DNA from: Candidatus Gaiellasilicea maunaloa
GTDB taxonomy: Bacteria > Actinomycetota > Thermoleophilia > Gaiellales > Gaiellaceae
Assembly: GCA_024330215.1 (NCBI GenBank)
Contig: JANDLU010000029.1
Location: forward strand, 1-37,504
Length of the DNA stretch: 37,504 nucleotides
Direction: 5' to 3'
A model generated the notes under the pieces. That model searched no databases. It was not told the origin of the DNA and saw only the letters and a list, made by a program, of their open reading frames with translations. Both the position numbers and the translations under genes were made by a program. This document shows positions 1 through 37,504 of this stretch, in pieces (within the stretch, counting starts at the first letter, position 1; each line of letters starts with the position of its first letter).

Positions 1-191
1 CTCGCCGGTGTTCAGGGGGGGGTGGTTGGGGGTGGCTTTCGGGTTTCTGGCCACCGGGAGGGGGCTCGGGGGAACCGGCGGGTTCCCCCGTCGGGAAGCG
101 CCGCTGCACAGCAGCGGCGGCAGCGAGAAGGGGGTCCGCGGGGGAAACAGGGTTTCCCCCGCGCGACCGAGCCGAAGGCGAGGGAGGTGGC
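1..191. other. G-rich, hairpin-rich leader upstream of rph
   Basis: No convincing gene is seen here. Positions 16-35 are almost pure G/T with several G runs, which could form a G-quadruplex. A 6-bp stem (31-36 with 50-55) follows, then three longer perfect hairpins listed separately. The end of an upstream gene cannot be recognised. The last bases (181-189) carry the Shine-Dalgarno sequence of rph. Confidence 0.6.
67..163. repeat. Three successive perfect hairpins before rph
   Basis: Stem 1 pairs 67-76 with 81-90 (10 bp, 4-nt loop). Stem 2 pairs 100-107 with 111-118 (8 bp, loop ACA). Stem 3 pairs 137-148 with 152-163 (12 bp, loop AGG). Stems 1 and 3 share the pattern GGGGGAA / TTCCCCC, so they may be related repeat units. 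None is followed by a T run, so ordinary intrinsic termination is not indicated. A REP-like repeat cluster or an RNA leader are both possible. Confidence 0.6.
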
Positions 192-905
192 ATGAGGAAC
201 GACGGCCGCCACCGGGACGACGAGCTGCGGCGCCTCGACCTGATCCCGGACTTCGTCGAGCTCGCGAACGGCTCCGTCCTCTACTCGCAGGGCAAGACGC
301 GGGTGCTCTGCACGGCGACCGTCGAGGAGGGCGTTCCACGCTGGCTCCAGCGCTCGGGGCGGGGTTGGATGACCGCCGAGTACTCGCTGCTCCCGGCCTC
401 GACGGGCGAGCGGACGGCGCGCGAGGCCTCGCGCGGCAAGCAGGGCGGCCGCACGGTCGAGATCCAGCGTCTGATCGGGCGGGCGATGCGCGCGGTCTGC
501 GACTTCGACGCGCTCGGCGAGCGAACGCTCTGGCTCGACTGCGACGTGATCCAGGCCGACGGCGGCACCCGCTGCGCCGCGATCTCGGGCGCGTTCGTGG
601 CGGCGCGGCGGGCGCTCGACCGGATGGGCCTCTCGAAGGCGCTCGTGGGCTCGGTCGGTGCGGTGTCCGTGGGGATCGTGGACGGCCGTGTCCTCCTCGA
701 CCTCGACTACTCGGAGGACTCGACCGCCGAGACCGACATGAACGTCGTCATGACCGGCGACGGCCGGCTGATCGAGGTCCAGGCGACCGCCGAGCAGGAG
801 CCGTTCTCTCGTGACCTCCTCGACGAGCTGCTCGATAACGCGGCGGGTGGGATCGAGACGATCGGCGAGGCGCAGCAGGCCGCGATCGCCGTCGAGCGTG
901 CCTGA
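192..905 (+). CDS. rph: Ribonuclease PH
   Basis: This is a phosphorolytic 3'-to-5' exoribonuclease that trims tRNA 3' ends using phosphate. The 237-residue length equals the family norm. Visible family blocks are [17 protein letters not shown] (residues 81-97, with the phosphate-binding Arg), [13 protein letters not shown] (115-127) and the acidic block [16 protein letters not shown] (169-184) that holds the metal/catalytic Asp residues. The ATG at 192 is preceded by a good GGGAGG Shine-Dalgarno. The stop overlaps the next start by 8 nt, and rph, mgtC-like and rdgB form one overlapping unit. The rph-rdgB association is common in bacteria. Family and completeness are clear. Confidence 0.97.
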
Positions 906-1572
906 CCTCTCGACGACCGAGGCACTCCTGCGTCTCCTGGCGGCAGCGCTGCTCGGGGGTGCGATCGGGTTCGAGCGCGAGCTGCGCGATCACGAAGCTG
1001 GTTTCCGGACGCACCTGATCGTCTCGCTCGGCGCCTGTGTCTTCACGCTCGTCTCGGCCTACGCCTGGACCGACTGGACGTTCTCGACAGATGAGGGGAT
1101 CGTCTTCGATCCGACGCGGATCGCGGCACAGATCGTGACCGGAATCGGCTTTCTCGGCGCCGGCGCGATCATCGTCCGCGGGATCAACGTGCGCGGCCTG
1201 ACGACGGCGGCGACGCTCTGGGTGTGCGCGGCGATCGGGATGGCGGCCGGCACGGGGTACTACGCGGTCGGCTTCGGCGCCACCGTGCTCGTGCTCGTCT
1301 CGCTCGGGCCCTTGCGGGTCGTGAGCAGGCGGATGGTCGCGCGCGTGCGGCCGGAGGAGGCGACGCTCGCGATTAACCTGACGCCGGAGGGTACGGCCGC
1401 GACCGTGTTGACGCGGATCGAGGAGCTCGGCGGCGTCGTCGACTCGATCGAATTCGGCGACGAGCGGACGATCGAGGTGGCGCTGCGCTCGTTGCGGCGC
1501 TCGGAGTCTGCTCGGATCGCGGAGCAGGTGTCGGCGCTCGCGGACGTCGAGAGGCTCCAGTGGCGGCCGTGA
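898..1572 (+). CDS. MgtC/SapB family membrane protein
   Basis: This 224-residue integral membrane protein of the MgtC/SapB/SrpB/YhiD family has an N-terminal hydrophobic domain. It carries the family signature around [10 protein letters not shown], then [16 protein letters not shown] and GMAAGTGYY, followed by hydrophobic helices. The C-terminal part (about residues 155-224) is soluble and ACT-like in pattern. MgtC proteins are linked to survival at low magnesium, but biochemical function across the family is unsettled, so transport activity is not assigned. The GTG start at 898 overlaps the rph stop and gives the normal N-terminus with [12 protein letters not shown]. An upstream in-frame start would lie inside rph. 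The gene overlaps rdgB downstream. Confidence 0.9.
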
Positions 1573-2117
1573 GGGCGCGTCTCTGCTCACGGAATCCCCA
1601 CAAGCTCGAGGAGCTGCGGGCGGCTCTGTCCGGCTGGGAGCTCGAGCTCCTCGACGCGGACGGCTACCCGCCGGAGGACGGTGCGAGCTACTACGAGAAC
1701 GCGCGTGCGAAGGCGCAGTTCGGCCTCGACCACGCCGGACCGCGAGTCTGGATCATCGGCGAGGACTCGGGCATCGAGGCGTTGGCGCTCGGCGGCCGGC
1801 CCGGAGTCCACTCGGCGCGCTGGGCGGACGACGGCGTCGCACGCCTGCTCGCCGAGGTCGCCGGCGCTGACGACCGCAGCGCGCGCTACGTCTGCGAGCT
1901 CGTCTGCCTCACGGCAGACGGCGAGCTTCGCGGCGCGGGCATCCTCGACGGAACTCTCGCGGCAGCCCCACGCGGCAGCGAGGGCTTCGGCTACGACCCG
2001 ATCTTCGTCCCGGCCGGCGAGACGCGTACCGTCGCCGAGCTGGGCGACGAGTGGAAGCGGCGCCACTCCCATCGCGCCCGCGCAGCGCAGGCCCTCTTCG
2101 CCGCCGCACCGTCCTGA
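1560..2117 (+). CDS. rdgB: RdgB/HAM1 family dITP/XTP pyrophosphatase
   Basis: This house-cleaning nucleotide pyrophosphatase hydrolyses non-canonical purine triphosphates (dITP, XTP) to monophosphates. Motifs in the 185 residues are SRNPHKLEEL near the N-terminus (residues 10-19), GEDSGIEALALGGRPGVHSARW (67-88, catalytic Asp 69), GSEGFGYDPIFVP (139-151) and SHRARAAQAL at the end. The GTG at 1560 overlaps the end of the mgtC-like gene. A second GTG at 1569 would also fit. It is the last gene of the rph unit. A repeat-containing gap follows before the convergent membrane-protein gene. Confidence 0.95.
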   Translation: MAAVRARLCSRNPHKLEELRAALSGWELELLDADGYPPEDGASYYENARAKAQFGLDHAGPRVWIIGEDSGIEALALGGRPGVHSARWADDGVARLLAEVAGADDRSARYVCELVCLTADGELRGAGILDGTLAAAPRGSEGFGYDPIFVPAGETRTVAELGDEWKRRHSHRARAAQALFAAAPS

Positions 2118-2120
2118 CGG

Positions 2121-2241
2121 GACGTGTCCGGGGTCAGAGCCCGGCCGTGGCCGTGAAGGACGTGTCCGCCAGCCAATAGTCCTGCATTTCGGCGCTCCGT
2201 GGTTGCAGCAGAAGCGAACCGGCTCTGACCCCGGGCATGTC
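2121..2241. repeat. Inverted-repeat element (REP/MITE-like)
   Basis: The 21-bp arms 2121-2141 and 2221-2241 are reverse complements with two mismatches; the core is GGGGTCAGAGCC. The 79-bp interior carries a further GACGTGTCCG at 2159, repeating the left end. No ORF of its own is recognisable. It lies between the convergent rdgB and YihY-type genes. Such GTCAG-containing palindromes resemble sequences mobilised by IS200-like RAYT transposases, one of which ends this window, but that link is inference. Confidence 0.6.
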
Positions 2242-2255
2242 CGACTGGGACACCT

Positions 2256-2272
2256 CCGGGGCCAGCCCCTGG
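2256..2272. repeat. REP-like hairpin, copy 1
   Basis: A 6-bp stem (one G-T pair) encloses loop CCAGC. The core GGGCCAGCCCCTGG is identical to a copy at 37450-37463, where the stem is fully paired by a compensating A-T pair. It lies in the same intergenic gap as the 121-bp inverted-repeat element. Confidence 0.55.
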
Positions 2273-2282
2273 ACACGACCGT

Positions 2283-3104
2283 TCAGGCCAGGCCGGCGAC
2301 CTCGTCGTCGACTCGCCGGCCCTGCGCGAGCCACCAGTTGACCTCGGCCCCGAAGACGATCACGTTCGCCATCACGTAGAGCCAGACGAGCAAGAGCGCC
2401 GAGGCGCCGAGGGCCTGCACCGCGATCACCTCTCGCGAGAGCCGGACGAAGATCGGCAGGATCTGGAAGGTCACCTGCAGCAGCACGGCTCCGAGCGCCG
2501 CGCCGGGCCAGACCTCGCGCAGCGTCAGCCGCGCATTCGTCAGCCGCTCGTATGCCGAGACGAGGAAGACGAAGACGGCGCCGGTCGAAAGAAGCACCGA
2601 GAGGCCGTAGGCGACCACGCCGTTCGACACGAAACCCGGTGCGAACCGCTTCAGGATGTCGAACCCGATCGAGCCGATCACGAGCGCGATGAAGAGGATC
2701 ACGAGCGACCCCGCCATGAAGAGCGTCGCGAGCCCCTTGCCGCGGAGGAAGCCGCGGTTCGGCTTCCCGTAGACGATGTTGAACGCCGACTCGAGCACGC
2801 TGAAGAGCGAGAGCGACGTCCACAGGAGGAACGCGCCCCCGATCAAGCCGAGCGTCGTCGCGTTCTCCGTGATCGCCTCGACGACGCGGACGATGTCGCC
2901 GATCGACTGCGAGGGAAAGAGCCGTCGCAGCTCCTCGACGAGGTAGCTCGACTCCTCGGCCCGGCCGGTGAACCCGAGCAGCGCCAGCGCGAGGAAGATC
3001 AGCGAGACCGAGGACAGAAGTCCGAAGTAGGCGATCATTGCGGCGAGGTGGGTGCCGCGGTCGGCGAAGAACTTGGCGAGCGGCTGGGCGAGGGGTCGAC
3101 GCAC
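2283..3104 (-). CDS. YihY/BrkB (UPF0761) family membrane protein
   Basis: This 273-residue polytopic inner-membrane protein of the YihY/BrkB family was once annotated as ribonuclease BN. The first helix follows the typical ...THLAAMIAYFGLLSSVSL. Further hydrophobic segments occur near residues 105-125, 130-150, 160-185 and 205-250. A conserved element reads FLLWTSLSLFSVLESAFNIVYG. The function in the cell is not established for the family. The GTG start at 3104 places only a 32-nt gap to the divergent Roadblock gene. On this strand CATACT lies 6 nt upstream of the start, a weak -10 candidate for a leaderless transcript. Its 3' end faces rdgB across the repeat region. Confidence 0.9.
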   Translation of the reverse strand: MRRPLAQPLAKFFADRGTHLAAMIAYFGLLSSVSLIFLALALLGFTGRAEESSYLVEELRRLFPSQSIGDIVRVVEAITENATTLGLIGGAFLLWTSLSLFSVLESAFNIVYGKPNRGFLRGKGLATLFMAGSLVILFIALVIGSIGFDILKRFAPGFVSNGVVAYGLSVLLSTGAVFVFLVSAYERLTNARLTLREVWPGAALGAVLLQVTFQILPIFVRLSREVIAVQALGASALLLVWLYVMANVIVFGAEVNWWLAQGRRVDDEVAGLA

Positions 3105-3124
3105 ACGCGGAGTATGAGCACTGT

Positions 3125-3130
3125 TAGGTT
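3125..3130 (+). promoter_or_regulatory. -10 element (TAGGTT) of a leaderless gene
   Basis: TAGGTT matches TANNNT and ends 6 nt before the GTG start at 3137, so the transcript probably begins at the start codon. No Shine-Dalgarno and no convincing -35 are visible in the 32-nt divergent gap. Confidence 0.5.
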
Positions 3131-3136
3131 CAGGTC

Positions 3137-3601
3137 GTGGACACCGAGAGCGCGCTTGCCGATCTGTCCGAGATCTCGTCGCAGATCGAGTCGGCCGTCA
3201 TCTTCGACTCGGCGGGAGCGGTTCTCGGCTCGACCGGCAGCGACGAGACGCGCTCGAATCGACTTGTCCGCACGGCGCTCGACCTCGTGGCAGCGGCAGA
3301 GCAGCTCGCTCCGAGTCACGCCGGCCCGGGTCAAGACCGCCGCCTGACGCAGATCGAGGGCTCACTCCGTGAGGGCAGCGTCTTCGTGGTTACAGGAGAC
3401 GAACGCTCGATCGCGGCGACGACGACGCCCGAGCCGACCTCGGGGCTCGTCTTCTACGACCTGCGAACGTGCCTGCGCTCGCTCGCGCCCCAGTCGAGGG
3501 AGCCTGGGCCGAACGAGTCCGAGCCCAAGGAGTCGGAGCCGAAGGAGCCCGCACCCAAGCCACGGCGGAGCAGGAAGAAGAAGGTCGAGCCCGATGCGTA
3601 G
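3137..3601 (+). CDS. Roadblock/LC7-domain protein with charged tail
   Basis: Residues 1-115 of 154 fit the Roadblock/LC7 (MglB-like) fold. An N-terminal helix is followed by ESAVIFDSAGAVLGST, a long helix with DLVAAAEQL, a strand pair with GSVFVVTGDERSIAATT, and the final helix GLVFYDLRTCLRSL. In other actinobacteria such proteins often act with small Ras-like GTPases or histidine kinases, but no GTPase gene is adjacent here. Residues 120-154 form a low-complexity tail of repeated EPKES/EPKEP units ending in a basic RRSRKKK patch, probably disordered and able to bind nucleic acid or membrane. The stop overlaps the next gene by 8 nt. Partner and role are unknown. Confidence 0.75.
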   Translation: MDTESALADLSEISSQIESAVIFDSAGAVLGSTGSDETRSNRLVRTALDLVAAAEQLAPSHAGPGQDRRLTQIEGSLREGSVFVVTGDERSIAATTTPEPTSGLVFYDLRTCLRSLAPQSREPGPNESEPKESEPKEPAPKPRRSRKKKVEPDA

Positions 3602-3791
3602 GCTGCCCCTGCGTCGATTATTCGGGCTCGCGCTCCTGATCGCAGGCCCCGTCCTCTGGTTCACTCGGCGACGCGACGAGCGGCGCGAGCGGGTCAGCCT
3701 CTACTACGACGACGGCTCGATGATCACGCTCGAGCGCGGTCTGCCCGGCTCCGAGCGGCTGCTCGAGCTGGCTCGCGCCTCGCTTCATTGA
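3594..3791 (+). CDS. Small single-pass membrane protein, unknown
   Basis: This 65-residue ORF has a basic N-terminus (MRRLPLRR), one hydrophobic helix (about residues 9-24) and a strongly basic RRRDERRER stretch. A short soluble part follows: SLYYDDGSMITLERGLPGSERLLELAR. The orientation predicted by the positive-inside rule is ambiguous because both flanks are basic. It overlaps the Roadblock gene upstream and shares the TGATG junction with pyrE, so the three are likely co-translated. No family was recognised. Codon use and tight coupling on both sides argue that it is real. Confidence 0.7.
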   Translation: MRRLPLRRLFGLALLIAGPVLWFTRRRDERRERVSLYYDDGSMITLERGLPGSERLLELARASLH

Positions 3792-4366
3792 TGGATTCGA
3801 CGCAGCTGAATCTCGCGGTGCAGCTCCGCGAGCACGCCCTGCTCGAGGGCGACTTCGTGCTCCGCTCGGGCCGGCGCAGCTCGTACTACCTCGACAAGTA
3901 CCGCTTCGAGACACGACCTGAGCTCCTCGGGCCGATCGGCGAGCGCCTCGCTGCCGCGGCGCACGAGTGCGAGCCGGGCGCCACGCTCCTCGCCGGACCC
4001 GCCCTCGGCGCCGTCGCGCTCGCCGCGTCGGCCTCGCTCGCGGGCGGGCTGCCCTTCGTAATCGTCCGGGAGGAGGCGAAGTCGTACGGTACGGGCAACC
4101 GGATCGAGGGCTCGTTCGCAGCCGGCGACCTCGTCTGCCTGATCGAGGACGTCGTCACCTCGGGCGGGGCGCTCGCGAGCGCTGTCGAGGCGCTTCGCTC
4201 CGAGGAGCTCGTTGTCCGGAACGCCGTCTGCGTGGTCGATCGCGAGGAAGGCGGGGCGGACGCGCTTGCCCGAATGGGCGTCCGGCTCCGCTCGCTCTTC
4301 CGGGCGGGAGAGCTCCTTTCGCGCGCAAAGTCCGCTGAAAGCAGCCCCGGAAAACCGCATGGTTGA
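3791..4366 (+). CDS. pyrE: Orotate phosphoribosyltransferase
   Basis: The protein transfers phosphoribose from PRPP to orotate to give OMP in pyrimidine synthesis. In its 191 residues, SGRRSSYYLDKY (26-37) is the N-terminal substrate region and VREEAKSYGTGNRIEG (92-107) is the flexible loop with catalytic Lys. CLIEDVVTSGGAL (116-128) is the PRPP-binding motif. The ATG at 3791 overlaps the upstream stop as TGATG; a TTG at 3788 is also in frame but less likely. The next pathway enzyme, pyrF, lies about 2.2 kb downstream on the same strand in a separate unit. The C-terminus is slightly extended and polar. Confidence 0.93.
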   Translation: MDSTQLNLAVQLREHALLEGDFVLRSGRRSSYYLDKYRFETRPELLGPIGERLAAAAHECEPGATLLAGPALGAVALAASASLAGGLPFVIVREEAKSYGTGNRIEGSFAAGDLVCLIEDVVTSGGALASAVEALRSEELVVRNAVCVVDREEGGADALARMGVRLRSLFRAGELLSRAKSAESSPGKPHG

Positions 4367-4377
4367 GCCGGTTCCTG

Positions 4378-4406
4378 TTGAGCGGGTCCGACGAGGCTGT
4401 TAGGGT
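4378..4406 (+). promoter_or_regulatory. Promoter of the HU gene
   Basis: TTGAGC (4378-4383) and TAGGGT (4401-4406) are separated by exactly 17 bp, a good sigma-70/HrdB-type promoter. Transcription should begin near 4413, giving a leader of about 40 nt with a strong AGGAGG at 4439-4444. Confidence 0.75.
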
Positions 4407-4451
4407 CTGCGGCGGTTTCGAGCAAACAGCCACGACGCAGGAGGAGTGCAA

Positions 4452-4733
4452 GTGACGAAACAGGAATTCGTGGACGCCGTAGCGTCGAAGAGCAATCTCT
4501 CGCGCCGCGACGCGAGCGCGGCCGTGGATGCGTTCCTCGACTGCGTCACCGACGCCCTCAAGTCCCGTGACACGATCACGTTCACGGGCTTCGGAAAGTT
4601 CTCAACTGCGGATCGCGCCGCGCGCGAAGGCGTCAACCCGCGGAGCCCCGGCGAGAAAGTGCACATTCCGGCGGCGACCGTGCCCAAGTTCTCGGCCGGC
4701 AGCCAGTTGAAGGCGGCCGTCAAGGGCGGCTGA
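4452..4733 (+). CDS. hup: HU-family DNA-binding protein
   Basis: This 93-residue histone-like dimeric protein bends DNA in the nucleoid. The helical part is MTKQEFVDAVASKSNLS...; the beta-arm has FTGFGKF (44-50) and then VNPRSPGEKVHIPAATVPKF (61-80). The usual Arg before the arm Asn-Pro is replaced by Val (GVNP in place of GRNP). The start is decided by the Shine-Dalgarno: AGGAGG at 4439-4444 lies 7 nt from the GTG at 4452, whereas GTG 4446 would be only 1 nt away. The gene is monocistronic, with its own promoter and a strong terminator. Confidence 0.95.
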   Translation: MTKQEFVDAVASKSNLSRRDASAAVDAFLDCVTDALKSRDTITFTGFGKFSTADRAAREGVNPRSPGEKVHIPAATVPKFSAGSQLKAAVKGG

Positions 4734-4752
4734 GAAGCCTCTCCTGGAGCTC

Positions 4753-4791
4753 GAGAGCCGCCCCGCTCGGAAGAGGGGGCGGCTCTCTTTT
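4753..4791 (+). terminator. Intrinsic terminator of the HU gene
   Basis: A perfect 12-bp GC-rich stem pairs 4753-4764 with 4776-4787 across an 11-nt loop, followed directly by TTTT (4788-4791). It is the clearest rho-independent terminator in the window and separates the HU gene from the SOS-type promoter starting at 4797. Confidence 0.9.
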
Positions 4792-4796
4792 CGCGG

Positions 4797-4825
4797 TTGC
4801 ACACGAACATGTGTTCGCTTAGGCT
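4797..4825 (+). promoter_or_regulatory. SOS promoter: LexA box between -35 and -10
   Basis: TTGCAC (4797-4802) and TAGGCT (4820-4825) are 17 bp apart. The spacer holds CGAAC-ATGT-GTTCG (4804-4817), a perfect inverted repeat matching the Gram-positive/actinobacterial LexA box. LexA bound there would block RNA polymerase. TAGGCT ends 6 nt before the GTG at 4832, so the transcript is probably leaderless. Confidence 0.82.
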
Positions 4826-4831
4826 TGGGCG

Positions 4832-6469
4832 GTGCAGCTCGCCTTCGATTCGGCCGACCGTCTCGTCGAGCTCGTCCACGCCAGGCGGGGGCCGGTGCCG
4901 CTCGAGGATGCGGCGCAGACGTTGTTCGCCCTGCGGCACGTTCCCGTCGGGCTCGCCCGGGATCTCCTCGCCGACGTCGTCGAGGGCGATGCGCGGCTCT
5001 CCTGGCGCGGCGCCGCCGTTGGGCTCGCCGACTCGCCGGGCGCGCGGATGCCTCTCGAGTGCGCGACCTTCGTCGTCGTCGACCTGGAGACGACCGGGCT
5101 TCGTCCCGGCAGCGCCGGGATCTGCGAGATCGGTGCCGTCCGGATTCGCGAGCTCGAGCTCGCGGGGGCCTTCGAGACACTCGTGAATCCGAGACGACCG
5201 CTCCCTGCGCCGATCAGCACCCTCACCGGGATCGAGCCTGCGGATCTTCGCGGCGCGCCTCCCGTCGAGCTCGCCGTTCGGCGCTTCCTCGACTTCGCCG
5301 CCGACGCCGTGCTCGTTGCCCACAACGCGCGCTTCGACCTCGGCTTCCTGGACGTCGAGGTCGAGAGGCTGACAGGGCGACGGCTCGCCGCGCCGGTCGT
5401 CGACACGGTCTGGCTCGCGCGCCGGCTGCTCGCTGGTCGGATCGATCGCGTCGGGCTCGGCTCGCTGGCGCACTTCTTTGGAACCGCGGTGCGGCCCTGC
5501 CACCGCGCACTCGCGGACGCGCAGGCGACCGCCGAGATCCTGCTCGCGCTGATCGGGCTCGCGCAGGAGCGCGGCGCGGCTACCGTTGCCGACCTCGTCG
5601 AGCTGTCGGCACCACGGGCGCGGCGACTCGCGGGGAAGCGCTCGCTCGTGGCGGGCGCGCCGGCCGGCCCGGGCGTCTACTTGTTCCGGGATCGCAACGA
5701 GCAGGTCCTCTACGTCGGCCGTGCGCGCAGTCTCGAGCAGCGGCTCGGCTCGTATTTCCGGACCGAGCGCCAGCGACCGGCGGTGGAGGCCGCGCTCGGC
5801 GCGCTCGCGCGGGTCGAGTGGCGACAGCTCGGCTCCGAGCTCGAGGCGGCTCTCGAGGAGCTGCGGCTCCTGCGCGAGCTGCGGCCGCCGGCGAACGCCC
5901 GGAGCACCCGCCCCGACCGCTACGTCTACCTCCGACGGCGCGGCACCGGCTTCGTCGTCACGGAGACCCCGACCGCGCTCGGGCCGCTCAAGAGCCGCCG
6001 GCTCGCCCAGCGCGCCGCGCGGGCGCTTGCGGATCACGAGGTCGACGACATCGGCGCGGCGCTGCCAGCCCTGCGCGCCCGCCTCGCCCGACTGGCCGCC
6101 GACCTCCGCTTCGAGGACGCGGCGCGGCTCCGCGACCGCGTCACCGCGCTCGAGCAGGTCGCGGGCGTGCTCGCCGAGCTCGAGCGGTTGCGCCGGCTCG
6201 AGGTCTGCGTGCTCGCGCCCGCGGTCGAGACGGGCTTCCTGCGGGCGTTCTTCGTCTCGGGCGGCCGGGTCGTGGCCGTGCGAACGCTCCTGCCCGGCGG
6301 CGCAGGTCGTGTCGAGGCGGAAGCCGGACTCGCGGCCGCGCGGCACGCGGCGCCCTCCTCGGACCCCGAGGACCTGGACGAGCTCCTGCTGGTCGGCTCC
6401 TTCCTGCGTCGGCCCCCTCCCGAGCTCCGCGTCGTTCCGCTGGACGCGGACGAGATCCTCGCTGCCTGA
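4832..6469 (+). CDS. DnaQ-exonuclease/UvrC-like (Cho-type) DNA repair nuclease
   Basis: This 545-residue fusion has, after a 75-residue N-terminal region, a DEDDh exonuclease domain. Its residues are VVDLETTGL (Asp84, Glu86), VAHNARFD (Asp169) and HRALADA (His224, Asp229); all catalytic residues are present. A GIY-YIG nuclease domain follows: PGVYLFRDRNEQVLYVGRAR (280-299). A UVR-like helix pair (LARLAADLRFEDAARLRDRV) comes next, then an uncharacterised C-terminal region. It lacks the UvrC helix-hairpin-helix and RNase H half, as in Cho-type proteins. Fusions of this layout are known in actinobacteria. The promoter carries a LexA box, so DNA-damage induction is inferred. The gene is monocistronic, between the HU terminator and a palindrome pair. 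Confidence 0.9.
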   Translation: MQLAFDSADRLVELVHARRGPVPLEDAAQTLFALRHVPVGLARDLLADVVEGDARLSWRGAAVGLADSPGARMPLECATFVVVDLETTGLRPGSAGICEIGAVRIRELELAGAFETLVNPRRPLPAPISTLTGIEPADLRGAPPVELAVRRFLDFAADAVLVAHNARFDLGFLDVEVERLTGRRLAAPVVDTVWLARRLLAGRIDRVGLGSLAHFFGTAVRPCHRALADAQATAEILLALIGLAQERGAATVADLVELSAPRARRLAGKRSLVAGAPAGPGVYLFRDRNEQVLYVGRARSLEQRLGSYFRTERQRPAVEAALGALARVEWRQLGSELEAALEELRLLRELRPPANARSTRPDRYVYLRRRGTGFVVTETPTALGPLKSRRLAQRAARALADHEVDDIGAALPALRARLARLAADLRFEDAARLRDRVTALEQVAGVLAELERLRRLEVCVLAPAVETGFLRAFFVSGGRVVAVRTLLPGGAGRVEAEAGLAAARHAAPSSDPEDLDELLLVGSFLRRPPPELRVVPLDADEILAA

Positions 6470-6476
6470 GCTCGAC

Positions 6477-6567
6477 TTAGTGTTGTTCCAACACAAGCTC
6501 GCCCGCGCCCGGGCAACCACGTAGCTTGCGAGGGAGGAAAGCCGAGCTTGTGTTGTTCCAACACAAG
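6477..6567. repeat. Pair of CTTGTGTTG/CAACACAAG palindromes, locus A
   Basis: The second unit (6547-6567) is perfect: 9-bp arms CTTGTGTTG and CAACACAAG around TTC. The first (6477-6497) has the same right arm and centre, with two mismatches in the left arm. Centres are 70 bp apart. The same family occurs twice at 26391-26493. The units could be hairpins, a dispersed REP-like repeat or protein-binding sites. Here they lie between the UvrC-like gene and pyrF. Confidence 0.8.
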
Positions 6568-6602
6568 TCTCGAGCCCGCGCGAGCCTCCCCGCTGCGCGC
6601 AG

Positions 6603-6608
6603 TAGCCT
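6603..6608 (+). promoter_or_regulatory. -10 element (TAGCCT) before pyrF
   Basis: TAGCCT fits TANNNT and ends 8 nt before the ATG at 6617. There is no Shine-Dalgarno in between, which suggests a leaderless or nearly leaderless mRNA. No good -35 is seen. Confidence 0.4.
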
Positions 6609-6616
6609 GTGCGCCG

Positions 6617-7546
6617 ATGGCGCAGGATCTCGAGGCCGGTGCGCGGGTGACGACCGCTGCATTCGCGGATCGGCTCGCCGAAGCGGTGGAGCGCAAGCGG
6701 AGCCAGCTCGTCGTCGGCCTCGATCCCAGCCTCGAGCTGCTCCCGCTCGAGGTTCGCGGCGAGGCTGTGCTCGGCCGAGCCGAGACCGCACGCGCCTACG
6801 CGCGCTTCTGCTGCGGGATCGTCGACGCCGTCGCGCCCTATGTGGTCGCCGTCAAGCCGCAGGTCGCGTTCTTCGAGACGCTCGGTGCGGACGGATTCGC
6901 GGCGCTCGAGCGCGTCTGCGGCCACGCACGCAGCATCGGTCTGCTCGTGATCGCGGACGCGAAGCGCGGCGACATCGGCTCGACCGCGCGCGCCTACGCG
7001 AGCGCGTTCCTCGAGCCCCGCGAGGACAGCCCTCCGCTGGCGGATGCGCTGACCGTGAACACCTATCTCGGCCACGACTCGATCGAGCCGTTCCTCCAGG
7101 CGTGCCGGCTCCACGGCGCCGGCGTCTTCTGCCTCGTACGGACGTCGAACGCCGGCGCGAGCGATGTCCAGGAGCTGACCCTCTCGGACGGCCGGCGCGT
7201 CTGGCAACACGTCGCGAGTCTCGTCGACGACTGGGGTGCCGACCTCGTCGGCGAGCGCGGGCTCTCGAGCGTCGGCGCCGTCGTCGGAGCCACAGTCCCG
7301 CGCGCCGTCGGCGAGGCCCGGCGGTTGCTGCCGCGCTCCGTGCTGCTCCTGCCCGGTGTGGGCGCGCAGGGCGCGACCCCAGCGGACGTTGCGCGAGCGT
7401 TCACGAGCGGCCCGGCCAGCGCCCTCGTGACGGCCTCCCGGTCGGTGATCTACGCCTATCGGGGCGGGGCGGCGGACTGGCGTACTGCGGCCGGCGCCGA
7501 AGCCGCCCGGCTCCGTTCCGAGATCTGGTCGGTTTCGGGCTGGTGA
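6617..7546 (+). CDS. pyrF: Orotidine-5'-phosphate decarboxylase
   Basis: The enzyme converts OMP to UMP, the last step of de novo pyrimidine nucleotide synthesis. At 309 residues it belongs to the longer (type 2) group found in actinobacteria. Motifs are LVVGLDPSLELLP (31-43), VVAVKPQVAFFE (77-88) and the catalytic IADAKRGDIGSTA (112-124). The phosphate-binding end is LLPGVGAQGATPADV. The ATG at 6617 follows a TANNNT element; a GTG at 6647 (VTTAAFADRL) is an alternative start. The stop overlaps the LysM gene as GTGA. It is the first gene of a chain running to the PfkB-family kinase. Confidence 0.93.
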   Translation: MAQDLEAGARVTTAAFADRLAEAVERKRSQLVVGLDPSLELLPLEVRGEAVLGRAETARAYARFCCGIVDAVAPYVVAVKPQVAFFETLGADGFAALERVCGHARSIGLLVIADAKRGDIGSTARAYASAFLEPREDSPPLADALTVNTYLGHDSIEPFLQACRLHGAGVFCLVRTSNAGASDVQELTLSDGRRVWQHVASLVDDWGADLVGERGLSSVGAVVGATVPRAVGEARRLLPRSVLLLPGVGAQGATPADVARAFTSGPASALVTASRSVIYAYRGGAADWRTAAGAEAARLRSEIWSVSGW

Positions 7547-7911
7547 GCCGCGAGGGACACGGACACACGAGCTGGGGAGCGCGGTTTCTGGCGCCCGTCG
7601 TCTTTCTCGTCGCGGTCACGATCGCGGTCCTGATCGTCCGCGCCGGCCTCTCCGTCGACGACGACAACGCCCCGCCGCCCGCGACCGCTCTCGAGACGCG
7701 AGCGACGACGATTGCGCCGCGGCCGCGGACGACCACCGAGCGCACCGTGACGACTCCGCCTCGCGCGCGGGAGTTCTACGAGATCGAGGCGGGGGACACG
7801 CTCGAGACGATCGCCGCCGACCGCGGCACCACGGTCGAGCGCCTGCTGACCCTGAACCCCGGCCTCGATCCCATCGCGCTCCGGATCGGCCAGAGGATCC
7901 GGGTCGAGTAG
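7543..7911 (+). CDS. Membrane-anchored LysM-domain protein
   Basis: This 122-residue protein has a short cytoplasmic N-terminus and one membrane helix (about residues 15-36, LAPVVFLVAVTIAVLIV). A Pro/Thr-rich extracytoplasmic linker (50-77) leads to a single LysM domain (78-121: YEIEAGDTLETIAADRGTTVERLLTLNP, ending in RIGQRIRV). LysM domains bind N-acetylglucosamine polymers, so it is predicted to dock to peptidoglycan. There is no catalytic domain. It overlaps pyrF and is followed after 1 nt by a D,D-carboxypeptidase gene, which suggests a shared cell-wall role. Confidence 0.85.
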   Translation: MSREGHGHTSWGARFLAPVVFLVAVTIAVLIVRAGLSVDDDNAPPPATALETRATTIAPRPRTTTERTVTTPPRAREFYEIEAGDTLETIAADRGTTVERLLTLNPGLDPIALRIGQRIRVE

Positions 7912-7912
7912 A

Positions 7913-9055
7913 GTGCCCGCCGCCTTGAGTCCCTCGAAGCGGATCGCCCCGCTGGTCGCTGCCGCCGCGGCTCTCGTGCTGGCGGTCGGTGGCTCGGCTG
8001 CGCCGCCGTTCGTCGTCGCAGAGGCCTACGTCGTCCAGAACGCGGCCACGGGCGAGGTGCTGGCGAGCCTCGACGCGCGTCAGCGAGTTCCGATCGCGTC
8101 GATCACGAAGCTGATGACCGCGCTCGTGACCCTCGAGCACGCCCAGCTCGACGAGCTCGTGACGGTGTCCAGGCGGGCAGCCGCCGTGGGCGAGTCGTCG
8201 ATCCACCTGCGCGCGGGCGAGCGGCTCACCGTCGCCGATCTGCTCCGCGCCGCCCTGATCCAGAGCGCGAACGATGCCGCCAACGCGCTCGCGGCGCACG
8301 TCGGCGACGGCTCGATCCCGCGCTTCGTCGGGATGATGAACGCCAGGGCGCGGGCGCTCGGACTCACCGACACGCACTTCGCGAACCCCGACGGACTCGA
8401 TGCGCCCGGCCACGTCTCGAGCGCGCGCGACGTGACGAAGCTCGCGCGCGTCGCGATGCGGAAGCCGTTCATCCGCGAGACCGTCCGCACCGTCGAGACG
8501 AGCGTCGCCGGGCGTCGACTCGTCAACTGGAACGATCTCCTCTCGACCTTTCCGCGGCTGATCGGCGTCAAGACCGGCCACACCGGCGGCGCCGGTTGGT
8601 CGGAGGTCGCGGCGGCGCGCGGCCCGGGAGTGACGATGTACGCGACCCTGCTCGGCGGCACGAGCCGGGCGGGGCGGAACGAGGATCTGGCCGAGCTGCT
8701 CGAGTGGGGCCTCGCACGCTACCGAGCCGTCTGGGCGGTCGACGACGAGCGCGTCTACGCGAGCGCCCGAACGGCCTACGGGCGGCCGGACGTCCGCCTC
8801 GTCGCGGCGAAGCCGGCCTTGCGGGTCGTCCGGATCGACCGGACGCTCGTCGAGCGGATCGTCGCGCCCGTCGAGGTCGCGCTGCCGGTTTCGGCCGGTC
8901 AGCGCCTCGGCGAGGTGGAGGTGCTCGACCGCGGCAAGGTGATCGCCAGCTCGCCGCTCGTCGCCGCGAGCGCGATCGAGCGGCCGGGGAGATTGGGGCG
9001 CGTAGGCTTCTATGCGGAGCGAACTCTCCATCATCTCGGAGGAGTCTTCTCGTGA
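7913..9055 (+). CDS. D-alanyl-D-alanine carboxypeptidase (S11 family)
   Basis: This penicillin-binding protein of the DacA/DacF type removes the terminal D-Ala of peptidoglycan stem peptides. A signal sequence (about residues 1-30) precedes the serine-peptidase domain. SITK (63-66) carries the acylating Ser and Lys, SAN (118-120) is the second motif and KTG (220-222) the third. The C-terminal part (about 290-360) is the beta-rich domain of this family (VALPVSAGQRLGEVEV). The 380-residue length is normal. The GTG start lies 1 nt after the LysM stop. The protein's stop overlaps the next gene as GTGA, so the unit combines wall and metabolic genes. Confidence 0.92.
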   Translation: MPAALSPSKRIAPLVAAAAALVLAVGGSAAPPFVVAEAYVVQNAATGEVLASLDARQRVPIASITKLMTALVTLEHAQLDELVTVSRRAAAVGESSIHLRAGERLTVADLLRAALIQSANDAANALAAHVGDGSIPRFVGMMNARARALGLTDTHFANPDGLDAPGHVSSARDVTKLARVAMRKPFIRETVRTVETSVAGRRLVNWNDLLSTFPRLIGVKTGHTGGAGWSEVAAARGPGVTMYATLLGGTSRAGRNEDLAELLEWGLARYRAVWAVDDERVYASARTAYGRPDVRLVAAKPALRVVRIDRTLVERIVAPVEVALPVSAGQRLGEVEVLDRGKVIASSPLVAASAIERPGRLGRVGFYAERTLHHLGGVFS

Positions 9056-10008
9056 TCGTCACGGTGACGCTGAACGCCGCGCTCGACCGGACGCTGACGG
9101 TGCCGAGCTTCCAGCGCGGCCACCGGCACCGTGCGAGCCAGGTGCTCACCCTCGCCGGCGGCAAGGGGATCAACGTCGCGCGGGCGCTGAAGCGGCTCGA
9201 TGTCCCGGTTGTGGCGACCGGGCTCGCAGGCGGGCGCACGGGGACGCGGATCGTCGAGGAGCTGACCGCCGAGGCGATCCTGAACGACTTCGTCCGAATC
9301 AGCGAGGAGTCGCGCGCGTCGACCGCCGTGGTCGACCCGATGGAGAACTCCTACACCGAGATCAACGAGTGGGGGCCGCTCGTCTCCGAGGTCGAGCTCG
9401 AGATGCTGCGCGAGAAGCTGCACTACCTCTCCCGCGGCGCCGATTTCGTCGTCTTCGCGGGCACGCTGCCCCGGGGTGTGGCCGAAGGCTTCTATGCGGA
9501 CGCGATCCGAGACCTGAGCCGCCGCCGGGTCAAGGTCGTGCTCGACACCGAAGGCGAGCCGTTGCGGCTCGGGACCGAGGCGGAGCCGTACCTCGTCTCG
9601 CCGAACCAGCGCGAGGCCGAGCACGTCGTCGGCCAGGAGCTCGACGAGGAGGACGACTTCGTGATGGCGCTCGACCGGATCGCCGAGCTCGGCGCGCGCA
9701 ACGTTCACATCACGCTCGAGTCGGGCTGCTTCGGCCTCTTCCGCGAGGAGCGGCAGGTCAGGCGCTACCGCGCGGCGGCGCCCGCGGTCGAGCCGGTCTC
9801 CAGCGTCGGCGCCGGTGACGTCCTGCTCGCGCAGTTCATCACCGCCCAGCTCGCCGGCAAGGGTGCCGAGGACGCGCTGCGGCTCGCAGTTGCAGCCGGC
9901 GCCGCCTCGACGCTCGAGATCGGGGCGGGCCGCTTCGATCCACGCGACGTTGGCCGGTTCGCGGGCGGGGTCGACGTTCGGGAGCTCCAGCGGCTCACCG
10001 CTGCGTAG
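9052..10008 (+). CDS. PfkB-family sugar-phosphate kinase (1-phosphofructokinase type)
   Basis: This 318-residue ribokinase-fold kinase belongs to the FruK/LacC/PfkB branch. It opens IVTVTLNAALDRTLTV and carries the first PfkB signature GGKGINVARALKRL (36-49). The second signature is VSSVGAGDVLLAQF, with catalytic Asp256. This branch phosphorylates fructose-1-phosphate, fructose-6-phosphate or tagatose-6-phosphate; the substrate cannot be settled from sequence. There is no neighbouring PTS gene, so a fructose-6-phosphate role is possible. A GGAGGAG Shine-Dalgarno (9039-9045) precedes the GTG at 9052, which overlaps the carboxypeptidase stop. It is the last gene of the pyrF chain. Confidence 0.88.
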   Translation: MIVTVTLNAALDRTLTVPSFQRGHRHRASQVLTLAGGKGINVARALKRLDVPVVATGLAGGRTGTRIVEELTAEAILNDFVRISEESRASTAVVDPMENSYTEINEWGPLVSEVELEMLREKLHYLSRGADFVVFAGTLPRGVAEGFYADAIRDLSRRRVKVVLDTEGEPLRLGTEAEPYLVSPNQREAEHVVGQELDEEDDFVMALDRIAELGARNVHITLESGCFGLFREERQVRRYRAAAPAVEPVSSVGAGDVLLAQFITAQLAGKGAEDALRLAVAAGAASTLEIGAGRFDPRDVGRFAGGVDVRELQRLTAA

Positions 10009-10029
10009 TTCTCGTCCGATCGAGGGTGG

Positions 10030-10035
10030 TAGGAT
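10030..10035 (+). promoter_or_regulatory. Possible -10 (TAGGAT) of guaB
   Basis: TAGGAT lies 53 nt before the guaB start and matches the TANNNT pattern used elsewhere in the window. No clear -35 is seen. A GTG at 10046 opens a 16-codon leader ORF whose stop (10094-10096) overlaps the start region of guaB. Confidence 0.4.
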
Positions 10036-10049
10036 CGGCCGACTCGTGA

Positions 10050-11590
<1,541 letters not shown>

Positions 11591-11591
<1 letters not shown>

Positions 11592-13180
11592 TGAGCCAGC
11601 CGGGTCTCGGCGAGGCCGTGCCGCTGCCGGTTTCGGAGCCTGGTCGCGAGGAGCGTCCGGTTCTGGTGCTCGACCTCGGCGGCCAGTACGCGCAGCTGAT
11701 CGCACGACGGGTCCGCGACGCCCGCGTCTACTCGGAGCTCGTGCCGCACACGCTCGGCGCGGCCGAGGTGCACCGGCGCAATCCGCGCGCGCTGATCATC
11801 TCCGGCGGGCCTGCGTCGGTCTACTCCGATGGTGCCCCCCGGATCGACGAGAAGCTGTACGAGCTGGGGATTCCGACGCTCGGAATCTGTTACGGCGCCC
11901 AGCTGATGGCGCTCGATCTCGGCGGGGAGGTCGCTCGCACGGGCACATCGGAGTTCGGCAAGACCGAGCTCGACGGCGGCTCGGGCGCGCTCTTCAGCGG
12001 CCTCCCGGATGCGCAGACCGTCTGGATGAGCCACCGCGACACCGTTACCGCGCCGCCTCTCGGGGCGACGATCACCGGGCGCTCGGCCTCGACGCCCGTC
12101 GCCGCGTTCGAGGATCCGGAACGGCGCCTCTACGGCGTCCAGTTCCACCCGGAGGTCGTGCACACGCCTTACGGCCAGGATGTGCTGAAGAACTTCCTCT
12201 ACGGCGTCGCCGACGCACCGCCGGCCTGGACGCCTGCTGCCGTGATCGAGGAGCAGGTCGAGCGGATCCGGCGGCAGGTGGGCTCCGAGCGCGTGATCTG
12301 CGGTCTCTCCGGCGGCGTCGACTCGGCCGTGGCGGCCCTGCTCGTCTACAAGGCGGTGGGCGATCGGCTCACGTGCGTCTTCGTCGACCACGGCTTCATG
12401 CGCGCGAACGAGGCCGAGCAGGTCGCCGAGACGTTCGGCGGCCACTTCCGCGTCCCGCTCGTCCACGTTCGGGCGCAGGAGCGCTTCCTGGCGAGGCTCG
12501 ATGGCGTCGACGAGCCCGAGGAGAAGCGGCGGCGGATCGGCGAGGAGTTCATCCGCGTCTTCGAGGAGGAGGCGCGCAGGCTCGGCGCCGTTCGGTTCCT
12601 CGTCCAGGGCACGCTCTACTCGGACGTGATCGAGTCCGGCGGTACCGACGGCGTCGCGGCGAAGATCAAGTCGCACCACAACGTGGGCGGGCTGCCGGAG
12701 CAGATGGAGATGGAGCTCGTGGAGCCGCTGCGCCTCCTCTTCAAGGACGAGGTCCGCCGCGTCGGCGAAGGGCTCGGGATGCCCGAGCGGATGGTCTGGC
12801 GGCAGCCGTTCCCCGGGCCGGGGCTCGCGATCAGGATCATTGGCGAGGTGACGCGGGAGCGGCTCGAGATCCTCCGCGCCGCCGATGCGATCCTGCAGGA
12901 CGAGGTGCGGCGGGCGGGCCTCTACCGCGAGCTCTGGCAGAGCTTCGCGGTGCTGCCGGCCATCAAATCGGTGGGAGTCCAGGGCGACGAGCGCACCTAC
13001 GCCTATCCGATCGTGATCCGGGCCGTCACGTCGGAGGACGCGATGACGGCCGACTGGGCCCGACTGCCCTACGACCTGCTCGAGTCGATCTCGAGCCGGA
13101 TCATCAACGAGCTCCCAGGAGTCAATCGCGTCGCGCTCGACATCTCGTCGAAGCCGCCAGCGACGATCGAGTGGGAATGA
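11591..13180 (+). CDS. guaA: GMP synthase (glutamine-hydrolysing)
   Basis: The enzyme aminates XMP to GMP using glutamine and ATP. In its 529 residues, the class I amidotransferase domain carries [11 protein letters not shown] (nucleophile Cys100) and GVQFHPEV (catalytic His/Glu). The ATP pyrophosphatase domain starts at [10 protein letters not shown] (238-247). The C-terminal dimerisation domain ends in the family-typical [10 protein letters not shown]. The start is ATG 11591 within TGATG; an in-frame GTG at 11588 is possible. The ATGA at its end overlaps a 69-codon ORF. Confidence 0.97.
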
Positions 13181-13386
13181 TCGCACCCGAGTACCCCATC
13201 AACTCGGCAGAGTTCGGCCGCCGGATGAATCGAGCCGACAAGAGATTTGTCGAGGGAAGACTACGTCCATGGTTGCATGCACAGGGTTGCCCGAAAACTG
13301 TCGAGCACTATCCTCGCGCTCCGTTCGTCATCGATGAACCGCTTGCACGCCGTGCCGCCGAACCTTTCGGAACGGCACTCTCCTGA
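13177..13386 (+). CDS. Small ORF coupled to guaA, unknown
   Basis: This possible 69-residue protein starts at an ATG overlapping the guaA stop (ATGA). It is basic and polar, with no membrane segment or recognised motif; a typical stretch is [19 protein letters not shown]. Base composition of this 200-bp stretch is visibly less GC-rich than its neighbours, and codon use is less biased. It may be a recent acquisition, a decayed gene end or non-coding spacer. The overlap with guaA is the only positive support. Confidence 0.35.
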
Positions 13387-13407
13387 CGCCCCTCGGGAGC
13401 AGCGGGC

Positions 13408-13674
13408 TCAGCGGATCTCGAAGCCACTCAGTCCCGCCGGCTCCTCGTTCTCGACGTCGACCCAGTCGACGCGGGCGCCGCGCGGGCCCTCGCGGCAGAA
13501 CTGGACGAGACGCTCGACCGGCTCGCGCTCTCCCTCGAAGACGGCCTCGACCGAGCCGTCGGGCCGGTTGCGCACGGAGCCGGCAACGGCCGCCGCCAGC
13601 GCGCGGCGCCGCACGGTCTCGCGAAAGAAGACTCCCTGGACGTGACCCTGGACGACGACACGACGCCGCTGCAC
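13408..13674 (-). CDS. acyP: Acylphosphatase
   Basis: This 88-residue small enzyme hydrolyses acyl phosphates. The active-site Arg is in VQGHVQGVFFRETVRR (phosphate-binding loop), and the catalytic Asn is in GSVRNRPDGSVEAVFEG. Length and ferredoxin-like order (helix with RALAAAVAG, strands DGSVEAVFEG, C-terminal strand FEIR) are normal. The GTG start at 13674 lies only 20 bp from the start of the divergent glycosylase gene. It probably has no leader, as TACCGT lies 7 nt upstream. The physiological role of bacterial acylphosphatase is unclear. Confidence 0.92.
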   Translation of the reverse strand: MQRRRVVVQGHVQGVFFRETVRRRALAAAVAGSVRNRPDGSVEAVFEGEREPVERLVQFCREGPRGARVDWVDVENEEPAGLSGFEIR

Positions 13675-13693
13675 ACGCTCTACGGTAGAGCGT
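13675..13693. promoter_or_regulatory. Palindromic bidirectional promoter, 19 bp
   Basis: ACGCTCTAC-G-GTAGAGCGT is a perfect palindrome filling the gap between two divergent start codons. It contains TACGGT on the + strand (13681-13686, 8 nt before GTG 13695). On the - strand it contains TACCGT (13687-13682, 7 nt before GTG 13674). Both fit TANNNT, so one symmetric element may drive two leaderless genes. A repressor operator is an alternative or additional reading. Confidence 0.6.
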
Positions 13694-13694
13694 C

Positions 13695-14216
13695 GTGACG
13701 ACGGACCTCGTCGAGCGGCTCGCCGCGGCACGGATCGGCTCGACGTACAACCAGTACGCCGACTCGGAGCTCCGCCGCGAGCGACTGCGTCGCTACCTCG
13801 CCGAGCGGGCACACGTGCCGCTTCTTCTCGTGGGCGAGGCGCCCGGCTACCGCGGTACCCGCGTCTCCGGGCTCCCGCTGACCTCGGAGCGCCAGCTCAC
13901 CGGCACGGGTCCGGCCGAGGCGACGGCCACGATCGTCCACCGCGTCCTCGCAGAGCTCGGGATCTCCGCCGACGTGCTCCTCTGGAACGTCGTCCCGACG
14001 CACCCTCACCGCACCGGCGTGCCGAGCTCGAACCGAGCGCCGTCGCGGGCTGAGATCGAGGCCTCCGCGAGCTTCCTCGCAGAGCTCGCGTGCGACAGGC
14101 GCGTACTCGCGCTGGGCCGGATCGCCCACGCGGCAGTCGGAGGCCCGTACATCCGTCACCCCGCCCAGGGCGGAGCCGCGGCCTTCCAAGTCGGTCTCGC
14201 GGCCGCCCTTCAGTAG
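13695..14216 (+). CDS. Uracil-DNA glycosylase superfamily protein
   Basis: This 173-residue protein has a UDG-like fold. LLLVGEAPGYRGTRVSGLPLTSERQLTG (43-70) corresponds to the GEAPG motif A region of family 4/5-type glycosylases. LLWNVVPTHPHR is a strand-loop with Asn-x-x-Pro, and HPAQGG near the end corresponds to the His-Pro motif B. It lacks the four Cys ligands expected for family 4/5 Fe-S clusters, so it belongs to a divergent branch. Activity on uracil is inferred from the fold. The GTG start directly follows a palindromic promoter shared with acylphosphatase. Confidence 0.8.
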   Translation: MTTDLVERLAAARIGSTYNQYADSELRRERLRRYLAERAHVPLLLVGEAPGYRGTRVSGLPLTSERQLTGTGPAEATATIVHRVLAELGISADVLLWNVVPTHPHRTGVPSSNRAPSRAEIEASASFLAELACDRRVLALGRIAHAAVGGPYIRHPAQGGAAAFQVGLAAALQ

Positions 14217-14219
14217 GCT
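14214..14219 (+). promoter_or_regulatory. -10 element (TAGGCT) of the MFS gene
   Basis: TAGGCT overlaps the glycosylase stop codon and ends 7 nt before the GTG at 14227. This is the same hexamer and almost the same spacing as before the UvrC-like gene. AGGA at 14223-14226 abuts the GTG and is too close to act as a Shine-Dalgarno. Confidence 0.5.
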
Positions 14220-14226
14220 CGCAGGA

Positions 14227-15483
14227 GTGTCCGATTTCCCGATCAAGCGCAACACGATCCTGCTCGCGGCGACGCTCACCAGCCTTTCCGGGATGGTGCA
14301 GCTCGCAGTTGCCGTGGCCACGATCACGCTCGTGCTCGTCACCGGGATCGAGGGCATCCTCGGCCTCGGCCCCGCGATCTTCCTCACGGCAGGCGCGCTC
14401 GCGGCTTTCCCGGCCGGACGGCTGATGGACAGGTTCGGCCGGATCCCCATCCTCGCTGGCGGCTGCCTCGCCGGGATGGCCGGCTGCCTCACGACGGCGC
14501 TCGGCTGCGAGCTGGAGTCGGCCTCCGCGGTCGTCACGGGCTTCGTCCTCGTCGGAGTCGCGCAGGGGACGATCCTGCTCGCCCGCGCTGCCGCCGCCGA
14601 CATGTACCCGCCGGAACGCCGCGCGCGCGGGATCTCGTACGTCCTGTTCGGGGCCCTCTTCGGAGCCGCGCTCGGGCCGCTCGTCTTCCGCCCGCTCTTT
14701 GCCGGCAAGGAGCTCGATACGGAGGCGCTCGTCGTCCCGTGGCTCGCGGCCGGCGGGATCATGGTGGTCGGTCTCGTCCTCGTCCTCCTCATCCGCCCCG
14801 ACCCGAAGACGATCGCTCAGCAGCTGCACAACGAAACCATCGGGGACACCATCGGGGATGCGGGCGGGGCAGCCGACGTCGCCTCCGCCCCGCTGCGCGA
14901 GATCATCGGTCGCCCCGGCGTCCTCACAGCGCTCGTCGCCGCGGTCGCGAGCTTTGCCGGGATGGTCTCGGTGATGAACCTCACCGGCTACCTCGTGATC
15001 GACCACGGGCACCACCAGGCCGACGTCTTCACCGTGATCAGTTTGCACATCGTCGGGATGTACGCGCTCGTGCTCGTGATCGGGCGGCTTGTCGACACCG
15101 TCGGCCGCCGCCCCGGCCAGGTCGCCGGCCTCCTCCTGATGGCGCTCTCGACGCTCGGGCTCGCGTGGTTCCAGAGCGTCTTCTGGATCTCGGTCTCGCT
15201 CTTCCTGCTCGGGCTGGGCTGGAATGTCTCCTACGTCGCGGCCGTGACGGAGCTCGCCGACCGGGCGCTCCCGGCCGAGCGCGGCCGGCTGATCGGCTTC
15301 ACAGACCTCTGCTCGAGCTTCACGGGCGCCGTGCTCGTCCTGCTCGGCGGCGTCGCCTACAGCGAGCTCGGCGTCGAGGCGCTCGCCTTCGCCGCGACGG
15401 CCTTCGTTGCCCTGCCCGCGGCCTGGATTCTGGTACGATCCGCTGCCGGCGCACCCGATGTGCGCCCTCTTTCTGTGAAGTGA
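14227..15483 (+). CDS. Major facilitator superfamily transporter
   Basis: This 418-residue, 12-helix-type permease has the MFS loop 2-3 signature GRLMDRFGRIPIL (about residues 64-76). It is partly repeated in the second half as GRLVDTVGRRPGQ. A central cytoplasmic loop (about 195-228: IRPDPKTIAQQL...) separates the halves. The subgroup looks like drug/metabolite efflux permeases, but the substrate cannot be told. The transcript is probably leaderless. Its last 36 bases overlap a hairpin that may be a terminator or part of the rplM leader. Confidence 0.88.
   Translation: MSDFPIKRNTILLAATLTSLSGMVQLAVAVATITLVLVTGIEGILGLGPAIFLTAGALAAFPAGRLMDRFGRIPILAGGCLAGMAGCLTTALGCELESASAVVTGFVLVGVAQGTILLARAAAADMYPPERRARGISYVLFGALFGAALGPLVFRPLFAGKELDTEALVVPWLAAGGIMVVGLVLVLLIRPDPKTIAQQLHNETIGDTIGDAGGAADVASAPLREIIGRPGVLTALVAAVASFAGMVSVMNLTGYLVIDHGHHQADVFTVISLHIVGMYALVLVIGRLVDTVGRRPGQVAGLLLMALSTLGLAWFQSVFWISVSLFLLGLGWNVSYVAAVTELADRALPAERGRLIGFTDLCSSFTGAVLVLLGGVAYSELGVEALAFAATAFVALPAAWILVRSAAGAPDVRPLSVK
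15448..15466 (+). promoter_or_regulatory. Hairpin upstream of rplM (leader or terminator)
   Basis: A perfect 7-bp stem GGCGCAC/GTGCGCC with loop CCGAT is followed by CTCTTTCT. A TACGAT (15434-15439) just before it could be the -10 of rplM. The hairpin would then be at the very 5' end of the ribosomal-protein mRNA. It could serve as an L13-type autoregulatory leader or as a weak terminator of the transporter gene; the two cannot be separated by inspection. Confidence 0.4.
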
Positions 15484-15487
15484 CGAG

Positions 15488-15525
15488 CCTGCTGACGTGA
15501 AGACATCCTGCTGACGTGAAGACAT
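15488..15525 (+). repeat. 19-bp tandem duplication over the rplM start
   Basis: CCTGCTGACGTGAAGACAT occurs twice in perfect tandem (15488-15506 and 15507-15525). The second copy carries the real GTG (15516). The first copy carries GTG 15497, which opens a five-codon ORF (MKTSC) ending in TGA at 15512-15514, one base before the true start. Confidence 0.9.
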
Positions 15526-15947
15526 ACAGCGCAAAGCCCGGCGAGGTCGCACGCGACTGGTACGTCGTCGACGCCGATGGCAAGACGCTCGGGCGCCTCG
15601 CAACCCAGATCGCCGACACGCTGCGCGGGAAGGGGAAGCCCGAGTACACCCCGCACGTCGACACGGGCGATTTCGTCGTCGTCGTCAACGCCGAGAAGAT
15701 CGCGGTCACCGGCCAGAAGCTCGACCAGAAGCTCTATCACCGTCACTCCGGCTATCCCGGCGGGTTGCGCACGCGCACGCTGCGCGTCCAACTCGACCGG
15801 CGGCCCACCGAGGTGCTGCGCAAGGCGGTCAAGGGAATGCTCCCGCGCAACCGACTCGCGCGCCAGCAGATCACCAAGCTCAAGATCTACGCCGGCCCGT
15901 CGCATCCGCACGAGGCGCAGGCGCCCAAGCCCTTGAAGGAGATGTAG
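15516..15947 (+). CDS. rplM: 50S ribosomal protein L13
   Basis: This 143-residue large-subunit protein begins [32 protein letters not shown] and continues with the family blocks [21 protein letters not shown] and VKGMLPRN. The final segment is [15 protein letters not shown]. It is co-transcribed with rpsI, the nearly universal pairing, and the TAG stop overlaps the next GTG (TAGTG). The start codon lies inside the second copy of a 19-bp tandem repeat, so the ribosome-binding context is also duplicated. Confidence 0.97.
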
Positions 15948-16447
15948 TGGCAGAGCAGGATCCCGTTCAGGAAACGCCGACGGAGACGATCCCGATCGAG
16001 CCCGCTTCGAGTGACGAGGCGCCGGCTCAGGAGGCGTCCGCTCAGCGCGCTCCGCTCGGCAAGGCCCAGTACCTCGGCACCGGCAAGCGCAAGACGTCGG
16101 TGGCCCGCGTGATCCTCCGCCCCGGCGACGGGACGACGTGGTTCAACGGGCGCACGATCGAGGACTACTTCCCCCGGCTCACGCACCGCGCCGCTGCGCT
16201 CGCGCCGCTCAAGGTCGCCGGGCTCGAGGGCACCTACGACATCCGCGTTCGCGTCCACGGCGGCGGCCCCACCGGCCAGGCCGGCGCGGTTCGGCACGGG
16301 ATCGCCCGGGCGCTCGTCGAGGCCGACCCGAACCTGCGGATCCCGCTCAAGCGCGAGGGCTTCCTGACGCGGGACGCGCGCCAGGTCGAGCGGAAGAAGG
16401 CCGGGCTGCACAAGGCGCGCAAGGCGCCCCAGTTCAGCAAGCGCTAG
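15947..16447 (+). CDS. rpsI: 30S ribosomal protein S9
   Basis: The S9 core starts near residue 40 ([15 protein letters not shown]) and ends with the conserved [17 protein letters not shown], whose basic tail contacts P-site t[22 protein letters not shown] is the central family signature. Of 166 residues, the first 38 or so are an acidic Glu/Pro/Ala/Thr-rich extension absent from the E. coli protein (130 residues). N-terminal extensions of S9 are common in actinobacteria. The stop overlaps a hairpin at 16446. Confidence 0.97.
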
Positions 16448-16470
16448 CGCCTAGCCTGCGGCTACGCGCT
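16446..16470 (+). repeat. Hairpin after rpsI
   Basis: An 11-bp stem with one C-C mismatch and loop TGC begins at the rpsI stop codon. No T run follows within the next 10 nt, only GGAAAAGAGC. It may be an RNA-stabilising or REP-like hairpin rather than an intrinsic terminator. Confidence 0.5.
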
Positions 16471-16496
16471 GGAAAAGAGCTAATGGAAACTGAGCG

Positions 16497-17789
16497 TTGG
16501 CCGATCTACTAGCGCTTTCCGGCTCTGCCGGAAAGCGCCGCTACTTCGGAACCGACGGCGTCCGCGGGATCGTGGGCGAGGATCTGACCGTCGATCTCGT
16601 CGAGCGGCTGGGGAAGGCCGCGGCGCTCTGGTCGGGACGTGGCCGCGTCTTCGTCGGTCGCGACACGCGGGCCTCCGGGGCGGAGCTCGAGGAGGCGTTC
16701 GGGCGAGGCGTCGTCTCCGCGGGGGGAAGCGCCGTGCTTGCGGGAGTGCTGCCGACGCCGGCGGTCGCCTTGCTCGCGCTCGACCTCGGCGCCGTGATCA
16801 CGGCCTCGCACAACCCGCCCGAGTACAACGGCGTCAAGCTCTTCGACGGGGACGGGCACAAGCTCTCGGATGCGGTAGAGGAGGAGATCGAGGCGCTGCT
16901 GCTGGCGCCCGAGCGCGGCGGGGGAACGATCGATCGGGTCGAGGTCGCGACCGACAGCTACCTCGAGCACATCGTCGAGCGCTTCGGCTCCGACCTCGCC
17001 GGCCTCCGAATCGCGGTCGACTGCGCGAACGGCGCCTACTCCGGAATCGCTCCGGAGGCGTTCGAGCAGCTCGGCGCCGAGGTGACCGCGATCGGCAGCG
17101 AGCCCGACGGGCACAACATCAATGTCGGCTGCGGCGCCACGGATCTATCCCTTCTCTCGCACGAAGTGCGAGAGAAGGGACTCGATCTCGGCGTGGCCTT
17201 CGACGGCGACGGCGACCGGATGCTCGCGGTCGACGCCGCGGGCGAGATCGTGGACGGCGATCAGATCCTCGCCGTGCTCGCGCTCCAGCTCGACGTCGAG
17301 CTCGTCGCTGTCACCGTGATGACGAACCTCGGCTTCCATCGCCTGATGGAGGAGCGCGGGATCCGCGTGCTGACGACCGCCGTCGGCGACCGCTACGTGC
17401 TCGAGGCACTCCGGCGCGATGGCGGCCTCCTCGGCGGCGAGCAGTCCGGCCACGTGATCTACCTGCGCGACCACGTCACCGGCGACGGGCTCGCAGCCGC
17501 GCTCCTCCTCTGCGACGCGATCCGCGGTCGTACCCTCGCCGAGGCGGTCGCCGTGATGCCCCGCTACGCCCAGGCCAAGGAGAACGTGCGCATCGCCGGC
17601 GGCGTGCCCGCGGCGATACTCTCCGAGGCCGCACGGCTGAACGAGGAGCTCGCCGGCCGCGGTCGCGTGTTCGTCCGTCCCTCCGGAACAGAGCCGCTCG
17701 TGCGCGTCCTCGGGGAGGCCGAAACGGAGGAGGAAGCGCGAGAACTGTGTGCTAGGATCGCCTCGCTTGTCCAAAGGGAGCTCGGCTAG
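16497..17789 (+). CDS. glmM: Phosphoglucosamine mutase
   Basis: The enzyme converts glucosamine-6-phosphate to glucosamine-1-phosphate for UDP-GlcNAc and cell-wall synthesis. The 430-residue protein has RRYFGTDGVRGIV near the N-terminus and VITASHNPPEYNG (phosphoserine Ser104). The metal loop is FDGDGDRML, the sugar-binding loop GGEQSGHV, and the phosphate-binding site RPSGTEPLVRV. No ATG or GTG lies near the expected N-terminus. The TTG at 16497 is the best in-frame start, giving an N-terminus about a dozen residues longer than usual. Two long perfect hairpins lie within the coding sequence. The substrate is made by GlmS, encoded next. Confidence 0.93.
   Translation: MADLLALSGSAGKRRYFGTDGVRGIVGEDLTVDLVERLGKAAALWSGRGRVFVGRDTRASGAELEEAFGRGVVSAGGSAVLAGVLPTPAVALLALDLGAVITASHNPPEYNGVKLFDGDGHKLSDAVEEEIEALLLAPERGGGTIDRVEVATDSYLEHIVERFGSDLAGLRIAVDCANGAYSGIAPEAFEQLGAEVTAIGSEPDGHNINVGCGATDLSLLSHEVREKGLDLGVAFDGDGDRMLAVDAAGEIVDGDQILAVLALQLDVELVAVTVMTNLGFHRLMEERGIRVLTTAVGDRYVLEALRRDGGLLGGEQSGHVIYLRDHVTGDGLAAALLLCDAIRGRTLAEAVAVMPRYAQAKENVRIAGGVPAAILSEAARLNEELAGRGRVFVRPSGTEPLVRVLGEAETEEEARELCARIASLVQRELG
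16512..16538 (+). repeat. Perfect 12-bp hairpin in the first codons of glmM
   Basis: Stem 16512-16523 pairs with 16527-16538, loop TCT. It begins right after the TAG (16509-16511) of a nine-codon ORF (ATG 16482, METERWPIY) in another frame. It would sit 13 nt downstream of the glmM TTG and could influence initiation. Confidence 0.7.
17148..17180 (+). repeat. Perfect 15-bp hairpin inside glmM
   Basis: Arms 17148-17162 and 17166-17180 are fully complementary around GAA. The segment encodes SLLSHEVREKG. Compared with other GlmM sequences as recalled, the protein is not lengthened here, so it is not a simple insertion. A 15-bp perfect stem is far beyond chance expectation for one gene. Confidence 0.8.
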
Positions 17790-17940
17790 TTCGCGAGGCT
17801 GCGAACGGGATCGCCGAGCTCTCGTGCGTTCCAGACGACGTTTCGCAGGGAACAGAACGTGTTTCAGGAGGCCACGGGGCCGTCGAGCAGGACCGTCGGA
17901 GGGTGGCGTTTCACCCGGAGTGGACGAAAGGAGCCTCAGG
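17790..17940 (+). other. glmS leader, 151 nt
   Basis: No ORF is recognised. It holds a 5-bp hairpin (17901-17905 with 17912-17916) shortly before the AAAGGAG Shine-Dalgarno. I could not match it to the glmS ribozyme core or to a known riboswitch. Confidence 0.5.
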
Positions 17941-19770
17941 GTGTGCGGAATCATCGGATACGTCGGACCGAGAGAGTGCAAATCGCTGCTCCTCCAGGGC
18001 CTCGAGCGCCTCGAATACCGAGGCTACGACTCGGCGGGAATCGCGCTGCGCGAGCAGGACGGGCTCGACTACGTCCGCGCGGTCGGCAACCTCCAGAACC
18101 TGAAGACGGCGGCGGGCCCGAACGGATCTGCCTCGAGCCACGGCCTTGGTCACACGCGCTGGGCGACTCACGGCAGCGTCACCGAGGCGAACGCGCACCC
18201 GCTGACGGGCTGCGACGACCGCAAGCTCTCGATCGTCCTGAACGGGATCGTCGAGAACTACCGGGAGCTGACGCGCGGCCTGAAGGAGGACGGACACGAG
18301 TTCACCTCCGAGACCGATGCGGAGACCGTCTCACACCTGATCGAGCGCCATTACGAAGGCGACCTCGCCGAGGCAGTCCGCGTGGCGTTCAACGAGCTCG
18401 AAGGACACTTCTCCTTCGTCGCGATCCACCACGACCACCCCGACGTGCTCGTCGGAGCGCGCTACCAGACGCCGCTCGTCGTCGGGGTCGGCGAGGGCGA
18501 GATGTTCCTTGCCTCGAACGCAATTGCCTTCCTGCGCGAGACGCGCCTCGTCCAGTTCCCCGACGACGGCGACATCGTCGTGCTCGAGCCAGGCGGGGTC
18601 CGCTTTCTCCGCGCGAAGGACGGCACTCCGGTCGAGCACCAGCTCGTCGAGCTCGATTGGGACGACGAGGGCGCCGAGAAGGGCGGCTACGAGACGTTCA
18701 TGCTCAAGGAGATCTACGAGCAGCCGGAGGCCGTGGCCGAGACGATCGGCGACCGCGTCCGCCACGGCAGGCTCGAGCTCGAGGGCCTCGGGCTCTCGGA
18801 CGAGGAGGTGCGCAACCTGCGCCGGATCGTCCTCCTCGCCTGCGGCACCGCTTACCATTCGTGCGTCGTCGCTCGCTACGTGCTCGAGGAGTGGGCTCGG
18901 CTTCCCGTCGAGCCCGACATCGCCTCGGAATGGATCTACCGGAACCCGGTGATCGGCCCGGACACGCTCGTGATCGGCGTCTCCCAGTCGGGCGAGACGC
19001 GCGACACGATCGAGGCGATGAAGCTCGCGAAGAAGAAGGGCGCGCACACGCTCGCGATCACGAACATGATGGGCTCGCAGATCACGCGTGAGGTCGAGTC
19101 GGTGCTCTACACGCGCTGCGGCCTCGAGGTCAGCGTCGCGGCGTCGAAGACGTTCACTGCGCAGATCGCGCTCTTCTACCTCGTCGCCCTCAAGATGGCG
19201 CAGGTGCGCGGGACGATGGATCCGGACGAGCTCGGCTTCATCCTCGACCAGGTCTACGAGCTGCCGGCGAAGATGAGCCAGTTCCTCGACGGCGACCACC
19301 CGATCGAGGAGATCGCGCAGCGCTACTACGACAAGCCCTTCTTCCTCTATCTCGGGCGCCACATCGGGCTGCCCGTGGCCCTCGAGGGGGCGCTGAAGCT
19401 GAAGGAGATCTCCTACATCCCGACCGAGGCGTACTCCGCCGGCGAGATGAAGCACGGCCCGATCGCGCTCCTCGACTCGGACACGCCCGTGGTCGTCGTC
19501 GCGACCGACATCCACGTCTACGACAAGATCGTCTCGAACATCCAGGAAACGCGGGCGCGCGGCGCGCACGTGATCGCGATCGCGACGGACGGCAACGAGG
19601 ACATCCAGCACCACGCCGACGACGTGATCTACGTGCCGAAGACGCCGAACTTCCTCCAGGCGACGCTCGCCGTGCTGCCACTGCAACTGCTGGCGTACCG
19701 GATCGCGCGCCTGCGCGGCCTGAACGTCGACCAGCCGCGCAACCTCGCGAAGACCGTCACCGTCGAGTAG
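17941..19770 (+). CDS. glmS: Glutamine-fructose-6-phosphate aminotransferase
   Basis: The enzyme makes glucosamine-6-phosphate from fructose-6-phosphate and glutamine. The 609-residue protein starts MCGIIGYVG; removal of Met exposes the N-terminal nucleophile Cys. The glutaminase domain has HTRWATHG and NGIVENYRELT. The two SIS domains carry ACGTAYHS, VSQSGETRDT and AASKTFTAQI, and the C-terminus ends PRNLAKTVTVE as in the family. The GTG at 17941 is preceded by AAAGGAG. It supplies the substrate for GlmM encoded just upstream, although its separate 151-nt leader suggests its own control. Confidence 0.97.
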   Translation: MCGIIGYVGPRECKSLLLQGLERLEYRGYDSAGIALREQDGLDYVRAVGNLQNLKTAAGPNGSASSHGLGHTRWATHGSVTEANAHPLTGCDDRKLSIVLNGIVENYRELTRGLKEDGHEFTSETDAETVSHLIERHYEGDLAEAVRVAFNELEGHFSFVAIHHDHPDVLVGARYQTPLVVGVGEGEMFLASNAIAFLRETRLVQFPDDGDIVVLEPGGVRFLRAKDGTPVEHQLVELDWDDEGAEKGGYETFMLKEIYEQPEAVAETIGDRVRHGRLELEGLGLSDEEVRNLRRIVLLACGTAYHSCVVARYVLEEWARLPVEPDIASEWIYRNPVIGPDTLVIGVSQSGETRDTIEAMKLAKKKGAHTLAITNMMGSQITREVESVLYTRCGLEVSVAASKTFTAQIALFYLVALKMAQVRGTMDPDELGFILDQVYELPAKMSQFLDGDHPIEEIAQRYYDKPFFLYLGRHIGLPVALEGALKLKEISYIPTEAYSAGEMKHGPIALLDSDTPVVVVATDIHVYDKIVSNIQETRARGAHVIAIATDGNEDIQHHADDVIYVPKTPNFLQATLAVLPLQLLAYRIARLRGLNVDQPRNLAKTVTVE

Positions 19771-19917
19771 CCCACCTCGGCCGCCGCGTCCTGCGAACTC
19801 GCGACGATCGGCGCTACCCGGAAGCTGCGTGCATCCTTAACCTGCTCTTAGGCCGTTCTTGCTGAAATCGGAGCGACCGCCGTTTTTCCAGCCGCCCCTG
19901 CGAGCAAGGAGACTCAC
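19771..19917 (+). other. Intergenic region before moxR
   Basis: This 147-bp gap is less GC-rich near 19835-19875 (TTAAC, GAAATC, GTTTTT), as expected for a promoter. No confident -10/-35 pair could be chosen. AAGGAG at 19905-19910 is the Shine-Dalgarno of moxR. No terminator hairpin with a T run was found for glmS. Confidence 0.4.
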
Positions 19918-20931
19918 GTGACGTCGACCGCCGAAGAGCGAAGCGCTGAGGAGTCCAGGGAGCTGCTGGAGACGGCTCTCTTCGAGATCAAGCGGGTGAT
20001 CGCCGGTCAGGACGCGATGCTCGAGCGCGTGCTCGTCTGCCTCCTCGCCGGCGGCCACCTCCTGATCGAGGGCGTTCCGGGACTCGCGAAGACGCTGACG
20101 ATCAAGACAACCGCGCAGGTCCTCGGCGGCACGTTCCAGCGCATCCAGTTCACGCCTGACCTCGTACCCTCGGATCTCATCGGGACGAGGGTCTATCGGC
20201 CCGGCGCCGGCACCTTCGAGACGGAGCTCGGCCCCGTCTTCTGCAACTTCCTGCTCGCGGACGAGATCAACCGTGCTCCCGCGAAGGTGCAATCGGCGCT
20301 GCTCGAGGTGATGCAGGAGCACCAGGTGACGATCGGCTCGGCGACGCACCCCGTTCCCGATCCCTTCCTCGTGATGGCGACGCAGAACCCGATCGAGTCG
20401 GAGGGCACGTACCCGCTGCCCGAGGCGCAGATCGACCGCTTCATGCTGAAGATCCTCGTCGGCTATCCGGAGCACGACGAGGAGCTGACGATCGTGCAGC
20501 GCTCGCTCGGCGGGCCGCCCGAGCTTCGTCGCGTGGTCGAGCTCGAGCAGCTCCGGACGCTCCAGGCGGCGGTGGCTGAGGTCTACGTCGACCCGGGGAT
20601 CATCAGCTACACGGTCGATCTGGCGACGGCTACGCGCGCCCCCGCGGCGCACGGGCTCGCCGAGCTGGCGCCCCTCGTCGCCTTCGGCGCCAGCCCGCGA
20701 GGGCCGATCAGCCTCGTCCAGTCGGCGCGGGCGCTAGCGTTCCTGCGCGGACGCGACTACGTCGTTCTCGCCGACGTCGCAACGCTCGCGAAGGACGCGC
20801 TGCGCCACCGGCTCGTGCTCAGCTACCAGGCGCTCGCCGAGGAGGTCGACGCGGATTCGATCCTCGATCGCGTGCTGGCGGCGGTCGCGAGGCCCGAGCT
20901 CGAGCTGCGACGAGCGGAGACCGCCGCGTGA
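19918..20931 (+). CDS. MoxR-family AAA+ ATPase
   Basis: This 337-residue AAA+ chaperone-like ATPase has Walker A GVPGLAKT (52-59), Walker B FLLADE (111-116) followed by INRAPAKVQSALLEVMQE, and sensor 1 VMATQNP. The C-terminal lid domain follows. MoxR proteins typically work with VWA-domain partners in maturation or assembly of other complexes. Here DUF58 and two VWA genes follow directly, with GTGA overlaps. The target is unknown. It is the first gene of a seven-gene overlapping unit with its own Shine-Dalgarno. Confidence 0.93.
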   Translation: MTSTAEERSAEESRELLETALFEIKRVIAGQDAMLERVLVCLLAGGHLLIEGVPGLAKTLTIKTTAQVLGGTFQRIQFTPDLVPSDLIGTRVYRPGAGTFETELGPVFCNFLLADEINRAPAKVQSALLEVMQEHQVTIGSATHPVPDPFLVMATQNPIESEGTYPLPEAQIDRFMLKILVGYPEHDEELTIVQRSLGGPPELRRVVELEQLRTLQAAVAEVYVDPGIISYTVDLATATRAPAAHGLAELAPLVAFGASPRGPISLVQSARALAFLRGRDYVVLADVATLAKDALRHRLVLSYQALAEEVDADSILDRVLAAVARPELELRRAETAA

Positions 20932-21860
20932 ATCGAACGGCTCTGGTGGGTGCGGCTCGTCCTGCGGCGCAGCCCGGTCCAGGCCCGCTTTCGGAGCCGC
21001 TTCTGCGCGCGCTCGACCTGACGGTGCGCCGCCGCGTGGAGGGAATGCTCGCCGGCGATCACCGCTCGTCGCTCCTCGGCGCGGGCAGCGAGCTCGCTCA
21101 GGTGCGGCCGTACCTTGCTGGCGACGATGTCCGCCGGATCGAGTGGAACGTGACCGCGCGCACCGGCGAGCCCCACGTCCGCGTCGACCTGGCCGAGCGG
21201 GTGCTCGTGACCTGGCTCGCGCTCGATGTCTCTCCCTCGATGGCGTTCGGGACCGCCGACCGACGTAAGGCCGACGTCGCCGAGGGCGTCGCGCTCGCGC
21301 TCGGCCATCTCGCCAGCCGGCGCGGCAACAGGCTCGGCCTGCTCGCCTTCGGCGACGGCAAGCCGCGCGTCTTCCCGCCGCGCCAGGGACGAGCGGGCAT
21401 GCTCGGCGTGCTGCTGGAGCTCCGCCGCGAGGCCGCAGTGGAGGGCGGCGGCGCCACCTCGCTCGGCGAGGCGCTCGGCCTCGTCTCGCGGCTCGCGCGG
21501 CAGCGCTCGCTCGTGATCGTCGCCTCGGACTTCCGCGGGCCGCGGGATTGGCGGCCGCCGCTCCTGCGGCTCGCCGGCGGCCACGACGTCCTGGCGATCG
21601 AGCTGCGGGATCCTCGCGAGGAGACGCTCCCGAACATCGGCGAGCTGCGGCTCGTCGATCCCGAGACAGGTCGCCAGCTTCGCGTCGACACCGCGAACCG
21701 AAGGCTTCGCGCGCGGTTCGCGGCCGCCGCCGCGGCCGAGCGAGACGAGGTCGCACGCGAGTTGCGCTCGCTCGGCGTCGCGCACGTCGTCCTCTCGACG
21801 GCGGGCGACTGGCTGCGCCCGCTCGCGGGCTACCTGCGCCTGCGCGGGGCGGCGCGGTGA
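20928..21860 (+). CDS. DUF58 (VWA-like) protein
   Basis: This 310-residue protein has the DUF58 core: VRPYLAGDDVRRIEWNVTARTGEPHV, then a VWA-like segment LALDVSPSM with a DxSxS-type metal site. It continues GNRLGLLAFGDG and SLVIVASDFRG. It is the short soluble form; no N-terminal membrane helices are present. Such proteins are encoded next to MoxR ATPases in very many bacteria and are presumed partners, without a defined biochemical role. The GTG start overlaps the moxR stop, and its stop overlaps the next gene. Confidence 0.88.
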   Translation: MNRTALVGAARPAAQPGPGPLSEPLLRALDLTVRRRVEGMLAGDHRSSLLGAGSELAQVRPYLAGDDVRRIEWNVTARTGEPHVRVDLAERVLVTWLALDVSPSMAFGTADRRKADVAEGVALALGHLASRRGNRLGLLAFGDGKPRVFPPRQGRAGMLGVLLELRREAAVEGGGATSLGEALGLVSRLARQRSLVIVASDFRGPRDWRPPLLRLAGGHDVLAIELRDPREETLPNIGELRLVDPETGRQLRVDTANRRLRARFAAAAAAERDEVARELRSLGVAHVVLSTAGDWLRPLAGYLRLRGAAR

Positions 21861-22819
21861 GCTTCGCGGTCCCGCTCGCGCTGCTTGCGCTCCTGCTCGT
21901 CCCGCTCGCGCTCGGCGGCTACCTGCTCCTCGAGCGCCGCCGCCGCGCCCAGGCCGGCGTGTTCGCGAACCCGGCCCTCGTCCCGAACCTGCTCGGCCGT
22001 CGGCCCGGCCGACTCCGTCACCTTGCGCCGGCGCTCGCGCTTCTGGCGCTCGCGCTGATCGCGACCGGCCTCGCGCGTCCGCATGCGACGGTCTCGGTGC
22101 CGCGCGAGGAGGCGACGGTCGTACTTGCGCTCGACGTCTCGCGCTCGATGGTCGCGACCGATGTCGAGCCGACGCGGCTCGCCGCCGCGCAGAGCGCCGT
22201 GCGGGCGTTCCTCGCGCGGCTTCCCGACGGCTATCGCGTGGCGATCGTCTCCTTCGCCCAAGGCGCGTCGGTCGTGCTGCCGCCGACCGCCGATCGAGAG
22301 TTGGCGGAGCGTGCGCTCGCCAATCTCAGGCCGGGCGACGGGACGGCGCTCGGAAGCGGGATCGCGCGTGCCGTTCAGGTGGCCGAGCGCGTGCGTGGGT
22401 CCGACGGACAACGTCCGCCGGCCGCGATCGTCCTCCTCTCCGACGGAGCGCAGACGATCGGCGAGCAGACGCCCGTCTCGGCGGCGCGCCGGGCGCGGGC
22501 GCTGCGGATCCCGATCTCCACTGTTGCGCTCGGGACCGCGCAAGGAGTGGTCGAGGTCCGTAACCCGGACGGGTTCATCGAGCGCGTGACCGTGCCGCCC
22601 GATCCGAAGACGCTGCGCCAGGTCGCCTCGCTGACGCGCGCCCGCTTCTACGAAGCGCCCGACGGGGCGCGGCTGCGGGCGGTCTACGAGGAGCTCGGCT
22701 CGAGGGTCGGTCGCGACGACGAGGAGCGCGAGATCACCGCGTTCTTCGCCGCCGCCGGAGCGCTCCTCTTCCTCGGCGCCGGCGCCGCGTCGGCCCTCCT
22801 CTTTGGGCGGCTGCCGTGA
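21857..22819 (+). CDS. BatA-like VWA-domain membrane protein (first copy)
   Basis: This 320-residue protein has a membrane helix at about residues 4-24 and a second at 56-74. A von Willebrand A domain follows (about 85-270) with a complete MIDAS motif: DVSRS (Asp93, Ser95, Ser97), then GDGTALGSG and LLSDGAQT. A final helix lies at about 294-314. It is paralogous to the protein encoded at 23553-24536, with the metal-binding residues at identical positions. The start GTG 21857 overlaps the DUF58 stop. It is presumed to work with the MoxR ATPase at the membrane. Confidence 0.9.
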   Translation: MSFAVPLALLALLLVPLALGGYLLLERRRRAQAGVFANPALVPNLLGRRPGRLRHLAPALALLALALIATGLARPHATVSVPREEATVVLALDVSRSMVATDVEPTRLAAAQSAVRAFLARLPDGYRVAIVSFAQGASVVLPPTADRELAERALANLRPGDGTALGSGIARAVQVAERVRGSDGQRPPAAIVLLSDGAQTIGEQTPVSAARRARALRIPISTVALGTAQGVVEVRNPDGFIERVTVPPDPKTLRQVASLTRARFYEAPDGARLRAVYEELGSRVGRDDEEREITAFFAAAGALLFLGAGAASALLFGRLP

Positions 22820-23556
22820 AGAGGGCCCTGCTCGGCGCGCTCGTGGCGGCGGCGCTCGGCGCCGGCGTCGTCGCGCCGGGGGCGAGCGCGGGCACCGAGT
22901 GCGAAGGGCTGCCGGAGTGCATCCGCGTCGTCGGCCCCTGGGTGAGCGTCCCGGCGGGGCCGCTGCCGACCTACTTCCGCGTGCGCTGTCCGGGTCCGGG
23001 GCAGACCGTGGGCGGGCTCGACGCCGACTTCCCGCGCGGCGGAGGCGGCGTCGACGTGACCTTTCTCGGCGCGCTCGGCGGCCCGGTCGGCCCAGGGATC
23101 ACGACCGGTCGGGACGTCGTCTTCGTCGCCTTCGCGACTCGACCGCAAGCGGGAACCTTCCGGCCGCTGCTCGGCTGCATTCCCGCGAGCGGCGGCGGCG
23201 GCCGCTCGCGAACCTCCTACGAGCCCATCCGCAGGCTCGCCGTCGTGGCCCCCGCGGCGGTCGGGACAATGCTGTCTGCGGCCCGAGGACCGACGCTCAC
23301 CCGCCGGGTCAAGACAGTGCGACTCCGTGAGGGCGCGCGGCAGGCGGCTTCGCACTCCTGTCGGCCGGCAGAGCGACTTCTCTCCTTCTCGACCGCAATC
23401 GCCTTCCGCACGCGCACCGCGCCCCCGACGGCGCAGCTCGCTTCGATCCGCGCGACCGCGCGGCGCGCCGGTGGTCGCGTACTCGTGACCGTCCGCGGTC
23501 GCCCGCCCGCCGGGGTGCGTGTGGAGCTCCAGATCCACGCGGTGTGCGTCAGGTGA
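22816..23556 (+). CDS. Secreted protein of unknown function
   Basis: This 246-residue protein has a typical signal peptide (MKRALLGALVAAALGAGVVAPGASA, split as basic start, hydrophobic core and ASA cleavage site). The mature part is Gly/Pro/Arg-rich with seven Cys residues: ECEGLPEC, VRC, LGC, HSC and VCVR at the end. This suggests disulfide bonds outside the cell, with one Cys possibly free. No family was recognised. It is wedged between two paralogous VWA genes with GTGA-type overlaps, so it is probably made in step with them and could be a substrate or partner. Confidence 0.75.
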   Translation: MKRALLGALVAAALGAGVVAPGASAGTECEGLPECIRVVGPWVSVPAGPLPTYFRVRCPGPGQTVGGLDADFPRGGGGVDVTFLGALGGPVGPGITTGRDVVFVAFATRPQAGTFRPLLGCIPASGGGGRSRTSYEPIRRLAVVAPAAVGTMLSAARGPTLTRRVKTVRLREGARQAASHSCRPAERLLSFSTAIAFRTRTAPPTAQLASIRATARRAGGRVLVTVRGRPPAGVRVELQIHAVCVR

Positions 23557-24536
23557 GCTTCGGCGCCCCGCTCCTGCTTCTCACCCTGCTCGCGCTGCCG
23601 CTGATCCTGCTCGGCTACCGGCTGCTCCAGCGCCGGCCTGGGCGCTACGCGGTCCGGTACACGAACCTCGACGTGCTGGCCGGCGTCGTCGCGGCGAACC
23701 ACTCCTGGCGTCGGCACGCAGGGCTCGCCCTCTTCCTGCTCGCGCTCACAACGCTGCTCGTCGGCTTCGCCCGGCCGTCGATGACCCGGCTCGCGGAGCG
23801 CGAGGAGGCGACCGTCGTCCTCGTCGTCGACGTCTCCGGCTCGATGCAAGCGAAAGACGTCGCGCCGACCCGCCTCGAGGCGGCCCAGGTGGTGATGCGC
23901 CAGTTCATCGAACGGCTGCCGCCGCGCTTCCAGGTGGGCCTGGTTGCCTTCTCGGAGCAGGCCGAGGTCGTGGCGCCGGCGTCCGACGACCACGACTTCG
24001 TGATCGACTCGATCTCGTACCTCTACCCGCAGCGTGGCACGAACATCGGCGATGCGATCGCCCGCGCAGTGCAGGTCGTCCGCAGCGCACCCACGAGACC
24101 TGCAGAGCCGGGAGCCACGCGCGCGGCGAAGCAGGCGCCGGCAGCGATCCTGCTCCTCTCGGACGGCTCGCAGACGGTTGGCCTGCTCAGCCCGCTCGAG
24201 GGCGCGCAGCGCGCGAAGTCGTTCAAGATTCCGGTCTACACGGTCGCGCTCGGAACGCCCGAGGGCTTGATCGAGCTGAACCGCTTCGGGGTCAATCGCG
24301 TGATTCCCGTTCCGCCCGACGCCGCCACGCTCCGGCAGATTGCCTCGACGACCGGCGGGCGCGCCTACGAGGCGAAGAGCGTCGCGGGCCTGAACGAGGC
24401 GTACGACCGGCTCGGCTCGCTCGTCAGCAAGGTCGAGCGCGAGCAGGAGGTGACCGTCGCGTTCCTCGCGGGCGGGATCGTGCTGCTGCTCGCGGCCGCG
24501 GCGGTCGGCGCGTTGACGTTTCCGAGGCTTCCGTGA
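23553..24536 (+). CDS. BatA-like VWA-domain membrane protein (second copy)
   Basis: This 327-residue paralogue of the protein encoded at 21857-22819 shows the same layout. It has helices at about 4-23 and 57-74, a VWA domain with complete MIDAS (DVSGS, Asp93, Ser95, Ser97; RGTNIGDAI; LLSDGSQT) and a C-terminal helix. The start is set at GTG 23553, which overlaps the previous stop and gives the same MSFxxPLxLL beginning as its paralogue. GTG 23544 is also possible. Retention of both copies with intact metal sites suggests a heteromeric pair, as in BatA/BatB systems. Confidence 0.9.
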   Translation: MSFGAPLLLLTLLALPLILLGYRLLQRRPGRYAVRYTNLDVLAGVVAANHSWRRHAGLALFLLALTTLLVGFARPSMTRLAEREEATVVLVVDVSGSMQAKDVAPTRLEAAQVVMRQFIERLPPRFQVGLVAFSEQAEVVAPASDDHDFVIDSISYLYPQRGTNIGDAIARAVQVVRSAPTRPAEPGATRAAKQAPAAILLLSDGSQTVGLLSPLEGAQRAKSFKIPVYTVALGTPEGLIELNRFGVNRVIPVPPDAATLRQIASTTGGRAYEAKSVAGLNEAYDRLGSLVSKVEREQEVTVAFLAGGIVLLLAAAAVGALTFPRLP

Positions 24537-25606
24537 GGTTGCGCGTATCGATGCTCTTGACCGCTCTCATCGTGGGGGGTTGCAGCGGCGACGACGATTC
24601 GCCCACCGCGGGCTCGACGACGTCGGCGCGGCCCGCGACAACGACGACGACCCGACCTTCGGGCGAGGCGCCTCCTGCCTCTGCCGACGGCTCGATCGCG
24701 GATGCGGTCGCCGACGTGCTGCCGTCGGTCGTCAACGTCCGCACGATCGTTCCCGGCGGCGGCAGCGGCGAGGGCTCGGGCGTCGTCGTCGACCGGAACG
24801 GGATCATCGTCACGAACAACCACGTCGTCGACGGCGCCAGCGAGATCGCCGTCGCGTTCAACGACGGCCGTCACACACGGCCGCTGCGCGGAACCGTGAT
24901 CGGAACCGCCCCGGAACGCGACCTGGCCGTGCTCCGCGTCGCCGCTCGCGACCTCGTCCCGATCCGGATCGCACGCTCCTCGTCGCTACGGCTCGGCGAC
25001 GACGTGATCGCGGTCGGCTTCCCGCTCGGCCTCGGCGGCCCGACGGTCACGAGCGGAATCGTCTCCGGTCTCAACCGGACGATCGAGCCGGGCGACGGGG
25101 CGCGGCTCGAGGGGCTCCTCCAGACCGATGCGGCGATCAATCCGGGCAACTCCGGGGGCGCCCTCGTCGACCGGGCCGGGCGACTCGTCGGGATCAACAC
25201 CGCGGCGGCACGCGCCGGCGCCGCGGAGAACATCGGCTTCGCGATCGAGATCGACGCGGCCCTGCCGATCATCGAGGAGATCCGCAGCGAGCCCGAGGCC
25301 ACGCGCGCCTGGCTCGGGATCTCGATCGCGTCGGTCGAGTCGGACTCGGCGGCCGTCGCGCTCGGGCTCGATCCCGCCACACGCGGCGTTCGGATCACCG
25401 AGGTCTACGACGGCGGGCCCGCCGCTCGGGCCGAGGTCCTACCGGGCGACGTGATCGTCGCGCTCGACGGACGGCCGATCGGCTCCGCGCGCGAGCTGAC
25501 CGCGGCGGTGGCGCGGCTCGATCCCGGCGACAGTATCGAGCTCGAGCTGATCGACACGGCGGGGCCGCGGCTCGTTGAGCTCACGGTCACGCGGCGTCCT
25601 CGCTAG
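24533..25606 (+). CDS. HtrA/DegP-like serine protease, predicted lipoprotein
   Basis: The 357-residue protein has a short signal with a lipobox-like VGGC (Cys17), then a Ser/Thr/Pro-rich linker (about 22-50). The trypsin-like domain carries the full triad: His97 in TNNHVVDG, Asp130 in ERDLAVLRV and Ser207 in NPGNSGGAL. One PDZ domain is at the C-terminus (about 255-355: WLGISIASV, GDVIVALDGRPI). It is expected outside the membrane, as a quality-control protease. The GTG overlaps the VWA stop and its TAG overlaps the fdhD start. The tight linkage suggests it serves the same membrane-associated system. Confidence 0.92.
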   Translation: MRLRVSMLLTALIVGGCSGDDDSPTAGSTTSARPATTTTTRPSGEAPPASADGSIADAVADVLPSVVNVRTIVPGGGSGEGSGVVVDRNGIIVTNNHVVDGASEIAVAFNDGRHTRPLRGTVIGTAPERDLAVLRVAARDLVPIRIARSSSLRLGDDVIAVGFPLGLGGPTVTSGIVSGLNRTIEPGDGARLEGLLQTDAAINPGNSGGALVDRAGRLVGINTAAARAGAAENIGFAIEIDAALPIIEEIRSEPEATRAWLGISIASVESDSAAVALGLDPATRGVRITEVYDGGPAARAEVLPGDVIVALDGRPIGSARELTAAVARLDPGDSIELELIDTAGPRLVELTVTRRPR

Positions 25607-26382
25607 TGGACGCGCCGCCGCTGACGACGAGCCGCGTCCAGGTGCTGCGCGTTCCGGGCGGCGAGGAGGGCGACGTCGTCGCGGTCGAGGAGCCGCTCGA
25701 GATCAGGATCGAAGGGCGGCCGGTGGCGGTGACGATGCGCACGCCCGGCTACGACGAGGAGCTCGCGCTTGGCTTCTGCCTCTCAGAGGGCCTGCGGCCG
25801 GCGGGTGCGAGGCTGCCGGAAGATCTCGCCGCCAACACGGTCGAGGTGGACGCGCCCGGCTTCGATCCGGAGCGGCTCGCGCGCAGCTTCTACACGAGCT
25901 CGTCCTGCGGCGTCTGCGGCAAGGGTGCGCTCGAGGCGGTCGCGGTCGAGGCGTCGCGCGTCGAGAGCGAGCTCCGCGTCTCGGCGGGGCTCGTGCTCTC
26001 GCTACCGGCGCGCCAGCGCGAGGCGCAGGCCGGATTCGAGGCGACCGGCGGCCTGCACGCGACGGGGCTCTTCTCCTCGGCCGGAGAGCTCCTCTGCCTG
26101 CGCGAGGACGTCGGCCGCCACAATGCGCTCGACAAGGTGGTCGGCTGGGCGTTCGGCGCAGGGCTGCTACCGCTCGTGGACTCGATCCTCTGCGTCAGCG
26201 GCCGACTCTCCTTCGAGCTCGTCCAGAAGGCGGCGGTCGCCGGTTGCCCGCTGCTCGTCGCCGTCGGCGCTCCGTCGTCTTTGGCCGTCGAGCTTGCCGC
26301 CGATCGGGGTGTGACGCTGTGCGGCTTCGTCCGCGGCTCCTCGCTGAACGTCTACACCGGGGCGTGGCGGGTCGAGCAGTGA
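25606..26382 (+). CDS. fdhD: Formate dehydrogenase accessory sulfurtransferase
   Basis: FdhD transfers sulfur from a cysteine desulfurase to the molybdenum cofactor, which formate dehydrogenase needs for activity. In 258 residues the signature SSCGVCGKG (Cys101, Cys104) carries the sulfur-shuttling Cys pair. GLHATGLF and CLREDVGRHNALDKVVGWA are the other conserved blocks, and the C-terminus is FVRGSSLNVYTG. The GTG shares one base with the protease stop codon. Its client enzyme is encoded 1.4 kb away on the other strand, beyond mobA and birA. Confidence 0.95.
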   Translation: MDAPPLTTSRVQVLRVPGGEEGDVVAVEEPLEIRIEGRPVAVTMRTPGYDEELALGFCLSEGLRPAGARLPEDLAANTVEVDAPGFDPERLARSFYTSSSCGVCGKGALEAVAVEASRVESELRVSAGLVLSLPARQREAQAGFEATGGLHATGLFSSAGELLCLREDVGRHNALDKVVGWAFGAGLLPLVDSILCVSGRLSFELVQKAAVAGCPLLVAVGAPSSLAVELAADRGVTLCGFVRGSSLNVYTGAWRVEQ

Positions 26383-26390
26383 AGAGAAAC

Positions 26391-26493
26391 TTTGTGTTGA
26401 AACAACACAAGCCTTTCTCCCTCTCCGCACGCAAGAGCGTGTCGGCGCGATCTCGGGGCGTCGGCCGAAGAGCTTGTGTTGTTTCAACACAAG
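26391..26493. repeat. Pair of CTTGTGTTG/CAACACAAG palindromes, locus B
   Basis: Unit one (26391-26411) has arms TTTGTGTTG and CAACACAAG around AAA, with 8 perfect pairs plus one T-G. Unit two (26473-26493) has perfect 9-bp arms around TTT. Centres are 82 bp apart. Unit two ends 7 nt before the mobA start, where a Shine-Dalgarno would be expected and none is seen. The same family occurs at 6477-6567. Confidence 0.82.
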
Positions 26494-26500
26494 CGTTCTC

Positions 26501-27013
26501 GTGAGCCTTCGTCTCTCGGGGGTGCTGCTCGTGGGCGGGGCGTCGATGCGGTTCGGCTCGCCGAAGGCGCTGGCGCGCTTCGGCGGCGAGACGCTCGCCG
26601 AGCGGGGCTGGCGAACGCTCGGCGAGGCCTGCGACGAGCGGATCGCCGTCGGCAAGGGCGAGCTCGAGCTGCCCTTTCCCGTGCTCGAGGACGGCTTTGG
26701 GCTCCGGGCGCCGATCGCGGGCGTGGTCGCGGGACTGCGCGCAGCCGCGTACGAGACGGTCGTCTTCCTGCCGGTCGACTGCCCGCTCGTCACTCCCGAG
26801 CTGCTGCGGGCGCTCGGCGGGGCCGGGGCTGTGCCGCAGACCGGGCCGTTGCCCGGTACCTATGCGAAGGCCGACCTGCCCGAGCTGGAGGGCCGCCTCG
26901 CCGCTGGCGAGCTCTCGCTCCGCGGCGTCAACTCCCACGTCCTGGAGGTGGAAGCACACCTGCTCGCGAATGCGAACACGCCCTCGGAGCTCGCGGAGCT
27001 ACTCACAGGATGA
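26501..27013 (+). CDS. mobA: Molybdenum cofactor guanylyltransferase
   Basis: MobA attaches GMP to molybdopterin, producing the guanine dinucleotide cofactor used by formate dehydrogenases. The 170-residue protein starts SLRLSGVLLVGGASMRFGSPKAL, a form of the LAGGxSxRMGxDK nucleotide-binding signature. It then has the acidic FLPVDCPLV block and a short C-terminus with NTPSELAEL. It is somewhat shorter than E. coli MobA (194). The GTG at 26501 is required to include the signature. No ribosome-binding site is visible, and a perfect palindrome ends 7 nt upstream. The gene faces birA. Confidence 0.88.
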   Translation: MSLRLSGVLLVGGASMRFGSPKALARFGGETLAERGWRTLGEACDERIAVGKGELELPFPVLEDGFGLRAPIAGVVAGLRAAAYETVVFLPVDCPLVTPELLRALGGAGAVPQTGPLPGTYAKADLPELEGRLAAGELSLRGVNSHVLEVEAHLLANANTPSELAELLTG

Positions 27014-27044
27014 AGCGCTTTTGCGGTCAGCTTGTGAGCAGCTC

Positions 27045-27743
27045 CTAGCGCTCGAAGAGGACCTCACCGCTCTCGACGAGGAGCGGCCCGGCCTCGCCGT
27101 CGACGAGCAGCCGTCCGTCCCGCTCGATCCGTGAGGCGACGCCGGCAGCACCGTCGACCGTGACCCGCCGCCCTCGGAGGAAGTCGCGCGAGCCGAGGTC
27201 GTCGTAGATCGCGTCGAGGCCGCCGTCGCGCCAGGCGCCGTAGCAGCGGTCGAGCCGGCCGAGCAGCACCGTCAGCACCTCCTCGCGGTCGCGCTCTCTG
27301 CCGTCGACGGTGCGCAGCGATCCGGGCGCGACCTTCGCGTCCAGGGGGAGTCCCTCGCGCGACTGGTTCACGTTCAATCCGATCCCGAGGATCACGACGC
27401 CGTCCTTCAGCTCCGCGAGGATCCCCGCGACCTTGCGCCGCGCGAGCAGGACGTCGTTCGGCCATTTGATCTGCGCCGCGAGCCCGGTCGCGTCCTCGAC
27501 CGCGAGCGCGACGGCGACGGCCGCGACGAGCGAGAGTTCCTGAGCACGGCGCTCGGGCGGCGGCCGCAGCAGCACAGAGACCAGCACCGAAGTGCCCGGC
27601 GCCTCGATCCAGAGCCGCCCGAGCCGGCCGCGCCCAGCCGTCTGGTGGTCGGTCGTCGCGATCGCGCCTTCCGGATCGTCGGGGTAGAGCAGCGCCTGCG
27701 TCGACTCGCACTCCGCCTCGTGCCGCCTGGGGCTCCCGATCAC
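27045..27743 (-). CDS. birA: Biotin-[acetyl-CoA-carboxylase] ligase
   Basis: This enzyme activates biotin with ATP and attaches it to carboxylase carrier domains. The 232-residue protein has TAGRGRLGR (biotinyl-AMP loop), IKWPNDVL and KVAGILAEL, with GIGLNVNQ following, and an SH3-like C-terminal domain (RRVTVDGAAGVASRIERDG). No N-terminal helix-turn-helix is present, so it is the monofunctional form without repressor activity. The GTG start at 27743 lies 11 nt after the fdhA stop, so it may be the third gene of the fdhB-fdhA transcript. No functional link to formate oxidation is known. Confidence 0.93.
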   Translation of the reverse strand: MIGSPRRHEAECESTQALLYPDDPEGAIATTDHQTAGRGRLGRLWIEAPGTSVLVSVLLRPPPERRAQELSLVAAVAVALAVEDATGLAAQIKWPNDVLLARRKVAGILAELKDGVVILGIGLNVNQSREGLPLDAKVAPGSLRTVDGRERDREEVLTVLLGRLDRCYGAWRDGGLDAIYDDLGSRDFLRGRRVTVDGAAGVASRIERDGRLLVDGEAGPLLVESGEVLFER

Positions 27744-27754
27744 ACGACTTGGTC

Positions 27755-30445
27755 TCACAAGACTTCTAGGCGCACCGCCGACACCTTGTACTCGGGTGTC
27801 CCGATCAGCGGGTCGCCGACGTCGTGCGTGAGCCAGTTCACCTTCGCCTCCGCGAAGTGGAGGGCCATCCAGACGAGCCCGGGGAAGACGCGCGCCGACA
27901 CCTGCGCCCGTGCCTGGAGGTCGCCGCGGCGGGAGACGAGCCGCACCCAATCCCCGTCCAGAACGCCGAGCGAGGAAGCATCCTCCGCCGAGATCTCGAA
28001 GAAGGGATCGCGCTGCTTGTCGGTGATCCCGTCCTCCCGCATCGTCATCGCGCCCGAGTTGTAGTGGTAGAGCGTCCGCCCCGTCGAGAGGACGAAGGGG
28101 TAGTCGGCGTCCGGCTCCTCGATCGGCGGCTGGTACTCGACCGGATGGAACTTGCCACGGCCGGAGGGACGCGCCGTCGTCTTCTCGTGCAGGAAGCGCG
28201 AGCCCTCGTCCTCGAGCGAGGCGACGGGCCACTGGAGGCCCTCGTCCTCGAGCCGGAAGTAGCGGATCCCGAACCAGTTCGGACAGAGATCGGCAAGCTC
28301 GTTCCAGACCGACTCCGCGTCCGGGTACTCCGGCCAGTCGCAGCCGAGCTCCCTCGCCAAATCGAGCACGATCTGTCGGTCGCCCCGCGCGTTCCCGGGC
28401 AGCGGCACGGCCGCGCGGACGCGGTTGACCCGTCGCTCGGTGTTCGTGAAGGTGCCGTCCTTCTCGGCGAAGCTCGACGCGGGGAGGACGACGTCCGCGT
28501 AGCGCTCCGCCGTGTCGCTGAGGAAGATGTCCTGCGAGACGAGGAACTCGAGCTTCGAGAGCCCTTCGGCCACGTGATGCGCGTTCGGCTCGGTGTGACC
28601 GGGGTTCTCGCCGATCAGGTAGAGCGCCTTGATCCGGTCGTCGTGGAGGCCCGACATGATCTGGTCGAGCCGGAAGCCGGCGCGCTCGGGCACCTCGATG
28701 CCCCAGGCCTCGGAGAACTTCGCCCTGACGACGGGGTCGTCGACCGGCTGGTAGCCGGGCAAGTAGGTCGGGTTTGCGCCCGAGTCGTTCAGCCCCTGGA
28801 CGTTGTTCTGGCCGCGCAGCGCGTTCAGTCCTGTCGACTCGTAGCCGAGATGGCCCGTCATCAGGACGAGGTTCGCGAGCGACCAGATGTTGTCGACTCC
28901 GCAGGCGTGCTCCGTGATCCCGAGCGTGTAGAAGATCGCCGCGTGCCGCTCGGTCGCGTACTCGCGCGCGGTCGCGCGGATCGCCTCCGCCGGGACGCCC
29001 GTCCAGCGCTCGCCCTCCTCCGGCGGGTAGCGGGCGACAACCTCGCGCACCGCCTCGAAGTCCTCCGTGTGCTCGCGGACGTAGGCCTCGTCGTGCAGCC
29101 CCTCCTCGAGGATCGTGTGCATGATCGCGTTCAGGAGCCAGACGTCCGAGCCGGGTCGGAGTTGGAGGTGGCGCTTCGCGATCTTCGTCAGCCAGATCGC
29201 GCGCGGATCGGCGACGACGAGCGTCGCGCCCTTGCGGACCGCTTTCTTGATCCGCAGCGCCAGCACCGGGTGCGCCTCGGTCGTGTTCGAGCCGATCACG
29301 AGCAGGAAGCGGGCGTTCTCGATCTCGGGGATCGAGTTGGTGGAGGCGCCTCTGCCGAACGACCTGACCAGGCCGTAGAGGGTGGGAGCGTGTCAGGTGG
29401 CTTCGCAGGAGTGGACGGAGTTGGTTCCGAGGCCGATCCGGGCGAGCTTCTGGATCAGGTAATTCTCCTCGTTCGTGAGGCGGGCGGAAGCGAGGACTCC
29501 GATCGCCTGGGCCGAGTGGCGTCTGATCACCCCCTTCAGCCCGTCGGCTGCTGCGGCGAGCGCGGCCTCCCAGGTGGCCGGATGGAGCTCGCCGTCCTCG
29601 CCGCGCACGAGCGGCTCGGTCAGGCGGTCGGGGTGGTGGACGAAGTTGAACGAGAACCGTCCCTTGACGCAGAGGTCGCCCTCGTTCGAGACGTACTCGG
29701 GCTTCGAGGTGACCTTGACGATCCGCTTCGTCTCGGGGTCGACGTTGAGGTCGATCTGGCAGCCGACACCGCAGAAAGTGCACGTCGTCTTCGTCTGCTC
29801 GAGCTGCCGCTCCTCGACGCCGGCGCCCTCGAGGAACTTCTCGTAGATGGCGCCCGTCGGGCAGACGGAGAGGCAGCCGCCGCAGAGCTCGCACTCGGTG
29901 TCGAGCCAGGAGCGCTCCCAGGTCGGGACGATCCGCGCCTCCGGGCCGCGGCCCTCGAGCGAGAGCGCCGAGCACTGCATCACCTCCTGCGTGTAGCGGA
30001 CGCAGCGGTTGCAGAGGATGCACGTGTCGGGCTCGTAGCCCATCAGGCGGTTCCGGTCGGCGTACGGCTCCCGCTTCGCGTCGGGAAGGACGAGCGGCGC
30101 CTCGGCCCCGAGCTCGCGAGCGAGGTCGACGAGCTCGTTCGGTCGCCCGCCGGGATTCGCGTTCAGGTGCTCGGAGAGCAGCATCTCGGTCAGCGTCTTC
30201 CGAAGCTGGGGCACGTTCGAGTTGGTGGAGACGACCATGCCTGCGCTGACGCGAGTGGCGCAGGCGGGGAGTGGCCGCGACGACCCCTCGACGCCGACGA
30301 CGCACATCCGGCAGCCGCCGTAGGGGTCGAGCTTGTCGTCGTGGCAGAGCGTGGGGACGAAGACGCCGTTGCGCGCTGCCGCGTGGACGAGTAGCTCGTC
30401 CTCCTGCGCGCTCGCCGGCCGGCCGTCGAGGGTGAACTCGATCAC
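27755..30445 (-). CDS. fdhA: Formate dehydrogenase alpha subunit, selenocysteine-containing
   Basis: This is the catalytic Mo/W-bisMGD subunit of a soluble NAD-type formate dehydrogenase, 896 residues if TGA 29393-29395 is read as Sec351. The frame is open through both halves and reads SVHSCEAT-Sec-HAPTLYGL, with the conserved His after Sec. Order of domains: [2Fe-2S] ferredoxin domain (Cys34, Cys45, Cys48, Cys62); two 4Fe-4S motifs (CILCNRC and CELCGGCLSVC); the CTFCGVGC cluster of the molybdopterin domain; cofactor domains; and a C-terminal MopB domain ending EYKVSAVRLEVL. Two cluster motifs are incomplete. The Cys residues of the usual His-Cys3 cluster are absent after SEH, and the fourth Cys of CxxCxxCxxxC is Thr. 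The GTG start overlaps the fdhB stop (GTGA). Confidence 0.9.
29360..29395 (-). promoter_or_regulatory. UGA(Sec) codon with predicted bacterial SECIS hairpin
   Basis: On the minus strand TGA (29395-29393) is followed after 17 nt by a hairpin at 29375-29360. It has stem CGGCCU/AGGUCG (6 bp, one G-U pair) and loop GGUC. The loop begins 24 nt after UGA. The E. coli fdhF SECIS also presents GGUC in its apical loop at a comparable distance, which SelB recognises. The hairpin lies in coding sequence, as expected in bacteria. Confidence 0.8.
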
Positions 30446-32031
30446 GCGGACGCAGGTTCGCCGAGCGTGGCTGGGCCGAGCGGCGCGAACAGCTCCGGCC
30501 AGCGCTCGAACGCGTTCCGCACCGGGTAGGGCGCCGCCTGGCCGAGCCCGCAGATCGAGGTCAGGGTCATCGCGTCGAGCCATTCTTCCACCTGCCTGCG
30601 CGACATGGCCGCTCGGCCGTGCTCGAGCTCCTCGCAGACGTGGTGGAGCGCGCGGTTGCCGATCCGGCACGGCGTGCACTTCTGGCAAGACTCCTCGGCG
30701 AAGAAGCGCATCGTCTCGGCGAGCAACCGGAGCGGGGCGTAGGACTTCGGGAACACCTGCACCGCCGCCGAGCCGACGCCGCAGCCCCACTCGGTGAGCG
30801 CCTCGCGGGTGAGGGGTACGTCGAGCGCGGCAGGCGGCAGGATTCCGCTCGCCGCGCCGCCTGGCACGATCGCGCCCGGCTCGCCGACCAGCCCGGCTGC
30901 GTAGCCGTCGATCAGCTCGCGGAGGACGATTCCGTTCGGCGCCTCGTAGCAACCCGGCCTCGCTACGGCACCCGTCACCGACCAGAGGCGCACGCCGGGC
31001 GAGCCGGTCGCCGGAGAGCCCAGTCCGGCCCACCAGTCGCCGCCGTTTCGGAGGATCGCCGGGACGTGCGCGAGCGTCTCCACGTTCTGGATCAACGTCG
31101 GCCTGCCGAGGTAGCCGACCTGGCTCGGGAAGGGCGGTTTCAGCCGCGGCATCCCGCGCCGGCCCTCCATCGACTCGAGCATCGCGGTCTCCTCGCCGCA
31201 GATGTAGGCACCTGCGCCGACGACGAGGTCGAGGGACAGACCCTCGAGCAGGCCGGCGGCGCGGAACTCCTCGATCGCGGCCGTGAGGCGAGCGCGCGCC
31301 GTTGCGTACTCCTCTCTGATGTAGATGTAGGTGTACGCCTCCATCGCCCCGAGCGCGCGGGCCGCGAGCAGCGTCGCCTCGACGAGCAGATGCGGGCGCA
31401 GCTCCATCACGTAGCGGTCCTTGATCGTCCCGGGCTCGCCCTCGTCGGCGTTGACGATCACGTAGCGCGGGCCGGCCTCGGCTGCGACGGCCTCCCACTT
31501 CCGCCACGTCGGGAAGCCGGCGCCGCCGTAGCCGGAGAGTCCGGAGGCGCTCAGCTCGGCGACGATCCGCTCGAGCGCAAGGGGCTCGCGGAGCAACGCA
31601 AGTCCGCCGCGGCGCTCGTAGTCCGCGAGCGTCTCGTCGCGTCGTGCGAGCCCGAGCGAGGCGCCGTCGTTCGTCGAGTACGTGACCCCGCCGACCACCT
31701 CGTCCCCGTGGAGGACGACCGGTGCGAGCTCGCAGTGGCCGAGGCACGGCACCTCGATCGCGCCTGCGCCGAGCTGCTCCCGCCCCCCGCGCGAGTCGCA
31801 GACCGGCCCGGTGCAGACGCGCACGGCGTCGACCGGCACCTGGAGGAAGGAATAGAAGGACGTCACCTCGTGCACGTCGCCGTGCCGCAGGCGCATGTGG
31901 TCGGCGAGCGCGTCGGAGAGCTCGGGCGTGATCGGCCCGACCTCGCGTCGCAGCCGACCGAGGTTGTCGAGCAGGCGCGTGCGCTCTCTCGGCAACGTCT
32001 CGAGCACCGTCGCGAGCCGGAGCACGTCCAC
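30442..32031 (-). CDS. fdhB: Formate dehydrogenase beta subunit, NuoE-NuoF fusion
   Basis: This 529-residue diaphorase subunit passes electrons from the catalytic subunit to NAD+. Residues 1-105 are a NuoE-like [2Fe-2S] domain with Cys73, Cys78, Cys96 and Cys100. The spacing between the Cys pairs is 17 residues, against about 35 in NuoE, so the thioredoxin-like fold is shortened. From about 165 on it is NuoF-like. GYGGAGFPTWRKW (168-179) binds FMN, VNADEGEPGTIKDR follows, and GAGAYICGEETAMLES binds NADH. The 4Fe-4S ligands are ESCQKCTPCR (Cys449, 452, 455) and SICGLGQ (Cys494). It precedes fdhA with GTGA coupling. Confidence 0.92.
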   Translation of the reverse strand: MDVLRLATVLETLPRERTRLLDNLGRLRREVGPITPELSDALADHMRLRHGDVHEVTSFYSFLQVPVDAVRVCTGPVCDSRGGREQLGAGAIEVPCLGHCELAPVVLHGDEVVGGVTYSTNDGASLGLARRDETLADYERRGGLALLREPLALERIVAELSASGLSGYGGAGFPTWRKWEAVAAEAGPRYVIVNADEGEPGTIKDRYVMELRPHLLVEATLLAARALGAMEAYTYIYIREEYATARARLTAAIEEFRAAGLLEGLSLDLVVGAGAYICGEETAMLESMEGRRGMPRLKPPFPSQVGYLGRPTLIQNVETLAHVPAILRNGGDWWAGLGSPATGSPGVRLWSVTGAVARPGCYEAPNGIVLRELIDGYAAGLVGEPGAIVPGGAASGILPPAALDVPLTREALTEWGCGVGSAAVQVFPKSYAPLRLLAETMRFFAEESCQKCTPCRIGNRALHHVCEELEHGRAAMSRRQVEEWLDAMTLTSICGLGQAAPYPVRNAFERWPELFAPLGPATLGEPASA

Positions 32032-32037
32032 GCTTCG

Positions 32038-32043
32038 AGTCTA
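32038..32043 (-). promoter_or_regulatory. -10 element (TAGACT) of fdhB
   Basis: On the minus strand TAGACT ends 6 nt before the fdhB GTG at 32031, and it begins with the TAG stop codon of arfB. This indicates leaderless transcription of the formate dehydrogenase genes. No convincing -35 is visible. Confidence 0.5.
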
Positions 32044-32451
32044 GTCTCCAGGCGGGCGGCGCAGCCTCTTCGTTGCGCCGCGACGCTTCTTCGACTCCAG
32101 GCGACGCTCCTTCGCCGCCTGCGACGGTCGTGTCGGGACGCGTCTTCGCTCCACCTTCAGGGCGACGCGGAGCTGCTCGGCCAGTCGCTCCATCGCGAGC
32201 TCGCGGTTGCGCAACTGGCTTCGCTCGTCCTGCGCGATCGCCCGCAGCGTCGGTCCCGCCTTGGCGAGCACGCGCCGCTTCTGTGCATCCGTGAGCGCTG
32301 ACGACGACTCGACCTCGAAGAGGGCCTCGACGCGCGTTTCCGCGGTATTCGCGTGCTGGCCGCCCGGCCCGCTGGAGCGGGAGAAGCGGAGCTCGACCTC
32401 GGTCAGGGGAAGTACGACCGACCTCGTGACCCGAATAGACTCACGCTCCAT
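32041..32451 (-). CDS. arfB: ArfB/YaeJ-type peptidyl-tRNA hydrolase (ribosome rescue)
   Basis: This 136-residue release-factor-like protein has the catalytic GGQ in RFSRSSGPGGQHANT (residues 23-37). A basic C-terminal tail (KERRLESKKRRGATKRLRRP) follows; in ArfB such a tail enters the mRNA channel of stalled ribosomes. It lacks the codon-recognition domains of RF1/RF2. The ATG at 32451 lies on the same CCATGG as the divergent HAD gene start, so the two reading frames overlap at their first codons. Its stop forms part of the fdhB promoter. Confidence 0.9.
   Translation of the reverse strand: MERESIRVTRSVVLPLTEVELRFSRSSGPGGQHANTAETRVEALFEVESSSALTDAQKRRVLAKAGPTLRAIAQDERSQLRNRELAMERLAEQLRVALKVERRRVPTRPSQAAKERRLESKKRRGATKRLRRPPGD
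32436..32441 (+). promoter_or_regulatory. -10 element (TAGACT) of the HAD gene
   Basis: TAGACT lies inside the arfB coding region and ends 8 nt before the ATG at 32450. It has the same hexamer as the fdhB -10. A TACGAC 17 bp upstream (32413-32418) is a partial -35. Confidence 0.5.
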
Positions 32452-33226
32452 GGCGGCCATTCTGCTCGACGTGGACGGCGTGCTCCACGTCTCCGGCGAG
32501 CCGATCCCAGGCGCCGTCGAGGCAGTCGGCCAGCTCCGCAAGGTCGGACACAGGCTCCGCTTCGTCACGAACAACTCGACTCGAGCCCGCGCGACCCTGG
32601 CGGAGGAGTTGCGCGCCATGGACTTCGAGCTCGACGACGAGGAGCTCCAGACGACTCCGATCGCCGCTGCACGTGAGCTCGACGGCCGCCGCGTCTTTGC
32701 GCTCGTGATGTCCGCGATCGTGCCGGATCTGAAGGGCGTCGAGCTCGTCGGCGACACGGCTGAGGCCGTGCTGATCGGCGGCTGCGACGAGACGCTCGAG
32801 CCGAACCAGGTCTTCAGCTACATGAACCTCGCCCGAGCGTTCACCGAGCTCCAGGCGGGAGCCGAGCTCTACTGCCTGCACAAGAACAAGTGGTGGCAGA
32901 CTGCGCGAGGGCCGATGCTCGACGCGGGATCCTTCGTCGCCGGACTCGAGTATGCGACGGGTGTCGAGGCGACGGTCGTCGGCAAGCCGAGCGCCGCCTG
33001 CTTCTCTGCCGCGCTCGCCGCCCTCGACGCGGAGCCCGAGCTGACGTGGATGGTGACCGACGACCTCGAGCAAGACGTCGCGGGCGCGCAGCTCTTCGGG
33101 ATGAAGACCGTGCTCCTGCGAACCGGCAAGTTCCGTCCGGACGCGCTCGAGCGCTCCAGCACGGTGCCCGACGCGATCCTCAGCTCGATCGCCCACGTTC
33201 CCGACTGGATCGACCGCGGCCGCTGA
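32450..33226 (+). CDS. HAD-superfamily (NagD-like, subclass IIA) hydrolase
   Basis: This 258-residue phosphatase of the HAD IIA group has motif I LLDVDGVLHVSG (nucleophile Asp7, acid/base Asp9), motif II FVTNNSTR, then VVGKPSAACF with the motif III Lys. Motif IV is WMVTDDLEQDVAGAQLFGMKTVLLRTG. Members act on sugar phosphates, nucleotides or phosphoglycolate; the substrate cannot be set. The ATG at 32450 overlaps the divergent arfB start by 2 bases. The stop is TGATG with acpS. Confidence 0.9.
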   Translation: MAAILLDVDGVLHVSGEPIPGAVEAVGQLRKVGHRLRFVTNNSTRARATLAEELRAMDFELDDEELQTTPIAAARELDGRRVFALVMSAIVPDLKGVELVGDTAEAVLIGGCDETLEPNQVFSYMNLARAFTELQAGAELYCLHKNKWWQTARGPMLDAGSFVAGLEYATGVEATVVGKPSAACFSAALAALDAEPELTWMVTDDLEQDVAGAQLFGMKTVLLRTGKFRPDALERSSTVPDAILSSIAHVPDWIDRGR

Positions 33227-33612
33227 TGCCCACGTCTGCCAGAAGCGTCACCGTAGGGATCGACTTGATCGAGATCGACCGGATCCGGCGGTCGCTCGAG
33301 CGCTACCCCGGCTTCAAGGATCGCTGCTTCACCCCGGACGAGCAGGCCTACTGCGACTCGCGGAAGAATCCCGCCGAGAGCTACGCAGGCCGATTCGCCG
33401 GCAAGGAGGCCGTCGGCAAGGCGCTCGGGTTCGGCGTCGCCCGCGCGTTCGCCTGGCGCGAGATCGAGATCGTCGGGCGGCCCAAGCCGTCCGTGCGCCT
33501 CGACGGCCGGGTCGCGCGCTGGGCGAAGCATCAGGGTGCCGGTGCGATCGACCTCTCCATGACCCATTCGCGGGAGCTCGCCTCGGCCGTCGCGGTCGCT
33601 GCCGAGGCCTGA
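33226..33612 (+). CDS. acpS: Holo-[acyl-carrier-protein] synthase
   Basis: The enzyme transfers the 4'-phosphopantetheine arm from CoA to acyl carrier protein. In 128 residues the two signatures are VGIDLIEIDRI (10-20, metal-binding Asp13) and GRFAGKEAVGKALG, with the catalytic Glu and the CoA-binding Lys. The C-terminus has LSMTHSRELASAVAVA. The ATG overlaps the HAD stop as TGATG. AcpS next to the NAD(P)HX repair gene is a common bacterial arrangement. Confidence 0.95.
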   Translation: MPTSARSVTVGIDLIEIDRIRRSLERYPGFKDRCFTPDEQAYCDSRKNPAESYAGRFAGKEAVGKALGFGVARAFAWREIEIVGRPKPSVRLDGRVARWAKHQGAGAIDLSMTHSRELASAVAVAAEA

Positions 33613-33620
33613 CGAGGCGC

Positions 33621-34958
33621 GTGTTCGAGCCGCTGTACACCGCGGCGGAGATGGGCGCCGCGGAGGAGCGCTATCCGGGCTACCCGGGCACGGCCCCCGA
33701 GCTGATGGAACGGGCCGGCGCCGCGGTTGCGCAGGAAGCGCTGAACGCCTTTCCGGACGCGCGTCGGTTCGCGGTCGTGTGCGGCGGCGGCGCGAATGGA
33801 CAGGACGGCCGGATCGCCGCCCGCGAGCTGCGGGCGGCGGGGCGGGATGCGGTCGAGACCTCTGCAGTCGAGCAGGCGGACGTGATCGTGGACGCGCTCT
33901 TCGGGACCGGCTTCCACGGGGAGCCGCGCGCCGAGGCTGCCGCGCTGATCGAGCGGATCAATGCGGCCCCCGGCGCGGTCGTCTCGGTCGATCTTCCGTC
34001 CGGGATCGATGCCTCGACCGGTGAGGCGGGCAGCGCGGCCGTGCGCGCGGACCGGACGGTGACCTTCCACGCCCGCAAGCTCGGGCTGGCGATCGCGCCC
34101 GGGCGATTCCACGCCGGCGAGGTTGCAGTCGTCGACATCGGCCTCGAGGCCGCCGAGACGGAGGCGGCGCTCGTGACCCCGGCGATCCTCGGGCTCGTGC
34201 CGCGCAAGCAGGAGCACGACGACAAGTACAGCGCAGGCTCCGTGCTGATCGTAGGTGGAGCCACCGGCCTGACGGGCGCCGTTTGCCTCGCCGCCGAGGC
34301 CGCGTTCCGAGCAGATGCGGGGTATGTCGCAGTCGCCGTTCCCGAGGCCTCGCTCGCGGTCGTGGAGACGAAGCTGCTGGAGCCCGTCAAGCTGACGTGG
34401 GGCGCCGTCTTCGAGGCCGCCGAGAAGGCCGGCGCGGTCGCCGTCGGACCGGGACTCGGCCGCAGCGGAGAGGCGCGGGCGCTGGTCGGCCGACTCCTGG
34501 CCGAGCTCGAGCAGCCGGTCGTTCTCGACGCCGATGCGCTGTACGAGCTCGAGCCGGGCGATTGGCGGCCCCCGGCCGTCATCACTCCACATGCGGGCGA
34601 GCTCGGCCGGCTGCTCGGCGAGAGCTCGGACTGGGTGAGGGCCCACCGGCTCGAGGCCGCTCGACGTGCTGCCGAGCGGTTCGCCTGCATCTGCCTGCTG
34701 AAGGGCGCCGACACGATCGTCGCAGCGCCCGGAGCCGGGACGCTCGTGTGCCCGATCGACGCGCCCGCACTCGCGACCGCCGGCACCGGCGATGTCCTCA
34801 CGGGCATTCTCGCGACGTTCCTGGCCAAGGGTCTGGACCCTCGACTGGCGGCTGCCGCCGGAGTCACACTGCACGGTCTCGCGGCGCGAGCGGTCCCGTT
34901 TCGAACGGGTGTCGTCGCCCGCGACGTCGTCGCGGCCCTACCGTCGATCCGCCTCTAG
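33621..34958 (+). CDS. nnr: Bifunctional NAD(P)H-hydrate epimerase/dehydratase
   Basis: This 445-residue fusion repairs hydrated NAD(P)H. The N-terminal YjeF_N epimerase domain (about 1-205) has ELMERAG, CGGGANGQDG and DLPSGIDASTG. The C-terminal ADP/ATP-dependent dehydratase domain (about 205-445) has GPGLGRSGEA, VLDADALYEL and ITPHAGELGRLLG, then LLKGADTIVA and TAGTGDVLTGILA. Both domains look intact. The GTG at 33621 lies 8 nt after the acpS stop, so the two are likely co-transcribed. Confidence 0.95.
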   Translation: MFEPLYTAAEMGAAEERYPGYPGTAPELMERAGAAVAQEALNAFPDARRFAVVCGGGANGQDGRIAARELRAAGRDAVETSAVEQADVIVDALFGTGFHGEPRAEAAALIERINAAPGAVVSVDLPSGIDASTGEAGSAAVRADRTVTFHARKLGLAIAPGRFHAGEVAVVDIGLEAAETEAALVTPAILGLVPRKQEHDDKYSAGSVLIVGGATGLTGAVCLAAEAAFRADAGYVAVAVPEASLAVVETKLLEPVKLTWGAVFEAAEKAGAVAVGPGLGRSGEARALVGRLLAELEQPVVLDADALYELEPGDWRPPAVITPHAGELGRLLGESSDWVRAHRLEAARRAAERFACICLLKGADTIVAAPGAGTLVCPIDAPALATAGTGDVLTGILATFLAKGLDPRLAAAAGVTLHGLAARAVPFRTGVVARDVVAALPSIRL

Positions 34959-34993
34959 GGCGGTGCGCGAACGTCCCTCTGGAAGGCAGTCCG

Positions 34994-34999
34994 TAGCAT
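34994..34999 (+). promoter_or_regulatory. -10 element (TAGCAT) of the metallo-hydrolase gene
   Basis: TAGCAT fits TANNNT and ends 7 nt before the ATG at 35007, with no Shine-Dalgarno between. Leaderless initiation is likely. Confidence 0.5.
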
Positions 35000-35006
35000 C
35001 GGCCGG

Positions 35007-35864
35007 ATGAAGGTCGAGATCCTCGGCTCGGGCGGGGCGACCGCGACGCCGCGGCCAGGCTGCGAGTGCCGCGTTTGTGTCGAGGCGCGGGAGCGCGGCG
35101 TCCCGTACGCACGCACAGGTCCGAGCCTCTTCGTGCACGGTCCGAACGTCCTCTTCGACACCCCGGAGGAGTCGCGCCTCCAGCTCGACCGCTCCACGGT
35201 GACGGAGATCGCGGCCTGCTTCTACTCGCACTGGCATCCCGATCACACGATGGGCCGGCGCGTCTGGGAGGCCGTCGGCGGCCGGGACTTCAGGAGCTGG
35301 CCGCCCGTGCCCGGCTCCGTCAATCGGACGGACGTCTACCTGCCCGAGCAGGTCGTCCTCGACTTCTCCGGACTGCGCGGGATCCGTCACCATTTCGACT
35401 ATCTCGAGCAGCGCGGCTTCGTCCGCGTCCTCGAGCTCCGCGACGGCGAGACCATCAGGCTCGGTGAGATCGAGGTCCGTCCCTTCCGGCTGCACGAGGA
35501 CTATGTCTACGCCTTCGAGCTGAGCGGCGAGGGCAAGCGCCTGCTCGTGGCGATGGACGAGTTGCACGGCTGGGTGCCGCCGTCCGAGCTCCGCGGCGCC
35601 GATCTCGCCGTCCTGCCGATGGGACTGAACCATGTCGATCCCTTCACCGGCGAGCGGAGGATCCACGAGGAGCACCCAGTCCTGCGCTTCGAGGCCACGT
35701 TCGAGCAGACGCTCGGGATCGTGGACGCGCTGGCCGCGAAGCGGGTCGTGCTCAGTCACGTCGAGGAGGTCGACGGCCTCGGCCACGACGACCTGTCGCG
35801 GCTCGCGGCGAGGGTCGGCCGGGAGATCGTGTTCGCGTACGACACGATGATCGTGGACGTCTAG
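35007..35864 (+). CDS. Metallo-beta-lactamase-fold hydrolase (PhnP-like)
   Basis: This 285-residue protein opens MKVEILGSGGATATPRPGCECRVC. The CxCxxC element resembles the structural zinc site of PhnP-type phosphodiesterases. The catalytic metal motif SHWHPDHTMG (HxHxDH) follows at about residues 73-82, with further ligands likely in AMDELHGW and LSHVEEV. PhnP acts on cyclic ribose phosphates, but family members vary and no phosphonate genes are near, so the substrate is open. Its TAG stop shares a base with the alr GTG, coupling the two. Confidence 0.85.
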   Translation: MKVEILGSGGATATPRPGCECRVCVEARERGVPYARTGPSLFVHGPNVLFDTPEESRLQLDRSTVTEIAACFYSHWHPDHTMGRRVWEAVGGRDFRSWPPVPGSVNRTDVYLPEQVVLDFSGLRGIRHHFDYLEQRGFVRVLELRDGETIRLGEIEVRPFRLHEDYVYAFELSGEGKRLLVAMDELHGWVPPSELRGADLAVLPMGLNHVDPFTGERRIHEEHPVLRFEATFEQTLGIVDALAAKRVVLSHVEEVDGLGHDDLSRLAARVGREIVFAYDTMIVDV

Positions 35865-36880
35865 TGGGGCGTTCCGAGCTGACGATCGATCTCGACGCGA
35901 TCCGCCGGAATGCGGGCACGCTTCTGAGGGCGCTCGACGGCGCCGAGCTCTGGGCCGTCGTCAAGGCCGACGGCTACGGTCACGGAGCGGTGGATGTCGG
36001 CCGTGCGGCTCTCGAAGCCGGCGCGACGGCGCTCTGCGTCGCTACGGTGCCGGAGGGGTTGGCGCTACGCGCGGCGCTCGGGGCGGCCCGGATCTTGGTG
36101 ATGGGGCGCGCGTCGGACGGGGAGATCGCCTCGGCGCGGGAGGCGGCGCTCGAGCTCGTCGTCGGGGCGGGCGAGATCCCCGAGAGCGTTCGCGTCCATC
36201 TGAAGCTCGACACCGGGATGGGTCGCTGGGGCCTCTCGGAGCTGCCGGCGCCGACGCGCGGTGTGGTCGGGCTGATGAGCCACTTCGCCTCCGCCGACTG
36301 CGATCCGGCGTTCACGGAAGCGCAGATCGAACGGTTCCGGGACGCGACGGCGGGCCTCCCAGGGCTGACTCGGCATCTCGCGAACAGCGCCGGCGTGCTC
36401 CGCTATCCTGCGGCGGCGTTCGACGCGGCCCGGTGCGGGATCGCGCTCTACGGGATCTCTCCGTTCGGCGAGTCGGCTGCGGCCGACGGGCTCGAGCCGG
36501 CGCTGCGCTGGGAGTCGGAGCTCGCGCAGGTGAAGCTGCTCGCACCCGGCGAGTCGACGGGCTACGGCCGGCGCTTTACGGCAGGGCGGCCGACGTGGAT
36601 CGGGATCGTCCCTGTCGGTTACGCCGACGGCTTTCGCCGCGATCTGACCGGCACGCAGGTGCGTGTCGGCGGCGAGCCGCGGCGCGTCGTCGGCACAGTC
36701 TCGATGGACGCCTTCGCCGTCGCGCTCGAGCGTGAGCTGCCGGTCGGGACGCCGGTGACGCTGATCGGCGCCGGGGTGGAGGTCGAGGAGCACGCGCGCG
36801 TCGCGGGAACGATCGGGTACGAGCTGGTGGCGGGGCTGAACAGATCCTCGGAGCGGTCGCGGCGGGTGGTCGTCGGCTGA
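35864..36880 (+). CDS. alr: Alanine racemase
   Basis: This PLP enzyme makes D-alanine for peptidoglycan. In 338 residues the PLP lysine is Lys34 in AVVKADGYGHGA. LKLDTGMGRWG and HLANSAGVL are barrel motifs. The catalytic Tyr is in STGYGRRF, and GTVSMDAF follows in the C-terminal beta domain. It is a little shorter than the usual 355-375 residues. The GTG overlaps the upstream stop. The 3' third is overlapped on the other strand by the run-on end of a transposase frame. Confidence 0.94.
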   Translation: MGRSELTIDLDAIRRNAGTLLRALDGAELWAVVKADGYGHGAVDVGRAALEAGATALCVATVPEGLALRAALGAARILVMGRASDGEIASAREAALELVVGAGEIPESVRVHLKLDTGMGRWGLSELPAPTRGVVGLMSHFASADCDPAFTEAQIERFRDATAGLPGLTRHLANSAGVLRYPAAAFDAARCGIALYGISPFGESAAADGLEPALRWESELAQVKLLAPGESTGYGRRFTAGRPTWIGIVPVGYADGFRRDLTGTQVRVGGEPRRVVGTVSMDAFAVALERELPVGTPVTLIGAGVEVEEHARVAGTIGYELVAGLNRSSERSRRVVVG

Positions 36881-37403
36881 CGGATCGGACGACGCGGCTT
36901 GGTGCGGCCGTCCAGGTGCTCGTGCTCCTGGCGGATCTGCGGCGCGGGTTACCGAGGCCGCCCCAGCGCCAGTCGCTGCGGCGCGCGCAGAAACCGATGC
37001 GAACCGGGTTCGCCCAGACGTAGTCGCAGACAGTCGCGAGATACTCCTCGCCCTCGATCGCCTTCGATTCGAAGCGGCGCTGGAAGAGATGCCCGGCCCG
37101 TCGATAGCGATGGTTGAAAGAGGCCGCGTAGAGGCCGTTCAGCCGTTCCATCCCGTCGGAGAGCGCGGGCTGGCCGCATTCGATCACCAGGTGGAAGTGG
37201 TTTCCCATCAGGCAGTAGGCGTGGCAGCGCCAGCCGAATCGATCGATCGCGCGGACGAGGAGAGCGAGGAACAACATCCGGTCGTCGTCGTCCATGAAGA
37301 TCGCGCGCCCGTCGACGCCGCGCGAGGTGATGTGCCAGATCCCGTAGCCGAACGTCGAACGCAGCGGTCGTCCCACACCGCCGACCGTATGCGACCGCGC
37401 CAC
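36576..37403 (-). CDS. IS200-like (Y1/RAYT-type) transposase, C-terminus run-on
   Basis: The first 150 or so residues match IS200-like Y1 transposases of the REP-associated (RAYT) group: YGIWHITSRGV, CLMGNHFHLVIE with the HFH metal motif (His69, His71), LFQRRFESKAIEGEEYL and DYVWANPVR. Tyr121 or Tyr128 is the likely catalytic Tyr. After WRWGGLGNP (about 36950) similarity ends. The frame continues as Arg/Ala/Pro-rich sequence antisense to alr until 36576, so the original C-terminus is lost or the natural stop was deleted. Family proteins are usually about 150-250 residues. A REP-like hairpin lies 44 bp upstream of the GTG start. Confidence 0.75.
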   Translation of the reverse strand: MARSHTVGGVGRPLRSTFGYGIWHITSRGVDGRAIFMDDDDRMLFLALLVRAIDRFGWRCHAYCLMGNHFHLVIECGQPALSDGMERLNGLYAASFNHRYRRAGHLFQRRFESKAIEGEEYLATVCDYVWANPVRIGFCARRSDWRWGGLGNPRRRSARSTSTWTAAPSRVVRSVSRRPPAATAPRICSAPPPARTRSFPRRARAPRPPPRRRSASPASRPAAHARARRRRRPSRLCRRRAAARRRHAPACRSDRGESRRRNRQGRSRSTSAALP

Positions 37404-37446
37404 GCCCCACCAGTGGCTACAAACGACGCGTCTTCCTTGGCCGCGT

Positions 37447-37463
37447 CCAGGGCCAGCCCCTGG
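37447..37463. repeat. REP-like hairpin, copy 2, beside the transposase
   Basis: A 6-bp perfect stem CCAGGG/CCCTGG-type with loop CCAGC shares its 14-nt core with the copy at 2259-2272. The A-T pair here replaces a G-T pair there, so pairing is conserved. Position just upstream of an IS200-like transposase is typical of REP sequences. It is followed by the palindrome GGCCATGGCC. Confidence 0.55.
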
Positions 37464-37504
37464 CCATGGCCGATTGAACGACGTCCGTTCGAGCCGCGTC
37501 TAGG

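Follow-up and report, generated by a model that had tools for sequence, protein, structure and literature searches.

The question raised by this locus is whether a formate dehydrogenase (FDH) gene that contains a single in-frame TGA codes for an intact enzyme with selenocysteine (Sec) at that position. The sequence analysed, hereafter the window, is a 37,504-nt stretch from Candidatus Gaiellasilicea maunaloa, which represents the entire contig C122 of a 3.85-Mb assembly consisting of 200 contigs.

The formate dehydrogenase gene and its neighbours

The gene occupies positions 27755..30445 on the minus strand and, as was claimed in the first-pass annotation, its frame is open from the GTG at 30445 to the TGA at 27755 with one internal stop, the TGA of codon 351 (29393..29395, minus strand), which lies in the local peptide SCEAT-U-HAPTLYGL. 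The read-through protein of 896 aa, including the predicted Sec351, carries 2Fe-2S, 4Fe-4S and Mo/W-bis-PGD domains (Pfam Fer2_4, Molybdop_Fe4S4, Molybdopterin and Molydop_binding) and matches the TIGR01591 (Fdh-alpha) profile over positions 1-671 of 672 with 745.3 bits, the cut-off being 666.25. It aligns end to end with the FDH alpha chains 9wxb, 6tg9 and 7vw6 from the PDB, the catalytic Cys of which is found opposite U351, and gives a strong match of 482 bits to E. coli FDH-H (1aa6). The earlier placement of the TGA at the Sec/Cys site of Mo/W FDHs is borne out by this alignment, and so is the conserved His expected next to it, as the UHxP motif is present in the form of U351-H-A-P and Cys or Sec is followed by His in 79/79 homologues. 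Standard ORF calling does break the gene, as had been foreseen for automatic callers, and after the TGA it lists in the same frame only the region 27755-29299 (514 aa). Judged by homology, 27755..30445 when read through is a complete FdhA/FdsA-type alpha subunit with a predicted function in formate oxidation or CO2 reduction. A plus-strand open frame of 856 aa (27824-30394) lies antisense to it and is most likely a by-product of the high GC content.

The adjacent gene (30442..32031, minus strand), whose terminal TGA shares bases with the FDH start (GTGA), codes for a fused NuoE/NuoF-like beta subunit, an NAD/FMN-binding diaphorase with the Pfam domains 2Fe-2S_thioredx (PF01257), Complex1_51K (PF01512) and NADH_4Fe-4S (PF10589). 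Its top PDB match is the FDH beta subunit 7e5z_B (572 aa, aligned residues 39-564), and a fused NuoEF-like gene is located near the FDH gene in nearly all close relatives. Two cofactor-related genes that had already been reported alongside were confirmed by Pfam, namely fdhD, coding for the sulfurtransferase for FDH cofactor maturation (25606..26382, plus strand; PF02634, 212 bits), and a mobA-like molybdenum cofactor nucleotidyltransferase gene (26474..27013, plus strand; PF12804, 80 bits); both are found near the FDH gene in most close relatives having enough flanking sequence. Immediately downstream of the FDH gene there is a birA-like biotin protein ligase gene (27045..27770, minus strand; PF03099), which probably has no functional link to FDH. 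At the contig end (36576-37403, minus strand), a gene resembling REP-associated tyrosine transposases was detected with 71.5 bits, just below the cut-off of 80.

Selenocysteine machinery and a second predicted selenoprotein

A check of the genome for selA, selB, selC and selD had been proposed, and all four were found in the assembly, selC being cut off by a contig end and each lying on a contig other than that of the FDH gene. Contig C123 carries selA (528 bits, cut-off 268), coding for a complete SelA, together with selB (329 bits, cut-off 242), the product of which possesses the C-terminal SelB winged helix (PF09107). In SelB proteins that have been studied, binding of the SECIS RNA resides in this winged helix. 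The selD gene on contig C58 (340 bits, cut-off 125) codes for the Cys form of SelD (GGCAAK). The tRNA-Sec gene selC, with the anticodon UCA, is situated at the extreme end of C123 and scores 49.5 bits, above the gathering score of 47; as it matches model positions 1-82 of 91, the final ~9 bases of the acceptor stem would lie beyond the contig. About 1.4 kb from it there is a degenerate second selC-like sequence (C123 1432-1514, minus strand, L022/L002; 28.9 bits), with the D-arm and anticodon arm nearly identical to those of selC and without a recognisable T-arm, which is a pseudogene or an insertion-site remnant. An Rfam scan of the window gave no match. The contamination estimate for the assembly is 4.97%, but the stretches of C123, C58 and C80 agree with the window in GC content (0.70-0.71) and in tetranucleotide composition (r 0.98-0.995).

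Contig C80 contains a SelW/Rdx-family gene (15915-16112, minus strand; L147) which is a second predicted selenoprotein gene, with the TGA located in a CxxU motif (CPVU) of the peptide VAVEIHYCPVUSSYDVRAASLAAELN and an 8-bp hairpin bearing a GUC loop 25 nt past the UGA. The Rdx gene contains a TGA in 44/45 Rdx-positive genomes of those sampled from the class. The selenoprotein families covered were FDH, SelD, SelW/Rdx and UGSC, the last of which gave no hits, nor did its controls.

Distribution among homologues and within the class

Among the 84,980 species genomes searched, 79 FDH loci were found, with codon 351 being TGA in 46, TGC in 23 and TGT in 10 of them and no other codon found. The close homologues (77-97% identity), which include Thermoleophilia and Gaiellaceae, have TGA in 18/18 cases. 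Among 249 genomes sampled from the class, 66 possess a TGA-containing FDH gene, the Sec position itself having been checked in 52 of these, and 44 possess a TGA-containing SelW-like gene. The selA gene was detected in 56/66 genomes with TGA-FDH versus 72/183 others (Fisher p 8e-11, to be taken as indicative only, the genomes being related); G133 and G194, where the TGA is ~140 codons upstream and the site itself has Cys, were left out of this comparison. The 10 TGA-FDH genomes without detected selA are all drafts with 64-91% completeness. As a separate observation, 49/249 genomes have selA and match neither TGA-FDH nor TGA-SelW, so the class probably harbors more selenoprotein families.

The suggestion that selenoproteins are sparsely reported in high-GC actinobacteria of this kind needs correction, since in the class they are not sparse by the above counts and actinobacterial Sec-FDHs have been published; selenoproteins of Actinobacteria were listed previously (PMC1794560). 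As Sec-FDH is widespread in the class, automatic annotation would tend to split these genes and to overlook formate metabolism. No earlier report of Sec use in Gaiellales or Thermoleophilia, this selenoprotein included, was found in the open-access literature, and the present data provide strong sequence evidence that uncultured soil actinobacteria of the Thermoleophilia/Gaiellales type decode UGA as Sec in at least two proteins.

The putative SECIS hairpin

Downstream of the TGA there is a hairpin, ACGGCCU-GGUC-AGGUCGU (29359..29376, minus strand), of 7 bp and -8.2 kcal/mol, which is invariant in 18/18 close homologues. It begins 16 nt past the UGA and its apical GGUC (29369-29366) 23 nt past it, so that of the earlier description, a 6-bp hairpin with a GGUC loop starting 18 nt downstream, the hairpin and the loop were retained and the length and position corrected. 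Its strength is unremarkable for GC-rich DNA (z = +0.45). The general rule for bacterial SECIS elements (bSECIS; PMC13188914) accepts it (GGUC loop, 7 bp, 23 nt, -8.2 kcal/mol) and accepts 24% of synonymous resamplings too, which, together with the ordinary z value, means that the energy of the hairpin is no evidence for a SECIS element. A GGUC tetraloop on a stem of at least 6 bp at an allowed spacing appears in 0.46% of synonymous resamplings.

Conservation was assessed with a synonymous-site scan over 17 homologues below 95% identity, in which codons 357-365 came out as the most conserved of the 887 nine-codon windows in the gene. Codons 357-362 and 364 (TAC GGC CTG GTC AGG TCG ... GGC) are invariant, the fixed third positions in 357-362 including those of an AGG Arg and a CTG Leu, and codons 354-356 and 366-368 are free at their third positions. 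Since the 23-nt hairpin does not vary within the close clade, there is no covariation there. The equivalent hairpin of 38 distant TGA homologues shows 96.4% pairing, 4/6 of its pairs having changed on both sides, and pairing is 54.5% or less when the position is slid. In 41 Cys homologues the hairpin is mostly lost, with a pairing of 47.6%. On these sequence comparisons the hairpin is very probably not a chance structure, with its conservation being stronger evidence than its energy.

Position of the hairpin relative to the TGA

The GGUC begins 23 nt past the UGA in 18/18 members of the clade to which the window gene belongs and 18 nt past it in 38/38 distant TGA homologues, as well as in E. 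coli fdhF. Thus, the layout described before as E. coli-like is such with respect to the GGUC loop and differs in the exact distance; here the 18-nt position is only 50% paired. In a tree of 98 proteins the 23-nt group forms one clade (SH-aLRT 100), and its sister pair, two Planctomycetota MAGs (L044 and L096), has kept the 18-nt hairpin. In this pair Gly-Leu-Val is encoded by GGU CUG GUC, which gives overlapping GGUC at 18 and 23 nt. It is quite probable that the SECIS moved by 5 nt within one orthologous gene family, for which the double GGUC of the sister pair would provide a bridge where the SelB contact could switch. A plausible path may be suggested, in which a Val after Gly-Leu gave a second GGUC, the stem pairing was formed around it and the first GGUC was then lost. 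As published bSECIS loops are found 16-37 nt from the UGA (PMC13188914), the shift stays within known limits. No earlier report of a SECIS changing position within one group of FDH orthologues was found in the open-access literature.

A second Sec-FDH lineage occurs in the same taxonomic families (L178-L195; families f1-f3 and f11), with the TGA at the Sec site, open frames mostly of ~650 aa and homology to the window protein from residue ~273, apparently without the Fe-S N-terminus. Its SECIS is at 18 nt, so the shift is specific to the present gene and does not apply to the group's Sec genes in general. The notion that the 23-nt register is a family-wide adaptation of SelB is weakened by this lineage and by the SECIS of SelW-like genes, mostly at 25 nt. 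Genomes of the family contain either the 23-nt clade or the 18-nt lineage, and none of those sampled contains both, so a matched change in the tolerance of SelB is possible.

Decoding of UGA 351

The reading of UGA 351 as Sec is supported by the TGA being at the catalytic site, by the sel genes and the second TGA-containing selenoprotein gene, by the TGA in homologues and by the synonymous conservation downstream, and we consider it nearly certain that this codon of the FDH gene would be decoded as selenocysteine. The gene product would serve as catalytic subunit in an NAD-linked Mo/W formate dehydrogenase of the cytoplasm and pair with the fused NuoEF diaphorase. SelD would supply selenophosphate, SelA would convert Ser-tRNA-Sec into Sec-tRNA-Sec, and SelB would deliver the latter to the ribosome, with the GGUC hairpin bound by the winged helix at the C-terminus of SelB. 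Relative to its usual location in FDH genes, the hairpin of this clade lies 5 nt further downstream. Sec351 may then act as a metal ligand, together with the next His, in formate oxidation, with the electrons presumably passing via the Fe-S clusters to FMN and NAD.

The TGA could instead be a sequencing or assembly error for TGC or TGT in a Cys-type FDH, from which it differs by one base and which is found at 33/79 loci. This possibility had been named at the outset and gained no support, as every one of the 18 close homologues, which come from many separate assemblies, has the TGA as well, which excludes such an error for practical purposes, and it is accompanied by the conserved SECIS block and by sel genes in the genome. 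The breaking of the gene by standard ORF calling would also be expected if the TGA ended translation of a truncated enzyme or of a gene that is decaying or split, which is very improbable because there is no other stop or frameshift, protein identity across the clade is 77-81% on both flanks of the TGA, and synonymous variation is absent precisely where the SECIS lies.

An open frame by itself does not specify the residue inserted, and the TGA might be read by a suppressor tRNA or be reassigned genome-wide to Trp or Cys rather than decoded by the SelB/SECIS route. Such decoding has just as little probability as a truncated product, since genes of the window terminate at TGA (e.g. 30444-30442 and 27757-27755), which shows that TGA remains a stop, the site alternates with Cys only, and both the sel genes and the SECIS are present. 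Somewhat less improbable, though still unlikely, is that Sec is inserted with the help of a functional SECIS elsewhere and that the downstream block reflects a constraint on the protein or on codon usage, with which the unexceptional energy of the hairpin and the lack of covariation in the clade are compatible. Against this, third positions are invariant over codons 357-362 with neighbouring codons varying, and the GGUC is kept though displaced and is lost in most Cys homologues, so decoding as Sec by means of the hairpin described here is preferred.

Comparison with known systems

Among bacterial selenoproteins, FdhA has the widest distribution (PMC13188914, PMC5029168). The prediction of a selenoprotein at this locus is right, well supported and biologically ordinary, and the moved SECIS adds a modest point that can be tested. 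The 18-nt and 23-nt genes constitute a natural pair within the same gene family suitable as a test of the freedom of SelB in the UGA-to-loop distance, and the displaced SECIS would, if true, be a case of an RNA signal in a coding region migrating without loss of function.

Sec-containing NAD(P)-linked FDHs of the FdhA/FdsA type, such as FdhA-FdhB of Moorella thermoacetica, are among the closest known systems, sharing with the window system the active-site Sec, predicted in the latter, the N-terminal 2Fe-2S/4Fe-4S extension and a NuoF-like partner. The window system differs from this type in its actinobacterial host, in NuoE and NuoF being fused in one subunit and in the SECIS loop at 23 nt. 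FDH1 of Methylorubrum extorquens (7vw6/7e5z) and FdsABG of Rhodobacter capsulatus (6tg9) have alpha subunits homologous end to end to the window protein, with Cys at the position of its predicted Sec. E. coli FdhF (FDH-H, Sec140) has a homologous catalytic core and the same GGUC apical loop, whereas its GGUC is at 18 nt versus 23 nt in the window gene and it is without the NAD-linked partner domain architecture. Likewise, fdnG of Corynebacterium aurimucosum (PMC2830990) is an actinobacterial FDH gene with an in-frame UGA accompanied by selABCD, although it is of the fdnG-fdxH type and its sel genes are clustered, unlike those of the window's genome, which are situated on other contigs.
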